64,000 nt of DNA from contig CAMCVN010000001.1 in the NCBI GenBank assembly GCA_945881845.1, positions 62,001 through 126,000 on the forward strand. The letters are read 5' to 3'. Position 1 is the first letter of the stretch, and each line of letters begins with the position of its first letter. Origin of the DNA: Bifidobacterium breve. Its GTDB lineage: Bacteria > Actinomycetota > Thermoleophilia > Solirubrobacterales > Solirubrobacteraceae. The notes under the pieces were generated by a model, which had not been told where the DNA came from, did not search any database, and was given only the letters and a program-made list of their open reading frames with translations. Below, piece by piece: positions 1-64,000 of this stretch. Position numbers and translations under genes: made by a program.

Positions 1-2539
1 CCTTGATCGCCTCAACCGCCTGATAACCAACGCCCTTGACGGCATCAAGGCCAAAGCGAATCGCGCCGTTGTCAACGACGAAAGTGTGGTCGGAGAGGTT
101 GACGTCGGGGGGAAGAATCTCGATCCCCATCTCCTCGCAGCGGTTGATGAAGATCGGCACCTTGTCCTTGGTGTCCATCACGGAGGAGATCAGCGCCGCC
201 ATGTACTCGGCCGGGTAGTTGGCCTTGAGCCAGGCGGTGCGGTAGGCGATCAGTGCGTAACAGGCGGCGTGTGAACGGTTGAACGAGTAGTCGGCCGATT
301 TCTCGTTGGTTGTCCACATCCAATCGATCACGTGCGCTTCCGTGCTCGACGCCTTGCAACCTTCGCGGAATTCAGGTTCGAGCTTGCCCATCGCGTTGCG
401 GTCCTTCTTGCCAATCGCTTTGCGAAGGTCGTCGGCCTTGGCGCCGCTAAAGCCGGCTAGCTGAGTGGCGATCTGCATCGCCTGCTCCTGATACAGAATG
501 ACGCCGTACGTCTTGCCGAGGATCGGTGCCAGCCGAGGATCGCGGATCGTGACTGTTGATGGGTCACGCTTGCCTTTGGCGTAGGTGCCAATCTGATCCA
601 TCGCCCCTGGGCGGTAGAGCGCTACGAGCGCGACGAGGTCGTCGAACTCGGTCGGCTTGACGGTTCGCAGTGCGTCCTGCATCCCCTCAGATTCGAACTG
701 GAAGACGCCGCCGGAGTCGCCCCGAGAGAGCATCGCGTAGGTCTTTTCGTCGTCGAGCGGCAACGTTGCCATGTGGGGACGCTCGCGATCCGAGCGTTCA
801 ATGATGTCGAGCGCGTCTTCGATCACGTCCAGGTTTCGCAGACCGAGGAAATCCATCTTCAGCAGGCCAAGCTGCTCTACCGGCTTCATCGAGAACTGCG
901 TCACGACCTTGTAGACGCGGTTGCCGTCCTCGTCGGTCGTGTTGGCGTCAGCGAGCTGAACTGGAACGATCTCTGTCAGAGGCCGGTCGGCGATCACGAC
1001 CGCGGCTGCGTGAATCGATGAGTTGCGCACGACGCCCTCGAGGCCGCGCGCTACGTCAACGATCTGTGCCGCGGTTGGGTCGTCATCGCAGGCCTGGCGC
1101 AGCGGCTGGCCTTCCTTCATGCAGTCATCGAAGCTTGGCGGGCGACCCTGAATTGGGTCGGGGATTAACTTCGCGAGCCGGTCGCCCGCTCCGTAATCGT
1201 GGCCGAGAACTCTCGCTGCGTCGCGCGTTGCCTGCCGCGGGAACATGCGGCCGAAGGTGACGATCTGCGCGACCGATTCACGGCCGTACTTCTCGGTGAC
1301 GTACTGGATCACACGCTCGCGGCCGCGGACCGAGAAATCGATGTCGATATCCGGCATCGACACGCGCTCGGGGTTTAGGAAGCGTTCGAACAGAAGGTCG
1401 TAGCGGAGCGGGTCCACGTCGGTGATCGCAAGCGTGTAGGCAACGATTGAGCCTGCCGCCGAACCACGGCCTGGCCCTACGACGATCCCGTTCTCGCGTG
1501 CCCAACGGACGAAATCCCAAACGATCAGGAAGTAGGCGTTGAAGCCCATCCGGTCGATTACGGCGAGCTCCATCTCCATCCGCTCAATCGCTTCGGCTGG
1601 CGGCGGCTCGCCGTACCGCTCGTGCAGCCCCTCGCCGACGAGCTGGGCGACGTAGGCCTTCTCATCCTCGCCGTCGGGCAGGAAGCGAGGGATCAGTTGC
1701 CGTCCCAACTCCAACTCAACGTTGCAACGTTCAGCAATCTCAACGGTCGAAGCGATCGCCTCGGGCCACTCCTTGAACGACTCTGCCATCTGCTCGTTGT
1801 TGCGCAGGTAGAACTCGTTCGTCTCGAAGATCATCCGCGGGTCGGCGAGCGTTGACTTCGTCTGTACGCAGAGCAGCGCCGTGTGGTGGCGGTGATCTTC
1901 GTGGCGCAGGTAGTGAACGTCTCCGGTGCCGACGAGCGACCCGCCCATCTCGCGGGCGATACGGACGATCCCTTCGTTCGCTCGGTCCTGCGCGGCGATG
2001 CCGTTATTCTGGATCTCGAAGTAGACATTCTCAGCCCCGAGCGCTCCGACTAGTTGGTCGACGTGCGCGCGAGCTTCATCCTCGCGGCCGTCGGCAAGCC
2101 GCCCAGCGAAGCGCGATGCGAGGCACCCTGTAAGCGCGATCAGCCCTTCGCTGTGGCTGTCGATCTGGGCCATGTCAACGGTTGGCTTACCGCGCTCGAG
2201 CCCCTCAAGGAAGCCGTCTGAGCAGAGCTTTACGAGGTTGCGGTAGCCAGCGTCGCTGGAAGCCAGCAGAGTCAGGTGGTTGTGCTCGTTCTTGCCGCTG
2301 ACCCCTGCTTTCGGCTTCTCGGCGTAGTAGATCTCACAGCCGAGAATTGGCTTGATTCCGTGCTTATTGCACGCCTGATAGTGCTCGACGGCTCCGTTCA
2401 TCACGCCGTGGTCGGTCAGGGCGAGTGCAGACTGACCGAAGCTCGCTGCCTGCTCGGCGAGCGCATCGATCGCGCAGGCGCCATCGAGCAGCGAGTACTC
2501 GGAGTGGACGTGAAGATGGACAGATTGAGGGGCGGACAC
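1..2539 (-). CDS. dnaE: DNA polymerase III alpha subunit, C-terminus cut by window edge
   Basis: Replicative C-family DNA polymerase. The reading frame opens with GTG at 2539 and stays open to the window edge, giving about 846 of the usual 1,150-1,200 residues. An N-terminal PHP domain begins with HLHVHSEYSLLDG and keeps further metal-ligand-like motifs (LTDHG, DVHYL). The palm carries PDIDIDF near residue 395-401 and the third catalytic aspartate in MDFLGLRN near residue 560. The fingers and helix-hairpin-helix region begin before the cut. PHP domains with intact ligands are proofreading exonucleases in several actinobacteria, so that activity is plausible here. No better upstream ATG is in frame. 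The coiled-coil gene 52 bases upstream may be co-transcribed. Confidence 0.97.
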   Translation of the reverse strand, partial: MSAPQSVHLHVHSEYSLLDGACAIDALAEQAASFGQSALALTDHGVMNGAVEHYQACNKHGIKPILGCEIYYAEKPKAGVSGKNEHNHLTLLASSDAGYRNLVKLCSDGFLEGLERGKPTVDMAQIDSHSEGLIALTGCLASRFAGRLADGREDEARAHVDQLVGALGAENVYFEIQNNGIAAQDRANEGIVRIAREMGGSLVGTGDVHYLRHEDHRHHTALLCVQTKSTLADPRMIFETNEFYLRNNEQMAESFKEWPEAIASTVEIAERCNVELELGRQLIPRFLPDGEDEKAYVAQLVGEGLHERYGEPPPAEAIERMEMELAVIDRMGFNAYFLIVWDFVRWARENGIVVGPGRGSAAGSIVAYTLAITDVDPLRYDLLFERFLNPERVSMPDIDIDFSVRGRERVIQYVTEKYGRESVAQIVTFGRMFPRQATRDAARVLGHDYGAGDRLAKLIPDPIQGRPPSFDDCMKEGQPLRQACDDDPTAAQIVDVARGLEGVVRNSSIHAAAVVIADRPLTEIVPVQLADANTTDEDGNRVYKVVTQFSMKPVEQLGLLKMDFLGLRNLDVIEDALDIIERSDRERPHMATLPLDDEKTYAMLSRGDSGGVFQFESEGMQDALRTVKPTEFDDLVALVALYRPGAMDQIGTYAKGKRDPSTVTIRDPRLAPILGKTYGVILYQEQAMQIATQLAGFSGAKADDLRKAIGKKDRNAMGKLEPEFREGCKASSTEAHVIDWMWTTNEKSADYSFNRSHAACYALIAYRTAWLKANYPAEYMAALISSVMDTKDKVPIFINRCEEMGIEILPPDVNLSDHTFVVDNGAIRFGLDAVKGVGYQAVEAIK

Positions 2540-2591
2540 CGAGCGCTGAGGATAGGCGCCGGACCGGACGCGGACCACCCCTCGAAATCTG

Positions 2592-3302
2592 TTAAGGCCG
2601 CTCTGAGCGGAGCTTGCGAAGCGCCCGAGCCGTGCGACCGACGAGTCCTCCGCCGCCGCGCCCCGCACTCGGCCCGAGCTCAGCAGGCGCGCCCCCTTGA
2701 GCAGCGGGCCGCGCAGCACTCGGAGCGACACCATCGGCAACGATCGGTGCCTCGGCCCGAAGCCGCTCGGCTGCCCTCGCTAGCCCTGCAAGCAGCTCTT
2801 CGGTTTCAGGAGTGGCGGCCGACGGCGGCTGGGCGAGCGGTCCGACTGGTTGGAATGGAGGCGCCGGTGGCGCGCTCTCGCTGCTCCGAACCCGAGACGA
2901 GACGATTGCTGCAGTCGCAGCGTCGCGCGCGGCGCGCTCAGCCACCACCGACTGCTCTGCGGCCTCACGAGCGATCCGCTCGGCCCGGAGCGCAGCTTCG
3001 GCGGCCTCGCGAGCGTGGATCTCATGATCGACAGCCTCACGCGCAGCGCGTACTGCGTCAGCAGCTTCGCCGAGGACAGCGGCAATGCCGAGGTCGCGCT
3101 TCGCCCTCTGCGCCAGTTCGGCGCGCGCGCGTGAAGACTCATCCGCGATCTGTTCGAGCTCAGCAACTCGCTGCTCAGCGCCCGCAAGCCTTTCGCGCAG
3201 TTCAGCTTCAGCAAGCTCGGCTCGGCGCGCGCGGCGATCGGCGAGCACGCCCTCGTCAATGAAGCGCTCTGGGTCATTCTGAGAAGGGTTAACCTGCTCC
3301 AT
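2592..3302 (-). CDS. Hypothetical Ala/Glu/Arg-rich coiled-coil protein upstream of dnaE
   Basis: I do not recognise a family. With the ATG at 3302 (MEQVNPSQNDPERFIDEGV) the product is 236 residues; an upstream GTG at 3443 would add 47 low-quality residues. Roughly residues 20-150 are long heptad-like stretches rich in Ala, Glu and Arg (for example AELREAEL-type runs), predicting an extended coiled coil. A Pro/Ala-rich linker follows, then a basic Gly-rich tail. There is no signal peptide or membrane segment, so it should be cytoplasmic. Its codon use (strong GC at third positions) supports real coding. It lies 52 bases upstream of dnaE in the same direction; a replication link is only suggested by position. 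Confidence 0.6.
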   Translation of the reverse strand: MEQVNPSQNDPERFIDEGVLADRRARRAELAEAELRERLAGAEQRVAELEQIADESSRARAELAQRAKRDLGIAAVLGEAADAVRAAREAVDHEIHAREAAEAALRAERIAREAAEQSVVAERAARDAATAAIVSSRVRSSESAPPAPPFQPVGPLAQPPSAATPETEELLAGLARAAERLRAEAPIVADGVAPSAARPAAQGGAPAELGPSAGRGGGGLVGRTARALRKLRSERP

Positions 3303-3713
3303 TGCTCGAACCGTACCGTTCGCGCAGGCTAGGAGCGTCGCTCGGTTAGCAGCCCGCGCAACTAGCGCTTGCGCGTTAGCTTCACGGTTTGCGCTCTCGC
3401 GGCCAGCGTGCCGCCGGTCGGCGCGCACGTGGTGCGCATCCACAGAGTCTCCGACGGCGAAGACAAATCAGCGTTATTGGGGGGAGTGTCGGACGTTTGG
3501 CCCTACCCCACTACCCGCACCACCGTCACCTCGGGCAGGGCGAAGAGCCAAAACGGGACGGACGTCGTACCCACACCATGCGCAAAGTACACGCTGGGGC
3601 ATCGCGATCGTCGACGCCCTCGATCAAGCAATGCCTGAACAGTGCGGTAGTTGTTACCCCACACAGACGGCATGGACCATGCCAAGCGATCCGCAAAGAG
3701 AGTCGGTATTTTG
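3303..3713. other. Intergenic region between divergent genes
   Basis: About 410 bases between the leftward coiled-coil gene and the rightward dehydrogenase. Promoters for both must lie here or just inside, but I see no convincing -35/-10 pair, palindrome or RNA. Short frames exist on both strands (for example 3503-3751 minus), none with a ribosome site or family resemblance. If the coiled-coil gene starts at 3443 the gap is 270 bases. Confidence 0.6.
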
Positions 3714-4382
3714 ATGGCGCGTAATCTGACGGGCACCACGATCGTGATCATCGGGGCAACCGGAGTACTGGGCTCCTGCCTTGCTCAACAGCTCGCAGAT
3801 GCTGACGTTCACGTGGCGGCGGTGGTGCGAGACAGTGCCTCGCTCGATCCAGCGGTAATCTCTGCGCACGCAGTCGCCGACATCACCGACCACGCTGCTC
3901 TGCACAGCGCCTTTGCCAGCCTTGGACCGATCGACGGAGTCATCAACGCTGCAGGAGCAGTGGCCTTTGGCACCCTCGCCGAGTTAGACGACAAGACCCT
4001 GACAGAGCTTTTTGCCATCAATGCGATTGGTCCAATGGTGGCGCTCCGCGAGAGCGCACCCCACATCAAAGAAGGCGGATTCTTCGTCAACGTCTCTGGA
4101 GTAGTAGCCCTCCAACCAATGGCTGGATTAGCCGCCTACAGTGCATCCAAAGCAGCCGCCTGGAGCGCAATGACCAGCGTCGCAAGAGAACTCCGACGCC
4201 AACAGATCGACGTGATTGACGCGCGTCCCCCACACACCGAAACGGGCCTGGCAACACGCCCCCTCAGTGGCACCGCACCGAAACTACCCGTCGGGCTCGA
4301 CCCCAACGTAGTCGCAGCCAGGCTCATCGCTGGGATCGTTGATGGAGAGCGGGATCTGCCCGTCGAGGCGTTTCAGGCCTGA
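3714..4382 (+). CDS. Short-chain dehydrogenase/reductase (SDR)
   Basis: A 222-residue classical-type SDR that should carry out NAD(P)-dependent oxidation or reduction of an unknown alcohol or carbonyl. The Rossmann loop is GATGVLG (near residues 12-18), NAAG is present, the catalytic serine sits in NVSG, and the Tyr-Lys pair is YSASK. The ATG at 3714 is chosen because it places the first beta strand at the usual distance; an earlier ATG at 3651 adds 21 residues of no family likeness. AAAGAGAG about 13 bases upstream is a weak ribosome site. The gene stands alone between opposite-strand genes, so the substrate cannot be inferred. Confidence 0.85.
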   Translation: MARNLTGTTIVIIGATGVLGSCLAQQLADADVHVAAVVRDSASLDPAVISAHAVADITDHAALHSAFASLGPIDGVINAAGAVAFGTLAELDDKTLTELFAINAIGPMVALRESAPHIKEGGFFVNVSGVVALQPMAGLAAYSASKAAAWSAMTSVARELRRQQIDVIDARPPHTETGLATRPLSGTAPKLPVGLDPNVVAARLIAGIVDGERDLPVEAFQA

Positions 4383-4418
4383 CTAGCGCGATCGCCCCGG
4401 TCCTACCCAGCGCGCAGG

Positions 4419-4613
4419 CTAGGGAGTCAACGAGTTGACGTTGCTACGACCGGTCAGCGCCGAAACCAAGCTGACGACTAGTCCGACAGCGACGACTGAG
4501 GCGATCACGGTGATCACTTGACGCAGCAGATTTGGGTAGCGGAGACGGATGTAGAAGCGCCCACCGCGAAGAACGAGGAACCCGACTGTCCGATAGGCGC
4601 GCCGTTTGCTCAT
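4419..4613 (-). CDS. Small single-pass membrane protein after argG
   Basis: A 64-residue product with a basic N-terminus (MSKRRAYRTVG) and one clear hydrophobic helix near residues 33-55 (ITVIASVVAVGLVVSLVSA). No family recognised. It starts nine bases after the argG stop in the same direction, so it is probably the last gene of the arginine block. Its small size means it could be spurious, but the membrane segment and spacing favour a gene. Confidence 0.5.
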   Translation of the reverse strand: MSKRRAYRTVGFLVLRGGRFYIRLRYPNLLRQVITVIASVVAVGLVVSLVSALTGRSNVNSLTP

Positions 4614-4622
4614 AGCTCCAGA

Positions 4623-5888
4623 CTAACCGCGATCGTCCGACTGCGACTCGCGCAACCGATGCGCCATCCGCGACTGCAGCGTCCAGAGCTCGATGAAGCC
4701 GGGCGAGGCGTTCTGGCTGAAGAGTCCGCCGGAGGTGTCGAAGGTGGCGAGTGCGGGGTCGTAAACCGCGTTCGGCGACGAGCGCGTGACTACGCGCGCA
4801 GTGCCCTTGAAGCACTTGATCCCAATCACTCCAGTCGCGCGTTCGTTGGCGTTCAGCATGTAGGCGTCGATGTTCTCGCGCAGCGGCTCCCACCAGAGGC
4901 CGGCGTAGACGAGGTAGGCCCACTGGCGGTCGAGGTTGGCCTTGAACTGGTTCTGATGAATTGTTGAGACAAGCCGCTCAAGCTCAGCGTGGGCATTGAG
5001 GATGATCGTCGCCGCTGGGACCTCGTAGATGTCGCGCACCTTAAGGCCGACAATCCGATCTTCGATGTGGTCGACGATCCCAATCCCGTGGCGGCATCCG
5101 ATCTCGGTGACGCGGTCGAGCAACTCTACGAGTGGCAGTCGATCGCCATCGAGTGAAACCGGAACGCCGCTCTCAAAACCGATCCGAACGGTCTGCGCTT
5201 CGTCAGGTGCCCGCTCCGGCGGCGTTACAAGTTGGAAGACGTCGTCGTCCGGAGCGTGATCGAGGTCTTCAATCCAGCGTCCTTCTGAGGACCGGCCCCA
5301 AAGGTTGTCGTCGATCGAATACGGCGTCTGCTCGGCGCCACCCTTAATTGGGATTCCGTGCTCGCGGGCATAAGCGATCTCTTCATCGCGCCCCATCTGC
5401 CACTGACGCACCGGCGCAATAATCTTCAGTTCGGGCGCGAGCGTGGCTACGGTTCCGTCGATTCGGACCTGGTCGTTGCCTTTACCGGTGCAACCGTGGG
5501 CGATCGTGTCGCAGCCATGACGACGAGCGGCATCGACGGCGAGCTTGGCGATGAGCGGGCGCCCAAGAGCCGTGAACAGCGGATAGCTGAGGCCGTAGGT
5601 GCCGTTGGCGAGGATCGCAGGAGTGACGAAGTCGCGCGCGAATTCGTCACGCGCGTCAATCACTTCAGCAGCGACTGCGCCAAGATCAAGCGCCTTCTGT
5701 TCGACGACGGCGTAGTCCTCTCCCGGCTGACCAAGGTTGATCGTCAGCGCGACGACCTCCGCGTCGTACTCGTCCTGGATCCACTTGCACATCACGCTCG
5801 TGTCGAGGCCACCGGAGAAGAGCAGCAGAACGCGGCCCACCTCATCTGGATTGGCAACGTAGCTGGCTGTTCGCGCTGGCTCGGTCAT
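4623..5888 (-). CDS. argG: Argininosuccinate synthase
   Basis: Joins citrulline and aspartate with ATP to give argininosuccinate, the penultimate step of arginine synthesis. The ATP-pyrophosphatase loop is FSGGLDTS near residue 30, followed by a conserved NLGQ segment and HGCTGKGNDQ, which contacts citrulline and ATP. Length of 421 residues fits the family. ATG at 5888 is 27 bases after argD. argH, the next enzyme, is not in this window. Confidence 0.97.
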   Translation of the reverse strand: MTEPARTASYVANPDEVGRVLLLFSGGLDTSVMCKWIQDEYDAEVVALTINLGQPGEDYAVVEQKALDLGAVAAEVIDARDEFARDFVTPAILANGTYGLSYPLFTALGRPLIAKLAVDAARRHGCDTIAHGCTGKGNDQVRIDGTVATLAPELKIIAPVRQWQMGRDEEIAYAREHGIPIKGGAEQTPYSIDDNLWGRSSEGRWIEDLDHAPDDDVFQLVTPPERAPDEAQTVRIGFESGVPVSLDGDRLPLVELLDRVTEIGCRHGIGIVDHIEDRIVGLKVRDIYEVPAATIILNAHAELERLVSTIHQNQFKANLDRQWAYLVYAGLWWEPLRENIDAYMLNANERATGVIGIKCFKGTARVVTRSSPNAVYDPALATFDTSGGLFSQNASPGFIELWTLQSRMAHRLRESQSDDRG

Positions 5889-5915
5889 CGGCGGCAGTGT
5901 AGTCAGAGTTGGCGG

Positions 5916-7091
5916 TTAGCTGTGGGCAACGTGGTCGGCGAGCGCGCTGGCGACTCGTGTGATTGCCTCGGCCACTTCGTCGTCGTCGATTGTTAGAGGC
6001 GGCAGCAAGCGCACCGTGTTTGGGCCGGTTGCGTTCATCAAGACTCGCTGCCCGCCGATCGCGGCGTTGACCATTCCGGGCGCGTCACCGGCCTCGATGT
6101 CAAAGCCGATCATCAGGCCGCGACCGCGGACCTCGGAGACGCCGGGGAGCAGCGCGATAGCCTCGCGCAGCCGCTCGCCGACCATGTTGACTCGGCCGAG
6201 CAGGTATTCATCGTCGGTCACAGCGAGTGCGGCCAACGCGGCCTGCGCCACGACCGGCCCGGCAGCGAAGGTCGAACCGTGATCCCCGCGCTGCAGTGCG
6301 CTGGCGAGCCGTTCGCCGGTAATCAGCGCGCCGATCGGCAGGCCGCCACCTAGGGCCTTGGCGGTCGTGATCGCGTCGGGAGTCACGCCGGTCTGCTGGT
6401 AAGCCCAGAGCGAACCGGTCCGCCCCATCCCGGTCTGAATCTCGTCGAAGATCAATGCCGCGCCGTGACGATCGCAGATCTCACGGGCAGCGAGCAGGAC
6501 CTCGCTGGGGATCGGGTGAACGCCGCCTTCGCCTTGGATCGGCTCGATTATCAACGCAGCAGTATCAGGCCCGATCGCTTGCTCGAGCGACTCGACCGTC
6601 GCGGCCGCCGCTCTGAAGCCGGGGATCATCGGTGCGAACGGCGCCTGCTTGGCCTCCTGATGGGTTGCCGACAGCGCGCCGTAGGTGCGGCCATGAAAGG
6701 CGTTTTCGAGCGTCACGATCTCGCCGCCCGGCTTCGCCCTCCGTGCGCACTTGATCGCCGCTTCGATCGCTTCGGCGCCAGAGTTGCCGAAGACGACCTT
6801 GCCACCGAGAGAGGATGCCGACAACCTCTCTGCGAGCCGGATCCCTGGCTCTGTGTAGAAGAGGTTGGAGGCGTGAATCAGCGTTCGCGCTTGATCGCGA
6901 ATCGCGTCAACGATCTGCGGGTGGCAATGCCCCAAACTGGTGACTGAGATGCCGCAGAGCAGGTCGAGGTACTGGTTGTCATCCTCGTCCCAGATCCAGC
7001 TGCCAGCGCCGCGGACTATCTGTAGCGGCAGCCGCGCATAGGTACCTACGACGTTCGCATCATCGACCGATTGAAGGTCGCTGAGTTTCAC
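5916..7091 (-). CDS. argD: Acetylornithine aminotransferase
   Basis: PLP-dependent class III aminotransferase of 391 residues converting N-acetylglutamate semialdehyde to N-acetylornithine. Visible motifs are FGNSGAEAIEAAIK near residue 103, HGRTYGAL, the cofactor aspartate in IFDEIQTGMGRTG, and the Schiff-base lysine in TTAKALGGGLPIG near residue 243. The GTG start overlaps the argB stop as GTGA, so translation is coupled. Some members also act in lysine synthesis; position among arg genes makes ArgD the best call. Confidence 0.95.
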   Translation of the reverse strand: MKLSDLQSVDDANVVGTYARLPLQIVRGAGSWIWDEDDNQYLDLLCGISVTSLGHCHPQIVDAIRDQARTLIHASNLFYTEPGIRLAERLSASSLGGKVVFGNSGAEAIEAAIKCARRAKPGGEIVTLENAFHGRTYGALSATHQEAKQAPFAPMIPGFRAAAATVESLEQAIGPDTAALIIEPIQGEGGVHPIPSEVLLAAREICDRHGAALIFDEIQTGMGRTGSLWAYQQTGVTPDAITTAKALGGGLPIGALITGERLASALQRGDHGSTFAAGPVVAQAALAALAVTDDEYLLGRVNMVGERLREAIALLPGVSEVRGRGLMIGFDIEAGDAPGMVNAAIGGQRVLMNATGPNTVRLLPPLTIDDDEVAEAITRVASALADHVAHS

Positions 7092-7954
7092 TGGGCGGCC
7101 GCGATCTTGGTTCCCATGCCGGCATCGGTGAAAAGCTCGAGCAGCAGCGAGTGCGCAACGCGGCCATCGACGATGTGGGCCGAACCGACGCCGCCGTCAA
7201 CGACGTTTAAGCAGGCCTCAAGCTTCGGCCGCATTCCTCCTTCGACCGAATCAAGAGCCGCGCGCAGATCGTCGGGAGTGGCTTGGCTGATCAGGCTTTG
7301 AGGATCATCAGCGTCAGCAAGCCAGCCGGCAACATCGGTGAGGAAGATCGCCTTGTAGGCCGAGGTAGCGAGCGCCACGGCAGCGGCTGCATCGTCGGCA
7401 TTGATGTTGTAGCTCTGACCATCGACTCCGGGGCCGATTGACGCGATCACCGGGATGTAATCTTTTGCGATGTGATTGAGGACGTCGACGTCGACGTGAT
7501 CAATCGATCCGACGAAGCCGATGTCGCTGCCGTCGGGGGCGGTGCGGCGAGAGACGCTGAAGAGGTTGCCGTCGTCGCCGCTCAGCCCGACCGCCGGCTG
7601 GCCGTAGCGCCCGAGTCGCAGCACGATCTCCTTGTTGACCTTGCCGATCAAGACCATCTTTGCGACCTCGACCGTCGCCTCATCGCTGACCCGTAGCCCG
7701 CCGCGGAACTCGACCGGGAGGCCGAGCCGTTCCATGTAATCGGTGATTTCGGGGCCGCCGCCGTGAACGACGATTGGGTTGAGGCCGACGTACTTGAGCA
7801 GCACTACGTCGCGCGCGAATTCCTCGCAGAGAGCAGGATCCTCCATCGCTGCACCGCCGTACTTGATCACGATCGTCTGGCCGTGGAATTCGCGGATATA
7901 GGGCAGCGCCTCGAGCAGCGTTGCAACGTCTCTTGTGGGCTTGATTGGGTTCAT
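7088..7954 (-). CDS. argB: Acetylglutamate kinase
   Basis: Phosphorylates N-acetylglutamate, usually the arginine-inhibited step in organisms that use ArgJ. The 288-residue amino-acid kinase fold shows IKYGGAAM near the N-terminus, VHGGGPEI for substrate and phosphate binding, and NINADDAAAAVA in the C-terminal half. ATG at 7954 lies four bases after the argJ stop, and the end overlaps argD. The long N-terminal helix before the first strand is the type linked with arginine-sensitive hexamers. Confidence 0.96.
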   Translation of the reverse strand: MNPIKPTRDVATLLEALPYIREFHGQTIVIKYGGAAMEDPALCEEFARDVVLLKYVGLNPIVVHGGGPEITDYMERLGLPVEFRGGLRVSDEATVEVAKMVLIGKVNKEIVLRLGRYGQPAVGLSGDDGNLFSVSRRTAPDGSDIGFVGSIDHVDVDVLNHIAKDYIPVIASIGPGVDGQSYNINADDAAAAVALATSAYKAIFLTDVAGWLADADDPQSLISQATPDDLRAALDSVEGGMRPKLEACLNVVDGGVGSAHIVDGRVAHSLLLELFTDAGMGTKIAAAQ

Positions 7955-7958
7955 GGCC

Positions 7959-9197
7959 TCAGGTCGTGTAGTCGGCGTTGATACTGATGTACTGCGGGCT
8001 CAAATCGGAAAAGAAACATTCAGCCTGATGTCCTTCGCCGGGCAGCCCGACGGTGTATTCGATCTCGTCGCCGCTGACGCGGACCGCGAGCGCGTCGCGA
8101 TCGTGCTCCAACTCTTGCCCGGCGACGCATACCTGCATCCCCTCGATCGAGATATCGATCGGCAGTGGAGCCGAGTCGGGAATTGCCATTCCTGCGGCTT
8201 GGGCGATGCGCCCCCAGTTGGGGTCGCCGCCGTGGAGCGCCGTCTTGACGAGAGGCGAATTGGCGATCGTCCGCGCTACCCGCTCAACGTTCGCGCCGCT
8301 GCCGCCGTGAACGACGACACGCCCGACCCGCACGGCGCCTTCGCCATCGCGCACGATCGCGATAGCGAGCGCCCGCAGAAGCCCGTCGAGCGCCTCGCCG
8401 AAGCGGAGCTCATCGTCGCTCTCAGGGTCAATCGAGACGCCGCTGGCGCCACTGGCGATAAGGACGACGGTGTCGTTGGTTGAGAGTTGCCCGTCGACGG
8501 AAATGCGGTCGAAGCTGCGCTTAACGGTCACGCTGAGAAGCAGTTCGGCGGTGTGGTCCTCGAGTTTGGCGTCGGTCTCGATGAAACAAAGCATCGTTGC
8601 GAACGAAGGTTGGATCATCCCCGCGCCCTTGGCCTGAGCGCTGATCCTCACCGGCCCGCCAGAGAGAGCTACCTCGATCGTCGCGCGCTTCTCGAACGCA
8701 TCGGTCGTCATGATCGCCCGTTGAAAATCTTCGCCGCCATCGGCTGAAAGATGCTGCGCACATTCGGCGATGCCAGCGAGCACCGGCTCGGGATCCATCT
8801 GAACCCCGATCACGCCGGTCGAGCAGACCGCGACCTGGTGCGCGCCGACTCCCAGGGCGGAAGCAGCGGCGCTCTGCATCGCAGCAGCGACTTCGTAGCC
8901 ATCATGCCCTGTGGCCGCGTTCGCATTACCGCTGTTGGCGACTACAGCCCTCAGCTGGCCGAGGTGGCAGCGCTCGCGCGTAAGCATCACCGGGGCAGCC
9001 TGGACGCCGGAGCGGGTGAACCGCGCAGCGCTGGTTGCGTCGGGCTCGTCGCAGATGATCAGCCCAAGATCCAGCTTCCCGGAAGCCTTGATACCGGCCG
9101 CAAGCGCACCGGCGCGGAAGCCCGCCGGCAACCCACCCTCGGTTACTTCGCGAACACCAACCGGAACGGGAGCCCAGCGTGAGGTGAAGAGGTTCAC
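7959..9197 (-). CDS. argJ: Bifunctional glutamate N-acetyltransferase/ornithine acetyltransferase
   Basis: Moves the acetyl group from N-acetylornithine to glutamate, recycling it so the pathway runs as a cycle. The 412-residue precursor carries the self-cleavage site at the Ala-Thr bond of QPSFATMLCF near residue 195; the threonine becomes the nucleophile of the beta chain. Other family signatures are NSGNANAATG and NPNWGRI-type GGDPNWGRI. Whether it also uses acetyl-CoA cannot be told from sequence. GTG start overlaps the argC stop (GTGA). Confidence 0.96.
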   Translation of the reverse strand: MNLFTSRWAPVPVGVREVTEGGLPAGFRAGALAAGIKASGKLDLGLIICDEPDATSAARFTRSGVQAAPVMLTRERCHLGQLRAVVANSGNANAATGHDGYEVAAAMQSAAASALGVGAHQVAVCSTGVIGVQMDPEPVLAGIAECAQHLSADGGEDFQRAIMTTDAFEKRATIEVALSGGPVRISAQAKGAGMIQPSFATMLCFIETDAKLEDHTAELLLSVTVKRSFDRISVDGQLSTNDTVVLIASGASGVSIDPESDDELRFGEALDGLLRALAIAIVRDGEGAVRVGRVVVHGGSGANVERVARTIANSPLVKTALHGGDPNWGRIAQAAGMAIPDSAPLPIDISIEGMQVCVAGQELEHDRDALAVRVSGDEIEYTVGLPGEGHQAECFFSDLSPQYISINADYTT

Positions 9198-10195
9198 AGT
9201 TCGATCCCCTGCGCTTCAGGAAGCCCGAGCATCAGATTCAGGTTCTGAATTGCCTGCGATGCAGCGCCCTTCCAGAGGTTGTCGATCACGGCGAAGACGA
9301 ACGCCTTGCCGGTCCGTTCGTCAAGCGTGGCGTTGATCCGGCAGAGGTTCGTTCCGCGCACCTCGCGGACGCCTGGGAGATGGTCGACGACCTCGACGAA
9401 ATGTTCGTCGTCGTAGGCGGCGGCGTAGAGCGCGGCGACGTCAACCGCTTCGGTCAGCGTGACGTAACAGCTGACCAGCTCACCTTGGTCGAGAGGAACA
9501 AGGTGGGGCGTGAATGTGACGGAGAGGTCCTCTGCGCCTGCCAGCGCGAGTTCTTGGTCTATCTCAGGCATGTGCCGATGCTGGCCGACGCCGTACGGCT
9601 TAACGTTCTCGTCGACGCTTACGAAGTGGGTAACGGCGCTCGCTCCACGGCCGGCGCCCGACACCCCGCTCTTGGCGTCGATCACGACGTCAGCGATGAA
9701 CGGTGCGAGCGGCGCCAGCGCGAGCACTGAGGCAGTCGGGTAGCAGCCAGGGTTGGCGACGAGGCCCGCGCCCTTGATCTGCTCGCGGTAGCGCTCAGGA
9801 AGGCCGTACACGGCTCCGTCGAGGAGCTCTGATGCCTGGTGCTCCACGTACCACTGCTCGTAAACGCTCTGATCGTTCAAGCGGAAGTCGGCGCTCAGGT
9901 CTACGACCGGAATCCCTTCGGCGCGCAGTTCGGCGACAACGGGAGCCGCGGCGCCGTGAGGGTAGGCGACGATCGCGCCGTCGAGCTGACCGTGGGCACT
10001 CAGCACGAACTCTTCGAGCACGGCGTCGCAGCGGTACTGCGGATAGAGAGCGCAGAGCGGCGTGCCCGCCTCCGAGCGACTGGTTGCCGCAGCCAGCGAT
10101 AGCGCTGGGTGGCGATCGACCAGCTCGGCCGCGAGCGCACCGGCATAGCCGGAAGCCCCGGCGACAAGAATCCGTTTCTCAGCCACGAAGCTCAC
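9194..10195 (-). CDS. argC: N-acetyl-gamma-glutamyl-phosphate reductase
   Basis: NADPH-dependent reduction of N-acetylglutamyl phosphate to the semialdehyde. The 333-residue protein opens with the dinucleotide loop VAGASGYAGALAAEL, and the catalytic cysteine lies in NPGCYPTA near residue 148. GTG start at 10195 sits inside the end of pheT (17-base overlap), linking the arginine genes to the phenylalanyl-tRNA synthetase genes in one transcript. Confidence 0.96.
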   Translation of the reverse strand: MSFVAEKRILVAGASGYAGALAAELVDRHPALSLAAATSRSEAGTPLCALYPQYRCDAVLEEFVLSAHGQLDGAIVAYPHGAAAPVVAELRAEGIPVVDLSADFRLNDQSVYEQWYVEHQASELLDGAVYGLPERYREQIKGAGLVANPGCYPTASVLALAPLAPFIADVVIDAKSGVSGAGRGASAVTHFVSVDENVKPYGVGQHRHMPEIDQELALAGAEDLSVTFTPHLVPLDQGELVSCYVTLTEAVDVAALYAAAYDDEHFVEVVDHLPGVREVRGTNLCRINATLDERTGKAFVFAVIDNLWKGAASQAIQNLNLMLGLPEAQGIEL

Positions 10196-12608
10196 CGTCC
10201 AACTCGACCTTGAGCGCAGCGACGATCTTCTCGCGCAGAGGCGCTACGTCCTCGTCGCTGAGCGTGCGGTCGCCGGCCGCGAAATCAACGTGAAGCGCGA
10301 GTGAAACTCGCCCCTCCCCTACCTGCTCGCCGCTGTAAACGTCAAACACTTCGGCTCGGCTGACTAGCGGCGAGCCAGCGGCGATGATGCAGGAGACCAC
10401 GCTCGCGGCTGCCACCCCGGACGGCACGATTACGGCGAGGTCCTCGCGCAACGGCGGGAAGCTCGTCAGGTCGCTGAAAATTGAGTGAGTTGGGGCCAGT
10501 GCTGAGGCGCGGCCAATGTCGATCGCCAGCGCAGCGATCGGCTGTTCAATCTCCCAACTTGCGGCGACGGCCGGGTGAACCTCGCCAAACCAACCGAGCA
10601 AGCCCTCTGCCGTGCGGATCATCGCTGTGCGGCCGGGGTGAAGGAACGGCAGCTCTCCATCTTCTACCTCCCATTCGATGCCGAGCGCGCCGAGCACCGA
10701 ACTGACCAGCGCGTGTGCGCTTTCGATCCGCGCCGCTGGCGGTTGGGCATCTGCCCAGCTTGGCTCACGGACGGGGCCCGTGACAATCGCGCCGAGGCCA
10801 TGATGTTCGCTTGCTGCCATCCCGTCATCGCTCGGTCCGGCACGGTAGACCGAGCCGGACTCGAACAGCGCACAGCCCTCAGCGCCGCGTGCCATGTTGT
10901 AGGCGGCAGCGTCGAGCAGTGACGGAAGGATCGAAGGCCGCATCACCGACTGCGCCGAACTCATCGGGTTTTCGATCACGACGAGCGCCCGCAGCGGGTG
11001 GTCGTCATCAAGCAACAGCCGGTCGCAGATCTGCGGATCGGTAAACGACCAACCGACGATCTCGCTGAGACCACGCCCAACAAGCACGTCCTCGGCGCGC
11101 CTAATCATGCGCTGCTCGCGGCTTAAGCCCCCGGCGAGCCCAGTGCGGTTCAGCGGCAGCGTCGCTGGCAGTGATTCCAAGCCGTTGATCCGCGCGACCT
11201 CCTCGATCAGGTCGGCTTCGCGGGTCACGTCGTCCCTCCGCCAGTGCGGAACGGTCACATCGAGCCCGTCATCGGCGGCGGTGACGGTAAAGCCGAGCGC
11301 TTCGAGAATGGCCTGCGAGCGCTCGCGGGCGATCGGGGTACCGAGCAGCGAGATGATCCGTGCGTCACGCAGCCTGATTACGTTCGCTGCAGGCCCGTCG
11401 CCGCCGACGTCGAGAGTGCCGTCGACGAGCGTCGCGCCAGTGAGCTCAAGCATCAACGCGCTCGCCATTGCCTGCGCTTCGAGCGCGCCCTCAGGAGAGA
11501 GTCCTTTTTCGAACCGTGACGACGCTTCGCTACGCAGGCCGAGCCGCGTCGAAGTGCGGTTGATGTTGGCCCCATCCCAGACCGCGACCTCGAGCAGCAC
11601 GCTTGTTGTTTGATCGCTGACCTCAGAGCGACTGCCGCCCATCACACCGGCCAGCGACGTTGGCCCGTCGGCGTCGGCGATCAGGCAGATGTCACCGTCG
11701 AGTGTGCGCTCCTCACCATCGAGCGTTGTCAGCTTCTCTCCGTCACGGGCCGCTCGCACCGTCAACTCGCCGCCGGCAATGCGGTCGAGATCGAAGGCGT
11801 GAAGTGGATGCCCGCTGACGAGCATCACGTAGTTGGTGATGTCGACGACATTGCTGATTGACCTCTGGCCTGCAGCCGCGAGCCGCGCTTTCAGCCAAAT
11901 CGGAGATCTGCCAACGGTGACGTTCTCGAAGATGCGGGCGGTGAAACGCGGGCAGAGTGCGGCGTCGTCGACCGTGACGCTGATTCCGGCCGGGGCGCTG
12001 CCCAACGTCGACGCGCCTGGATCGTCGGACCAGGGCGGCGCGCTCAGCGCAGCGCCGGTGGCGGCGTGAACTTCGCGAGCGATGCCATAGAGGCCGCCGC
12101 AGTCGCCGCGGTTCGGCGTCAATTCGGGCTCCAGAACATCGCTGGACACCGCGAAGACGCCAGCCAGCGGCGTGCCGGCCGCAAGATCGTCTGTCAGGAC
12201 CATGATCCCGTCGTGTTCGCCGCCGATCCCGAGCTCGTCTTCAGCGAGGATCATTCCCGAGGACTTGATTCCGCGCAGTTTCGCTTCGCCGAGCTTCGTG
12301 CCGTCAGGCATCACGGCGCCCGGAAGCGCTACCGAGACCGTCTGGCCAGCCGCGACGTTGGGCGCGCCGCAGACGATTGTGCGCGGTTCGCTGTCGCCGG
12401 TATCGACGCTGCAGACGCGGAGCCGGTCGGCGTCGGGATGTTGCTCAGCGCTCAAGACCTTGCCAACGACAAAGTTGTCGGCCGATAGAGGGCCGTGATG
12501 GAGCACCCGCGCAACCTCGGTGCCGGTCATCGCCAGCCGCTCCGAGAGCTCGACCGGGGTGAGCTCAACCTCGACGTATTCACTTAGCCAATCTATTGGG
12601 ACGCGCAT
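10179..12608 (-). CDS. pheT: Phenylalanyl-tRNA synthetase beta subunit
   Basis: The 809-residue large subunit of the (alpha-beta)2 enzyme. Domains in order: N-terminal OB/tRNA-binding-like module (residues 40-150, with CGAPNV), B3/B4 editing module (about 200-400, with SNVVDITNYVML), B5 (about 400-475), catalytic-like core, and the ferredoxin-like anticodon-binding domain at the C-terminus (SDLTSFPPLREDLAV near 710). Length is typical. ATG at 12608 follows pheS by nine bases. Confidence 0.97.
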   Translation of the reverse strand: MRVPIDWLSEYVEVELTPVELSERLAMTGTEVARVLHHGPLSADNFVVGKVLSAEQHPDADRLRVCSVDTGDSEPRTIVCGAPNVAAGQTVSVALPGAVMPDGTKLGEAKLRGIKSSGMILAEDELGIGGEHDGIMVLTDDLAAGTPLAGVFAVSSDVLEPELTPNRGDCGGLYGIAREVHAATGAALSAPPWSDDPGASTLGSAPAGISVTVDDAALCPRFTARIFENVTVGRSPIWLKARLAAAGQRSISNVVDITNYVMLVSGHPLHAFDLDRIAGGELTVRAARDGEKLTTLDGEERTLDGDICLIADADGPTSLAGVMGGSRSEVSDQTTSVLLEVAVWDGANINRTSTRLGLRSEASSRFEKGLSPEGALEAQAMASALMLELTGATLVDGTLDVGGDGPAANVIRLRDARIISLLGTPIARERSQAILEALGFTVTAADDGLDVTVPHWRRDDVTREADLIEEVARINGLESLPATLPLNRTGLAGGLSREQRMIRRAEDVLVGRGLSEIVGWSFTDPQICDRLLLDDDHPLRALVVIENPMSSAQSVMRPSILPSLLDAAAYNMARGAEGCALFESGSVYRAGPSDDGMAASEHHGLGAIVTGPVREPSWADAQPPAARIESAHALVSSVLGALGIEWEVEDGELPFLHPGRTAMIRTAEGLLGWFGEVHPAVAASWEIEQPIAALAIDIGRASALAPTHSIFSDLTSFPPLREDLAVIVPSGVAAASVVSCIIAAGSPLVSRAEVFDVYSGEQVGEGRVSLALHVDFAAGDRTLSDEDVAPLREKIVAALKVELDGELRG

Positions 12609-12617
12609 GACTCCGCC

Positions 12618-13694
12618 TCAGCCAAACTGGCGCAGGAAGCGCAGGTCGTTTTCATAGAAGAACCGCAGGTCCGGCACGCCGTGCTTGAGCATCGCGATCC
12701 GCTCAATACCGAGGCCGAAGGCGAAGCCCTGATGCGTGTCGGGGTCGTATCCGTGCTCGCTGACGGCCGCGAAGACGTTCGGGTCAACCATTCCGGAGCC
12801 GAGCACTTCGAGCCAGCCCGTCCCCTTGCAGAGAGAGCAGCGCTCCCCACCCGATGTCGCACCCTTCTCGCACATGAAGCAGGAGACGTCGACCTCAACG
12901 CTCGGCTCGGTGAACGGGAAGAAGTGCGGCCGTAGCCGCAGCTCTCTGTCGGCGCCGAAGATCGCGCGGGCAAACGCCAGTAGCGTGCCCTTGAGGTCGG
13001 CCAGCGTGACGCCTTCGTCAACGAGAAGCCCTTCGATTTGGTGGAACTGTGGTGTGTGTGTTGCGTCGCTGTCGCGGCGAAAGACGCGGCCGGGGACGAT
13101 CAGCGCGATCGGCGGCGGCGCCTGCTCCATGATCCGGATCTGCATCGGCGAGGTGTGCGTCCGCAGCAGCGTCTGTTCCGGGCCTTCGCCGCCTCCTTCG
13201 ATGTAGAAGGTGTCGCTGCGAGCGCGCGCCGGGTGCGCCGGGTCGTGGTTGAGCGCGTCGAAGTTGTAGTGAACGGTCTCCACCTCAGGACCCTCAACGA
13301 CGCTGTAGCCCAGCCCGCAGAAGACGTCCTCAATCTCGCGCCGCGTCGCGCTGAGTAGATGGTGGTGGCCTCTGGTTTCGAGAGGCGAACCCGGCAGCGT
13401 GACGTCAACGTTGTCGTCGGCCAGCGCGGCGCTCATCTCGGCTGCCTCGAAGCCAGCAGCGGCGGCCTCAATCATCGCCTCGAGTGACTGTCTCGCCTGG
13501 TTTGCAGTCCGGCCAGCTTCACCGCGCTGCTCTGGCGGGAGCTGCGCGACATCGCGCAGAAGTTGCGGGAGCTCAGCTTTGCGCCCGAGGTACTGAACCC
13601 GAAGATCTTCGAGCGCGGCCGAGCTCGACGCGGCTGAGATTTCAGCTTCGGCTTGCTTCTGAATCTCAGTTACGCGTTCGATCATCGTCGCCAC
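12618..13694 (-). CDS. pheS: Phenylalanyl-tRNA synthetase alpha subunit
   Basis: The 358-residue catalytic subunit charging tRNA-Phe. An N-terminal coiled coil (about 1-90) binds tRNA; the class II core follows with FHQIEGLLVD (motif 2 region), FFPFTEPSVEVDV, and motif 3 GFAFGLGIERIAML near the end. GTG at 13694 is preferred over the ATG nine bases inside because GAGGAAG lies seven bases upstream of it. The gene begins one base after the rlmB-like stop. Confidence 0.97.
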   Translation of the reverse strand: MATMIERVTEIQKQAEAEISAASSSAALEDLRVQYLGRKAELPQLLRDVAQLPPEQRGEAGRTANQARQSLEAMIEAAAAGFEAAEMSAALADDNVDVTLPGSPLETRGHHHLLSATRREIEDVFCGLGYSVVEGPEVETVHYNFDALNHDPAHPARARSDTFYIEGGGEGPEQTLLRTHTSPMQIRIMEQAPPPIALIVPGRVFRRDSDATHTPQFHQIEGLLVDEGVTLADLKGTLLAFARAIFGADRELRLRPHFFPFTEPSVEVDVSCFMCEKGATSGGERCSLCKGTGWLEVLGSGMVDPNVFAAVSEHGYDPDTHQGFAFGLGIERIAMLKHGVPDLRFFYENDLRFLRQFG

Positions 13695-13695
13695 C

Positions 13696-14397
13696 CTAAA
13701 GCTTCCTCGTGCATGAATAGAGCGCGATTGTCGCTGCCATGGCGGCGTTTAGGGAGTCTCCGGCGATCGCGATCGAGCGAACCTCGTCGGCAGCGGCAGT
13801 AACCGACTCCGGCAAGCCCTCCCGTTCAGCTCCGATCAGCAATGTCAGTTCGCCCTCCGGCCAGAGCGCACCGTCAAGTTCGACCTCCGCTGAAGCCGCC
13901 AGCGCGACGGTCGTTCCTGGCAACTCGTCGAGCCGATCGGCGCGCGCAACGGCGACGCTGAAGATCGCGCCCATGCTCGCCCGCACCGCCTTCGGCCCGA
14001 ACGGGTCGGCACTGCCCGGGCCAAGGATCACGCTTGCCGCGCCGAAGGCGTGAGCGCTACGGATGATCGTTCCTACGTTGCCGGGGTCGCCGACGCCGTG
14101 GAGCCAGAGAGCCAAAGGCCCGGCCGGCTCTGCCCAACGTTGCTCGTAGATCGCGAGCGCGCGCGTTCCCGATCCCAGAGCCGACACCTCGGCCAGAGCC
14201 TCTTCACTGACCTCTGTGCCGATCAGGCCACTGCCCTCAGCGACGAAAGAGTCGACCGGCTGCCAGCCGTTCGCAGCCGCCGCGGCGATCAGGTCCTCGC
14301 CTTCGGCGACGAAGCGCCCGCTGCGATCCCGGCCGCGGCGCGTGCGCAGCAGCGTTACCTGATTCAGGTTTGGATGTTGTGGGTTGTGGATCGTCAT
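13696..14397 (-). CDS. SpoU/TrmH-family RNA 2'-O-methyltransferase
   Basis: A 233-residue SPOUT methyltransferase using S-adenosylmethionine to methylate a ribose in rRNA or tRNA. An N-terminal substrate-binding domain (about 1-90) precedes the knotted domain with motif 1 GNVGTIIRSAHAFGA, motif 2 LLIGAEREGLP and motif 3 IAGDSLNAAMAATIALY. It sits directly before pheS, a common arrangement for the TsnR/RlmB-like enzyme of many bacteria. Exact target nucleotide is unknown. It is the first gene after the terminator at 14416-14452, so its promoter must lie in or near that short gap. Confidence 0.88.
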   Translation of the reverse strand: MTIHNPQHPNLNQVTLLRTRRGRDRSGRFVAEGEDLIAAAAANGWQPVDSFVAEGSGLIGTEVSEEALAEVSALGSGTRALAIYEQRWAEPAGPLALWLHGVGDPGNVGTIIRSAHAFGAASVILGPGSADPFGPKAVRASMGAIFSVAVARADRLDELPGTTVALAASAEVELDGALWPEGELTLLIGAEREGLPESVTAAADEVRSIAIAGDSLNAAMAATIALYSCTRKL

Positions 14398-14415
14398 TGG
14401 CTTCCGTTTTGCTCC

Positions 14416-14452
14416 AAAAAAAAGGGCGCCCCTCCTTGCGGAAGCGGCGCCC
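14416..14452 (-). terminator. Intrinsic terminator after rplT
   Basis: Read leftward, arms GGGCGCC (14452-14446) and GGCGCCC (14430-14424) enclose an inner stem CTTCC/GGAGG closed by a GCAA tetraloop with one bulged G, followed by eight T (14423-14416). This ends the thrS-infC-rpmI-rplT transcript and insulates the rlmB-pheST-arg block. Confidence 0.93.
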
Positions 14453-14477
14453 GATAGCGGCGAAACGGCGGCTGAGT

Positions 14478-14843
14478 CTAGGACTCGGCGGCCGTCGCCT
14501 CTCGGGCGGCGTCTACAAATCGGCGGAACGTTTCAGGGTCGCGCACGGCGATGTCAGCCAGCACCTTGCGGTCGAGCTCAATCCCAGCTTCGCTGAGGCC
14601 GTGCATGAAGGTTGCGTAGGTCATCCCGTTGAGCCGCGCAGCGGCGTTGATACGGGTGATCCAAAGGCGACGGAAGTCGCGCTTGCGGTTGCGCCGATCG
14701 CGGTAGGCGTAGGAATCCGCCTTCATCAGCGTTTCCTTCGCGCGACGATAGTTCGAGTTCGCTGTGCCGCGGTAGCCCTTGGCCCGCTCGAGCGTTGCGC
14801 GCCGCTTCTTCTTGGCCGAAACCGACCGCTTTACGCGCGTCAT
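14478..14843 (-). CDS. rplT: 50S ribosomal protein L20
   Basis: A 121-residue 23S rRNA-binding protein needed early in large-subunit assembly. The basic N-terminal tail ([21 protein letters not shown]) and the core segment [14 protein letters not shown] are characteristic. In several bacteria L20 represses its own operon. The ATG overlaps the rpmI stop as ATGA; the intrinsic terminator follows 25 bases after the stop. Confidence 0.98.
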
Positions 14844-15037
14844 CGATCGCCCAGCAGTCTCTTCACGCGAGGGACGTCGACCGCGGCTACTTCAGCCGGC
14901 TTGCGGAAGCCGCGCTTGCGCTTCGGTGACTTCTTCTCGAGGATGTGGCTCGACATCGCTTTGCGCGCACGAACCTTCCCCTTCGAGGTCAGCTTGAAGC
15001 GCTTCTTTGCGCCGGAATGTGTCTTCATCTTGGGCAT
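14840..15037 (-). CDS. rpmI: 50S ribosomal protein L35
   Basis: A 65-residue large-subunit protein starting [15 protein letters not shown], the family hallmark, and containing the conserved SHILEKKS-type segment. The ATG at 15037 is chosen over the one at 15085, which would add 16 residues absent from the family. It lies between infC and rplT in the standard order. Confidence 0.98.
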
Positions 15038-15071
15038 CGCGAACCGGGAGTATAGAAACTCGGCGGAAGAA

Positions 15072-15089
15072 GGGCTTAGCGCCAAGCCC
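15072..15089 (-). promoter_or_regulatory. Hairpin between infC and rpmI
   Basis: GGGCTT (15089-15084 read leftward) pairs with AAGCCC (15077-15072) around a six-base loop, in the 77-base gap before rpmI. No T run follows, so it is not a terminator. In other bacteria L20 binds leader RNA of this operon; a similar role here is only a guess. Confidence 0.3.
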
Positions 15090-15114
15090 GACGGGGGTAC
15101 AAACGTGTCTCGCG

Positions 15115-15972
15115 CTAAGAGGCTTCGGGTGTCTCGGCCGGCGCTTCAGCCGGCGCTTCGGGCACAGCCTCAGGCACAACTTCCGCCACTACTTCGACGG
15201 CTTCCTCGACAACAGCCTCGGCTACTTCCGGCGCAGCCGCTCCGCCGTCTTCGACGACGACCTCTTCGATAATTTCGGCAGGCGGTGCAACGGCGGCAGG
15301 GCGCGGCGGTGGCGCCGACGCTGCGATCGACCGTGCGAATGCCTCGGCGTCTGCTTCGGCCTGCGCGGCAGCAATCTCAGCGCTGAAATCAAGCGGCTCG
15401 AACTCGGTGATCTCTCCGCTGATCACCTCTTTGCTCGGTCCTAGAACCATCGTCATGTTGCGGCCATCAAGGTTGGGGCGCTGCTCGACCGTGCCGACCG
15501 GCTCTAGCTCGCGCGTCAAACGGGCAAGGATCGCGCGACCCAGTTCCGGGTGCGTTACTTCGCGGCCGCGGAACATGATCGTAACTTTGACCTTGTCCTT
15601 GTGCATCAGGAAGCGCGTTACGTGGCCCTTCTTAGTCGCGTAGTCGTGTTCGGCGATCTTCGGGCGGAACTTGATCTCGCGGATCGTGATCTGCTTCTGG
15701 CCCTTCTTCGCGGCCTTAGCTTTCTGCGCCAGCTCGTACTTGTACTTCGAGTAGTCAAGGATGCGGCAGACCGGCGGGCTTGCTTCAGGAGCAACCTCGA
15801 CGAGGTCGAGGCCTTTCTCGACTGCGAGCTTCAAGGCGTCGTCGACCTTGAGGATGCCGACCTGGCCGCCCTCGTCGTCGATTACCCGAACTTCGGCAAC
15901 GCGAATTTTCTCGTTGATCCGAGTCGTGTCACGATCCGGCATACGCCGGTCGAAGCGCCGAGGAACCGGCAC
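15115..15972 (-). CDS. infC: Translation initiation factor IF-3 with acidic C-terminal tail
   Basis: Binds the 30S subunit, prevents premature 50S joining and checks the initiator tRNA. The N-domain starts [19 protein letters not shown]; the C-domain has [20 protein letters not shown]. The family is usually 170-200 residues, but this one is 285: from about residue 205 a tail rich in Ala, Glu, Val and Pro with repeated AEA/PEA/VVE units is added. GTG at 15972 ([10 protein letters not shown]) or ATG at 15942 ([11 protein letters not shown]) could be the start; neither has a strong ribosome site. First gene of infC-rpmI-rplT, 51 bases after the DUF192 gene. Confidence 0.96.
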
Positions 15973-16023
15973 TAGCTTCGGAGGCAGCGCGTCAAGGGCG
16001 CGGCGGCTGGACGAACATTGGGG

Positions 16024-16317
16024 TCAACGCGCAGCAGTATAGCCAGATTCAAGGAGATCTCGCCCCTCTCCGGCCGTAACCTCGATCACCGAGCGCGCCT
16101 GCCTGCAGCTGCGCAGCCGACGCGGCGGCACGTCGTAGTCAACTCGGATCGCCCGTCCCTGCTGGTCGAGCCAGAGCAGGTCTAGCGGAAAGCGCATCCC
16201 AAAAGTGTGTACCGACCGGCAACGGTTGATCTGCAGCGCGGAGCCGGAGGGAATGCTGTTTCGCCAGGCAAGGCCGCGTGCTCGCTGGACAAGACTGCTG
16301 GCGACCGTTGGCGTCAA
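16024..16317 (-). CDS. DUF192 family protein
   Basis: A 97-residue protein of a widespread small family of unknown function. The signature is visible: CRSVHTFGMRFPLDLLWLD, an acidic turn with GRAIRV, and the late VIEVTAGEG. Most family members are exported or lipid-anchored, but this one has no signal peptide. Its ATG overlaps the thrS stop (ATGA), and infC follows, so it is embedded in a translation operon. No function can be assigned. Confidence 0.82.
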   Translation of the reverse strand: MTPTVASSLVQRARGLAWRNSIPSGSALQINRCRSVHTFGMRFPLDLLWLDQQGRAIRVDYDVPPRRLRSCRQARSVIEVTAGEGRDLLESGYTAAR

Positions 16318-18251
16318 GCGTTCAACGGCGCGTCGCGTCGCGTCTCGGTTTCAGCGACGAGATGGTCGGCGAAGGCGTCAACCGCGAACGAGCCAATGTC
16401 GCCCTCACCGTGACGGCGAACGGCGACGCTCTGCTCTTCGGCCTCTTTGTCACCGACGACGAGCATGTAGGGAATCTTCGCCAGTTCGTTATCGCGAATC
16501 AGTTTCGAAACCGATTCCGAGCGAAGGTCGACGTCGACGCGCAGCCCACGCGCGCGAAGCTGCGCGGCGATCGCTTCTGCCGCTTCGCCGTGGCGATCAG
16601 AGACCGGCAGCACGACTGCCTGCAGCGGTGCCAGCCAGACAGGAAACTCGCCGGCGTAGTGCTCGATCAGGATCCCGACGAAGCGTTCGTATGACCCCAT
16701 CAGTGCACGGTGGATCATCACCGGCCGATGAACGCTGTCGTCGGCGCCTGTGTATTGAAGGTCGAAGCGTTCCGGCATTGAGTAGTCGAGCTGAACCGTG
16801 CCGAGCTGCCAGGAGCGGTCGAGCGAGTCGGTCATGTGAAGGTCGATCTTCGGCCCGTAGAACGCGCCGTCGCCCGGGTTCAGTTCGTACTCGAGCCCGC
16901 GCGCATCTAACGCACCGGTCAGCGCCTCCTCGGCGCGGTCCCACATCTGATCGCTGCCGATCCTCTGCTCAGGGCGCGTTGAGAGCTCAAGGTGAACGTC
17001 AAAGCCGAAGAGCTCATAGGTCGCAAACGCAAACTCAAGGCAGGCGGCGACCTCTTCGGCGACCTGATCCTCGGTGCAGAAGATGTGCGCGTCGTCCTGC
17101 GCGAAGTGGCGCACGCGCAGCAGGCCGTGGAGCGTGCCGCTCAGTTCGTTGCGGTGCAGCAGGCCGGGCTCCGAGTAGCGCACGGGAAGGTCGCGGTAGC
17201 TCCAGCGACGGCCGCCGAAGAGGTGCGCGTGGCCGGGGCAGTTCATTGGTTTGAGCCCGAACTCACGGTCCTCTGTGCTGGTGACAAACATGTTCTCGCG
17301 GTACTTCTCCCAGTGGCCTGACGTCTTCCACAGCTCGGCGTCGTAGAGCTGAGGAGTCTTGACCTCCTGGTAGCCGCGGGCTGATCCCATCTCCCGCGAC
17401 AACGCGACCAACTCATTGAAGACCGTGGTTCCGCGCGGAAGCCAGAAAGCCGACCCGGGCGAGATCTCGGAGAACTCGAACAGTTCAAGTTCCTTGCCGA
17501 GCCGGCGGTGGTCGCGGGCGCGTGCCGCATCGAGCCGCTCCATCTCCGCTTCGAGCTCCTTCTTATCGAAGAAAGCCGTGCCATAGATCCGCGTCAGCAT
17601 CGTGCGATCGGAATCACCGCGCCAGTATGCGCCGGCGACCGATTGCAGCTTGACAGCGCCGATCGCTTTCGTTGATTGGCCATGCGGGCCGCGGCAGAGG
17701 TCGGTGAATGGTCCGTTGGTGTAGAGCGAGACAGTTTCGACGCCCTCGTCGCGGATTAGGTCCTCAATCAGCTCCACCTTGTAATCCTGCTGTTCGTCTC
17801 GGAAGCGGCTTAGTGCGTCCTCGACACTTATCTCTTCGCGAGCGAACCCCTCCCCCGCTTTGATGTGCTTCTTCATCTGCGCTTCGATCGTTTCGAAGTC
17901 GTCCTCGCTGATCACGACGCCTTCGGGGAACTCAAAGTCGTAATAGAAGCCACGTTCGATCGCCGGGCCGATTGAGACCTTCACGCCCGGGTAAAGCTCC
18001 GTGACGGCGGCGGCGAGCACGTGTGCGGCGTCGTGGCGGATCAGCGCCAGCGCGTCATCGCCGGACGATTTGGTGATGATCTCGATCGGCTCGTCAGGCG
18101 TTAGAGGCGCCGCGAGGTCGCGCGTCTCCCCCTGCTGGCGGTAGGCGAGCGCGGCGCGCGCGAGACCCGGCCCGATAGCTTCGGCCGCGTCTAGCCCACT
18201 CGCGCCGTCTGCGAGCTCTAGGGCGGTGCCATCTGGAAGTGTTACTTGCAC
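16314..18251 (-). CDS. thrS: Threonyl-tRNA synthetase
   Basis: Class II synthetase of 645 residues charging tRNA-Thr. Domains: N-terminal TGS (residues 1-62), the editing (SAD) domain with HDAAHVLAAAV near residue 75, the catalytic core with the zinc cysteine in PMNCPGHAHLFGG and the zinc histidine in HRALMGSYERFVGIL, then the anticodon-binding domain with PVSDRHGEAAEAI. GTG at 18251. No T-box leader is visible in the 112 bases upstream. It heads the thrS-DUF192-infC-rpmI-rplT block. Confidence 0.98.
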   Translation of the reverse strand: MQVTLPDGTALELADGASGLDAAEAIGPGLARAALAYRQQGETRDLAAPLTPDEPIEIITKSSGDDALALIRHDAAHVLAAAVTELYPGVKVSIGPAIERGFYYDFEFPEGVVISEDDFETIEAQMKKHIKAGEGFAREEISVEDALSRFRDEQQDYKVELIEDLIRDEGVETVSLYTNGPFTDLCRGPHGQSTKAIGAVKLQSVAGAYWRGDSDRTMLTRIYGTAFFDKKELEAEMERLDAARARDHRRLGKELELFEFSEISPGSAFWLPRGTTVFNELVALSREMGSARGYQEVKTPQLYDAELWKTSGHWEKYRENMFVTSTEDREFGLKPMNCPGHAHLFGGRRWSYRDLPVRYSEPGLLHRNELSGTLHGLLRVRHFAQDDAHIFCTEDQVAEEVAACLEFAFATYELFGFDVHLELSTRPEQRIGSDQMWDRAEEALTGALDARGLEYELNPGDGAFYGPKIDLHMTDSLDRSWQLGTVQLDYSMPERFDLQYTGADDSVHRPVMIHRALMGSYERFVGILIEHYAGEFPVWLAPLQAVVLPVSDRHGEAAEAIAAQLRARGLRVDVDLRSESVSKLIRDNELAKIPYMLVVGDKEAEEQSVAVRRHGEGDIGSFAVDAFADHLVAETETRRDAPLNA

Positions 18252-18363
18252 GGGGCTGATGCTACGCGAGCGGCAGGGAGATCACTGCCAGCCGCACTAC
18301 TCGGCGTCTGCAAGTGGGGCGTTACGTGGCGAACTGAGCGTCACTCTCCGCTACCGTGGTCGT

Positions 18364-19359
18364 ATGGCTGATGCTCCTACGCAGCGTCCATACCGCCGCG
18401 GGCCGCTGCGTAGCGTGTGGCCCTCGACAGCGAGACCACTGACGCACCGCGAGGCTCGCAAAGCGGACTCCTCGTACGGCGTCTCGGACGTTCCCAACTG
18501 GCGCGACATCGACTGGCCAGCCCACACGCGGCAGGTTGAGATCAACGGACGCTCGGTCAACTATGTCGACATTGGTGAGGGCGGCCAAACCGTGCTCTTC
18601 ATCCACGGCCTCGGCGGCTCGTGGCAGAACTGGCTCGAGAATCTGCCGCGGACAGCCGAGAACTGCCGCGCGATCGCGCTAGACCTGCCCGGCTTCGGTC
18701 GCTCGGAGATGCCCGTTGAGCCGATCTCGATCACCGGCTTCGCAGCATCGGTTGATTCCTTCTGCGACGCGCTCGAGCTCGGACCGGTGGTCCTCGTCGG
18801 GAACTCGATGGGCGGCTTCACTGCGGCCGAGGTTTCGATTCAGCATCCCGAGCGGGCCGAGATGCTGGTCCTCGTTGACGCCGCCGGCATCAGCTCCGCG
18901 AACGTCACCAGCTCACGTTCCGGAGAGCGGCTCGCACGGCAGCTAATGATGCGAGGCCAAGGCGACCCTGAGAGCGCAAAGAAGATGCTGACACGGCCTG
19001 GGTTCATCGCGCTCGGGATGGGCCTGGTTGCTCGTTATCCGACGAAGATCTCGAAGCAGCTTCTGTCGGAACAGCTACTGACGTTCGGCGACGCGGGTTT
19101 CGGCGCAGCGTTCGAAGCGATTCTCGCCTACGACTTCCGCCACCGACTTGAAGAGATCGGGTGCCCGGTGCTCGTTATTCAGGGAGAAGACGACATCCTC
19201 GTGCCGCTAGGTGACGCGATCGAGTTCTGCGAGCGGATTCCGAACGCGCGACTGCTGACGATGGCCGACACCGGGCATGTTCCAATGTTTGAGCGGCCGA
19301 CCCAGTTCAATGACGTGCTCCTGGAGTTCGTCGCAGCGCCATCGGCCGCAACCAGTTAG
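18364..19359 (+). CDS. Alpha/beta-hydrolase fold protein
   Basis: A 331-residue cytoplasmic alpha/beta hydrolase of the esterase/haloalkane dehalogenase-like class. The oxyanion HG is in FIHGLGGSWQNW, the nucleophile serine is in GNSMGG, the acid is likely in GEDDILVP, and the catalytic histidine is in TGHVPMFERP. ATG at 18364 is preferred; upstream starts would overlap thrS regulatory DNA and add unrelated residues. The first 70 residues are basic and variable. It ends ten bases before a second hydrolase, so the two are likely one transcript. Substrate unknown; lipid or polyester hydrolysis is possible. Confidence 0.85.
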   Translation: MADAPTQRPYRRGPLRSVWPSTARPLTHREARKADSSYGVSDVPNWRDIDWPAHTRQVEINGRSVNYVDIGEGGQTVLFIHGLGGSWQNWLENLPRTAENCRAIALDLPGFGRSEMPVEPISITGFAASVDSFCDALELGPVVLVGNSMGGFTAAEVSIQHPERAEMLVLVDAAGISSANVTSSRSGERLARQLMMRGQGDPESAKKMLTRPGFIALGMGLVARYPTKISKQLLSEQLLTFGDAGFGAAFEAILAYDFRHRLEEIGCPVLVIQGEDDILVPLGDAIEFCERIPNARLLTMADTGHVPMFERPTQFNDVLLEFVAAPSAATS

Positions 19360-19369
19360 CGTCTGCGCG

Positions 19370-20428
19370 ATGGATTCAGCAGCAGCCTCAATCAAAGCCC
19401 AAGGAGCCGTCCTCCGCGGTCTGATGCGGCTTGGCCCAGCGGCACAGCTACGGATGGCCGGTGGCACGCCGACGGTGCTCGACGGTCAGACCCTTGACCC
19501 GGGCATTCAACTGCTGCTGAAGCTGATGGCGATGGCGCCGCAGCCCGAGATGGAGACGCTGAGCCCGGCCCAAGCCCGCGCTGGCGTGACCGCAACGCGC
19601 TCGATGATCGCCGCGCCGGAGATCCCGATGGCGAGCGTCACGGAGACAACGGTCGCCGGCGCTGAAGGCCCACTGCCAGCGCGCCTGTACGTACCTGAGG
19701 AGTGCAAGGACAGCGCGAGCCCGCTGCTCGTCTTCTTCCACGGCGGTGGCTTTGTGATCTGCGACCTCGACACGCACGACGGCCCCTGCCGCCTGCTTGC
19801 CCAACATTCCGGTTGCCGCGTTCTCTCGGTTGACTATCGGCTCGCCCCGGAGCACAAGTACCCAGCCGCCGCCGACGACGCGCTGGCTGCCTTCCGCGAC
19901 GTGGTCGCGAGGGCGAACGAGTTCGGCGCCGATCCTTCCCGGATTGCCGTCGGTGGTGACAGTGCCGGCGGCCAACTTGCAACCGTCACGGCGCAGCAGT
20001 CACTCGCCGATGGCGGCCCAGCGCCGGCTTTTCAGCTTCTGATTTATCCGGTCTGTGACTTCGCCGAGAAGTACCCGTCCTATCACCTCTTCACTGAGGG
20101 TTTCTTCCTCACCGAAAGTCAGATGGATTGGTTCGGTCAGCACTACCTGAGCGCCGACGACGACCTCAATGACCCGAAGGCCTCGCCTCTAAAGGCCGGG
20201 CCGCTAACGGGCCTCGCGCCCGCGCACATCATCACTGCCGGCTTCGACCCGCTCCGCGACGAGGGAGAGGCCTACGCAGCGAAGCTGAAGGCTGACGGCG
20301 TCGAGGTGACGCTCCGTCGCCACTCATCACTAATCCACGGCTTCATCAACTTCTCCGGCGCCAACCGCACCTCGCATGACGCTGTCTGCGAGATGGCGGG
20401 TGTTCTGCGCGCCGCGCTCGCGGCCTGA
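19370..20428 (+). CDS. Alpha/beta hydrolase, hormone-sensitive-lipase (HSL) type esterase
   Basis: A 352-residue carboxylesterase of the HSL family. Signatures: FFHGGGFVICDLDTHDGPCR (HGGG oxyanion motif), the nucleophile in GGDSAGGQL, the acid in TAGFDPLRDEG and the histidine in SLIHGFINF. The first 90 residues form a helical cap. ATG at 19370 is ten bases after the previous hydrolase gene. Together they suggest esters or lipids as carbon source, but the natural substrate is not visible. Confidence 0.9.
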   Translation: MDSAAASIKAQGAVLRGLMRLGPAAQLRMAGGTPTVLDGQTLDPGIQLLLKLMAMAPQPEMETLSPAQARAGVTATRSMIAAPEIPMASVTETTVAGAEGPLPARLYVPEECKDSASPLLVFFHGGGFVICDLDTHDGPCRLLAQHSGCRVLSVDYRLAPEHKYPAAADDALAAFRDVVARANEFGADPSRIAVGGDSAGGQLATVTAQQSLADGGPAPAFQLLIYPVCDFAEKYPSYHLFTEGFFLTESQMDWFGQHYLSADDDLNDPKASPLKAGPLTGLAPAHIITAGFDPLRDEGEAYAAKLKADGVEVTLRRHSSLIHGFINFSGANRTSHDAVCEMAGVLRAALAA

Positions 20429-20451
20429 GCCGCCTCGGTACGCTTTCGCCG

Positions 20452-21447
20452 ATGTTTGGAAACTTCGCCTTTTCTGTCGCCAGCGGCGCGGCGCTGATCA
20501 TTGCCGTCAGCGGCTGCGGCAACAGCGCACTTGACCAAGCAGTCGTGGTTGGTGGTTCACCGTCCTCACAGCCATTCGTTTCACTTGCGGTCGATCGCTT
20601 TGCGCCGGAGAATCCCTTGGCGCGCTTTGACATTTCGATGGCAGGTAGCGAGCAAGGGCTTGGCAAGCTCTGTGATGGAATCGTTGACCTCGCCGTAACT
20701 GCACGCGAGATGTCGCCGACGGAGAGCGAGGCATGCGACGGTTCGGGAATCCCACTGGCAAAAATTCCCGTCGCCCGCGACGCAATCGTCCTATTCACGA
20801 GCAAGGAAAACCCCTCCGGCGTGAGCTGCCTTTCGGTCCCTCAGATTTACTCGCTGGTGGGCCCCGAATCTGCCGGAGTTGACACTTGGAACGGAGGCGC
20901 GAAGATCGCCCGCGCCCTGGGAGAGAAGGATGGGCTGCCGAAGGAGAAGTTGACGTTGATCGGCCCGCCGCCGACCTCGGGCACCGTTGATCTTCTTATC
21001 GACCAAACCGTGGCGCCGTTTTCAGCGATCCGTAAGAGCGCTTCGGAGATCCGACCCGACTACCGCACGTTGGCCAGTGACGCGATGATTCCCAGCGAGG
21101 TCGCCCGTCAACGCAGCAGCATTGGCTTCGCGGATTTCGAGAAGGCTCAGCGCTGGCGAGATCAGGTCCGGTTCCTAAAGGTCAATTCCGGCCGCAGCTG
21201 CGTCCCGGCCACGGCGAGCACGATCCGTAGCGGCGAGTACGCGCTCTCCCGTTCGCAGTTGCTTTACGTCAACACAAAAGCTGCCGCCAACAACGCGACG
21301 CTGGCGGCGTTTGTCTCTTTCGCGCTCGAGCCTGAGAGGCTCGTCGCCGAAGGCAATGCTGCCGGCGTCGCACTGCCAGCTGATGAGATCAAGAAGGCGA
21401 ACAAAGAGTGGGAACAGGCCGCTGATGCTGCCGGGGTGCAGCGATGA
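20452..21447 (+). CDS. PstS-like substrate-binding lipoprotein
   Basis: A 331-residue periplasmic binding protein-like lipoprotein. The signal segment ends in a lipobox (AVSGC, Cys near residue 22). The fold resembles phosphate-binding PstS: VVVGGSPSSQPFVSLAV at the first ligand loop, AGSEQGLGKLCDGIVDLAVTAR, and a later SGTVDLL. Six cysteines, some likely in disulfides, occur in the mature part. Unlike a pst operon there are no PstC, PstA or PstB genes beside it. The stop overlaps the next ATG (ATGA), so it is coupled to a membrane protein. Ligand may be phosphate or another oxyanion; this is inference. Confidence 0.8.
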   Translation: MFGNFAFSVASGAALIIAVSGCGNSALDQAVVVGGSPSSQPFVSLAVDRFAPENPLARFDISMAGSEQGLGKLCDGIVDLAVTAREMSPTESEACDGSGIPLAKIPVARDAIVLFTSKENPSGVSCLSVPQIYSLVGPESAGVDTWNGGAKIARALGEKDGLPKEKLTLIGPPPTSGTVDLLIDQTVAPFSAIRKSASEIRPDYRTLASDAMIPSEVARQRSSIGFADFEKAQRWRDQVRFLKVNSGRSCVPATASTIRSGEYALSRSQLLYVNTKAAANNATLAAFVSFALEPERLVAEGNAAGVALPADEIKKANKEWEQAADAAGVQR

Positions 21448-22256
21448 ATCTTTCGATCAGCTCGCTGCCGGGAATGGTGATTTTGTTGATCTGCCTGCTG
21501 GGCGCGTTTGGTTTCGCCTGGCTTGTCGCAATCCTCCTACGCCGTTACCTGCCGGAGTCATCCCGCGCAGACGCCACCTACATCACCAGCAACTACATGG
21601 GGGCCTTTGGCACCTTTTTCGCTATTCTCACCGCATTCTTGATCAGCTCTGAGTACGCGACGCTCAAGTCGGCTCAGTCCTATGTTGGCCAGGAGGTGGC
21701 GGCGGCGACCCAGTTGGCTTCTGCGAGCGCGACGCTGCCGCCACCGGACGCCGACCGGATACAGGATCAGATGGTCGTCTATCTGACCTCGCTGCCTGGA
21801 GCAGAGTGGAGTTCGCTCTCTAATAAGAAACCCGAGGACTCGCCATCGGGTCGGCACCTCAGTGACCTCCAGCAGCAGGTCTACACGCTGTCAGAGCGCA
21901 AGTACCCATCTACCGCGGCACTCTCTTCGATGGCCGGAGGAATTGAGGAGATGACGCAGGCACGTCGTCAACGCTTGGTGATCGGCTCCAGCTCGCTGCC
22001 ACTGCCACTTCTGGTGCTCTGCTTAGTTGCTGGCGCGGCACTGATCGTCAACGCGCTCGTGCACGTCGTCAAGGCGGGGACCAAATACTCGTTTTTGGCC
22101 ACCGGACTAATGCTACTTGTCGCGCTCGACACGTCTGCGATCCTGGCCATTAAGGACCCATTTCAAGGGCCTTTTATAGCCAACGCAGCCCCGATTGAGA
22201 AGCTCGTCGAGGAAATCCAAGACGGTCGCTATAAGCCTTGGGTCAACAGCCGATGA
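21444..22256 (+). CDS. DUF4239-like multi-pass membrane protein
   Basis: A 270-residue protein with hydrophobic helices near residues 10-32, 50-67, 183-205 and 213-235, and a soluble segment of about 110 residues between the second and third. The pattern (two helices, LKSAQSYVGQEVAAATQL, then a YLTSL...EWSSL helical part, two more helices) fits the bestrophin-like DUF4239 family, whose function is unknown. I assign the family from pattern only. The start overlaps the PstS-like stop and the end overlaps the next start, both as ATGA, so all three proteins are made together. Confidence 0.7.
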   Translation: MNLSISSLPGMVILLICLLGAFGFAWLVAILLRRYLPESSRADATYITSNYMGAFGTFFAILTAFLISSEYATLKSAQSYVGQEVAAATQLASASATLPPPDADRIQDQMVVYLTSLPGAEWSSLSNKKPEDSPSGRHLSDLQQQVYTLSERKYPSTAALSSMAGGIEEMTQARRQRLVIGSSSLPLPLLVLCLVAGAALIVNALVHVVKAGTKYSFLATGLMLLVALDTSAILAIKDPFQGPFIANAAPIEKLVEEIQDGRYKPWVNSR

Positions 22257-23554
22257 CGAAGAAGACGAAGCTGATCATTGGAGCTGCCTCAGCCTGCGCC
22301 ATCGTTGCGCTGCTAGCAGTGGCACTCTGGCCGTCGCAGGGACCAACTGACGGCTGCTCTGGCTCGCGCTGCACGACGGTCGCGGCAGGCGAGCCAATAT
22401 TCCTTGGCAGCCTGCTCTCCGATTCCGATACTCAAGGAATCGATGCCTTGACCGCTGCCGAGCTGGCAATTGACTATCTCGACGGCAGGTTTGATGGGAT
22501 CGGCGGGCGCCTGCTCGATCATCCGATTTCACTGATCAGCGAGAACGATGACTGCAGCCCCGAAGGCGGGCGACTCGGTGCGGAGCGGCTACTCGAAGAG
22601 GAGAAACTTCTCGGTGTGATCGGAACTACCTGCTCTTCGTCTTCGCTCGACGCAGCCGACACTCTGATGACGGCGCGCAAGACACCGATTATCAGCCCAT
22701 CCAACAGTGCGCCTTCGCTGACCGACGCTAATCGCCACCAGCGCTTCTACTTCCGCACTGCGCTCAACGACCTTCTCCAAGGCGAGGTCGTGGCGGAGTT
22801 TGCTTACAACAAGATCGCTCGCCGCAGAGCCGCCGTAATGTTCGGCCCGACCGCATATTCGAGCCAGCTTGGTAAAGCATTTGGTGATCGCTTCAAACTG
22901 CGGGGTGGTGTCGTTGCCTCAAGCTCCGACATTGAAGCCAGCGGAGGTCTGCCGGCAGCATTGAAGGCGGCAGAACGTACGAAGGCGGATGTGATCTTCG
23001 TTCCTGTGCAGATGTCTGCAAAGCCCTCCTGCGCCGAGACGGTCGAGGCGATCCGCAGTTCTGCCGCGCTTCGGTCGGCGCAGATCATCGTCTCCGAGGC
23101 CTGCCAAGATCGAACGTTCCTAACCGCTGTCGGCAAGGGCGCCAATGGCGTATACGCCTCGGGCCCAGACGCTGGCGACACAGCCGACGACCTCTTCTAC
23201 CAAAGCGAGTACTTACCGGCCTTCAAACGCAGCGCCGGCGCTGCCCCGGCTGGAGTCTTCGATACAAACGCTTTCGACGCGGCCAACCTGATCTTCGGCG
23301 CGATCCGTCAAGCCGCTGAACGTAAGCCAGGAGGTGGCCTTGTGATCGACCGCGAAGCACTTCGCTCAGCGCTACTGGACATCAAGGGCTACTCCGGTCT
23401 TTCAGGGACGCTTGACTGCAGCACGACCGGCGACTGTGCGCAGGGAGGCCGCATCGCGATCTACGAGGCCCCGAACTGGCCCGTAAGCCGACCAGGCGCC
23501 GAACCGGTCTTTAGCCAGGCGAAATCAATCGCAGAGCTTCTTACCGGCCCGTAG
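22253..23554 (+). CDS. Membrane-anchored amino-acid-type ABC substrate-binding protein
   Basis: A 433-residue Peripla_BP_6 (Leu/Ile/Val-binding-like) protein. ATG at 22253 is set by the ATGA overlap. An uncleaved-looking N-terminal helix (residues 7-27) precedes CSGSRC, so it is probably anchored outside the membrane. Family features: ELAIDYLDGR, ISENDDCSPEGG, GVIGTTCSSSSLDAAD, PIISPSNSAPSLT, FYFRTALND. No LivH/LivM/LivF/LivG transporter genes follow; the next gene is on the other strand. With the PstS-like and DUF4239-like genes it forms a closed three-gene operon. Confidence 0.83.
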   Translation: MTKKTKLIIGAASACAIVALLAVALWPSQGPTDGCSGSRCTTVAAGEPIFLGSLLSDSDTQGIDALTAAELAIDYLDGRFDGIGGRLLDHPISLISENDDCSPEGGRLGAERLLEEEKLLGVIGTTCSSSSLDAADTLMTARKTPIISPSNSAPSLTDANRHQRFYFRTALNDLLQGEVVAEFAYNKIARRRAAVMFGPTAYSSQLGKAFGDRFKLRGGVVASSSDIEASGGLPAALKAAERTKADVIFVPVQMSAKPSCAETVEAIRSSAALRSAQIIVSEACQDRTFLTAVGKGANGVYASGPDAGDTADDLFYQSEYLPAFKRSAGAAPAGVFDTNAFDAANLIFGAIRQAAERKPGGGLVIDREALRSALLDIKGYSGLSGTLDCSTTGDCAQGGRIAIYEAPNWPVSRPGAEPVFSQAKSIAELLTGP

Positions 23555-23559
23555 AGGGC

Positions 23560-23916
23560 CTAAGCCTTCTTTACGACGCTCGACTTCAGCTGCATCGGCC
23601 CAAAGCCGTCAACTTTGCAGTCGATGTCGTGGTCGCCAACGCCGTTGACTAGGCGAATGTTGCGGACCTTCGTGCCGACCTTGATCGACGTCGCGCTGCC
23701 TTTGACTTTTAGATCCTTGACGACTGTGACGGTGTCGCCGTCGGCGAGCACGTTGCCTACCGAATCGCGGATAACCGTGTCGGACTCGGGCGCAGCCTCC
23801 GCGGCGGCGAACCCGGCGATCCATTCGTGGCCGCAGATCGAGCAGACGGTGAACTCGTCACGCTCGTAGTAGTGCTCGCTGGAGCATTCGGGGCAGAGCA
23901 CGGCGGATTCGGTCAT
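23560..23916 (-). CDS. phnA: PhnA/YjdM-family zinc-ribbon protein
   Basis: A 118-residue protein: an N-terminal zinc ribbon ([21 protein letters not shown], two CxxC pairs) and a C-terminal beta domain with [16 protein letters not shown] and [13 protein letters not shown]. The family is historically named alkylphosphonate uptake protein but that role is not supported in most bacteria; it is not a phosphonoacetate hydrolase. Intact cysteines suggest zinc binding. It is convergent with the binding-protein operon, five bases apart, with no phn genes near. Confidence 0.9.
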
Positions 23917-23959
23917 GGGGCGGAGTCTGGCAGAGCCTCAGCGATCGGGCTCTACGGAG

Positions 23960-24032
23960 TGGGCGATACTGGGCTCGAACCAGTGACCTCCGCCTTGTCG
24001 AGGCGGCGCTCTCCCAGCTGAGCTAATCGCCC
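23960..24032 (-). tRNA. tRNA-Val (GAC)
   Basis: Leftward cloverleaf: acceptor GGGCGAT/ATCGCCC, D arm AGCTCAGCTGGGAGAGC, anticodon stem CCGCC/GGCGG around loop TCGACAA (anticodon GAC), T loop GGTTCGAGCCC. Discriminator A; CCA not encoded. Confidence 0.96.
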
Positions 24033-24116
24033 TGGGAAGAAGCGAAAGAGTATCAGCGCGGCGCGGGCAAGCACATTCCGCGCCGCCGATCGCGGGCGCT
24101 ACTCTTCGAACCGATT

Positions 24117-24187
24117 GGCGACGTGGCGGAGTGGCTACGCAGCGGCCTGCAAAGCCGTGTACACCAGTTCGATTCTGGTCGTCGCCT
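24117..24187 (+). tRNA. tRNA-Cys (GCA)
   Basis: Acceptor GGCGACG/CGTCGCC, anticodon loop CTGCAAA (anticodon GCA), T arm CCAGTTCGATTCTGG, discriminator T as expected for Cys. 71 bases; CCA not encoded. Its last base is also the last base of the opposite-strand dehydrogenase stop codon. Confidence 0.95.
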
Positions 24188-25140
24188 TAGCTGCCGTCGG
24201 CGAGCACGTCGGCGAGTAGACCCTCGCGGAAGCGAACCGAGTCGGCAGTTAGAGCTTGCGCCACGTATCCGGCGGGGTTGGAGATCTCATCCCATCTGTC
24301 GATCAGCTCTTCCGCAGCGATCCCAGGAGCGATAATCCCGGGAGTTTCAGCCCAGAAGATGCGGGCGTAACGGCCGAGCCCGGCAATGAACGTCTCGCCG
24401 TTCGAGGGGCAGCTTTCGTGCGCAAGGACGAACAGCATTGGGAGGACCGGGTCAGGGCCTCTGCCTGGGTCTGGCTCGTGATCGTCTGGCAGGGGCGGAA
24501 GTCCGCACTTCTCACGGAACTCAGGATCGGTGACCATCCGCGTTTCCGCCGTCGGAGCGATCATGTTCACGAGGATGCCGTGCCCCGCACCGGCGTCAGC
24601 CAACGAGCGCCCGAGCGAAATAGTCGCGCCCTTTGCAGTTGAGTAAGCGATCATGTGACCGGCCCCGAAGCTGCTCAGCGATGTGGTCACCACGACGCGC
24701 CCGTAACCCTGCTCGACCATCGCAGGCCAGGCTGCGCGTGTGACGTTGAAGGCCCCGACCGCGTGGATGTCGATGTGGCGCTCCAAGCCTTCAGTCGTCA
24801 ACTCCGGCAAGCCGCCGGGCTCGAGATTGCCTGCGTTGTTGACGACAATGTCGACCCTTCCCCACTGGTTCAGCGCAGCGTCAACAATCGCCTGTGCCCC
24901 CTCTTCCGTCACGACCGTCGAGCAGTTGGAGACTGCCTCGCCGCCCGCCTCGATGATCTCACTCGCAACCGCTTCGGCCAGGCCGGCGTCGCTGCCGATT
25001 CCTGCGACGTCTCCCCCAAGATCATTAACAACGACCTTCGCGCCCCTCTCTGCTAGAGCCAGCGCGTAGGCGCGCCCGAGGCCGCGGCCAGCCCCCGTGA
25101 TGATCGCGACCTGACCGTCGAAACGTAGTTCGCTGCTCAT
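24187..25140 (-). CDS. SDR oxidoreductase resembling (3R)-hydroxyacyl-CoA dehydrogenase
   Basis: A 317-residue SDR. The N-terminal part (VAIITGAGRGLGRAYALALAERG, then VVNDLGGDVAGIG) resembles the dehydrogenase domain of multifunctional beta-oxidation enzymes (HSD17B4/FOX2 type). NNAG is present, the catalytic serine is in TTSLSSFG, and the Tyr-Lys pair is YSTAK. A C-terminal extension of about 80 residues (from FIAGLGRYARIFWAE) is also like that group. ATG at 25140 is chosen; an upstream start at 25302 adds 54 unrelated residues. Substrate is inferred, not shown. The stop codon shares one base with tRNA-Cys. Confidence 0.85.
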   Translation of the reverse strand: MSSELRFDGQVAIITGAGRGLGRAYALALAERGAKVVVNDLGGDVAGIGSDAGLAEAVASEIIEAGGEAVSNCSTVVTEEGAQAIVDAALNQWGRVDIVVNNAGNLEPGGLPELTTEGLERHIDIHAVGAFNVTRAAWPAMVEQGYGRVVVTTSLSSFGAGHMIAYSTAKGATISLGRSLADAGAGHGILVNMIAPTAETRMVTDPEFREKCGLPPLPDDHEPDPGRGPDPVLPMLFVLAHESCPSNGETFIAGLGRYARIFWAETPGIIAPGIAAEELIDRWDEISNPAGYVAQALTADSVRFREGLLADVLADGS

Positions 25141-25277
25141 CGGTAGAGGCGTTGGGCTGCTGACGACATCTCCGCCAACCTTATGTGTCGCGGTCACCCC
25201 GCGGACTAACCGAAGCGCCAGTTTTACTGGCGAGCGTGACAGCCCGCTCGGGTTAGCGCTCCCAATAGACTGGCTCG

Positions 25278-25703
25278 ATGGACACGAAGAAGACGCTGCC
25301 AATCCTGCTCGCCGCCGCCGCCGTACTTGTGATTGGCTTCCTGCTGCTGAAGCCGAAGGACGAGACTCCGGCGACGACGACTACCAGCGCCGCGACGACG
25401 CCCGCCACAGCAACGACGAGCGCGGCCGCCCCGGTGAAAAAGAACCCGGAGACGATCGTGATCCAGAACGGCGAGCCGGTCGGCGGCATGGCAAAGCTGA
25501 CCTACAAGCAAGGTACGACGGTCAAGCTGACCGTCACGACCGATGGCGCTGAGACCGACGTCCACATCCACGGCTACGACATTGAGAAGGCGACCGCGCC
25601 CGGAGCGCCGGCCAAGTTCAGCTTCGTCGCGAAGGACACCGGCCGCTTCGAAGTCGAGCTTCACCCCGCCACGCAGATCGCCCAGCTCGACGTCGTTCCC
25701 TAG
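25278..25703 (+). CDS. Anchored cupredoxin-like protein, paralog of 34847-35242
   Basis: A 141-residue protein: N-terminal membrane helix (residues 6-24), a Thr/Ala-rich linker (about 30-55), and a C-terminal beta domain of about 85 residues with TDVHIHGYDIEKA and GRFEVELHP. The order of strands looks like Cupredoxin_1, but the copper-binding Cys and Met of classical cupredoxins are absent; only histidines remain. Probably outside the cytoplasm. The layout (helix, TTT-rich linker, beta domain) is repeated by the protein at 34847, suggesting paralogs. tRNA-Gly follows. Confidence 0.7.
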   Translation: MDTKKTLPILLAAAAVLVIGFLLLKPKDETPATTTTSAATTPATATTSAAAPVKKNPETIVIQNGEPVGGMAKLTYKQGTTVKLTVTTDGAETDVHIHGYDIEKATAPGAPAKFSFVAKDTGRFEVELHPATQIAQLDVVP

Positions 25704-25736
25704 CGCGGCCGCCGCGCTCTATACTCCGCCGTCACT

Positions 25737-25810
25737 GCGGCTGTAGCTCAGTTGGCTAGAGCGTCTGCTTGCCATGCAGAAGGTCGAGGGTTCGAGTCCC
25801 TTCAGCCGCT
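25737..25810 (+). tRNA. tRNA-Gly (GCC)
   Basis: Acceptor GCGGCTG/CAGCCGC, D arm AGCTCAGTTGGCTAGAGC, anticodon stem TCTGC/GCAGA around TTGCCAT (anticodon GCC), T arm GAGGGTTCGAGTCCCTT region, discriminator T. 74 bases; CCA not encoded. Confidence 0.96.
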
Positions 25811-25835
25811 TAGATCGAAGAACCGACGCCGGACC

Positions 25836-25997
25836 TCAACGACGGTCGCGGGCGTCCGACTCACGTTTGCCGAGAGCGCCGCGATGCTCGCGGAGCACGG
25901 CGAAGAGCGCCACCAGAACGGCAATCGCAAGGATGATCGGCGGGAGCTGCCAGAGCAGCGATAGCCCGAAGACGAAGATTGAGGCTACGTCGATCAC
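25836..25997 (-). CDS. Tiny membrane protein coupled to dsbB
   Basis: A 53-residue frame starting GTG at 25997, overlapping the dsbB stop as GTGA. It is one hydrophobic segment (about residues 4-40, ILAIAVLVALFAVL at its core) with a basic, charged tail (REHRG, KRESDARDRR). No family recognised. Overlap, hydrophobic pattern and matching codon use suggest a real gene co-expressed with dsbB, perhaps a partner; proof is lacking. Confidence 0.5.
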   Translation of the reverse strand: MIDVASIFVFGLSLLWQLPPIILAIAVLVALFAVLREHRGALGKRESDARDRR

Positions 25998-26563
25998 AGG
26001 TAGGTAGTCGGGTTGTCGGGGCAGGCACCGATGCCGCATTCGAGCAGTGTCGTTATCACATTGGCTCCGGCGAGGAAAAGCCCGGCGGACATCACGACGA
26101 TTGCCATCCAGCGAACGGCGGCTGGAGCCGGACCGGCTGGCTCGTCGAACTGATCGTGGAAGAAGAGAACGACCGCGATTGCGAGCGTGATCGTCACGAA
26201 AACGATGAAGGCCCACGTGTAGAGGTGCATCCCGAAAGCCGGATCGCCGTATGACCCAGTTCCCGGAACAATGTGGAGCATCACCTGTCGCAGCGAGGTC
26301 AGTGCCCCGAACATCGCTGCCAGTAGGGCCAAGCCGTAGTGAAGGACGCGTGGGCCGAAGAGAACGTTGAGCGCCAGGCCGAAGCCGACTCCGATCATCC
26401 CGACGCGGATTAGAAGGCAGAGTGGGCACGGCGGTTCCAGCAGCACGAACTGGAAACCGTAGGCACCGAAGACAACTCCGAAGACCGTGAGTGCCCCAAG
26501 CCCGTTGAAGATCTGGACGATGCTCCGGGTGGTCCAGACTGGCGCCGGCGAATTGCTGCTCAC
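25994..26563 (-). CDS. dsbB: DsbB-type disulfide bond formation protein
   Basis: A 189-residue integral membrane oxidoreductase expected to reoxidise a thioredoxin-like partner and pass electrons to quinone. Several hydrophobic helices are visible. The first redox pair is CPLC in LEPPCPLCLLIR near residue 38; a second cysteine pair lies in LLECGIGACPDN near the C-terminus. GTG at 26563 is chosen because it overlaps the preceding small gene's stop as GTGA; the frame stays open further upstream but without family likeness. No dsbA is seen nearby, so the partner must be elsewhere. Confidence 0.85.
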   Translation of the reverse strand: MSSNSPAPVWTTRSIVQIFNGLGALTVFGVVFGAYGFQFVLLEPPCPLCLLIRVGMIGVGFGLALNVLFGPRVLHYGLALLAAMFGALTSLRQVMLHIVPGTGSYGDPAFGMHLYTWAFIVFVTITLAIAVVLFFHDQFDEPAGPAPAAVRWMAIVVMSAGLFLAGANVITTLLECGIGACPDNPTTYL

Positions 26564-26715
26564 AGGCTGATCCTGATGTCGTCGGACATGTGCAGGCGCA
26601 GGAGCGCTACACAGAGCAGCAGCGAGACCAGCGCTATGACGACCGAAGCGACCCTGCGCCCCGTCCACGCCAAGACGAAGGCCGCGAACCAGCCGAGAAA
26701 GAGAAGAGCCATCAT
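26560..26715 (-). CDS. DUF5993-like small membrane protein upstream of dsbB
   Basis: A 51-residue protein starting MMALLFLGWFAAFVLAWTG and ending LLRLHMSDDIRISL. It has two short hydrophobic segments around a basic loop (TGRR). The ending HMxD...ISL and position before dsbB match what I recall of the DUF5993 family, small proteins commonly next to DsbB. Stop and dsbB start overlap (GTGA). Likely a helper or structural partner of DsbB. ATG at 26715 or 26712. Confidence 0.7.
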   Translation of the reverse strand: MMALLFLGWFAAFVLAWTGRRVASVVIALVSLLLCVALLRLHMSDDIRISL

Positions 26716-26803
26716 TGCGTCGCGAAGTTACCCGGAGAGACGGATGGGACGGCAGCATCGGGGCCGAGCGGCGAGCCCACAGGCCGATAGCCGCGATTGA
26801 GGG

Positions 26804-27175
26804 CTAGGCGGAGATAACGCGCTGAATCGCGACGAAGTTTTCGACCTTTGCCGAAGCGCCACGACCACTCTTAACGGGCAGTACGCGCCAGTGCATGATG
26901 AACGGACTACCGTCGGCGCGATAGTTGATCGTGCGGCCCTCGAAGGTCTTGCCGGCCTTCAAATCTTTGACGAGTTGCCGGATCGTGGCAGGGTCGGTAG
27001 CTGCGCCCTGGAGGAACTTCGGGTCCTTGCCGAGGACGTCCTTGGCCTTATAGCCGGTGAGCTTTTCAAATGCCTTGTTCACGTAGACGATCTCATTCTT
27101 ACCGCCAGCGCTTGTGATCATGACCGAGTCAAAACTCGCATCAGCTATCGCCTTGAGGCCAATTGTCATATCCAT
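26804..27175 (-). CDS. Stand-alone PAS domain protein, LOV-like without the photoactive cysteine
   Basis: A 123-residue single PAS domain with no output domain. It follows the LOV pattern (MITSAGGKNEIVYVNKAFEKLTGY, then GKDPKFLQGAATDPATIRQL), but the flavin-adduct cysteine of the NCRFLQ motif is replaced: DPKFLQ. Late strands read GSPFIMHWRVLPV and lack the paired Asn of flavin sites. It may bind another ligand, act by protein contacts, or hold flavin without photochemistry. ATG at 27175 has GGAAGAG at good distance. A palindrome lies 75 bases upstream. Confidence 0.85.
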   Translation of the reverse strand: MDMTIGLKAIADASFDSVMITSAGGKNEIVYVNKAFEKLTGYKAKDVLGKDPKFLQGAATDPATIRQLVKDLKAGKTFEGRTINYRADGSPFIMHWRVLPVKSGRGASAKVENFVAIQRVISA

Positions 27176-27249
27176 TATTTCTCTTCCGTTCTGCTTCGTT
27201 GGACGGGCTTAGTTGACACGTAACCAATCTCGATCGATTGGGCGCACCA

Positions 27250-27267
27250 GCCTTATACGGATAAGGC
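27250..27267. promoter_or_regulatory. Perfect 7-bp inverted repeat upstream of the PAS gene
   Basis: GCCTTAT - ACGG - ATAAGGC. It lies between the end of the ZIP-like gene (27319) and the PAS gene start (27175), both leftward. It could be an operator for the PAS gene. As a hairpin it has no following T run, so a terminator is less likely. Confidence 0.45.
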
Positions 27268-27318
27268 GAGCTGTCGGATTACTCTCTCGCGCGATCTCAG
27301 CCAGGCGGCTGGAGTTGA

Positions 27319-28098
27319 TCAGCCGCCAGAGATCCAGGTGATCGCGGCTGAGAAGACGAAGCCTGATGCAGCTAGGACGCCGGCCCAGCGCTGCACTCCG
27401 CGGATCGCTATCGGGACCATCTCGTTGATCACGACCACCAGCAGCGCGCCAGCGGCGATCGACTGGATTAGCGCGATCAATGCGTCGCTCTGGCCGTAGA
27501 GCAACTTGTAGCCAACGACGCCCGAGACGGCGCCGATGACGACGACGTAGCCGAACCGGATCAGAATCTTGGAGATCGAGTAGCCGCCAGCAAGCAGCGC
27601 CGCTGCCACGCCGATCGCCTCCGGCAGGCCAGCAATGAAGATCGAGCCGACGAGCGCCAGTGATACGCCGACCGATCCTAGATGGACGCTCAACCCGACC
27701 GCGACCGATTCCGGAACGCCGTCGATGATCATTCCAACGAAAAGGTTTCGCGCTTCGGTCGGGGTAGCGGCGGCGACTTCACCGTCCTCAGAACTGGCGG
27801 CCGCTTCCAGCGGTGCCTCGGGCTTCTCACGCGCGCCGCTGCGCTCTAGCAAAGTGATGATCAGGAAATAGCCGAGGCCACCAATGCCGATGCCCAGCGC
27901 AGTGGCGCCTCCCCCAGCCTCTGCATAAGCAACGGCCACTAGGTCGGTGCCGACGGCCGAAATCACGGCGCCGGCGCCAAATGCCATCAGCGAACCAACT
28001 ACCGCAGCTCGCGTGAGCGTGCGAAAACGCCAGACGAGCAGCGCCCCCACAACTAGTGCGACCTGGCCAATGGCCGCGAATACACCTGCTTCAAGCAT
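27319..28098 (-). CDS. ZIP-like membrane transporter lacking the usual histidine ligands
   Basis: A 259-residue protein with about eight hydrophobic helices and a charged cytoplasmic loop near residues 90-120. The two metal-site helices of the ZIP family are recognisable as DGVPESVAVG and AGLPEAIGVA, in which the histidines of HNxPEG and HExPEG are replaced by Asp and Ala while Pro-Glu remains. The C-terminal AAGALLVVVINEMVP also fits. Substrate may differ from zinc. ATG at 28098; no operon partner. Confidence 0.75.
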   Translation of the reverse strand: MLEAGVFAAIGQVALVVGALLVWRFRTLTRAAVVGSLMAFGAGAVISAVGTDLVAVAYAEAGGGATALGIGIGGLGYFLIITLLERSGAREKPEAPLEAAASSEDGEVAAATPTEARNLFVGMIIDGVPESVAVGLSVHLGSVGVSLALVGSIFIAGLPEAIGVAAALLAGGYSISKILIRFGYVVVIGAVSGVVGYKLLYGQSDALIALIQSIAAGALLVVVINEMVPIAIRGVQRWAGVLAASGFVFSAAITWISGG

Positions 28099-28143
28099 CG
28101 GCGCAGACTAGACGATCAGCGCAACGAGGCCTATTGCCCAGAC

Positions 28144-28965
28144 TCAGGGGGCGCTGAATGCGCCGGGGCGGTTGATCACGGTCAGGCTGAGAGTGGCCTT
28201 GGCCGAGACGCTATTCACGTCGACGAGCTGAACCGTGAGCGGAAAGACGCCGTTCTCAGGGAATGCAAGCGTGACTTGACCAACGCTCGTCGTGTGATCC
28301 CACCTGCCGTCACCGTTTAGGTCCCAGCGGTAGCTCTTAATCGCGCGCTTGGAAGTCGAGCTGTTCTTGGCCGTCAGCGTCACCGGTTCGGTGCGGTAGA
28401 CGGTGTCGCTGGGAGCCGACAGAACGGGTACCGGTGGGTTGAGTGCGGCGACGCGAATGAAGCCGGTGGCGCTCTTGACGAGGCGCAGACGGCGGCGGAC
28501 AGCGTCGCCTGTGTTGCCTTCGATCGTCGTCACTAGCCCATTCGGCTGAAGGCTTTCAACGATGCCGATGTGCTGCGGGAAGGCGATCAGGTCACCGGGC
28601 TGCGGAGCGGTGCGCCAAAGCCCCGTCTTGCGGCCCCAATCGCGCAGTCGCGAGACGAGACCGTCGCCGAGTCCGTCCCAGCCAATCGGGGAACCTGCCT
28701 GCTGCGTTACCCAAGAAGTGAAGTAGGCGCACCAGGCGGCGGGGTAGTAGCGCAGCGGCGCCTGAGTGGCGAGCCCGTACATCTTGATCCGCGTGCCCTT
28801 GTTGGAACCCATCGGCTTCTCGCGTACGCCCAGCGCCAGCTCTTGCTGGGCAATAGCAACGATCTTTTGAGCCGTCGTCTGACTGCTCTGTTGAGCCTGC
28901 GCTGGAGCGACTACGAGTGCGCCTGCGGCGAGCAGGACGCTGAGTGCTGTTACGAAACGAACCAC
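28144..28965 (-). CDS. Exported CHAP-domain hydrolase with PKD domain
   Basis: A 273-residue exported protein. Signal peptide at residues 1-24 (ALVVAPAQAQ cleavage region). A CHAP-type papain-fold domain (about 30-170) has the cysteine in AAWCAYFTSW and the histidine in FPQHIGIVESL, so peptidoglycan amidase or endopeptidase activity is likely. A PKD/Ig-like domain (about 180-265) carries SYRWDLNGDGRWD. GTG start at 28965. It may act in cell-wall remodelling. Neighbours give no further clue. Confidence 0.87.
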   Translation of the reverse strand: MVRFVTALSVLLAAGALVVAPAQAQQSSQTTAQKIVAIAQQELALGVREKPMGSNKGTRIKMYGLATQAPLRYYPAAWCAYFTSWVTQQAGSPIGWDGLGDGLVSRLRDWGRKTGLWRTAPQPGDLIAFPQHIGIVESLQPNGLVTTIEGNTGDAVRRRLRLVKSATGFIRVAALNPPVPVLSAPSDTVYRTEPVTLTAKNSSTSKRAIKSYRWDLNGDGRWDHTTSVGQVTLAFPENGVFPLTVQLVDVNSVSAKATLSLTVINRPGAFSAP

Positions 28966-29047
28966 AGCGTTGGCATTGTATTACCTCTCCCCGTGACTGG
29001 CGCAGGTAGCGTCCCAAGCCCATTCCCGACCACGGGTGTTGGTTTAT

Positions 29048-29063
29048 GTTAGGGTCTCCTAAC
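29048..29063. promoter_or_regulatory. Putative iron-regulator operator before FTR1 gene
   Basis: GTTAGG - GTCT - CCTAAC, perfect 6-bp arms, 31 bases before the ATG of the iron permease and overlapping a TATGTT that could be a -10 element. The half-sites resemble those of the DtxR/IdeR box (TTAGGTTAGSCTAACCTAA) but the spacing is shorter, so the regulator is uncertain. Confidence 0.5.
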
Positions 29064-29094
29064 TGATGACCGACCTTTCGACAGATGAGGGCTC

Positions 29095-29844
29095 ATGGGC
29101 GCGTTTCTGATCACATTGCGTGAGACCTTCGAAGCCAGCCTGATCATCGGGCTGATCCTCGCCTTCCTGAAGAAAACGGGCGCACTCGAGACGCACGGCC
29201 GCGCCGTCTGGCAAGGCGCAGCAGCGGCAGTGCTGGTGAGCGCGATCGCGGCCACGATCCTCTTCGCCACCGTTGGCAAACTCGAAGGAAGAGCAGAGAT
29301 TCTCTTTGAAGCGGTAGCAATGCTGACCGCGGCCGCAGTGCTTACTTGGATGGTCTTCTGGATGCGCCGTCAAGCCAAGACGATGGGCAGTGACCTTCGC
29401 AACGAGGTCACGACCGCGATTGCCGGTGGCGGAACACTGGCACTGGCGACAGTCGCGTTCGTTGCTGTTGTGCGTGAAGGATTCGAGACTGCGCTCTTCC
29501 TTTTCGTCTCTGTTGGCGAGAGCGGCGCGACGGCGACGATCATTGGCGGCATAATCGGATGCATCGTTGCGATCGCCCTTGGCGTTGCCTTCTATCGCGG
29601 CAGCCTCAAGCTTGACCTCCGCCGCTTCTTCCTCGTGACGGGACTACTGGTCTTGATTCTCGCCGCCTACCTGCTTTACGGCGGCTTGGCAGAGCTCGCA
29701 GAGCTGATCGATGTGAGCGTTGTCGAAGCGCTAGTCCCTGTGCTCACGCTCGCTTTCCTTGGTGGCGTCGGCTGGGCCTTCCTGCGCGACAACGCGAGCA
29801 TCACGAGCACAGCCCCTGCTCCTGCAACGCCGCCGCTCAGCTAA
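29095..29844 (+). CDS. FTR1-family high-affinity iron permease
   Basis: A 249-residue membrane permease for ferric iron. Seven or so helices are visible, and both REXXE iron-binding motifs are present: RETFEA near residue 9 and REGFET near residue 127. In fungi FTR1 works with a copper oxidase; in bacteria relatives are EfeU, working with EfeO and EfeB. Neither is adjacent here. ATG at 29095 is preceded by GAGGG, though very close. The 3' end overlaps the convergent aminopeptidase by eight bases. Confidence 0.92.
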   Translation: MGAFLITLRETFEASLIIGLILAFLKKTGALETHGRAVWQGAAAAVLVSAIAATILFATVGKLEGRAEILFEAVAMLTAAAVLTWMVFWMRRQAKTMGSDLRNEVTTAIAGGGTLALATVAFVAVVREGFETALFLFVSVGESGATATIIGGIIGCIVAIALGVAFYRGSLKLDLRRFFLVTGLLVLILAAYLLYGGLAELAELIDVSVVEALVPVLTLAFLGGVGWAFLRDNASITSTAPAPATPPLS

Positions 29845-30943
29845 CTAGCTGCCGCGCTTTCGGCAGGCCGTTTAGCACCTTGCTGCCATCGGCGGTCACA
29901 AGCAGCAGGTCTTCAATCCGCACGCCACACTCCCCGGCGACGTAGATCCCTGGCTCGACCGTGACGATCATCCCAGCCTCAAGCGGCGCGTCACCGTGGC
30001 GTGAGAGCCGCGGTGCCTCGTGCACATCGAGGCCAACGCCATGGCCGAGGCCGTGCCCAAAGTTCTCGCCGTAGCCACCTTCCTCAATGATCTTCCTCGC
30101 GACGAGGTCGACTTCGCGCCCGGTCGGCCCGGGCCTCACTGCCGCGGCTGCCGCGATCTGCGCTTCGAGTACAAGATCGTAGATCTGTGAGCGAACGTCG
30201 TTGACCTCACCGGTTAAGTAGGTGCGTGTGCAATCCGAGCAGTAGCCATCTAACTTCGCGCCCCAGTCGATCGTCACCATTTCGTCGGCCGCGATTGTCA
30301 CGTCGCGTGGCTCGGCGTGCGGCAGCGCGCCGTGCGCTCCGGCCGCGACGATCGGCGGGAAGCTCAGCTCCTGCGCGCCAAGCCGCCGCATCGCCGACTC
30401 AAGGATCAGCGCAACCTCAAGCTCGGTGCGCCCGACCAGCCCTCCGTCAAGCAGTTCGATCATCGCCGCATCGGCGAGCTCCGCGGCGGCACCGATCTTC
30501 TCGACCTCGGATGCGCTCTTGATTAGACGTAGAGTCTCGACGCTGCCGCTGAGCGGTTCGAAAGAGGCCCGCCCGTCGAACGCGGCTTGCAATGCGCCGA
30601 GCTGCGCAACCGTTAGGTGCCTGTCGTCGTAGCCAACGGCTCCGTAGCTATCGCCGCCGGTGTCAGGCACGGGGAAATGTTCGGCCAGTCCGGCGCCGAG
30701 CAGATCGTTGCTTGCGATCTCGATCTGCCAGGCCGACGGCGCCTGCGCGGCGACCTGTTCGCTATAGCGAAAATCGGTGAGCAGCACGGCAGGGTGGTGG
30801 CCAGGGTCGGCCGGGCAGAGCGCGACGCCGTTGCTGCCGGTGAAGCCAGTCAGCCAGCGCACGTTAAGCGGCGCCGAAACCAATAGCCAGTCGAGCCCCG
30901 CTTCGGCGACCTTCGCCGCCAGCCGCTCGATCCGTTCGGCCAC
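29837..30943 (-). CDS. pepQ: M24-family Xaa-Pro aminopeptidase
   Basis: A 368-residue cytoplasmic metallopeptidase removing residues next to proline. N-terminal creatinase-like domain (1-120, WLTGFTGSNG) and the pita-bread catalytic domain with dinuclear metal ligands in TIDWGAKLDGYCSDCTRT, GHGLGHGVGLDVHEAP, TVEPGIY and the final GVRIEDLL. GTG at 30943 shares its first base with the end of the aroQ stop. Following aroQ it may in other genomes precede efp; here it is the last gene of its block. The exact subtype (PepQ versus PepP) is not settled. Confidence 0.92.
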   Translation of the reverse strand: MAERIERLAAKVAEAGLDWLLVSAPLNVRWLTGFTGSNGVALCPADPGHHPAVLLTDFRYSEQVAAQAPSAWQIEIASNDLLGAGLAEHFPVPDTGGDSYGAVGYDDRHLTVAQLGALQAAFDGRASFEPLSGSVETLRLIKSASEVEKIGAAAELADAAMIELLDGGLVGRTELEVALILESAMRRLGAQELSFPPIVAAGAHGALPHAEPRDVTIAADEMVTIDWGAKLDGYCSDCTRTYLTGEVNDVRSQIYDLVLEAQIAAAAAVRPGPTGREVDLVARKIIEEGGYGENFGHGLGHGVGLDVHEAPRLSRHGDAPLEAGMIVTVEPGIYVAGECGVRIEDLLLVTADGSKVLNGLPKARQLVS

Positions 30944-31398
30944 TAGTTCGCCGCAGTAGCGAGGTGATCGCGCAGTGCTTCGAGCGCCGGCCGGTATCCG
31001 TCAACACCCTGGCCGCTGACAGTCGTCAAGCAGATGTCGCCGATCACCGAGGTGCGCCGAAATTCCTCACGATTCTGAATGTCGCTGAGGTGAACCTCGA
31101 CCGTTGGCAGCGCGGCGATTTCGAGCGCATCACGGATCGCGTACGAGTAGTGCGTCCAAGCCCCGGGGTTGATGATGATTCCGTCGGCGATGTCGTGGAC
31201 GCGGTGCAGATGCTCGACTAGGTCACCTTCGAAGTTGGTCTGGAAGAACTGCGCTGCCAGCTCCAGCTCGGAGGCGAACTCGCCGATTCGCTGGGTCAGT
31301 CGGTCGTAGTCAAGATCGCCGTAGATCGCCGGATCGCGGCGACCTAGCTGATCGAGATTGACGCCGTGAAGGACGGCGATGCGGTTATGAGCGAGCAC
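30943..31398 (-). CDS. aroQ: Type II 3-dehydroquinate dehydratase
   Basis: A 151-residue dodecameric enzyme dehydrating 3-dehydroquinate to 3-dehydroshikimate. Features: VLHGVNLDQLGRRDPAIYG (active-site Arg and Tyr), INPGAWTHYSYAIRDAL, EVHLSDIQNREEFR and SVIGDICLTTVSGQG. Family NLN is NLD here, a mild change. GTG start. Follows aroK-aroB by 33 bases. Confidence 0.95.
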   Translation of the reverse strand: MLAHNRIAVLHGVNLDQLGRRDPAIYGDLDYDRLTQRIGEFASELELAAQFFQTNFEGDLVEHLHRVHDIADGIIINPGAWTHYSYAIRDALEIAALPTVEVHLSDIQNREEFRRTSVIGDICLTTVSGQGVDGYRPALEALRDHLATAAN

Positions 31399-31431
31399 GC
31401 TTGCCAGTTTGCCACGTCGGGCGGGCGCCCG

Positions 31432-32967
31432 TCAGGCAGCCAGCTCTTCAACCGCAGCGCGGACCAGCTCCGGCTCGACCTGAACGCCATAGTGGACCTC
31501 GCCCGGAGCGCTGCAGCAGACAAACGGCACCGGGCCGCTAAGCCGCTTCTTGTCAAGCGATGTGGCTGCCAACACAGCATCAACATCGAGGCCGGGAAAG
31601 CTCGTTGGCAGCCCCGCGCCGTCAAGAATCAGTCGCACCTGCTCGCGCAGCTCAGGGGCTTCAGAGATCCGCAGCGCAGCGAGCAGGCCGAGCGAAATCG
31701 CCTCACCGTGGCGGAGCTCGGTGTAGCCGGTCGCCGATTCAATCGCGTGGCCGATTGTGTGACCAAGATTGAGTTTCTGGCGCGGGCCGCCATCACGCTG
31801 ATCGCTGGCAACAACACCAATCTTGATCCGCGCGCATTCGCGAATGATCCGCTCGTCAACAGGGTCCCCTTCGCTGACTCGCTCCCAGAGCAGGCCGCCG
31901 CCGATCAAAGCCGTCTTGACGACCTCGGCGTAGCCGGCCGCCAGCTCGTCGGGGGGCAGCGTCGAAAGGTTCGCCGGGTCGACGAGCACAGCCGCCGGCT
32001 GATGGTAGGCGCCGACGTAGTTCTTCGCCTGAGGAAGGTCAACGCCGGTCTTGCCACCGAACGCTGAGTCGACCTGCGCGACGAGAGTCGTTGGCACCTG
32101 AACGATCGGAATACCTCGCTGAAAGCTCGCTGCGCAGAAGCCCGCAAGGTCGCCAACGACCCCTCCGCCGACGGCGACGATGTGGTCAGCGCGGGTCGCC
32201 TGCTGCTGGACGAGCGCGTCCCAGACCGTCTCTGCGGTTGCCAGCGTCTTGTGGTCCTCGCCGGCCTCAATCTCGATTAGGCCAGCGATCTGCGGGACAT
32301 CGCCGGCGTACAGCTCGGCCACGTTGCTGTCGCTAATCACGAAGCGCCGTGATTGATCGGGCAGCGGCCAGGGCGCGTCACTGAGAGCGCCCTCGCCGAC
32401 CCACACCGGGTAGCCGCCGCCCGGGCCAGCGGCCCAGAGCAGGCGCAGCGAGCCGGCCGCTCCGTGGGCCATCGCGACGAGCGACGGGAGCGCCGCCTCG
32501 ATCACGTCGGCATCGCTGCTCGAGAGGTTTGCGTCACCGAGTTCGCGGTAGACGTACTCGCGCTCGCGGAAGAGGTATTCGAAGCCGGCCCGATCCTGGC
32601 CAAGGGGGCGATCACTGCCTTGGATCCGTTCCCAAGCTACGTCGAGATCAACGTCAAGGAGAACCGTTATGTGGTCCTGGAGCGCTTCGATCACGGCGGC
32701 AGAGCCGAGCGCACCGCCGCCCAGCGAGATCACCTGTGGCATGCCGGCCAGCAGCTCTAGAACAGCGGCTTCCTCGGCTTCGCGGAAAGCGGGCTCGCCG
32801 TGGGCCTCGAAGTGCTGAGCGGCCGTCAAGCCGCTGCTCTGCTCGATTATCTCGTCACTATCGCTGCACGGGATGCCGAGCAGCTCGGCGGCGAGCCGAG
32901 CGGCTGTCGTCTTGCCGGCCCCCATGAAGCCGATGAAGACAAGCGACCTGTTTAGCGCGGGGTCCAT
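31432..32967 (-). CDS. aroKB: Fused shikimate kinase/3-dehydroquinate synthase
   Basis: A 511-residue fusion of two shikimate-pathway enzymes. Residues 1-165 are AroK: P-loop GFMGAGKTTAA, DSDEIIE, shikimate-binding GGGALG and the lid SDRPLGQDR. Residues 180-511 are AroB: DHKTLATAETVWDAL, GGGVVGDLAGFCAA, PTTLVAQVDSAFGGKTGVD, with zinc ligands in EVVKTALIGG, LNLGHTIGHAIE and RHGEAISLGL. Both active sites look complete. ATG at 32967 overlaps the end of aroC. Confidence 0.96.
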   Translation of the reverse strand: MDPALNRSLVFIGFMGAGKTTAARLAAELLGIPCSDSDEIIEQSSGLTAAQHFEAHGEPAFREAEEAAVLELLAGMPQVISLGGGALGSAAVIEALQDHITVLLDVDLDVAWERIQGSDRPLGQDRAGFEYLFREREYVYRELGDANLSSSDADVIEAALPSLVAMAHGAAGSLRLLWAAGPGGGYPVWVGEGALSDAPWPLPDQSRRFVISDSNVAELYAGDVPQIAGLIEIEAGEDHKTLATAETVWDALVQQQATRADHIVAVGGGVVGDLAGFCAASFQRGIPIVQVPTTLVAQVDSAFGGKTGVDLPQAKNYVGAYHQPAAVLVDPANLSTLPPDELAAGYAEVVKTALIGGGLLWERVSEGDPVDERIIRECARIKIGVVASDQRDGGPRQKLNLGHTIGHAIESATGYTELRHGEAISLGLLAALRISEAPELREQVRLILDGAGLPTSFPGLDVDAVLAATSLDKKRLSGPVPFVCCSAPGEVHYGVQVEPELVRAAVEELAA

Positions 32968-34121
32968 GAGATCCGCTCGCAGTAGCTGGCGAGAGCGGCG
33001 CGCGCATCGTTGATGTGATCGCCGCCAAACTTCTCGCGGTAAGCATCGGCGAGAACGAAGGCGACCATCGCTTCGGCCACGACTCCGGCCGCGGGGACGG
33101 TGCAGGAGTCTGTTCGCTCGCGCAGTGCCTCGGCCGGTTCGCGCGTGCTGATGTCGACCGAACGGAGCGGCTTTGTCAACGTTGGCAGCGGCTTCATCGC
33201 TCCCTGAGCGATCAGCGGCTCGCCGGTCGTCATCCCGCCCTCGAGACCGCCGGAGCGGTTCGTTTCGCGGTAGTAGCCGCGCTCGTCGGAGTAAAAGATT
33301 TCGTCATGAGCCTGCGAGCCCGGCCGCGCCGGCAGGTCCCAGCCGTCACCGAGCGCTGCGCCCTTGACGGCCTGAATTGAGCAGATAGCGCCGGCGATCT
33401 GGCCATCGAGCCGCGTCTGCCAAGAGATGTGCGAGCCGACACCCGGGACGAGCCCGAAGACAACGACCTCAAAGGTGCCGCCGATCGACTCGTTCGCTTT
33501 GCGCTGAACGTTGATGTGGTCAACCATCTGCGCGCTGACTTCGGCGTCGAGACAGCGAACGGGATCGGCGTCAACGGCGTCGAAGTCGGCTACGACAAGC
33601 GGCTCGCTGCGATCTGGGGTTGCGACGGTGCCGATGCGGACGACGTGCGAGCGAACGGTCACTCCCATCGCCTCAAGGAACTGGCGGCAGAGCGCGCCGC
33701 CAGCTACGCGCGCGGCGGTCTCACGCGCGCTGGCACGCTCAAGGATGTCGCGAATATCTGTCGTGCCGTACTTCCATGCGCCGACTAGGTCTGCGTGGCC
33801 TGGGCGCGGGAGGTGCACCTCAGGCACATCGGCCTCAACTGGCCACGGGCTCATCCGCTCTTCCCAGTTCTCGAAATCTCGGTTGATCACTTGGAGCGCG
33901 ACCGGGCCGCCGAGCAGGCGCCCATGGCGAATTCCTGCCGTGACCTCGGCGCCGTCGGATTCAATCTTCATCCGGCCGCCACGCCCGTGGCCGAGCTGGC
34001 GACGGGCGAGATCGGCGTCGAGCGCAGCGCGATCGATCTCAAGCCCCGCTGGGAGGCCTTCGACGATGCATGTGAGGCCGGGACCGTGGGACTCTCCGGC
34101 GGTTGTTAGCGAAATCGACAT
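32952..34121 (-). CDS. aroC: Chorismate synthase
   Basis: FMN-dependent conversion of EPSP to chorismate, 389 residues. Motifs: TAGESHGPGLTCIVEGLPAG at the N-terminus, RRQLGHGRGGRMKIESD, ASARETAARVAGGAL and a late SGGLEGGMTTGEPL. ATG at 34121. First of the run aroC, aroK-aroB, aroQ; aroA (EPSP synthase) is not in this window, aroE is at 40103. Confidence 0.97.
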   Translation of the reverse strand: MSISLTTAGESHGPGLTCIVEGLPAGLEIDRAALDADLARRQLGHGRGGRMKIESDGAEVTAGIRHGRLLGGPVALQVINRDFENWEERMSPWPVEADVPEVHLPRPGHADLVGAWKYGTTDIRDILERASARETAARVAGGALCRQFLEAMGVTVRSHVVRIGTVATPDRSEPLVVADFDAVDADPVRCLDAEVSAQMVDHINVQRKANESIGGTFEVVVFGLVPGVGSHISWQTRLDGQIAGAICSIQAVKGAALGDGWDLPARPGSQAHDEIFYSDERGYYRETNRSGGLEGGMTTGEPLIAQGAMKPLPTLTKPLRSVDISTREPAEALRERTDSCTVPAAGVVAEAMVAFVLADAYREKFGGDHINDARAALASYCERISWTPR

Positions 34122-34167
34122 TCTGCAAGGCAGGCTAGCGAGCGAGAGACTTTCTCGACGGGCGAGT

Positions 34168-34794
34168 TCACCCGCTCAGCAGCAGCACCGCTAGCGAACC
34201 AGCGGCAAGAAACGGAGCCAGAGGGAGCGTCGCGGTACGCGCCTGCCCCCATCCGTGACGGGCCGCAATAGCCACGCCGGCTAGCGCGCCGCCAACGAGC
34301 GCAGCCCCGATCGCAGCAACGCTGGCGGCGCCCAGAGCAGCGCCGATCACGGCCACCAGCTTCACGTCACCGAGCCCGATGCCGCCGGGGCGCAGTAGCG
34401 CTGCGGCAAGAAAGAATGTGAACGCCGCGCAGGCGAAGATCAGCCGTTCGTTTGCAAAGCGGGGCTCCAATAGCGCCGTTACGAGCAGGACGACGGCGAG
34501 GCCGCCTCCGGTCAGCACGTTCGGAATCCGCCGCGTTTGAAGATCGGTAAGCGCCGCCGGCACGAGTATGCAGAGCAGCACAGTTGGAAGGACAAGGCCG
34601 CCGAGAGAACTCGAGGAGGCGGCAAGCGCGGCCGCCCAGCAGGCCACAACTACGGCGCATACGAGGCATCTTGAGCCGACGGCAGGACGGCCGCCGCTGA
34701 GCTTCGCCGCCCAGCGCTCAAGCGCCGCGCCGAGCACTGCGCCGAACATCGCGGCGAGCAGCGGCGAGAGGTAGAACATCAGCGCGCTCTTCAC
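34168..34794 (-). CDS. A24-family prepilin peptidase
   Basis: A 208-residue membrane aspartyl protease cleaving type IV prepilin-like leaders. Six or more helices. The two catalytic aspartates lie in TDLQTRRIPN (near residue 88) and GLGDVKLVAVIGAALG (near residue 141). A shortened N-terminal domain keeps only a CLVC pair, so the methyltransferase part may be missing. It lies 46 bases upstream of aroC; in actinobacteria such a pairing is common. No pilin genes in the window. Confidence 0.85.
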   Translation of the reverse strand: MKSALMFYLSPLLAAMFGAVLGAALERWAAKLSGGRPAVGSRCLVCAVVVACWAAALAASSSSLGGLVLPTVLLCILVPAALTDLQTRRIPNVLTGGGLAVVLLVTALLEPRFANERLIFACAAFTFFLAAALLRPGGIGLGDVKLVAVIGAALGAASVAAIGAALVGGALAGVAIAARHGWGQARTATLPLAPFLAAGSLAVLLLSG

Positions 34795-34846
34795 GGCTCA
34801 GATCATAAGTTGACGCTTCGGCCGCGAAAGCGGTCACAATTGGGCG

Positions 34847-35242
34847 ATGCGCGGCCGCGGACTACTAATTCTTCTAGCGACATCCGTCTTGCTGCTCAGC
34901 GGACTCTCGTCGCTGAGAACGAGCTCGGAGAAGAAGTCGACGAAGCAGACGACACCCACAACGACAACCTCGGTCTCACCGGCGACTAAGCCAGCCCCGA
35001 GCGGCGTGAGCGCAGTGATGCCCGCCGACCCGAAGGTGAAACTCGCGCCGGGCCAGCAATTGACACTCCAGATTCGCTCCGACAGCCCTGACATCGCCGC
35101 GATCAGCGAGCTTGGCCTAAAGGTCCCGGTCGGACCCGACGTGCCCGGCGAGATCGTGCTCATCGCCCCGAGCAGCGGAAGCTTCGACGTGACGCTTCAA
35201 GTCGCGAAGCGGAGCGTCGGCAAGATCGTCGTCAGCGACTAA
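34847..35242 (+). CDS. Anchored beta-domain protein, paralog of 25278-25703
   Basis: A 131-residue protein: N-terminal helix (residues 5-22), Thr/Lys/Pro-rich linker (about 28-55), then a beta domain of 75 residues (KVKLAPGQQLTLQIRSDSPD, SGSFDVTLQVAKRSVGK). The domain follows the same strand order as the protein at 25278 but has no histidine or cysteine, so metal binding is not expected. Likely extracytoplasmic. Divergent from the prepilin peptidase gene. Confidence 0.65.
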   Translation: MRGRGLLILLATSVLLLSGLSSLRTSSEKKSTKQTTPTTTTSVSPATKPAPSGVSAVMPADPKVKLAPGQQLTLQIRSDSPDIAAISELGLKVPVGPDVPGEIVLIAPSSGSFDVTLQVAKRSVGKIVVSD

Positions 35243-35463
35243 TCTACGGCCGGCTGCGGCTTGTCATCGGCCGCTTCGCCCTCAGGCCGCTGCGCTGCCT
35301 GAGCGTCGTGCTCCGGGATCAAGACGCCGCTGCCCTCGCACCACGGGCAATCAACTTGATGCGGCTCGCCGCCGGCATTGGAGTTCAGCTTGCCGGTGCC
35401 GCGACATGGCGAGCATGGGATCGGGCCTTCCGGCTCCTTCGCTTCTTCTTTAGCTTCTGCCAT
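35239..35463 (-). CDS. Small protein with two DnaJ-type CxxCxGxG zinc motifs
   Basis: A 74-residue protein with CSPCRGTGK and CPWCEGSG, the repeats that bind zinc in the central domain of DnaJ. Only two of four repeats are present, with acidic flanks. It could bind one zinc ion through four cysteines. No J domain. Convergent with the anchored protein gene, overlapping by four bases. Function unknown. Confidence 0.65.
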   Translation of the reverse strand: MAEAKEEAKEPEGPIPCSPCRGTGKLNSNAGGEPHQVDCPWCEGSGVLIPEHDAQAAQRPEGEAADDKPQPAVD

Positions 35464-35498
35464 CGAGGCCGGAGAGTAGCGCTGCTAGCGTCGGCAAC

Positions 35499-36419
35499 GT
35501 GCCCGAAGGGCTAATTCAACTCGCTCCCCCACCCGATCGAAGCAATGGCCGCTTCGCTCCCAGCCCTACCGGCCCACTGCACCTCGGCAACCTTCGAACC
35601 GCACTGATCGCCTGGTGTTGTGCGCGCTCAACTGGCAGCGAGTTCTTGATCCGGATCGAAGATCTCGACAACGAAAGGCGTCGCCCCGGCTCAGCAGAAC
35701 AGCAGCTCGGAGACCTCGACGCGATCGGACTTGAATGGGACCGGCCGGTCTCCGTGCAGAGCGAGCGCGAGGGGCTCTACGGCGCAGCGCTCGAGCAGCT
35801 CCGCAGCGACGGCCTGCTCTACGAATGCTGGTGCACTCGCGCTGAGATCCGCGAGGCTTCCTCGGCGCCACACGGCGCGCCGACCGCTTACCCCGGGAGC
35901 TGCCGCGACCTAAGCGCGGCCGAACTGGCGGTGAAGCGCGACAGTGGCCGCCGGCCGGCGCTGCGAGTACGTGCCGACAGCGCCGAACTCAGCTTCTTCG
36001 ACCGCGTCCACGGACAGATGACAGGCACGGTTGACGACTTCGTCGTTGCGCGGCAAGACGGCGCCTTCGCTTACCAGCTCGCCGTCGTCGTGGACGACGC
36101 TGCTCAGTCGATCGACGAAGTCGTTCGCGGCGATGATCTGCTCGAGTCGACCGCTGCGCAGTGCTGGCTCCAAGACCAGCTCGGGCTGCCGCGGCCGAGC
36201 TACGTCCACCTACCGCTCGTGCGCGACGCGGACGGTCAGCGGATGTCGAAACGTGACTCGTCGGCGACTCTGGCTGGACAGACCGCACTGGGTCATAGCC
36301 CGCAGCAGGTCCGCAGCGCGCTGGCCTGCTCGGTTGGCCTCTGCGAGCCGGGAGAAGAGCTCGAGGCCGATCAGCTAGTGAGCCGCTTCAGTTCAATCCT
36401 CGTAGAATCAGCAGAGTGA
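35499..36419 (+). CDS. gluQ: Glutamyl-Q tRNA(Asp) synthetase
   Basis: A 306-residue truncated glutamyl-tRNA synthetase paralog that attaches glutamate to queuosine in tRNA-Asp. The HIGH-like segment is APSPTGPLHLGNLRTAL, the KMSKS-like is RMSKRDSSA. The zinc-binding insert has CWC and a later C near CRDL. No C-terminal anticodon domain, as in the family. GTG start at 35499; stop overlaps the next gene start (GTGA). Presence implies queuosine in tRNA, though no queuosine synthesis genes are here. A short discriminating GltX is less likely given the length. Confidence 0.9.
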   Translation: MPEGLIQLAPPPDRSNGRFAPSPTGPLHLGNLRTALIAWCCARSTGSEFLIRIEDLDNERRRPGSAEQQLGDLDAIGLEWDRPVSVQSEREGLYGAALEQLRSDGLLYECWCTRAEIREASSAPHGAPTAYPGSCRDLSAAELAVKRDSGRRPALRVRADSAELSFFDRVHGQMTGTVDDFVVARQDGAFAYQLAVVVDDAAQSIDEVVRGDDLLESTAAQCWLQDQLGLPRPSYVHLPLVRDADGQRMSKRDSSATLAGQTALGHSPQQVRSALACSVGLCEPGEELEADQLVSRFSSILVESAE

Positions 36420-36706
36420 ACGAAACGACCGACACCGGATCCCAGACGCGCGCTGGCACGCGCGCTTTGCTGACCTTCGTCCGCTTTGTGCTGCCCGCGC
36501 TGATCGTCCTCTCCGGAGTCTTGCTGGCCGCGATCGGCCAAAACGAATCTGCCTATGAGGTCGGTGCGCTACTGATCAGCGCCGGAGTTTCGGTTGCACT
36601 GCTGAACCTGCTTTATCGCGTCGGCGTCCGCGGCGACAAGGACCGCGGCCGCGAAGAGGCCGCCCGCGAACATTACGACCGCACCGGTCACTGGCCTGGC
36701 GAGTAG
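36416..36706 (+). CDS. Small two-helix membrane protein
   Basis: A 96-residue protein with hydrophobic helices near residues 23-42 and 47-68 and a charged C-terminal tail (GDKDRGREEAAREHYDRTG). No family recognised. The GTG start overlaps the gluQ stop, and rnd follows ten bases later, so it is probably co-transcribed with both. Confidence 0.65.
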   Translation: MNETTDTGSQTRAGTRALLTFVRFVLPALIVLSGVLLAAIGQNESAYEVGALLISAGVSVALLNLLYRVGVRGDKDRGREEAAREHYDRTGHWPGE

Positions 36707-36716
36707 GTCTCACGCC

Positions 36717-37886
36717 TTGACGACGAACGAGATGCTGCGCGGGCTCGCTGCCAGGGCCAAAGAGACCGGCTCGCTAGCGCTCGACACAGAGTTCATGGGT
36801 GAGGGCCGCTACCGCACTGAGCTCTGTCTTGTTCAAGTCGCGGTAGACGCCGAGCAGGAAGGCGAGCCTGCCTGGACCGAGCTGATCGACCCGTTCGATC
36901 GCGAGATCGACCCGTCGCCGATCGTCGAACTGATCGATGACCCTGAGGTCGAGATCGTCGTCCACGCTGGCAGACAAGACATCGCGCTGCTCCGACGCCT
37001 CTGGCGCGCCCACCCGCGGAATTGCTTCGACACGCAGGTCGCGGCTGCCTTCGCCGGCATGCGATCGCAGATCGGTTACGAAGCGCTGCTGCGCGACCTG
37101 CTGAAGGTCCAGCTCGACAAGGGCGCGAGCTTCTCGCACTGGGACGCGCGACCACTCAGCGAAGAGCAACAACGCTACGCGCGCGGAGACGTCTTGCAGC
37201 TCAACGAAGTCGCGACGGTGCTGAAGCAGCGGCTAGAAGAGCGTGGTCGGCTCGAATGGGCGCGCGAAGAGTGCCTGCCGCTTGAAGCTTCCACCGACGA
37301 GCGCGACATCGACGTTGTCTTCAACAAGCTGCCGAAGATCAACACGCTCAGCGGAGAACAACGCGCTGCTGCGCACGCGCTCGTTATCTGGCGCGAGGAG
37401 TGCGCCGACCGCGAGGACAAACCGGTCCAGAAGGTGCTTGCCGACGCAGCAATCGTTGAAATCGCAAAGCGCCAGCCGACTAACGAACGCCAGCTCAGCG
37501 ATCTGCGCGGAATCCACGAGGGGATAGCGCGGCGCCGTGGCAGCGAAATCGTCAAGGTCGTCGCCAGCGCGGCGAACGATCGTCCGATAGCTGCCGAACG
37601 CAGCACGCGCATGCAGTCCGATTCTGGCGACGCGGCGCTGATCGTGCTCGCCGAATCACTCGTCCGCGCCTGTGCGGTCCGAGAAGACCTCGCCTACGAA
37701 CTACTGGCCACCCGCTCCGACCTGCAGGCCGTCGTCAGTGCGGTGCGCAGCGGTAGCCGCGACCCGGACGTTCGCACGCTGCGGGGCTGGCGCCGCGCCG
37801 TCGTCGGAGACGAGCTACTAGCGCTCCTGCGCGGGCAGCGGAGCCTGCGGATAGATGATCAGCTGCGCGTAGTTGTCGGCGAGTAA
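36717..37886 (+). CDS. rnd: Ribonuclease D
   Basis: A 389-residue 3'-5' exoribonuclease that trims tRNA and other stable RNAs. DEDDy exonuclease: ALDTEFMGEGRY (DxE), HAGRQDIALL (D), and YARGDVLQL (Y...D). One or two HRDC domains follow (about 205-290 and near 310-385). The start is TTG at 36717; an ATG five codons inside (36732) is the alternative. Follows the small membrane protein by ten bases. Confidence 0.92.
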   Translation: MTTNEMLRGLAARAKETGSLALDTEFMGEGRYRTELCLVQVAVDAEQEGEPAWTELIDPFDREIDPSPIVELIDDPEVEIVVHAGRQDIALLRRLWRAHPRNCFDTQVAAAFAGMRSQIGYEALLRDLLKVQLDKGASFSHWDARPLSEEQQRYARGDVLQLNEVATVLKQRLEERGRLEWAREECLPLEASTDERDIDVVFNKLPKINTLSGEQRAAAHALVIWREECADREDKPVQKVLADAAIVEIAKRQPTNERQLSDLRGIHEGIARRRGSEIVKVVASAANDRPIAAERSTRMQSDSGDAALIVLAESLVRACAVREDLAYELLATRSDLQAVVSAVRSGSRDPDVRTLRGWRRAVVGDELLALLRGQRSLRIDDQLRVVVGE

Positions 37887-37892
37887 CCGGAA

Positions 37893-38414
37893 CTACGCCC
37901 GCTCGACGGCCGTGTTGACCTGAAGCGCGTTGCGGAGACACCAGGCACCAGGGCAGCGCGCATCAGCGATCTGCCGCAGCCCCTCGACTGTGGCGTCATC
38001 GGCGTCGCAGTCAACTTCCAAGGTCCAGTTGATCTGCTCAAGCGGCGGCTGATCGCCGACCCCGAGAGCGCGGGCCATGTCGAGCTCGGCCGCCACACGA
38101 CCGCGTAGCGCTCGCAGCTCAACGCCTTCGCGCGCGGCCTCTTGCGCGAAGGTCATCGCGTAGCACGCCAGCCCACCCCAGAAGCAGTAAGCGAGCGGAC
38201 TCGGGGCCGAGCCGGTGCCGCCCATCGGCGGCGGAAAGTCGGCCGCGAACGCGACCGTGCCGCCGTTCGGCAGCGGGATTTCGGTCGTGAACTGCGTCGC
38301 CCCCTCTTCGACGTTCCAGTCACCGCTCAGCGCAACCGGATTGATGCCCGAGGCAGGGTCGGCGGCTGCCTTCGCCGCGGTTGCTTCGATCGCTTCGACG
38401 TTGACGTTGTGCAT
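37893..38414 (-). CDS. OsmC/Ohr-family protein
   Basis: A 173-residue protein (182 if started at 38441) of the OsmC family, many of which are thiol peroxidases. The two conserved cysteines are in GGLACYAMTFAQEA and ARCPGAWCLRN, with an extra cysteine two to three residues away in each. ATG at 38414 gives MHNVNV, a typical short N-terminus. The start region is divergent from the deacetylase. It ends seven bases from the convergent rnd. A role in detoxifying organic peroxides is likely but the close YhfA type is uncharacterised. Confidence 0.85.
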   Translation of the reverse strand: MHNVNVEAIEATAAKAAADPASGINPVALSGDWNVEEGATQFTTEIPLPNGGTVAFAADFPPPMGGTGSAPSPLAYCFWGGLACYAMTFAQEAAREGVELRALRGRVAAELDMARALGVGDQPPLEQINWTLEVDCDADDATVEGLRQIADARCPGAWCLRNALQVNTAVERA

Positions 38415-38532
38415 CGGATCTCCAGAATCGTTGGGGGCCACCAGGCGGGTCGGTGTCTATAGGGACGTAGTAAACCAGCGTACCCGGCTGCGCCGCTCGC
38501 TACATTTGGTGTGGACAACCGTCGCACCCTAG

Positions 38533-39471
38533 ATGCCGAAGCCGAAGCCGAAATCCCCCCGCGCCGCGACCGATCACCATCGTCGTCGGCGCATCGTCGC
38601 AATCGCCGTCGGCGCCGCTGTCGCCGTCGGTTCTGTCGGAATCGTTGCTGTCAGTGTCGGCAGCTCTGGAACTTGGGATCCGCAGCAGTTGGAGCAGGGC
38701 GCCACGGCCGAGAAGCCGAAGATGGAACTTGAGGCTCAGGCTCGCGCGGCTGCTGCCGTTCTTGCCAAGCGCAAGGAGGAGATAAAGGCCGAGAATGCGG
38801 CAATCGACCGTGTGATCCAGCAGAGCGGAATCATCAGCCAGGCTGGCCCGGAGAACAAGGAGGTCGCGCTGACCTTCGACGACGGCCCAAGCAGCTACAC
38901 CGGCGGGATTCTCGACACACTTAAGAAGTACGACGCCAGGGCAACCTTCTTCACTCTCGGTAATCAGATCGGTGAGTTCCCGCTGCCGATGCAGAGGGCC
39001 GTCGCCGAAGGCCATGTGGTCGGCAACCACACTTGGGACCATCAGGATCTAACGCGCCTTGGCCCTAAGGACATTCGTACCCAGATGGCCGACCATATCG
39101 ACGCCGTCACGGGCAAGGGCCTGCCGGCCCCGAAGCTCTTTCGCCCGCCATACGGCGCTGTCAACGACCTCGTCGTCGCTGAAGCGCGCCGAGCAGGGAT
39201 GCTGACCGTGATGTGGTCGCTCGATACAAACGACTACAAGCTTCCAGCCGCGGAGGCAATGGCGGCGCAGGTGCTCGCGGAGATCCACCCCGGCGCGATC
39301 GTACTGGCGCATGACGGTGGCGGCGACCGGACGACAACGTCCGCAGCATTGCCGATAATCCTGAAGGGCCTGACCAAAGCGGGCTACAAGATGGTGACCG
39401 TCCCACAGCTGCTGCTGGATAATCCACCGGCAGCTGAACAGAACACAGTCCAGCGCACACCAGTCGCTTAA
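38533..39471 (+). CDS. Polysaccharide deacetylase (NodB homology domain), anchored
   Basis: A 312-residue extracytoplasmic deacetylase. N-terminal helix (about 22-45) anchors it; a coiled stretch (residues 60-95) precedes the NodB domain (about 110-305). Motifs: TFDDGPSSYTGG (base and metal Asp), HTWDHQDLTRL (metal His pair), RPPYG, WSLDTNDYK, and LAHDGGGDRT. Expected to deacetylate peptidoglycan or another aminosugar polymer. A DUF308 membrane gene follows after 27 bases. Confidence 0.92.
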   Translation: MPKPKPKSPRAATDHHRRRRIVAIAVGAAVAVGSVGIVAVSVGSSGTWDPQQLEQGATAEKPKMELEAQARAAAAVLAKRKEEIKAENAAIDRVIQQSGIISQAGPENKEVALTFDDGPSSYTGGILDTLKKYDARATFFTLGNQIGEFPLPMQRAVAEGHVVGNHTWDHQDLTRLGPKDIRTQMADHIDAVTGKGLPAPKLFRPPYGAVNDLVVAEARRAGMLTVMWSLDTNDYKLPAAEAMAAQVLAEIHPGAIVLAHDGGGDRTTTSAALPIILKGLTKAGYKMVTVPQLLLDNPPAAEQNTVQRTPVA

Positions 39472-39498
39472 GACCGATCCCAACAACAAGGAGACCCG

Positions 39499-40092
39499 AT
39501 GAGCGAAGTTGACGACGCCCTGCTAGCGGACACGACGCCAACCGAGCGCGAAGCGATCAAGAAGCTTGCATCTTTCTGGTGGCTGTGGCTTGTCTTCGGC
39601 GTCATCTGGATCGTCGTAGCGCTTGTCGTACTTCAGTTCAGTGAGTCCTCCTTCGCAGTGATCGGGGTCATGATCGGCGCGATGTTCATCGGCGCCGGAG
39701 TTCAATACATGGCGATTTCAGCGCTGGTGCCGAAGTGGCGCTGGGTCTGGCTGATTCTCGGCGCGCTACTGATCATCTGGGGCGTTGTCGCGATCTTCAA
39801 CCCGGTCAGCACCTTCAACGCCTTTGCCGACATCCTCGGATTCATCTTCCTTCTTGTCGCGTTCATCTGGATCGTGCAAGCGTTCTCTGAGCGCGGGCAC
39901 AATGACCTTTGGTGGCTCGGCCTTGTGAGCGGCACACTGATGCTGGTGATCGCATTCATCGCCGCCGGATCCGACGTTAACGTCAAAGCCAACTTGCTGG
40001 TTCTGTTCGTCGGCCTCTGGGCGCTGATGTCAGGGCTAATTGACTTGGTTCGAGCATTTCAGCTCCACCACGTCGGCGAGAAGCTCGAGTAG
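39499..40092 (+). CDS. HdeD-like DUF308 membrane protein
   Basis: A 197-residue protein with six predicted helices in three hairpins, each pair with the small/aromatic pattern of DUF308 (for example WLVFGVIWIVVALVVLQF and WVWLILGALLIIWGVVAIF). HdeD in E. coli is tied to acid resistance; function elsewhere is unknown. A clear AAGGAG lies eight bases before the ATG. Same direction as the deacetylase. Confidence 0.85.
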   Translation: MSEVDDALLADTTPTEREAIKKLASFWWLWLVFGVIWIVVALVVLQFSESSFAVIGVMIGAMFIGAGVQYMAISALVPKWRWVWLILGALLIIWGVVAIFNPVSTFNAFADILGFIFLLVAFIWIVQAFSERGHNDLWWLGLVSGTLMLVIAFIAAGSDVNVKANLLVLFVGLWALMSGLIDLVRAFQLHHVGEKLE

Positions 40093-40102
40093 GCGCGCTT
40101 CC

Positions 40103-40897
40103 CTAGCCGGCTAACGCAGCGGCCCGCATAACGTCAACTGGAGCGGCGAGGCCGGTCCATTGCTCGAACGCAATCGCGCCCTGCTGGACAAGCACCTCGA
40201 TCCCGTCAACGGTCGTTGCTCCGGCGGCGTCAGCGGCTTCGAGCAGTGCTCCCGGCCCGCCGTGGTAGACGAGATCGGCGACGATTGAATAGTCGCCGAG
40301 CTGAGCGGCGCTAATCGACAGGCTCGCGAACGGATCGCCATCTAGGCCAGCGGCAGTGCAGTTTACGAGCATGTCGGCCTGCCCGACGCTTGCGATCGCG
40401 ACCGCGCCGAAACGCTCGGCGAGCTGCTCAGCGCGCTGCGCCGTTCGGTTCCAAATCGCAACCTCGACGCCACAGTTCGTCAGTGCCCAGACAACAGCAT
40501 GGGCGACGCCGCCGGCGCCGAGCACAATCGCCGTTGAACCGGGCGCAGGCGCTTCGGGCAGCGAGGCGATGAAACCGGGCGCATCGGTGTTGTCGCCGAC
40601 CAGCTCTCCCCCCGGCTCAAAGATCAACGTGTTGACGGCGCCAATCGCCTTGGCGCTTTCGCTGAGGCGATCGACCAGCTCGAAGGCCGCTTCCTTGTGC
40701 GGGATCGTCACGCTCGCGCCGCGGTAGCCAGCGGCGCGCAAGCTGCCAACCGAAGCGACAAACTCCTCTGGCGGGACCGGAAGGAGCTGATACTCCCAGT
40801 CGCTTAAACCGACAGCAGCGAGCGCGGCGTTGTGCATCGCCGGAGAGCGGCTGTGTTCAACCGGCCAACCGATCACGCCAAGCCGCGTAGCGGTCAC
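40103..40897 (-). CDS. aroE: Shikimate dehydrogenase
   Basis: NADPH-dependent reduction of 3-dehydroshikimate, 264 residues. Shikimate site: EHSRSPAMHN, VTIPHKEAAF (catalytic Lys) and NTDAPGF (catalytic Asp). Rossmann loop VLGAGGVAHAV and NADPH clamp WNRTAQRAE. GTG start at 40897, 13 bases after mltG, so it ends the mnmA-alaS-ruvX-mltG-aroE run, a gene order common in Gram-positives. Confidence 0.96.
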   Translation of the reverse strand: MTATRLGVIGWPVEHSRSPAMHNAALAAVGLSDWEYQLLPVPPEEFVASVGSLRAAGYRGASVTIPHKEAAFELVDRLSESAKAIGAVNTLIFEPGGELVGDNTDAPGFIASLPEAPAPGSTAIVLGAGGVAHAVVWALTNCGVEVAIWNRTAQRAEQLAERFGAVAIASVGQADMLVNCTAAGLDGDPFASLSISAAQLGDYSIVADLVYHGGPGALLEAADAAGATTVDGIEVLVQQGAIAFEQWTGLAAPVDVMRAAALAG

Positions 40898-40910
40898 GAT
40901 CGGGTCCCCG

Positions 40911-42353
40911 CTAACGGCAAAATGCCGGATCCTTTCCGCCCTGCGCAGCGCGGCGGTTGTTGTAGTCGTCGATCAGCTTCTGGAACTCCGGCAGCGTCTT
41001 TGCAAAGACAAGGCCGCCCTTCTTGCATGATTCGACGATGAAGTAGAAGTAGTCGCTCTTCGGCGGATTCGCGGCAGCTTGGATCGACGCCAAGCCGGGG
41101 TTGCCAATCGGCCCCGGCGGCAGGCCGGAAACCTGCCGTGTGTTGTAGGGGGACTTGCTGTTGATCTCACTGACGGTCAGCGGTTGATCCCAATTCCTGA
41201 CGGCGAATCGCGTCGTCGCGTCGCTGCCAAGCGAGATCGACTCGCGGAGGCGGTTGTAGAAGACAGCGGCGACTTTCGGCCGATCGCGGTCAAAGAGCGC
41301 TTCACGCTCAATGATCGAGGCCAAAGTGATGACGTCGAAGACGCTTAGATTCTTGCTTTTCGCGTAGCTCATGTTGACGTCAGCGATATTGCGCTTGAAG
41401 GCCTTCAGTTGATCCGCGACGAGCCGCTTCGCAGTCGGTGCGCTCTTCAGCAGCTCGTAGGTTGCGGGAAAGAGGAATCCCTCGAGCGAACGGACGCTGC
41501 TAGGCGCGCCGTAGCGCTTTGGGTCTAGCTCGGGAGACGAAACGGAGGCTGCGAGGTAGCTGCCGCTGACGCCCTGCTTCTTGACGACCGGTGCAATCTC
41601 CTCGCGCGCCGGCCCCTCAGGGACCAGCACGTTGATTACCGCAGCGCCCTTCTGCACGTTGGTCAAGACGGCGAGAGCCGCCCCGTTACTCATATCTTTG
41701 CGCAGTTTGTAGGTGCCGGCGCGCAGCTTGCCACGGTCGCCACCGATTGTCGCCCGCAGCTCAAAGAAGAACCGCGAGCCGATTACACCCTGGTCGGAGA
41801 GCAGCGTGCCGATGTCGCCAGCATTAACCCCGGCAGGGATCCTCACCGTTACAGCGCCCGAACCATCCCCCTTGAATGGCTCGAAGATCCCATTGGCGAA
41901 GAACAGCACGACAACGAGGACGACGGCGATGATTCCGAACAGAAGCGCGTGACGCCCTGGCGAACGGCGCCGACTCTGTGCCTGCGGTGGCGTTGCCGTA
42001 GCGCCGGGTGGTCGCACCGTGCCGCTTGGACTCTCATCGTCGTCGGTTACCTTGCGCGGCGGCGCGGGAGCAACGTCTCGGGCCGGAGGCTTGCGGAGCG
42101 GTTGCGCTGGCTGGGTCGGCGCGTCTTCACTGCTTCGTGGAGCGACAGGCTTTGACGTTTGCGGCGAGTTCGGCGGCTCAACCGGGGGCTTCGCTTTTCG
42201 CGGCGGGCCCGCGCCGATCGGCGGCGCCTGCGGCGGAAGCTCGCTTGGCGCCGGTGGCGGCGCTGCCTCACCGCGTTCGGCGGCACGCTTACGCTCCCGC
42301 TCAAGGCGGGCTGCTTCACGTTGCTCTTCGCTGCGGCGGGTTTCGTCACTCAT
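40911..42353 (-). CDS. mltG: Endolytic murein transglycosylase MltG
   Basis: A 480-residue single-pass membrane enzyme that cuts nascent glycan strands. ATG at 42353 overlaps the ruvX stop region. A long disordered cytoplasmic N-terminus (residues 1-130, Pro/Arg/Glu rich) precedes one helix (about 140-160). The YceG domain follows with a LysM-like part and the catalytic Glu in ITLASIIEREALFDRDRP. Near the end are NTRQVSGLPPGPIGNPGLASIQA and YFYFIV. N-terminus is longer than in most. Confidence 0.95.
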   Translation of the reverse strand: MSDETRRSEEQREAARLERERKRAAERGEAAPPPAPSELPPQAPPIGAGPPRKAKPPVEPPNSPQTSKPVAPRSSEDAPTQPAQPLRKPPARDVAPAPPRKVTDDDESPSGTVRPPGATATPPQAQSRRRSPGRHALLFGIIAVVLVVVLFFANGIFEPFKGDGSGAVTVRIPAGVNAGDIGTLLSDQGVIGSRFFFELRATIGGDRGKLRAGTYKLRKDMSNGAALAVLTNVQKGAAVINVLVPEGPAREEIAPVVKKQGVSGSYLAASVSSPELDPKRYGAPSSVRSLEGFLFPATYELLKSAPTAKRLVADQLKAFKRNIADVNMSYAKSKNLSVFDVITLASIIEREALFDRDRPKVAAVFYNRLRESISLGSDATTRFAVRNWDQPLTVSEINSKSPYNTRQVSGLPPGPIGNPGLASIQAAANPPKSDYFYFIVESCKKGGLVFAKTLPEFQKLIDDYNNRRAAQGGKDPAFCR

Positions 42354-42759
42354 CGCGATTCCAATGCTCGTGCCCAAAGCGGGCCATCCAATCATCCAAC
42401 AAGACCGCGGCGGCGCGCGAATCTTCACTCTCACGGCCCTCACTGCTGGCAGCGATCGTGGTCGTGAAGCGCTCGTCGAAGAGTTCGACCGGAACCTTCG
42501 CGCCGAGCGCTGAACGGAGCTTATCTGCGAACGCGCGCGCCTCGCGCGTTTGGTCAGAGTCGGCGCCGGAGAGCGACAGCGGCAAGCCGACGATCACGCG
42601 GTCAACATCGCGCAGCTCGACCAGCTCGCGAAGCTGTTTGATCCCAGCCTTCGTCTCGGGGCGGAGAATCGGATCGATCGGCGTCGCAAGAGTGCCGGTC
42701 GGGTCGCTGATCGCGCAGCCACAGCGGGCCGAACCGTGATCGAGTGCCAATACTCGCAC
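42346..42759 (-). CDS. ruvX: Putative pre-16S rRNA nuclease, RuvX/YqgF
   Basis: A 137-residue RNase H-fold protein required for 16S rRNA 5' maturation in E. coli and formerly called a Holliday junction resolvase. Catalytic acids: ALDHGSARCGCAISD at the start, a GLPLSLSG strand end, and FDERFTT. It sits between alaS and mltG in the usual order, three bases after the alaS stop, and overlaps mltG by eight bases. Confidence 0.95.
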   Translation of the reverse strand: MRVLALDHGSARCGCAISDPTGTLATPIDPILRPETKAGIKQLRELVELRDVDRVIVGLPLSLSGADSDQTREARAFADKLRSALGAKVPVELFDERFTTTIAASSEGRESEDSRAAAVLLDDWMARFGHEHWNRDE

Positions 42760-42762
42760 CGC

Positions 42763-45357
42763 TTAGGAGCCAAGCGCCGCTTCGACAGTCTTCGCTGCCA
42801 ACGCAAGCGCCTCTTCGAGCTTCTCCGGGTCTTTGCCGCCGGCTTGGGCGATCGTGTCGCGCCCTCCCCCGCCTCCGCCGACTACGGCTGCCGCGACGGC
42901 GACAACATCGCCGGCCTTGACGCCCCTCTCAACGAGCGCCGGCGTGACGGCAACGACGAGCGAAACGCGCCCATCAACGACGCTGCCGACGACGACCGCA
43001 GCGAGCTCGCCGAGCCTTCCCTTTAGGCGGTCGGCGACATCCATCAGAGCCTTTGCGGGGACAGCGCCAACGTCAGCGACTAGTAGTTGCGCGTCGCCGA
43101 GCTTGGTAGCGGCGGCGGCGAGCCGTTCCTCATCGACGCCCGCGCCAGCCTCATCGGTTGAGCTTCGAGCGCTCTGCTTCAGTTTGCTGACAGCCGCAGG
43201 GACTTGGTCAGGTGTTGTCTTCAAAGCCTGCGCGGCGGCGCTGAGCAGCGCGTCGTGACCGCGCAGCAGTTCGACCGCCACAGGCCCGGTCACGGCCTCG
43301 ATCCGCCTCACGTTGGCGGCGCTCGACCCTTCGCTGATGATCTTCAGGCAGGCGATCTCCGACGTCCGTGCGACGTGGGTACCGCCGCATAGCTCGCGTG
43401 AGAAGCTACCGTCGCCGATCTCAACCATCCGCACGATCTCGCCGTACTTCTCACCGAAGAGAGCCATCGCGCCAAGCTTCTGTGCTTCGTCGATCGTCGT
43501 TGTCAGTGCTCGCACATTCAGGCTCGCAAGGATCTTGGCGTTGACTTCGTCTTCAACAGCTTGGCGGTCATCGTCGCTGAGCCGCGCCGAATGGTTGAAG
43601 TCGAAGCGGAGCTTCTCTGGCCCGACGTAGGAGCCGGCCTGACGAACGTGGTCGCCAAGCCGCTCGCGCAGCGCGGCATGAAGCAGATGCGTGGCGGTGT
43701 GGTTGCACTCCGTCGCGTGGCGAGCGGTTGCGTCAACCTCAGCGACGACCTCTGCCCCAACCTCGGGCGACTCGCTCAAGCCCTCGACGATTAGCGCTTG
43801 ATCATCACCGGCGCGAATTACACCAACAACGGTGGCGATCGGATCTCCGTTGGCTGAGCTCAACTTCCCGGTGTCCCCAGCCTGGCCGCCGCCTTCGGCG
43901 TAGAAAGGCGAGTCGGCGAGCTTCACCAGCATTCGACCATCCTGCTCTGCGCTTCCAACAACGTTGGTTCGAGCGCTGAGCGACTCGTAGCCGACGAACC
44001 GTGCCTGGTCGCCGCCGACCGCGCGAACCGCTTCGGCCGAAACTCCAACCTTGCGCTCGCCTGCGCCGGCCGCTGAGCGCGTCCGCTGCTCGCCCATCAG
44101 GCGATCAAAGTCCTCCTGCTGCTCAAACGGAACGCCGCGTTCCTCGGCCAGCTCCCGCGTCAGTTCGATCGGAAAGCCAAAGGTGTCGTGGAGGCGGAAG
44201 GCATCGTCGCCACTGAGAGTGCCCGCAGCGAGCAGCTCCTCGAGCAGGCCACTGCCCTGGACGAGAGTGCGACCGAAGCTCTCCTCCTCGCCGCGGACCC
44301 ATTCGAGGATCGTCTTGCGGCGTTCGACGAGCTCCGGGTAGGCCGCGCCCATCACGTCAATGACCTGCTCGGCGAAAGCCGGTAGGAACTGACCCTCAAT
44401 CCCGATCCTCTGGCCCTGCAGCACGGCACGGCGCATAACGCGGCGCAGGATGTAGCCGCGGTCCTCATTCGACGGAACGATGCCGTCTGCGATCAGGAAG
44501 GTCATCGCGCGCGAGTGGTCGGCAAGGATCCGCAGAGCGCGCACGTCAGCGTCGCCGCTGCCAAGTTCGCGGCCAAGCGCCATTAGCCCAGCGAATTGAT
44601 CGGTCTCAAAGACGCTCTCAGCCTCTTGCTCAATCAGCGCAAGGCGGTTGAGGCCAGCGCCGGTGTCGATGTTCTTCGCCGGTAGCGGCGTGAGCACGCC
44701 CCCGGCGCTTTGGTCGAACTCCATGAAGACGAGGTTCCAGTACTCAAGGAAGCGATCGTTCTCGCCGCCGGGAAGGTCATCCGGCGAGCCGTACTGTTCG
44801 CCGCGGTCGAGGTAGAGCTCGCTACAAGGGCCACACGGACCGGTCGGCCCGGCCTGCCAGAAGTTCTCAGAGCGAGGACAGAGGACGATCCGTTCGCGCG
44901 GGACTCCTACTGCCTCCCAGGCAGCGATTGCCTCTTCGTCTGGGCCGAGACCGAGCTCCTTGTCGCCCTCAAAGACGGTAATCCAGATCTTCTCGGCGTC
45001 AAAGCCAAAGCCCTCGAGCGAGAGCTTCCAGGCCAGTTCGATCGCACCCTCTTTGAAGTAGTCGCCAAGCGAGAAGTTGCCGAGCATCTCGAAGAATGTG
45101 AGGTGACGGGCGGTCTTGCCAACGTTCTCGATGTCGGTCGTGCGGAAGCACTTCTGGCAGCTCGTCAGGCGCGGCGCCGGGGGCTGCTCCAGACCCATGA
45201 AGTACTCCTTCAGGGGGTGCATCCCGGCCGTCGTCAGCAGCACCGACGAATCAAAAGAAGCTGGAACAAGCGATCCGGACGGGCGCAGCGTGTGGCCATT
45301 GGCCTCAAAGAACTCAAGGAAGGTCGTGCGGATCTGGTCGGAGCTGCGAGCCGGCAT
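42763..45357 (-). CDS. alaS: Alanyl-tRNA synthetase
   Basis: An 864-residue class II synthetase. ATG at 45357 (MPARSSDQIRTTFLEFF) overlaps the MnmA-fusion stop as ATGA; an upstream start would add 39 residues. Catalytic core 1-250, tRNA-recognition helices, editing domain with HTATHLLHA and CGGTHV zinc motifs near residues 560-670, oligomerisation coiled coil and C-Ala domain with VGGGGGGRDTIAQAGG. All signatures are intact. Confidence 0.97.
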   Translation of the reverse strand: MPARSSDQIRTTFLEFFEANGHTLRPSGSLVPASFDSSVLLTTAGMHPLKEYFMGLEQPPAPRLTSCQKCFRTTDIENVGKTARHLTFFEMLGNFSLGDYFKEGAIELAWKLSLEGFGFDAEKIWITVFEGDKELGLGPDEEAIAAWEAVGVPRERIVLCPRSENFWQAGPTGPCGPCSELYLDRGEQYGSPDDLPGGENDRFLEYWNLVFMEFDQSAGGVLTPLPAKNIDTGAGLNRLALIEQEAESVFETDQFAGLMALGRELGSGDADVRALRILADHSRAMTFLIADGIVPSNEDRGYILRRVMRRAVLQGQRIGIEGQFLPAFAEQVIDVMGAAYPELVERRKTILEWVRGEEESFGRTLVQGSGLLEELLAAGTLSGDDAFRLHDTFGFPIELTRELAEERGVPFEQQEDFDRLMGEQRTRSAAGAGERKVGVSAEAVRAVGGDQARFVGYESLSARTNVVGSAEQDGRMLVKLADSPFYAEGGGQAGDTGKLSSANGDPIATVVGVIRAGDDQALIVEGLSESPEVGAEVVAEVDATARHATECNHTATHLLHAALRERLGDHVRQAGSYVGPEKLRFDFNHSARLSDDDRQAVEDEVNAKILASLNVRALTTTIDEAQKLGAMALFGEKYGEIVRMVEIGDGSFSRELCGGTHVARTSEIACLKIISEGSSAANVRRIEAVTGPVAVELLRGHDALLSAAAQALKTTPDQVPAAVSKLKQSARSSTDEAGAGVDEERLAAAATKLGDAQLLVADVGAVPAKALMDVADRLKGRLGELAAVVVGSVVDGRVSLVVAVTPALVERGVKAGDVVAVAAAVVGGGGGGRDTIAQAGGKDPEKLEEALALAAKTVEAALGS

Positions 45358-46766
45358 CAGGCGATTGTGGCGCATCCGACGACGCGATCGCCGCTGAGCA
45401 GCACCGCCGTCTGCCCCGGAGCGGGCGCCCAGGCCGATTTCTTCAGCTCTAGGACCGCTCCGTTGAGTCGACATTCGAGCGCTGGCGCATGCGAGCGAAG
45501 CCGCGCTTGATCGACAGTTTCAGCCGGGCGATAGAGCTTCACGTCGGTCAGTTCGACCTCGCTGCGATGAAGCTGATCGCGCGTTGCGACGGTGACCGTG
45601 TTGGCCTCGGCGTCGGTTGCTGCGACGTAGAGCGGCTCGGCGACTCCACCGATCTCAAGCCCGCGCCGCTGACCGACCGTGAAACCGTGGGCGCCGTTAT
45701 GGCTCCCTACCTTGACTCCGTCGAGATCGACGATCGGTCCCGGGCGATCGGGAATGCCGCCATGTCGGGCGAGGAAGGCGTCGCTGGCCGTTCCGGCAAG
45801 GAAGCAGAGATCCTGAGAATCGGGCGTCTGCGCGACCGACAAGCCAGCGTCGGCGGCGATCTGGCGAACCTCCGGCTTTGTCATCTCACCGAGCGGGAAG
45901 AGCATCCGTGCGACCGACTCCGGCGCCAACGCCGCGAGCATGTACGACTGATCCTTGGCAGGGTCGGCTGCGGCGCGCAGAAGGCCATCGTCGCCTACAC
46001 GGGCGTAGTGGCCAGTTGCTAGCTCGACTGCACCGAGGCGCGTCGCGAGATCGAGCATCGCGTCGAGGCGAACGGCGCCGTTGCATCGCACACACGGGTT
46101 CGGCGTCTTGCCCGCGGCATGCCCGGCAATCCACGGTTCCACAACGCCGGCGCGAAACGCCTCACGCAGGTCGAGCGTTAGGTGGGCGAGACCCAAACCA
46201 TGCGCCAGCGACCGCGCGCGTTGGACTGCGCTTGCCGAGCAGCAGCTTCCCTCAGCGTCGTTCTGTTCGTCGCGCCAGAGCTCGAGTGTCACCGCAACAG
46301 GCGGCTGATCGGAGCGCCCAGCGCAGAGATGAGCCGCAACGGCGCTATCAACGCCGCCGCTCATAGCGATCAAGACGCGGCCTGGCTGCGGCTCGAGCTG
46401 CGCGCTCGCGGCTACCGCGCCGCCCAACGCGCGCGCCAGCGCGTCGGCGGCCAACTCTGCGGCGTGGATTTTCCCTGCGCTCAGCCCTCCGAGCTGCTTG
46501 CTGACGTCGGCCGTACCGACCTTCGCTGCCTCGAGCACCGCTGCGCCGTCTACCAGTTCAACGGCCGCGCTGGCGGCAGCGCTGGCAGCGCCGCAGCCGG
46601 AGGCCGCAAAAGTCGCTCCGACGACTCGTTCACCCTCAACTCGGATTGCGATACGTACGAGGTCGCCGCAAGCAGCGCCCCCGGCGACGCCACAGTGAGC
46701 GCCTTCCGGCACATCGCCCTGCCCGCGCGGATGGCGCAGATGATCCTCAAAACGCTCGTCAGCCAT
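45357..46766 (-). CDS. mnmA: NifU-like scaffold fused to tRNA 2-thiouridylase MnmA
   Basis: A 469-residue fusion. Residues 1-120 are an IscU/NifU N-terminal-type scaffold: GAACGDLVRI (Cys1 and Asp), SGCGAASAAASA (Cys2), but the third ligand motif KIHC reads KIHAA, so Cys3 is Ala. Residues 125-469 are MnmA, which adds sulfur to U34 of Lys, Glu and Gln tRNAs: PP-loop MSGGVDSAVA, GKTPNPCVRCN (first catalytic Cys), and DSQDLCFL (second Cys). Ends overlapping alaS. The scaffold may pass sulfur or an Fe-S cluster to the thiouridylase; this is inference. Confidence 0.92.
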   Translation of the reverse strand: MADERFEDHLRHPRGQGDVPEGAHCGVAGGAACGDLVRIAIRVEGERVVGATFAASGCGAASAAASAAVELVDGAAVLEAAKVGTADVSKQLGGLSAGKIHAAELAADALARALGGAVAASAQLEPQPGRVLIAMSGGVDSAVAAHLCAGRSDQPPVAVTLELWRDEQNDAEGSCCSASAVQRARSLAHGLGLAHLTLDLREAFRAGVVEPWIAGHAAGKTPNPCVRCNGAVRLDAMLDLATRLGAVELATGHYARVGDDGLLRAAADPAKDQSYMLAALAPESVARMLFPLGEMTKPEVRQIAADAGLSVAQTPDSQDLCFLAGTASDAFLARHGGIPDRPGPIVDLDGVKVGSHNGAHGFTVGQRRGLEIGGVAEPLYVAATDAEANTVTVATRDQLHRSEVELTDVKLYRPAETVDQARLRSHAPALECRLNGAVLELKKSAWAPAPGQTAVLLSGDRVVGCATIA

Positions 46767-46797
46767 TGACGCTTCAGTCTAGGCGCCTAGCGCGCGA

Positions 46798-48573
46798 TTA
46801 ACTGGCGGCGGGGGGCGTTTGCGGCTTGATGCCGAGGTCGCGCAGTTGGCGGGCGTCGGCTGGAGCCGGGGCACCGGTCAGCGGGTCGGCGCCGCTCGCC
46901 GTCTTTGGGAAGGCAATCACGTCGCGGATCGAATCGCGGCCGCAGACGAGCGCCGCAATTCGGTCGAGCCCGAAAGCGATGCCGCCGTGTGGCGGTGCGC
47001 CGTACTCGAGCGCTTCAAGCAGAAAGCCGAAACGCTCCTTGGCCTCGTCGGCGTCGAGCCCTATCGCGTCGAAGACGCGGCTCTGCACCTCAGGCGTGTT
47101 GATGCGGATCGAACCGCCGCCAAGCTCATTGCCGTCAACAACCAGGTCGTAGGCGCGTGAGCGCAGCGCCGCTGGATCGTCGAGGTCGCCCTCGGGCGCC
47201 GTGAAGGGATGGTGCAGCGCGGTCAGGTCCCCGCTCTCTTCATCAGCTTCGAACATCGGGAAATCAACAACCCAGCAGACGGAGTGTTGATCATCAGGGA
47301 TCAAGCCGAAGCGCGAGCCGAGCTCCAAGCGGAGCGCCCCGATCGCAACCGGCGCGACGGACGGGCTGTCAGCGACAAAGCAGAGCAGGTCGCCGTCGCT
47401 CGCTTCGAGTGCCTGATTAACGGCCGTGATCTGTTCGGCAGTGAAGAACTTGGCGAGGTTGCCGGTCCAGCCGCCGTCACCGACGACGATCGGCGCGACA
47501 GCTTTGGCGCCGTGAACCTGCACGACCTCGTTGAGGCTGTCTAGCTCGGAGCGCGACATCTCGCGCGCACCGGCGTTGAGCGCGCGGACGGTTCCGCCGC
47601 CGCTGAGGACCGATTCGAAGACCTTGAACTCGGAGCCGCGGAGCTGCTCGCTGACGTCCTTGATCTCAAGCCCAAAGCGAAGGTCGGGGCGGTCGCTGCC
47701 GTAGCGCAGCATTGCCTCGTCGTAACCGATCCTCGGCCAAGGAGTCGGAGCAATCGGAAAGTCGGTCGCCTCGAATACTGCGGCGATCGCAGCCTCGCTG
47801 ACCTCAATTACTTGGTCTTCGTCGACAAACGCCATCTCGACGTCAAGCTGCGTGAACTCCGGCTGACGGTCGGCGCGCAGATCCTCATCGCGGAAGCAGC
47901 GCGCAATCTGGAAGTAGCGCTCGTAGCCGGCCATCATCAGCAGTTGCTTGAAGAGCTGCGGCGACTGCGGTAGCGCGTACCAGTCGCCTGGGTTCATCCG
48001 GCTCGGAACGAGGAAGTCGCGCGCGCCTTCAGGCGTTGACTTCGTCAGGATCGGCGTCTCGATCTCAAGGAAGTCGCGCTCGACAAGCTGCTGACGCAAC
48101 GTTTGCGTGATCAGCGCCCGCGTAATCATCGTCTGCTGCATTCCGGCGCGACGAAGGTCGAGCCAGCGGTAACGGAGCCGTGTTGTCTCGTCGACCGGGC
48201 CGTCATCATCGATCGCGAACGGCGGCGTGTGGCTAGAGGCGAGAGATTCGCCCTGCGAGACCTCCAACTCGACCGCGCCGGTCGCCATTTCCGGGTTCAC
48301 GTTCTCAGCGCTTCGGGCCAGCAGCTCACCACTAACCGAGACAACGTGCTCTGGACGCAGCTGCTCAGCGAGCGCGAAGAGTTCCGCGCCGCGCTCGGGA
48401 TGGAAGACGATCTGGACGATTCCTGAGCGATCACGCAGATCGATGAAGATCAAGCCGCCGTGGTCGCGGCGCCGATGAACCCAGCCCGCGACACGCGCCT
48501 GGCGGCCGACCTCGTCCGGAGTCAGCTCGCCGCACCAACTGTCGCGGTATTGGTTTGGCTGCGGCGCACGCAT
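46798..48573 (-). CDS. aspS: Aspartyl-tRNA synthetase
   Basis: A 591-residue bacterial-type AspRS. OB anticodon domain ([22 protein letters not shown]), class II motif 2 ([21 protein letters not shown]), GAD insert (about 290-420) and motif 3 ([15 protein letters not shown]). ATG at 48573 overlaps the hisS stop (ATGA); a TTG one codon upstream is ignored. May be non-discriminating (also charging tRNA-Asn) if no AsnRS exists; cannot be seen here. Confidence 0.97.
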
Positions 48574-49832
48574 CAAGAGATCCCTCGGCCACGAAGGACG
48601 GCGGCCAATGCCGCGTCGCCGTCCTCGAAGTGTGTCGTCTCGCCGTTTTCGAAATCCTTCAGCTCGATCCCGGAAGAAGAGACAGCGGCAACGTAACGCG
48701 CCTTGACCCTGTCTGCGTGCTTGAACTGCCCTTTGATCGAGCGGCCGGCAAGCTCAATTTGGGTTGGAACGCCGGCGCGCCGAGCAGCGGTACTGAGCGC
48801 GAAGCTGGTTGCCGTCGTCGCCGCGGCATCGTCTGCGCGCGCTACAAACAAGACCGTCAGCGGCTCCGGCGCGGGAAGACCCTCGGCCGCCAAGAGGATC
48901 CGCTCGACCCCAGCCGCCCAGCCAAAGCCGGGAGTCGGTGGGCCGTCGATCTGCTCGGCGAGACCGTCGTAACGGCCGCCGCCGCCAACGCCGCTCTGCG
49001 CCCCAAGCGCCTCGGAGCTGAACTCGAAGACGGTGCGGGCGTAGTAATCGAGACCTCGAACGAGCGTCGGATCGATCACGTACGGCAGCTCGATCGCGTC
49101 GAGCAGCGAACGGACCTGCGCGAAATGATCGAGATCTTCTTTGCCGAGATGGTCGAGCAGCAGCGGCGCGGTTGACATCACCGCGCGCGTGGAGTCGTCA
49201 GCCGAATCGAAGGCACGCAATGGGTTTAGATCGATGCGAGCTTTGACGTCGTCGGCGAGTTGGTCTTCGTTTGCGCGCAGATGAGCCTTCAGCAGTTCGC
49301 GGTAGCTCTCACGCGCTGCTGCGCCTCCAAGGCTGCCGATCCGCAGCTGAAGTCCCTGCACTCCGAGCTGCTCGAGGATCTCGGCCAGAAGAGCGATCGA
49401 TTCGGCGTCGACGGCAGGATCGTCGCCACCGATCGCCTCGGCGCCGATCTGCCAGAACTGGCGGTAACGACCCTTCTGCGCGCGTTCGTAGCGAAAGCAG
49501 CTCGAGAGGTACCAGAGCTTGACTGGCTGAGGCAGCTTGTGCATCCCGTGCTGCAGGTAGGCGCGCATGATCGGCGCCGTCACTTCGGGGCGCAAGGTCA
49601 ACGAGCGCTCGCCTCCATCAACGAAGCTGTACATCTCCTTCTGAACGATGTCGGTCGCCTCGCCGACGCTGCGCGTGAAGAGTTCGGTCGGCTCGAAGCT
49701 CGGCGTCTCAATTCGCTCGTAGCCGGCACCCTCGAGCACTGAGCGCGTGACGTTCTCAACCGCTAGCCGGAGCGGGGCCTGCTCGGGCAGGATGTCGAAG
49801 GTGCCGCGCGGCGCCTGCAGCGGAGCGCTCAC
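48573..49832 (-). CDS. hisS: Histidyl-tRNA synthetase
   Basis: A 419-residue class II synthetase. N-terminal GTFDILPEQ, motif 2 FRYERAQKGRYRQFWQIG, HisRS signature VRGLDYYARTVFEF, GGGGRYDGL, and an anticodon domain from about residue 320. GTG at 49832 overlaps the MBL hydrolase stop as GTGA. Transcribed with aspS, as in many Gram-positives. Confidence 0.97.
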   Translation of the reverse strand: MSAPLQAPRGTFDILPEQAPLRLAVENVTRSVLEGAGYERIETPSFEPTELFTRSVGEATDIVQKEMYSFVDGGERSLTLRPEVTAPIMRAYLQHGMHKLPQPVKLWYLSSCFRYERAQKGRYRQFWQIGAEAIGGDDPAVDAESIALLAEILEQLGVQGLQLRIGSLGGAAARESYRELLKAHLRANEDQLADDVKARIDLNPLRAFDSADDSTRAVMSTAPLLLDHLGKEDLDHFAQVRSLLDAIELPYVIDPTLVRGLDYYARTVFEFSSEALGAQSGVGGGGRYDGLAEQIDGPPTPGFGWAAGVERILLAAEGLPAPEPLTVLFVARADDAAATTATSFALSTAARRAGVPTQIELAGRSIKGQFKHADRVKARYVAAVSSSGIELKDFENGETTHFEDGDAALAAVLRGRGIS

Positions 49833-50494
49833 GAAACGCTCGGCAGGTCTTGCAGGAAGGGGTTGGTGGCGCGCTCCTGGCCAATCGTCGTGATTCCCAT
49901 ATGGCCGGGAAGCACAGTCGTCTCGTCGGCAAACGAGTCGGCCAGCATCGCCAGCGAGCGCATCAGTTCGCCGTGGTCGGCGCCAGGCAGATCGGTCCGC
50001 CCGACCGAGCCTTGGAAGAGCACGTCGCCACTGGCGATCACGTAGCCGCCGTCGCCGTCGTCCGGGTCGCAGAAAGCGTAAGTGACGTGCCCTGGGCTGT
50101 GACCCGGCGTGAAGAAGACTTCGATCTCAAACCCGGCCAGGTCGAGCCGCTCGCCGCCGCCGACGAACTCCTCCGCCTCCCAGCTCTCGAACGGTCCGAT
50201 CCCCTCGTAACGGACGTAGGTCATGATGTCGGCCAGCACGTGGCCCTCAAGCTCAGGGCAGTAGACCGGAGCGCCGGTGACGCGAGCGATCGGCGCAACC
50301 GCCCCGACGTGGTCGAAGTGCGTGTGCGTGAGCAGAATCGCCTCCAGCTCGACGCCGAGCGCTTCGATCGCTTCGAGGATCCGCGGCGCCTCGTCGCCCG
50401 GATCGATCAGCAACGCCGTCTTTGAGTCGGGGCCGCTGCGCAGTAGATAACAGTTCTCCTGCACCGGCCCGACCGTAAGTACCTGAACTTCCAT
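49829..50494 (-). CDS. Metallo-beta-lactamase-fold hydrolase (glyoxalase II-like)
   Basis: A 221-residue MBL hydrolase. Metal ligands: THTHFDHVG, the later histidine in PGHSPGH, an aspartate in SGDVLF, and the last histidine in LPGHMG. Likely hydrolyses a thioester or a lactone-like substrate. Precedes hisS with a GTGA overlap; the same MBL-hisS-aspS order is found in Gram-positives. True glyoxalase II activity is not proved. Confidence 0.88.
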   Translation of the reverse strand: MEVQVLTVGPVQENCYLLRSGPDSKTALLIDPGDEAPRILEAIEALGVELEAILLTHTHFDHVGAVAPIARVTGAPVYCPELEGHVLADIMTYVRYEGIGPFESWEAEEFVGGGERLDLAGFEIEVFFTPGHSPGHVTYAFCDPDDGDGGYVIASGDVLFQGSVGRTDLPGADHGELMRSLAMLADSFADETTVLPGHMGITTIGQERATNPFLQDLPSVS

Positions 50495-50498
50495 TCGG

Positions 50499-50888
50499 CT
50501 AGCTCTTGCCCTTGCGCGCTGCGGCGTCCTTGGCCAAGCGACGGCGGTAAAGCCAGCGGTCGGTGTAGTAGCTGAGCGGGACGTAGAAGACCAGCATCAG
50601 TCCAGCCACCGGCAACGTTTCGTTGATCGGAACCTTCAGCAACAAGCTAAGGACCGCAACGAAGATCACGACGGCGACCAGCGACCGGGTCGCCGCACTG
50701 CGCCAACTCGGCTGGCGCACAGACCTACCGCCAGCACTCCGCGGCGCGCCGCCCTTGGCGCCGTTCGCAGCTTTGTTCTTGCTCTGTTCGCGTTCGCTCA
50801 GCGGGCGGCCGGTCCGTCCGCGCGTCTCAACGACGCCGGCAGCGTTGCCTCGGTGCTTGGAGTTGCGTTTCTTCTTAGCTTGAGCCAT
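50499..50888 (-). CDS. Basic two-helix membrane protein
   Basis: A 129-residue protein: a highly basic Gly/Arg/Lys/Ser-rich N-terminus (residues 1-65, KHRGNAAGVVETRGRTGRP) and two helices (about 68-85 and 92-108), ending in a basic tail. I recall close relatives in Solirubrobacterales with the KHRGNAAG motif, but no named family. It precedes the MBL gene by four bases. Function unknown; the charged N-terminus would face the cytoplasm. Confidence 0.7.
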   Translation of the reverse strand: MAQAKKKRNSKHRGNAAGVVETRGRTGRPLSEREQSKNKAANGAKGGAPRSAGGRSVRQPSWRSAATRSLVAVVIFVAVLSLLLKVPINETLPVAGLMLVFYVPLSYYTDRWLYRRRLAKDAAARKGKS

Positions 50889-50893
50889 ATCGG

Positions 50894-51778
50894 TTAGAAG
50901 CCTAGAGCGTCCTCAAGCGTCGCTCGGTTACGGCAGACGAGCGACTCCGGCCAACGATCAAAGGCGGCTCGCGGCGCGAGGCCGACGAGCTCGGCTTCTG
51001 CGACCTCAGCGCGCGCGCTAACGGCGGCAACGACGTCGGCTAAGGAGAGCGCGTTGTGATCCTCAATGTTCATCGAAACCTGTGCCACGCCAGCGCGCGC
51101 GGGCAGCTCAAGGCCAATCGCTCGCAGGCCGGGCAGCCCGGCCTCGCCGCCTTCGCGCAGCGCAGCGGCGATCGCCTTCGCATCGGACAAGTTCGCGGGC
51201 GGCGCGAGCTCAAGATTGAACGCGACGAGCGGCGGGCGCGCTGCAACGAGCGTGACGCCCTTGGCCGGGTTGAGCTCCGCTGGGCCGAAATCGGGGACTA
51301 GCTCGCCACGCGCGATTCGAGCCGCCAGCTCGGTGAGTCCGCCACGGCGGAGCTCGGCCCGTGTACGGCCGTCGGCGAGCGCGCCGTAAAGGAAGACTGG
51401 AAGCTCTAGCTCGCTTCCCAGAAGCTCCGCTGTCACCAATGCTTCGCTCAGCGCCGCAGCGCGCCGCTCCTCGTCGAGAAAGACAACCGGCACGACATCG
51501 ACGACGCCAACGTTGGGGTGCGAGCCGGCGTGTGTGCGCAGGTCAAATCGCGCCAGCGCCGTTCGCGCGCCGTCGAGCAACGCGCCCGCGAGCTGCCCAG
51601 GTTCGGCGGCGAGCGTAAAAACAGTCCTCCCATGATCGGGGTCGCTGTGCGGCTGCGCGAGCAAGCGCGCGGAGCCGCTCTGCTCGAACGCGGCGGCGAC
51701 AGCGGCAAGCGCCGCGTGGTCGGCGCCGTCGGAGACATTTGGCACTGCAGTCAGCAGCGTTGCCGGATCGAGTTCCAC
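50894..51778 (-). CDS. Glutamate formimidoyltransferase-like protein
   Basis: A 294-residue protein similar to the N-terminal formiminotransferase of FTCD, which moves the formimino group of formiminoglutamate to tetrahydrofolate in histidine breakdown. Motifs: AVPNVSDG, QPHSDPDHGRTVFT, HPNVGVVDVVPVVF, and NPAKGVTLVAARPPLVAFNLEL. GTG at 51778. No hutHUI genes are near, so it may act in folate or purine-related one-carbon traffic instead. Five bases before the basic membrane protein gene. Confidence 0.88.
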   Translation of the reverse strand: MELDPATLLTAVPNVSDGADHAALAAVAAAFEQSGSARLLAQPHSDPDHGRTVFTLAAEPGQLAGALLDGARTALARFDLRTHAGSHPNVGVVDVVPVVFLDEERRAAALSEALVTAELLGSELELPVFLYGALADGRTRAELRRGGLTELAARIARGELVPDFGPAELNPAKGVTLVAARPPLVAFNLELAPPANLSDAKAIAAALREGGEAGLPGLRAIGLELPARAGVAQVSMNIEDHNALSLADVVAAVSARAEVAEAELVGLAPRAAFDRWPESLVCRNRATLEDALGF

Positions 51779-51803
51779 GCGCCAACCCTACTTCCGCTGC
51801 GGC

Positions 51804-52592
51804 CTACAGATCGACGCGCCGAAGTTGACGCAGCGCGAGTAGACCGAAGAAGAGGATCATTCCAGCGAGCGCGAGCAACCCCGGCCAGGTGTGGGCCCAG
51901 CTCGGTTCAATCCCTGACACTGTCGCCTGACGCCCCATCTGCAGTACATAAGTAACGGGGTTGTACGGCGCCGCGACCGCCAGCCAGCCCTTGAGGAAAG
52001 GCAGCGGCGTATACGCCGTCGAGAGGAAGACGGCGATGAAGACTCCGTTTTGAATCAGCGGCCCGACCTGCTGGCTGCGTGCTCGCAAGGCGAGCGTGAT
52101 CCCCCACAGCGAAGCAACCACGCTGAACGAGATCGCCGCGAGATAAAGCATCAGGAGACCGAACAGACCGCCGGTCAGGCCCGGGCCAATCACCAAGCCG
52201 GCGATCAGAATCACGGTGACCGGCACGAGGCAGCGCGTCATCGCTGCCATCACCGGCCCGAGCAGCAACAGCGGGCGCGGAGCCGGCGAACTGAGCAGGC
52301 GGTCGAACCACCCGGCTTCAATGTCGCGCGCCAAGTTGGCGCCGGTTGCGCCGCCTGCGAAACCGGCTGCCTGGAGGCAGGAGAGCGGCACCAGCCATGC
52401 GATGTATGAGGTTGTGGGAAAACCGACGAGCTGGTCGAGCCGACCAAACTGGCCGAGGCTTCCAAGCAGGAAGATCAATGGCGCGACCGTCGTCGGCAGT
52501 AGCCCGCCGCGGACGCGGGCCAGCTCAAGCAGCGACCTGCGCCAGAGCGCAAACCCGACACTGCCCGTGTACGCAAGCCCATGCGTACTCAC
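51804..52592 (-). CDS. ABC-2 type exporter permease (DrrB/C-like), second
   Basis: A 262-residue integral membrane permease with six helices. GTG at 52592 overlaps the previous permease stop as GTGA; an earlier ATG adds 28 residues of no family likeness. ABC-2 signature region includes LARDIEAGWFDRLLSSPAPRP, aligning with the DIEGGFFDRLLSAPVHR of the first permease, so the two are paralogs and may form a heterodimer with the ATPase at 53386. Confidence 0.9.
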   Translation of the reverse strand: MSTHGLAYTGSVGFALWRRSLLELARVRGGLLPTTVAPLIFLLGSLGQFGRLDQLVGFPTTSYIAWLVPLSCLQAAGFAGGATGANLARDIEAGWFDRLLSSPAPRPLLLLGPVMAAMTRCLVPVTVILIAGLVIGPGLTGGLFGLLMLYLAAISFSVVASLWGITLALRARSQQVGPLIQNGVFIAVFLSTAYTPLPFLKGWLAVAAPYNPVTYVLQMGRQATVSGIEPSWAHTWPGLLALAGMILFFGLLALRQLRRVDL

Positions 52593-53389
52593 GAGCGCAC
52601 CCTCGATCGCATTGCCCAGACCGCGAGCGTGCAAGTCAGAATCACGGAGCCGATGCCAGCCGCGAAGCCGGCCCACACGCTCCCGAGCGCTGCGCTGTCA
52701 AAGAGCGCACCGCGCATCCCTTCGACGACGTAGCTGAGCGGGTTTGCGACCGAGATCGTCTCAAGCACAGGGTTCAGCAGCGCCCGCGGGAAGAAGGCAG
52801 GCGCGGTGAATAGCAACACGAAGACGAACGGGAAGAGGTTCTGCATCAGCGACAGAGATCCGGTCCGCAGCGCGATCGTCGCGCCGAGCCCGGCGGCCGC
52901 TGAGGCGCTGAGCGCGGCGAGGGTGATTGTCAGCACCACGCCGACGACGCCGCCTTTGAAGTCGGCGCCGAGCGCCAGCGCGACGGATAGAAAGAGAACT
53001 GCCTGCGCTACGCCGATCAGCGCCGTCCCGAGCACGCGGCCGAGCACGATGCTGGCGCGGTGAACCGGCGCCGAGAGCAGCCGATCAAAGAAGCCGCCCT
53101 CAATGTCACCGGCAATCGCGATGCCGGCCATCAGCCCGGCTAAGAGCGTGCCTTGCATGATCGTCCCCGAAACAACAAAGCCAACGTATGAACCGGTAGA
53201 CGGGAATCCCGGCAGCTGCTGGGCTGCCGAGGTGCCGCTGGCGATCACGGCGAGCAGCAGTAGCGGCAGCAGAAACGATGGAAGTAGGAACTGTGCTCGG
53301 CGGAGCTGGACGCGCAAGGCCCGTTCCGCCAGTGCTGCGATCACACGGCCTTGCGTGGCAAGGTCGCGCTCGATCGCGAAGCTACTCAA
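52589..53389 (-). CDS. ABC-2 type exporter permease (DrrB-like), first
   Basis: A 266-residue permease with six helices and the ABC-2 signature GDIEGGFFDRLLSAPVHRASI after helix 3. The start overlaps the ATPase stop (ATGA). Belongs to an export unit of one ATPase and two permeases, like DrrAB and lipid or antibiotic exporters. Substrate cannot be read from sequence. Confidence 0.92.
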   Translation of the reverse strand: MSSFAIERDLATQGRVIAALAERALRVQLRRAQFLLPSFLLPLLLLAVIASGTSAAQQLPGFPSTGSYVGFVVSGTIMQGTLLAGLMAGIAIAGDIEGGFFDRLLSAPVHRASIVLGRVLGTALIGVAQAVLFLSVALALGADFKGGVVGVVLTITLAALSASAAAGLGATIALRTGSLSLMQNLFPFVFVLLFTAPAFFPRALLNPVLETISVANPLSYVVEGMRGALFDSAALGSVWAGFAAGIGSVILTCTLAVWAMRSRVRS

Positions 53390-54372
53390 GCCCCGTCCTC
53401 CCCTGAGTCCCCTTCGGCGCGGTGGCCGGTAACGGCGAGAAACACGTCGTCGAGCGTCGGCTCCTCAACCTCAACGGCGTCAACTTCAATCTCTGCCTCG
53501 TCGAGAGTGCGGACGATTGGGGCGATTGCCCGCGCACCGAGCGCCGTGCGGATAGTCAGTCCGCCTTCCGCGCGATCGCTGACCGCACCGTGAACCGCTA
53601 GTAGTTGGCGCGCATCGTCGCTCTTCGATTCATCGATCAGTTTCACGTACAGGCCAGGCTCGCCGACAAGCCGCCCGAGCTCCTGCGGCGTCCCTTCGGC
53701 GACGAGCTTTCCTTGGTCGATGATCCCGACGCGATCGGCCAGCTGCTCGGCCTCCTCGAGGTACTGCGTCGTCAGGAAGATCGTCGTGCCTTCATCGTTG
53801 AGCTTGCGTAGCTCAGTCCAGAGCGACGAGCGGCTAACCGGGTCGAGCCCGGTTGTCGGTTCGTCGAGGAAGAGGACGCTGGGCCGGTGGACGAGCGCCA
53901 TCGCCAAGTCAAGCCGCCGACGCATGCCGCCCGAGTAGGTGTTGAGCAAGCGATCAGCGGCTGCGACGAGGTCGACGCGCTCGAGCAGCTCTTCGGCGCG
54001 CAGCTTCGACTCCGCTCGCCGGATCCCGTGAAGTGCTCCTTGGAGCTGCAACAGCTCACGACCGGTCATCAGAGGATCGAGCGCCGCCTCCTGCAGCGCG
54101 ACGCCGATTGAACGGCGAACCTGCGAAGCCTGCTTCACGACGTCATAGCCAGCAACGCGCGCGTGGCCACCTGTTGGTCGCAGCAAGGTCGTCAGAATCC
54201 TTACCGTGGTCGACTTGCCTGCCCCGTTTGGCCCAAGGAAGCCATAGATCTCGCCGGCCGATACGGCCAGGTCCACGCCGTCTACTGCGCGAAGGCCGCC
54301 CGGGTAGATCCGTTCGAGTCCTTCGACCTCAATAGTGGCCTCGGCGCGGCCGGTCTTGTCGTCTCGTTGCAC
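53386..54372 (-). CDS. ABC exporter ATPase (DrrA-like)
   Basis: A 328-residue ATP-binding subunit. Walker A is GPNGAGKST, signature is YSGGMRRRLDLA, Walker B is VLFLDEPTTGLDPVSR, and switch histidine region is IFLTTQYLEEAEQLADR. A C-terminal extra domain of about 90 residues (DUF4162-like) follows the core. GTG start at 54372, 36 bases from the divergent HPP gene. Usual role is export of a hydrophobic compound. Confidence 0.95.
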   Translation of the reverse strand: MQRDDKTGRAEATIEVEGLERIYPGGLRAVDGVDLAVSAGEIYGFLGPNGAGKSTTVRILTTLLRPTGGHARVAGYDVVKQASQVRRSIGVALQEAALDPLMTGRELLQLQGALHGIRRAESKLRAEELLERVDLVAAADRLLNTYSGGMRRRLDLAMALVHRPSVLFLDEPTTGLDPVSRSSLWTELRKLNDEGTTIFLTTQYLEEAEQLADRVGIIDQGKLVAEGTPQELGRLVGEPGLYVKLIDESKSDDARQLLAVHGAVSDRAEGGLTIRTALGARAIAPIVRTLDEAEIEVDAVEVEEPTLDDVFLAVTGHRAEGDSGEDGA

Positions 54373-54408
54373 GCCGAAGACCCTAGCCGGGATAGTCTTG
54401 GCCGAATC

Positions 54409-54990
54409 ATGGCTCGCCCCACCTCGAACATCTCCGACATGCTGCCGCGCCGGGCGACGATAAACGACCTCAGCGTCCCCTACCGCTCGGGGTCAACCTA
54501 CATCGTCGTGATGGCCACCTTCCTGACCGCCGTGCTCTGCGCTTTCGCGGTTGTGACCAGCGAGCCGTTTGTCGTGCCGTCGATCGGGCCCACAATCTTC
54601 ATCATCGTTGGCTTCCCGCTCTCGGAGCAGGCGCACCCACGCAACATTCTCTATTCGACGGCAATCGCAATCGTCGCCGGAATCATTGGCCTAGCGATCT
54701 TCGGACTGATCAACGTGCCGCCAGACCTCGTTGACCTGACATGGGTTCGCGCTGGCGCGCTGGTCGTCGCCGTGGCGATCGGAGTCACCGGAATCATTGT
54801 TTTCCGATCGCTCCATGCCCCCGCTGTGGCTACGGCGATGATCATCGCTGCCGGCCTGCTGAAGGACCCCCTCGACTGGCTTTCAGTCTTCATCGGCGTT
54901 CTCGCCGTAACGATCATTGGCGTCGCCGTGAACCGCGCCTGCGGGAAGCCCCAGGCGCTTTGGTGGAGGCCACAGCCGGCGCGAGAGTGA
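54409..54990 (+). CDS. HPP-family membrane protein
   Basis: A 193-residue protein with four or five helices of the HPP integral membrane family, whose plastid member transports nitrite. HPRN and a late HxPA are family hallmarks; the HPP itself reads HAPAVATAM here. ATG at 54409 is chosen by helix layout. Divergent from the ABC ATPase gene and convergent with the MFS gene. Substrate unknown. Confidence 0.8.
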   Translation: MARPTSNISDMLPRRATINDLSVPYRSGSTYIVVMATFLTAVLCAFAVVTSEPFVVPSIGPTIFIIVGFPLSEQAHPRNILYSTAIAIVAGIIGLAIFGLINVPPDLVDLTWVRAGALVVAVAIGVTGIIVFRSLHAPAVATAMIIAAGLLKDPLDWLSVFIGVLAVTIIGVAVNRACGKPQALWWRPQPARE

Positions 54991-55005
54991 GCACCGCCGA
55001 GCGGC

Positions 55006-56205
55006 TCAGAGCGGCGCCGGCGCAGCCCCGTCCGCGCCGCGGTCCGCCTGCACCGAGCTGACGTAGCGTGAACGAAGCCAAGCTGCAACGGTCGCTAGCA
55101 AGAACGCCAGCACACCGGCGCCAAGGAAGATCCCGCTGAAGTGGCCTTGGTCGGCAAGCGGCGCTGAGGCAGCGCTCGCGACGGCGCCGCCGACGAAGAC
55201 GGAGCCAGCAAAGAACGAGACCGTCACCGCCCTCGCCTGCGCGTTGACCTGAGTCGCCCAGAGCTGCATCGTTGGGTGAAGGAATCCGAACCCAGCGCCC
55301 AGCCCCAATGCCGCGACGATCGCCGTCGCGACGACCGTGTCGGAGGCGGCAACGATCAGCCCTGTTCCCGCGAGCAGAGACCCAATCGCGATCATTACCG
55401 GCGAGGCGAAGCGGCGGATAGCCCGCGTCACGACGGGAACGCAGCAGACATTGGCAATTCCAAAACCGGCAGCTGCCGAGCCAGCTACCGCAGCTCCAAC
55501 GCCCTGTTGCTGCAGCGAAGCGGAGATGAAAGTCAAGGAGCCGAGGATGACCGCGCCTTCGGTGAATCCAATCGCGAGCACGACCAAGACCCAGCGCTGG
55601 CTCAGCGCGTTCACCGCAAGCCGCATGTAGGTGTGCGGTGACGGCACCCGAACCGGCTCGGGAAGCCTCGTTATCGCCAGTGACAGAAGTAGCGCGAGTA
55701 TCGAAGTCGCCACGAACGCGGCGCGCCAACTGATTAGCTGCGCGCAGAGTCCACCGACAATCGTCGCGACGGCAATCCCGGCCGACGCCGAGGCAATTGT
55801 CAGCGTAAGCGCGTGCTGGCGGTGCTCGACGTCCACGGTGTCACCGATGTAGGTGACGACCGTCGGCACGATCGCCGCGAAGAGCACACCGCTAACAGTC
55901 CGCGAAGCGAGCAGCACTGTGAAGCTCGGTGAGATCGCGGCGACGACACAGCAGAGCCCACCGGCGACGATCGAGAACCGGATCACCTTCACGCGACCGA
56001 CGCGGTCCGAAAGCGCGCCCCAGAGCGGCTGGCTCAGTCCGTAGGCAATGAAGTAGGCGCTGGCCACCAGCGCCGCTGTGCCGAGTGGCACTCCGAAGGC
56101 GTGGCTGATCGGCACGAGCAGCGGCGGGATCGCAAAGCGGTCGAAGCTGGAGACGAAGGTCGTTGCCCGTAGGCGCCACTGGACGGCTTGGCTATCGGCT
56201 CGCAC
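55006..56205 (-). CDS. MFS transporter
   Basis: A 399-residue major facilitator protein with 12 helices. The loop between helices 2 and 3 reads GALSDRVGRVK (motif A), and helix 4-5 begins RTVSGVLFAAIVPTVVTYIGD, the drug-efflux-type signature. GTG start at 56205. Likely exports a small drug-like molecule. No regulator next to it. Confidence 0.9.
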   Translation of the reverse strand: MRADSQAVQWRLRATTFVSSFDRFAIPPLLVPISHAFGVPLGTAALVASAYFIAYGLSQPLWGALSDRVGRVKVIRFSIVAGGLCCVVAAISPSFTVLLASRTVSGVLFAAIVPTVVTYIGDTVDVEHRQHALTLTIASASAGIAVATIVGGLCAQLISWRAAFVATSILALLLSLAITRLPEPVRVPSPHTYMRLAVNALSQRWVLVVLAIGFTEGAVILGSLTFISASLQQQGVGAAVAGSAAAGFGIANVCCVPVVTRAIRRFASPVMIAIGSLLAGTGLIVAASDTVVATAIVAALGLGAGFGFLHPTMQLWATQVNAQARAVTVSFFAGSVFVGGAVASAASAPLADQGHFSGIFLGAGVLAFLLATVAAWLRSRYVSSVQADRGADGAAPAPL

Positions 56206-56268
56206 GCCGCCACGCTACTTGCCCGAGGGCAGGCCGCGCGGTTTCTTTCGGTAGGATCGTGGCCTCCC

Positions 56269-56342
56269 GCCGGAGTAGCTCAGCTGGTTAGAGCAGCGGA
56301 ATCATAATCCGCGTGTCGGGGGTTCGAGTCCCTCCTCCGGCA
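56269..56342 (+). tRNA. tRNA-Met (CAT)
   Basis: Acceptor GCCGGAG/CTCCGGC, D arm AGCTCAGCTGGTTAGAGC, anticodon stem GCGGA/TCCGC around ATCATAA (CAT), T loop GGGTTCGAGTCCC, discriminator A. An elongator Met tRNA is most likely; a lysidine-modified tRNA-Ile2 cannot be excluded. CCA not encoded. Confidence 0.93.
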
Positions 56343-56402
56343 TACCGTAAAGACTGAAGATCAAGCGATCGAGAGCCGCTTGGCCGCCCTCAAATCGCGG
56401 GG

Positions 56403-56422
56403 GTGCCAGCAAAGTGCCAGCA
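56403..56422. repeat. Two direct copies of GTGCCAGCA after tRNA-Met
   Basis: GTGCCAGCA at 56403-56411 and 56414-56422, two bases apart, about 60 bases after tRNA-Met. Read leftward the segment resembles the end of a reading frame, so it might be a relic of something once integrated at the tRNA. No integrase is present. Confidence 0.4.
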
Positions 56423-56491
56423 GAGATCGGGGCGGCAGGCCGAGCGCGCTGATCCGGCGCACGTGCCGAGCGGAATCAGTACCTTGCCGCA

Positions 56492-57391
56492 ATGCGTTCG
56501 TTCTCGAAGGTCTTCTGTCTGTCACTTCTAGCGGTCGCGCTGCTCGCTGGTTCAGCGCAGGCGCGCACCGTCAACGGCTGCAAGATCAAGCATCACACCG
56601 TCTGCCATCACAAGAACCTCAACGGCAAGGATCTACGCGGCGCTGTGTTGCATCACAGCGTGCTCCATCACATCAACCTGCGCAAAGCAAACCTACGCGG
56701 GGCGGATCTCCGTTACGCCGATTTACGACAGGCTGACCTTCGAGGGGCCGACCTGCGCGGAGCAAACCTCAAAGGCGCGAAGCTCCATCGCTACACGGCG
56801 CCAAAGAAGAGTGGTGCGCACACATCAGACACACCCGCCTGCGCACCCAATTGCCAAGGCACGAACCTGTCAAATGCGAACCTAGCCAAAGCCGACCTGA
56901 CCTCCGCGAACCTGTCTGACGCGAACCTGACTGCCGCGAACCTGGCCGGCGCGAACCTGACCGGCGCGAATCTGGCCAACGCGCAAATCGGCTGCAATAA
57001 AACTGAGGAGGCCGACCTTGATTGCGCAGACTTGCGCATGGCGAACCTGACCAGCGCGAACCTGACCCACGCGCAACTGTATAAAGCAGCCATGCGCGGC
57101 GCGAAGCTGGGCTACGCGAACCTGAGCTTCGCGACCCTGCAATGGGCGGACCTGACCGAAGCGAACCTCTCCCACGCGAACCTCAACAACGCATTCCTGG
57201 TTATGGCAAGCCTGACGCTGACGAATCTGAGCTTCGCGACCCTGCAATACGCGGCCTTGGACGGCGCTCAGTTCTGGAATACGAACCTAACCAAAGCAGA
57301 CCTGTGGCGCGCGACCCTGGACCACGCGCAATACCTGTCGAAGGCGAACCTGAGCGGCGCGACGATGCCCGATGGCACAATCCACGAGTAG
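56492..57391 (+). CDS. Exported pentapeptide-repeat protein
   Basis: A 299-residue exported protein. Signal peptide at residues 1-24 (LLAGSAQA cleavage). The mature part is a right-handed quadrilateral beta helix of A(D/N)LxX repeats: about 12 before and 25 after a break near residues 105-125 (AHTSDTPACAPNCQG). The first repeats are His-rich. At the DNA level GCGAACCTGACC-like units recur. Most bacterial family members are cytoplasmic gyrase mimics; an exported one suggests a surface role. Two cysteines flank the break and may form a disulfide. Confidence 0.92.
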   Translation: MRSFSKVFCLSLLAVALLAGSAQARTVNGCKIKHHTVCHHKNLNGKDLRGAVLHHSVLHHINLRKANLRGADLRYADLRQADLRGADLRGANLKGAKLHRYTAPKKSGAHTSDTPACAPNCQGTNLSNANLAKADLTSANLSDANLTAANLAGANLTGANLANAQIGCNKTEEADLDCADLRMANLTSANLTHAQLYKAAMRGAKLGYANLSFATLQWADLTEANLSHANLNNAFLVMASLTLTNLSFATLQYAALDGAQFWNTNLTKADLWRATLDHAQYLSKANLSGATMPDGTIHE

Positions 57392-57454
57392 CCGCCAGCA
57401 TTCCCACTAGGGACAAGTAGCTGTTCCCTTCGAAGGATCCGGAAACGCGCGGTC

Positions 57455-59077
57455 CTACCGGACGCAGGCCTTGCCCTTGCACGTCTTCAGCTGCAGCGCG
57501 AGCTTGGCCAGCGCGGCGAGCTGCTTGGAGTAGCCGGGCTTCTTGGCAAGGTTGTTCATCTGGGCGGGGTCGCGGACCATGTCGTAGAGCTCTTGGTCGC
57601 CGGTCTCGAGGTACTTGGCGTACATCCAATCCTTCGTGCGCACGCCGTAGTAAGGCGTGTCCTCAGGGTTCGGGAATGCACCCGGCTTGACGAACAGCTT
57701 GCGCGTCGCCTCAAGCGGGATTGCGCTGCGGCCCTTCGACGGGTTCTTCATCACCGAGAAAAGCGACATGCCGTCGGTTACCCGCAATGGCTTCGCACCA
57801 GTGGCGGCGACGATCGTTGGCGACAAGTCAACGTTGGCGACGAGCGCGTTATTGACCTTGCCCTTTGGAACGCCCGGGCCGGCCATCATCAGCGGCACGT
57901 GGATCGACTCTTCGTAAGGCAGGTACTTGTTGCCGTTGATGTTGTGCTGACCCATCAGCCATCCGTTATCGGAGGTGAAGACGATTAACGTGTTGTTTAG
58001 CTGTCCACTCGCCTTGAGTTGATCGATCATCTTGCCGACCTCGTCGTCGAGTGCCATCGAAGCGCCGGCGCGGCCCTGGTAGTAGTGCGTTAGCTTCTGG
58101 ATGCACTGCTTAACGACGCAGGCAGCGCCGTTGGTGTTCGGCGTCGTCGGCTCTTGCAGCACGGCTCGCTTGTCGCTCATGTCCTTCTCAGCAAACGCCT
58201 TCGGACGCGGCAGCTTGAGGTTCTCAACCTTCGGCAGGTACTTCGAAGGGACGCGCGGGTTGATGCCGATGTCCTGACCTGCGTTGGCCTGCTCGGCTAC
58301 ATCCTCACGGTGCTGACTTGGCGGAGTGTAGTACTGAAACCACGGCTTCTTCGACTTCGCTCCGGTGGCCATGAACTGCCGTGCTGTGTCGGCTTCGACG
58401 GAGGTCGTGTAGTTGGCGTCGACGGTCGTCCCGAAGGTCCACGGCCGGTCGCGTGTCATGAAGAATTGGAAGAGGTTCCCGACCAGCCCCGGGTAGTCGA
58501 GGATCAACTCTTGGCCGACGACCTGAGAGAAAGCATAGGTTCGGTTGATCCAGTCAGGGTCTCCATACTCGACCAGCTTGCCGTTGCGGTTGTAGCGAAC
58601 GTTGAAGGCGTCGATCGTCGTTTCGTCGATCGAAACCTGCCAGTCATCCCAACCTTTCGGGACCTCGAGCTGATCGAGCTCGCCGTAACCGTTGAGGTAC
58701 TTGCCGCTAACACCGGTCCGGTAGCCGCCCTTCTGTAGCCAAGCGGCCAGGTTGTTGTCCCTCGTCTTCCAGCCGATGAAGTTGTCAGGTGCGAAGACGC
58801 TGTCAACGCCGTGGTTATGCGTCAACTGGCCGGTGAGGAAGGTCGTACGTGCCGGGCAGCAGAGCGGGTAGGTGACGTAGTTCTTCGTGAACGATGTGCC
58901 GTTCTTCTTGAAGAAGGCCGTCGTTTTCGGCATGAACTGGAGGTTGTCGTAGCTCATGTCGTCGGTCATCACGACGAGCACGTTGGGCTTCGTGGACTGA
59001 GCCGATGCGGCCGACGGCAGCGCGAAAGCTGCGAGTAGCGCAACGATCGACAGACTGAGTGCGGTGCGACGAGCCAT
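57455..59077 (-). CDS. Exported sulfatase
   Basis: A 540-residue formylglycine-dependent sulfatase. ATG at 59077 has GAGAGGGAA at good distance; the frame also starts at 59149. Signal peptide with FALPSAASAQS. Catalytic region LVVMTDDMSYDN (metal Asp pair), LCCPARTTFLTG (CxPxR, first Cys the formylglycine), and SDNGWLMGQHNINGNK. Needs a sulfatase-modifying enzyme elsewhere. Substrate probably a sulfate ester from plant or animal polymer, not determined. Confidence 0.93.
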   Translation of the reverse strand: MARRTALSLSIVALLAAFALPSAASAQSTKPNVLVVMTDDMSYDNLQFMPKTTAFFKKNGTSFTKNYVTYPLCCPARTTFLTGQLTHNHGVDSVFAPDNFIGWKTRDNNLAAWLQKGGYRTGVSGKYLNGYGELDQLEVPKGWDDWQVSIDETTIDAFNVRYNRNGKLVEYGDPDWINRTYAFSQVVGQELILDYPGLVGNLFQFFMTRDRPWTFGTTVDANYTTSVEADTARQFMATGAKSKKPWFQYYTPPSQHREDVAEQANAGQDIGINPRVPSKYLPKVENLKLPRPKAFAEKDMSDKRAVLQEPTTPNTNGAACVVKQCIQKLTHYYQGRAGASMALDDEVGKMIDQLKASGQLNNTLIVFTSDNGWLMGQHNINGNKYLPYEESIHVPLMMAGPGVPKGKVNNALVANVDLSPTIVAATGAKPLRVTDGMSLFSVMKNPSKGRSAIPLEATRKLFVKPGAFPNPEDTPYYGVRTKDWMYAKYLETGDQELYDMVRDPAQMNNLAKKPGYSKQLAALAKLALQLKTCKGKACVR

Positions 59078-59243
59078 TTGAGTTCCCTCTCCCCAGTAGG
59101 CACCATGCCGACCGTGCTGTTGAGTATTCCAGATTCCGAAAACTGCCACGCCGCTTTGAACGGGCGCCTACCTAATCAACACAGCGAATAGCACGAAGTA
59201 GCGCAACAAAGGCTTACACGGTGGGTTGGTGGAAGTAGTGCAA

Positions 59244-60467
59244 ATGATCAACGCTTTAGATACTGGCTCTACTTTTAGAGCGGTGACGACGATTCGCCAC
59301 GCCCTTACCCACCCCGGTCGGCTCGCGGCCGCAGCGGCGCTCTGCGTGGTTATCAGCCTTGCGCTCGGCTCGCGCCAAGCTGACGCTGCGACTATCAACA
59401 CGGCCTTCAAAGGCCAGTCAATGTGGGTTTGGAACATGCCTCAAACTGAGGGCGGCAACGTCGCAAAGATCGTCGCGCGCGCCAAGACCGCCGGCGTAAA
59501 GGCGGTCTACATCAAGTCGGCGGATGGCACCGGGGCATGGCAACAGTTCAGCAAGTCGCTCGTCACGGCCCTCCACTCCGCCGGCCTGCGCGTCTGCGGC
59601 TGGCAGTTCGTTTACGGATCCAAGCCGACCGGCGAGGCGCGGGCTGCTGCGGCGACTAAGCGCGCTGGCGCCGACTGCCTGATCATCGACGCAGAATCGA
59701 CCTACGAAGGCCGCTACAGCTCGGCACGCACTTACATGAAAGAGCTGCGCCGGCTTGTCGGGGCGAAGTTCCCGCTCGGCTTCACGAGCTTCCCTTACGT
59801 CGATTACCACCCGTCGTTGCCGTACTCCGTATTCCTCGGGCCAGGCGGCGCCGAAGTCAACATGCCACAGGTCTACTGGCGCGACATCGGTGACTCGGTG
59901 GCAACGACGATGAAGCACACGTGGCGCGAGAACCGGATCTACGGTCGGCCAATCCATCCGATTGGCCAGACCTACCAGTCTCCATCGACTAGCGACATTC
60001 TCAGCTTCAGGCGCTTGGCGGCCGGCTACAAGGCCCCTGGATACAGCTGGTGGGAATGGTCGACGACCCCAACAAGGATTTGGAAGGCGCTCGGGCAGAC
60101 ACTTCCGACCGTGAGCGCCCCGGCCGACCCCGGTTGGCCTCTGCTACGGCGCGGCGCGAAGGGCGACTCGGTCGTCCGTGCGCAACAGCTTTTGGCCTCA
60201 GCCGGTTCGACCACGCTTAAGGCGACCGGCATCTTCGACAGTGCCACCGTCGCCGCAGTCAAGAGGTTCCAGAGCTCGCACCAGTTGACTGCCGACGGCC
60301 AGATCGGCAGTGGCACTTGGGTGCTGCTTGGGAAGGTCACGGTTGCACTAGCGCGCAATCGCGCAGCAGCCGCAGCTTCCTCCGCGCGTGAAGCGGCTGC
60401 CTCCAACTCGGTGCCGCAGTCTTCGAACCTGCCAGCAGTGGCGAACGAGCTTCGCGGCGAACGTTAA
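59244..60467 (+). CDS. Exported TIM-barrel glycosidase-like protein with peptidoglycan-binding domain
   Basis: About 407 residues. N-terminal membrane/signal segment (residues 25-45, LCVVISLALGSRQADA). A TIM-barrel-like part (about 50-280) with GVKAVYIKSADGTGAWQ, CLIIDAESTYEGRYSSA and YSWWEWSTTPTRIW resembles GH25/lysozyme-like or DUF1906 proteins. A PG_binding_1 domain (about 290-350) reads LRRGAKGDSVVRAQQLL, FDSATVAAVKRFQ. Acid pair in IIDAE could be catalytic. Start uncertain: GTG 59238 or ATG 59244. Likely acts on the cell wall. Confidence 0.8.
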   Translation: MINALDTGSTFRAVTTIRHALTHPGRLAAAAALCVVISLALGSRQADAATINTAFKGQSMWVWNMPQTEGGNVAKIVARAKTAGVKAVYIKSADGTGAWQQFSKSLVTALHSAGLRVCGWQFVYGSKPTGEARAAAATKRAGADCLIIDAESTYEGRYSSARTYMKELRRLVGAKFPLGFTSFPYVDYHPSLPYSVFLGPGGAEVNMPQVYWRDIGDSVATTMKHTWRENRIYGRPIHPIGQTYQSPSTSDILSFRRLAAGYKAPGYSWWEWSTTPTRIWKALGQTLPTVSAPADPGWPLLRRGAKGDSVVRAQQLLASAGSTTLKATGIFDSATVAAVKRFQSSHQLTADGQIGSGTWVLLGKVTVALARNRAAAAASSAREAAASNSVPQSSNLPAVANELRGER

Positions 60468-60545
60468 CGAAACCGTCACCCCGCGTCCGCATCGCTAGAT
60501 AGTTTCTGTCCCGTCAAGTAGCCCCTACGACGGAAGGCATCTCCC

Positions 60546-61115
60546 ATGGAAGCTGGCGGACCCCCTACCCCACCTCAGAGCCCAGGCAATCCCAACCTTC
60601 CGGCATGGGGAGCTCCCGGTTCAACTGGCGCTCCGGACGCACAGGCCTCCTCGGGTAAACCGTCAGGACTTTGGTGGGCTGGAGCCGTGGTCGTCGCTAT
60701 CGCGCTTGCGATCGGCGGCTATTTCCTCGGCAGCAGCCACGAGGCTGACAATTACAAGCCGGGAGCCTCTGGCTACCAAGAGATCTACACCGCAGGCGCC
60801 CAGGCAGGCGCAGCGGTAGGAGACCAAGCAGGCAAGAAGACCGGCGCCCGCTACGGCAAGCAGGTCGGCTACAAGACCGGCAACGCCGACGGGATCAAGG
60901 AAGGGACAGCCTCGGGAACGGCCGCTGGTGCGTCGGCTGCGCTCGGCGGCTTTAGCTGGAACAACGGCACGCACTACATCGTGACGACGATCGATCCGAC
61001 GCTGAGCGGCGTGCCGACGGCAATCGGGACCCAGTCACCGATGGAGGCGAACATCGAGTACTCGCTCTGCAACGGCGACACAACGACCGTCTGCAGCACG
61101 GCGAAGAAGAAGTAG
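60546..61115 (+). CDS. Anchored protein with a period-4 glycine (GX3) array
   Basis: A 189-residue protein of unknown function. Pro/Gly-rich N-terminus (residues 1-40), one helix (about 41-60), then a soluble stretch holding twelve glycines each exactly four residues apart (from GAQAGAAVG through GTASGTAAG). The array carries Lys, Asp and Tyr, so it is not a plain membrane helix. It resembles the deca-GX3 motif of Yae1-type proteins and the FliH glycine repeats. The C-terminal 60 residues form a possible small beta domain with two cysteines (LCNGDTTTVCS). ATG follows GGAAGG. Confidence 0.75.
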   Translation: MEAGGPPTPPQSPGNPNLPAWGAPGSTGAPDAQASSGKPSGLWWAGAVVVAIALAIGGYFLGSSHEADNYKPGASGYQEIYTAGAQAGAAVGDQAGKKTGARYGKQVGYKTGNADGIKEGTASGTAAGASAALGGFSWNNGTHYIVTTIDPTLSGVPTAIGTQSPMEANIEYSLCNGDTTTVCSTAKKK

Positions 61116-61116
61116 C

Positions 61117-63009
61117 TCAGCGGAACTGCGGCGCGGCGCGTTGCCCTCTCGGGCTGCGCGCCGCTGTGCCCGCTGGCCTATGCCAGCTGACCGCGCGCCC
61201 GTCGATCACACCGCTAGCCGAGTTCCAAGAACTCATTTTCACCGTGCCGGTCGCTACTCCGCTTAGCGTCAGCGTGCCGCGTGGACCAGACGAGAAGAGG
61301 CGCAGCGATCCGTTCAAAGCGAGGTCGGCTGCGTAGCGATAATTGCGTAGTGCGAGCACTCCCATCGGCCCGTTGCTGGCGTCGAAGCTGCCTCCTCGCA
61401 GGCCGCCCCCACGCGGTTCGGCTCCCGCGGCGAGCATCATGTAGGCCGCACTGACGGCGTCGTCGACGCCGCCAAGCGCAACTGACAGCGCGCGGCCGCG
61501 CGTACCACCAACTCCCCGCAGCGGCTCAGCATCGGCAACCTTCCGCGGCGCAAGCTGAGCCCGACGAACGGCGTTGTCGCGATTGGCGCACGGCGATCCG
61601 ACCTTGACGCCAGCGGCGAATCGCTTCAAAGCCGTCGAGACGCAACCGGTTGTGTCCCCACCGAGGACGTCGTGGCCGGCGCCGCGAAGCTGCACGAGAC
61701 TCGACTTCGGGATCAGCGCCGCCGTAGCGGCCGCGTTCTCGGCCGGAGTGCGCAGATCAAGCTGGCCGGCCAAGATCAGTGCCGGAATATTCGGTAGCGG
61801 GCCCGGCGCTGGCGCGGTATCGAACTGGGTTGGAAATACGAGGCAATCGCTGACCGCGCTCTGCGAGAGGACACTTCCAGCAGTGAACGGGGAGTAGCTC
61901 TCCGGGGCGATCGCGGTGAGAGCGGCCGCGACGACCGACGTCCGCGCTGCAGTGGGGCTGGAAAGCGCGTAGGGCAGCTTCGAGTCAAGGCAGCTCGTAA
62001 TTACGTTCAGGCCAACGCTCAGCTCGCGCGTCGACTGAGGAGCGCCGCCACGAACGGACTGGAGCCGAAGCAGCGGCGCGTAGTCGTTACCGCGCGCCGC
62101 CGCCATCGCAGCGGGAAGCTGCGCCTGTAAGTCAGGGTTGACGTCGCCGCTGGTGATGACGTTGCCAAGCTCATCCTGGCTCTCGTAAGAGGCGGCCTGA
62201 CCTCGGCCGCGGTAATCGTAGATCGCGCCGCGCAGCGGTGCCGCCGCCACGCGCGCCATCACTGCTGTGAGGTCGCCGACCGGATCGGTGGTGATTCCGT
62301 CGCACCGGCGAGCTGCGCACTGCTCCGCCGTGACGCGCGGGATGGCTTCAAGACTGTCGAGGTAGAAGCCGCTCGGCTGGCCGGGCCCAACGACCGAATC
62401 GAGGATCAGTGATTCGGTCTTCGCTGGGTGGACGCGTGCGTATTCCTGAGCGACCCAGGTTCCATAACTGACCCCCATCAGCGCGACTTTGCGGGCGCCG
62501 AAGGCTGCGCGCACAGCGTCAAGGTCAGCGACGCTGTCAAGAGTCGAATAGAAGCGCCGCCTCAACCCGACCTGCTGGGCGCAGTCCCGCACCAGAGACG
62601 GCACCACTTGCTCTGCCTCAGTCATGTTCTGCAACTTCGGGCACGAAAGAGCGCCCGACGAACCTGTGCCGCGCTGGTCAATCACGACGAGTCGGTGGCG
62701 GCGCAGCATCGGCGAGAGGGCTGAAGCGAACTGATCAGCGAACGGAACTGCCGCCTGCCCCGGCCCGCCGGCCAGCGCCACCAGCAGCCCGGCGCCGCGC
62801 GGAAAGCGCTGCTGAGCCGCAACCCTGAGTTTGATCTCGCCGGGCGATCTACCTGAATGATCGAGCGGGACGGTTAGCGTTGCGCAGCGAAACTGGCTGC
62901 TCTGCGGGCAGGAGCCAAACTTCAGCGCTGCTGCGCTAGACGCCGTCAGGCACAGCGCAACGAGGCTGAGAACGGGGGCACCAGCCAGCAGATGTCGCCG
63001 GGCGACCAT
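61117..63009 (-). CDS. Exported alpha/beta hydrolase (tripeptidyl aminopeptidase-like)
   Basis: A 630-residue exported hydrolase of the proline-iminopeptidase/SlpD-TAP group. Signal peptide near residues 1-27. Oxyanion ALAGGPGQAA, DQRGTGSSG, nucleophile GVSYGTWVAQE, acid in AGQLDLRTPAENA, histidine in GAGHDVLGG. TAP-like C-terminal domain, then about 130 residues of unassigned extension (SVALGGVDDAVSAAYMML on). Likely releases peptides or amino acids from N-termini outside the cell. Starts ATG at 63009. Confidence 0.88.
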   Translation of the reverse strand: MVARRHLLAGAPVLSLVALCLTASSAAALKFGSCPQSSQFRCATLTVPLDHSGRSPGEIKLRVAAQQRFPRGAGLLVALAGGPGQAAVPFADQFASALSPMLRRHRLVVIDQRGTGSSGALSCPKLQNMTEAEQVVPSLVRDCAQQVGLRRRFYSTLDSVADLDAVRAAFGARKVALMGVSYGTWVAQEYARVHPAKTESLILDSVVGPGQPSGFYLDSLEAIPRVTAEQCAARRCDGITTDPVGDLTAVMARVAAAPLRGAIYDYRGRGQAASYESQDELGNVITSGDVNPDLQAQLPAAMAAARGNDYAPLLRLQSVRGGAPQSTRELSVGLNVITSCLDSKLPYALSSPTAARTSVVAAALTAIAPESYSPFTAGSVLSQSAVSDCLVFPTQFDTAPAPGPLPNIPALILAGQLDLRTPAENAAATAALIPKSSLVQLRGAGHDVLGGDTTGCVSTALKRFAAGVKVGSPCANRDNAVRRAQLAPRKVADAEPLRGVGGTRGRALSVALGGVDDAVSAAYMMLAAGAEPRGGGLRGGSFDASNGPMGVLALRNYRYAADLALNGSLRLFSSGPRGTLTLSGVATGTVKMSSWNSASGVIDGRAVSWHRPAGTAARSPRGQRAAPQFR

Positions 63010-63058
63010 CGCTCAAACCTACTCGGCGCGAGCGCCGATTGCGCCGACTCGCGGCGAT

Positions 63059-63265
63059 CTACTCACCGTATTTCTCTTGTTTCTGATCGGCGCTGGCTAC
63101 CCGCGGCAGAAAACCAGCGCAGCTTCCGACGGGCAACGGCGGATAGCGCGCGAAACGCGGATCCTCGGCGGCGCGCTCGCAGAGCGAGTAGACCGCACCG
63201 CGCGTCGTTGGCACGACGCGCTGGAAGAGACAGCCGCCACAGAGTCCAAAATCCGGTTCGTTCAT
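63059..63265 (-). CDS. Small four-cysteine protein
   Basis: A 68-residue protein starting MNEPDFGLCGGCLFQRVV. Two cysteines in a CxxC plus LCERA and SCAGF give four cysteines, with RFARYPPLPVGSC. I recall similar small proteins (CxxCxHAR...LCERS..DPRFPKYPRLPV) in Thermoleophilia. Possible zinc site. ATG at 63265 is preferred over 63376. Its start lies 65 bases from the divergent ABC exporter gene. Confidence 0.7.
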   Translation of the reverse strand: MNEPDFGLCGGCLFQRVVPTTRGAVYSLCERAAEDPRFARYPPLPVGSCAGFLPRVASADQKQEKYGE

Positions 63266-63329
63266 CCGGGTACCAGTATTACCGCCGTACCCTGATAGGG
63301 GCGCGCCTAGGAGCCGTTCTTCAATCTCA

Positions 63330-64000
63330 ATGACTAATCCGAACTCAGAACAGCTCGCTGCGCCCGACTCGGGCATGACAACCTTCCTAAGGCTGCTCGG
63401 CTTTCTGCGCCCTTACCGCCGCAGCGTCTTTGCCTCGCTGAGCTTCGCGCTGCTAGCGATGGTGATGACAGTTTCGATCCCTTGGTTGACCGGCCAAGCG
63501 ATCAACAAGATCTACGCCGGCGACAAGGCCAACCTGAAGCTGCTCGCCGGAGCTGTCTTGCTGGCGGGAATCCTGCGCGCAATCCTGACCGTGATTCGGC
63601 GCCTCGTCGCCGGTCGCGTCTCGCTCGGAGTCGAGTTCGATCTGCGCGCGCGGATTTACGCCCACCTGCAATCGCTCGAGCTTGCCTTTTTCGATCAGCA
63701 ACAGACCGGGCAGCTGATGTCACGCGCAACGGTTGACCTTCAGGCCGTTCGCTTCTTCCTCGGCTACGGCCTCGTCTTCCTAATTCAGGCGCTTTTGACA
63801 ATCGGCCTCGCAGCGATCGCGATGTTCCTGACCGACCCGCTCTTGGCGGCGCTTTCGCTGGCACCGGTGCCGTTCGTGATCGTGATCGCGTTCCGCTACG
63901 GACGACGTTCGCGCCCTGCTTTACAGGAGGTTCAGCAGCGAGTCGCTGAGCTGACGGCTGAGGTCGAGGAGAACATTGCCGGAGTTCGCGTCGTGAAGGC
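63330..64000 (+). CDS. ABC exporter with fused membrane domain, C-terminus cut by window edge
   Basis: First 223 residues of an ABC_membrane-ATPase fusion (MsbA/LmrA-type). Several helices are visible, with the loop EFDLRARIYAHLQSLELAFFDQQQTGQLMSRATVDLQAVR, which is the exporter coupling-helix signature. The ATPase half lies beyond the edge. ATG at 63330; a later ATG near 63375 is possible. Usually pairs with a second half-transporter. Confidence 0.9.
   Translation, partial: MTNPNSEQLAAPDSGMTTFLRLLGFLRPYRRSVFASLSFALLAMVMTVSIPWLTGQAINKIYAGDKANLKLLAGAVLLAGILRAILTVIRRLVAGRVSLGVEFDLRARIYAHLQSLELAFFDQQQTGQLMSRATVDLQAVRFFLGYGLVFLIQALLTIGLAAIAMFLTDPLLAALSLAPVPFVIVIAFRYGRRSRPALQEVQQRVAELTAEVEENIAGVRVVK

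Follow-up and report, generated by a model that had tools for sequence, protein, structure and literature searches.

In the window, by which we mean the whole 64,000-nucleotide stretch of DNA that was analysed, hisS, aspS, a fusion gene and alaS lie tightly packed in that order, all on the minus strand (Table 1). The first-pass annotation had described a NifU-like scaffold fused to MnmA at 45357-46766, and the fusion is indeed present there, on the minus strand. Residues 7-114 of its product match NifU_N (Pfam, E 5e-23), and residues 130-468 match the MnmA equivalog model NF001138 with 321 bits against a cut-off of 284 (E 6e-96), with the PP-loop (SGGVDS) and the catalytic cysteines in place. 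The linker between the two parts is devoid of start codons, so a separate MnmA start within it is unlikely. In an AlphaFold model of the fusion (mean pLDDT 95, pTM 0.92), the N-terminal part superimposes at 1.1 A rmsd on IscU from the A. fulgidus IscS-IscU complex (4eb5_C), and the remainder resembles MnmA structures. A search of the open-access literature found no paper on a NifU-MnmA fusion.

Table 1. Genes, domains and metal-site residues at the nifU::mnmA locus, in coordinates of the window
Feature	Coordinates	Strand	Remarks
hisS, upstream of aspS	48573..49832	-	4 bp overlap with aspS
aspS, upstream of fusion	46798..48576	-	31 bp gap to fusion
nifU::mnmA fusion gene	45357..46766	-	469 aa; ATG start at 46766; TGA stop at 45359-45357
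IscU/NifU_N-like domain, residues 5-118	46413..46754	-	Pfam NifU_N, E 5e-23; AlphaFold model
Cys33 (cluster Cys1; SufU persulfide-acceptor position)	46668..46670	-	kept in 130/135 fused domains
Asp35 (putative metal ligand)	46662..46664	-	invariant in 58 f1-f4 sequences
Cys58 (cluster Cys2, putative metal ligand)	46593..46595	-	invariant in 58 f1-f4 sequences
His101 (putative metal ligand of the KIH motif)	46464..46466	-	invariant in 58 f1-f4 sequences
Ala102, replacing cluster Cys3	46461..46463	-	KIHA versus KMHC of 4eb5_C
Short linker, residues 119-129	46380..46412	-	no ATG, GTG or TTG codon
MnmA domain, residues 130-468	45363..46379	-	C-type motif CC-CxxC-C (C175, C176, C225, C228, C321)
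alaS, downstream of fusion	42763..45357	-	likely ATG overlaps fusion stop (TGATG)

The N-terminal domain has the fold and sequence of NifU_N scaffolds, and its alignment with IscU structures is free of gaps around the site (C33, D35, C58, H101, A102). As the first-pass annotation had stated, Cys1, Asp and Cys2 are retained, as Cys33, Asp35 and Cys58, and KIHC has become KIHA at residues 99-102. The domain is about 35-40% identical to IscU/NifU proteins (PF01592; 4eb5_C; ISCU2) and shares Cys1, Asp, Cys2 and His with them, but it has Ala in place of Cys3, is covalently joined to MnmA and is not adjacent to iscS in this genome. Of the three cluster cysteines, Asp and His that characterize an Fe-S scaffold, it lacks Cys3, and by alignment it also lacks a persulfide acceptor equivalent to Cys138 of ISCU2. 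In free ISCU2, Fe(II) is held by Cys69, Asp71, Cys95 and His137, and NFS1 hands sulfur directly to Cys138 (PMC11021402); the fusion therefore retains the resting metal set without the acceptor cysteine. The zinc sulfurtransferase SufU of B. subtilis and M. tuberculosis belongs to the same Pfam family and shares a four-ligand metal site and Cys1 with the domain, but Cys3 is a zinc ligand in SufU where the fusion has His. The domain lacks the SufU zinc set Cys1-Asp-Cys2-Cys3, although His101 could serve as the fourth ligand, and SufU is not its best family match (TIGR01994, 36 bits, versus 79 bits for the NifU/IscU model TIGR03419). In zinc SufU the persulfide acceptor is Cys1 (PMC10216065), a position to which Cys33 of the fusion corresponds by alignment.

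The MnmA part was originally credited with two cysteines; both are present, but there are five conserved ones in all. They form the CC-CxxC-C motif, which occurs in every sampled MnmA of the class Thermoleophilia and which defines C-type MnmA, reported by Shigi 2020 to be [4Fe-4S]-dependent (summarized in PMC11784392). Judged by this motif, the MnmA part is C-type, that is, of the Fe-S type. C-type enzymes such as that of Thermus thermophilus share all the motif cysteines and the SGGVDS PP-loop with the fusion, whereas the IscU-like N-terminal domain is an addition of the fusion. For the D-type enzyme of E. coli, the cluster requirement of MnmA is disputed (PMC11784392).

In a class-wide search, 291 of 299 genomes had a match. 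Among the matches listed, most span the full length of the fusion, and those in the genomes of families f6, f7 and part of f8 cover the MnmA part alone or little more (f-numbers are family codes; f1-f4 belong to the order of the host, Solirubrobacterales, class Thermoleophilia). We examined 128 loci from within the class plus 40 from actinobacterial families outside it; the fusion is present in 135 sampled loci from several actinobacterial families. None of the 135 fused domains has the five IscU ligands together: 85 have Cys1, Asp, Cys2 and His without Cys3, 22 have Cys1, Asp, Cys2 and Cys3 without His, and 28 have a broken core, tallies that count sequences and not evolutionary events. All 85 fused domains of f1-f5 and f23, the last lying outside the class, retain the four metal ligands. 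The alanine that the first-pass annotation had singled out recurs in 55 of the 58 sampled fusions of f1-f4 (Gly in 2, Val in 1), and Cys never occurs at position 102. The same ligand set is accompanied there by Gly (11) or Ala (1) in f5 and by Ala (17, four of them unfused) or Gly (2) in f23. The pattern with Cys3 and without His is found in 11 of 11 domains of f10 and f11, in 4 of 4 of f55, in 6 of 10 of f8 (the other 4 being broken) and in one domain of f73, where another lacks Cys1. Cys1 is the sole remaining ligand in f9 (11/11) and f12 (2/2), so that these 13 domains keep Cys33 while Asp, Cys2 and Cys3 are gone in all of them. Domains of f16 and f34 are degenerate, mostly without an intact site. 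All five ligands occur together in f6, f29, f51 and four other MAG loci, every one of them unfused. On the MnmA tree, among rows with an intact core, His and Cys3 change at least three times each, and few independent events underlie the ligand patterns. The mutual exclusion of His and Cys3 is striking in the counts, with too few independent events for statistics. Some members of f8 have a standalone MnmA, and standalone C-type MnmAs without an IscU-like domain do exist.

Gene order in the unfused relatives bears on the origin of the domain. In f6, iscS, nifU and mnmA are three adjoining genes at all 7 loci that reach that far, and the same unfused order is found in f29, f51, two further actinobacterial MAGs and two Clostridia MAGs. 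The NifU of unfused relatives mostly has all five ligands. In f10, f11 and f23, iscS is followed by the fusion, and in f23 it adjoins at 19 of 19 loci. In f29 and at locus L318, nifU and mnmA stand in tandem and in the same frame, separated by a stop only. Gene order and sequence comparison together show that the N-terminal domain derives from the IscU/NifU of an iscS-nifU-mnmA operon joined to MnmA. That operon, in Clostridia and other Actinomycetota, places the same three functions side by side as separate proteins, mostly with a five-ligand NifU, whereas here two are fused and iscS is missing.

Four f23 genomes have unfused nifU and mnmA with a NifU that already carries Ala in place of Cys3, so there the loss of Cys3 preceded the fusion, or the gene was re-split. 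The notion that Ala is confined to fused domains is contradicted by these four proteins. When the MnmA tree was subjected to an AU test, a single origin of the fusion, with all fused rows as one clade, was rejected (p 3e-6). This suggests that the fusion arose more than once, although the tree was a quick one with long branches, and gene splits or transfer could mimic this outcome. We also considered, and rejected, the idea that Cys3 was lost as a consequence of losing the neighboring IscS. It does fit f1-f4 and f7 compared with f10-f11; f23, however, has IscS at every locus and is still without Cys3, f8 retains Cys3 in six fusions without an adjoining IscS, and independent pairs show no link between the two losses.

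Only seven columns of the domain are invariant across the 58 sequences of f1-f4, namely C33, D35, C58, H101, G57, A109 and A113. In the genus of the window, dN/dS is 0.04-0.15 for the domain versus 0.04-0.08 for MnmA, values that are rough at a dS of about 1 or higher and that indicate purifying selection. The low dN/dS and the invariant ligands indicate that the domain is maintained for a role involving the metal site. All that is left of it in f7 is a three-strand sheet with a helix, and no ligands. This remnant still matches the NifU domain in a profile comparison (probability 96%, E 9e-10) and folds confidently in the model, and part of the role of the domain seems to survive there without metal.

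The sole IscS/SufS-type match in the host's own genome is SufS, which adjoins a normal SufU and carries an HPHD motif, read as the type of SufS that partners SufU. No IscS was found in this genome, a draft that is 92.8% complete and in which it could be missed, and TusA likewise had no match in the same draft. IscS is also absent from a 99% complete congener, and IscS-type matches are absent from nearly all f1-f4 genomes, with four exceptions; in one of these (G202) the match shares its frame with a molybdopterin oxidoreductase. Of five weak PF00266 matches in the host's own genome, the two stronger (L074 and L075) were discarded as desulfurases, their sequences being interpreted as fragments of a single aminotransferase of another kind. 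Elsewhere, MnmA of B. subtilis takes sulfur straight from YrvO without a carrier, and E. coli uses an IscS-TusA-TusBCD-TusE-MnmA relay; no IscU-like part has been described in these routes (PMC11784392).

That the domain has lost cluster building is well supported by the ligand census. The first-pass annotation had posed direct sulfur delivery and lost cluster building as alternatives; the loss is borne out, delivery is plausible and preferred, though not through an acceptor of the ISCU2 kind, and the two are compatible. The His101 metal site, the C-type MnmA, the operon origin and the loss of Cys3 in unfused NifU go beyond that annotation. We give about an even chance to a model in which the domain, no longer a scaffold, holds a metal and acts as an adaptor docking a desulfurase on MnmA, with a relay probably via Cys33. 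As we infer it, the domain would bind one zinc or Fe(II) at Cys33, Asp35, Cys58 and His101 and would work in cis, docking a cysteine desulfurase onto MnmA. In the host this would probably be SufS, because only one desulfurase was found in its own genome. Since the ISCU2 acceptor cysteine is missing, delivery could not follow the ISCU2 route, and Cys33 would be the likeliest carrier if sulfur passes via the domain. It would hold the sulfur as a persulfide, as in zinc SufU, and the sulfur would then go to the Fe-S/cysteine active site of C-type MnmA to give s2U34.

Counting for this adaptor and relay are the operon origin, the absence of any five-ligand set among the 135 fused domains, the invariance of the four ligands, the low dN/dS, the persistence of Cys33 in nearly all fused domains, including the 13 of f9 and f12, the HPHD motif of SufS and the lack of a TusA match. 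Compared with ISCU2, the residues kept and lost also match exactly its Fe ligands and its sulfur acceptor, respectively. Counting against it are the ligand-free domain of f7 and the standalone MnmA of some f8 members, so that certain relatives can do without the chemistry, and the direct transfer from YrvO to MnmA in B. subtilis (PMC11784392). Moreover, the separate SufU in the host's own genome could do the same job, and Cys33 could be retained merely as a metal ligand. A broader proposal, which we regard as possible but doubtful, is that MnmA-dedicated IscU derivatives have arisen recurrently, having lost cluster building, holding a one-metal site and relaying sulfur on Cys1 in the fashion of SufU from SufS or IscS directly to an MnmA of the Fe-S type, which would make an IscU into an in-cis sulfur relay for tRNA.

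Other explanations have to be weighed against the adaptor and relay. The IscU-like fold might simply recruit the desulfurase or steady MnmA, with a structural metal and sulfur passing directly from desulfurase to MnmA. The folded, ligand-free remnant of f7, the mostly disrupted sites of f16 and f34 and the precedent for direct desulfurase-MnmA transfer (PMC11784392) speak for such a role, but it leaves unexplained why all 85 fused domains of f1-f5 and f23 have four metal ligands and why Cys33 persists in f9 and f12 where the rest of the set is gone, and we consider it unlikely. Somewhat less probable still is that the domain supplies Fe(II) or a labile cluster in cis to the [4Fe-4S] site of C-type MnmA. 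Its ancestor was a scaffold, free ISCU2 holds Fe(II) with the same C-D-C-His set (PMC11021402), and the CC-CxxC-C motif of all MnmAs checked in the class is of the Fe-S-dependent type (PMC11784392). However, 85 core-intact fusions have no Cys3, which is essential for persulfide acceptance in ISCU2, none of the fusions retains the full set, standalone C-type MnmAs manage without such a domain, and the need for a cluster is a matter of dispute for the D-type enzyme of E. coli (PMC11784392). A functionless leftover of operon fusion is disfavored as very improbable: graded decay in f7, f9, f12, f16 and f34 speaks for it, but in the genus of the window dN/dS stays far under 0.2, and the ligands are invariant over 58 sequences. 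Finally, an artifactual joining of two genes during sequencing or assembly, which the first-pass annotation had named as a possible refutation and which the same-frame tandem genes of f29 and L318 might suggest, is refuted: the frame runs on without a stop both in the host's own genome and in relatives from 92% to about 40% identity, and the 135 fused loci are spread over many separate assemblies and over different families, single-contig genomes included.

The fusion consists of known parts in a new arrangement, and its IscU-like domain is probably dedicated to sulfur feeding or docking, not to building clusters. There is debate over how MnmA is supplied with sulfur in bacteria without a Tus relay and over whether it requires an Fe-S cluster. 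The relatives of the fusion form a natural series, from unfused five-ligand proteins through unfused proteins without the acceptor cysteine, fused C-D-C-His and fused C-D-C-Cys domains to a ligand-free remnant, and they offer ready variants for separating docking, metal binding, sulfur transfer and cluster building. Should the domain prove to relay sulfur, tRNA thiolation would stand beside Fe-S assembly as a branch served by IscU-fold proteins.

The MnmA proteins of genome family f7 carry an N-terminal remnant of the NifU domain that is about 70 aa long and contains no cysteines, both the Cys2 helix and the Cys3 loop having been deleted. In family f23, which lies outside Thermoleophilia, four loci (L318, L339, L340, and L341) encode an unfused NifU placed between iscS and mnmA. 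The third cluster cysteine is missing from these unfused proteins, which have the motif GKEHA, and likewise from the fused NifU of the same family.

The longest alaS open reading frame (42763-45474) shares 118 bases with the nifU::mnmA fusion gene; alaS translation probably begins at the ATG at 45357. On the other side of the fusion, an open reading frame judged by eye to be thioredoxin-like separates it from aspS in relatives (loci L009, L013, L045, L051, and L067); no such frame lies between aspS and the fusion in the window.

Thermoleophilia-type MnmA, up to 89% identical to that of the window, also occurs in MAGs whose record titles name Bifidobacterium breve and Burkholderiales (L204, L206, and L258); these MAGs are probably mislabelled or mixed bins.

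NifU-remnant MnmA loci and joint molybdopterin oxidoreductase/aminotransferase frames
Feature	Location	Strand	Basis
f7 MnmA with NifU remnant	L052-L056, L071, L072, L171-L175		
Joint frame	L349:509-4150	+	Pfam
Joint frame	L350:2469-5960	-	Pfam
Joint frame	L352:3-3902	-	Pfam

In family f9 and genome G202, a single open frame of 1164-1300 aa joins a molybdopterin oxidoreductase to a cysteine desulfurase-type class-V aminotransferase (Pfam matches Molybdopterin, Molydop_binding, and Aminotran_5), and several further f9 genomes hold comparable long frames. This is the second instance in which a desulfurase is joined to a protein that probably uses sulfur.
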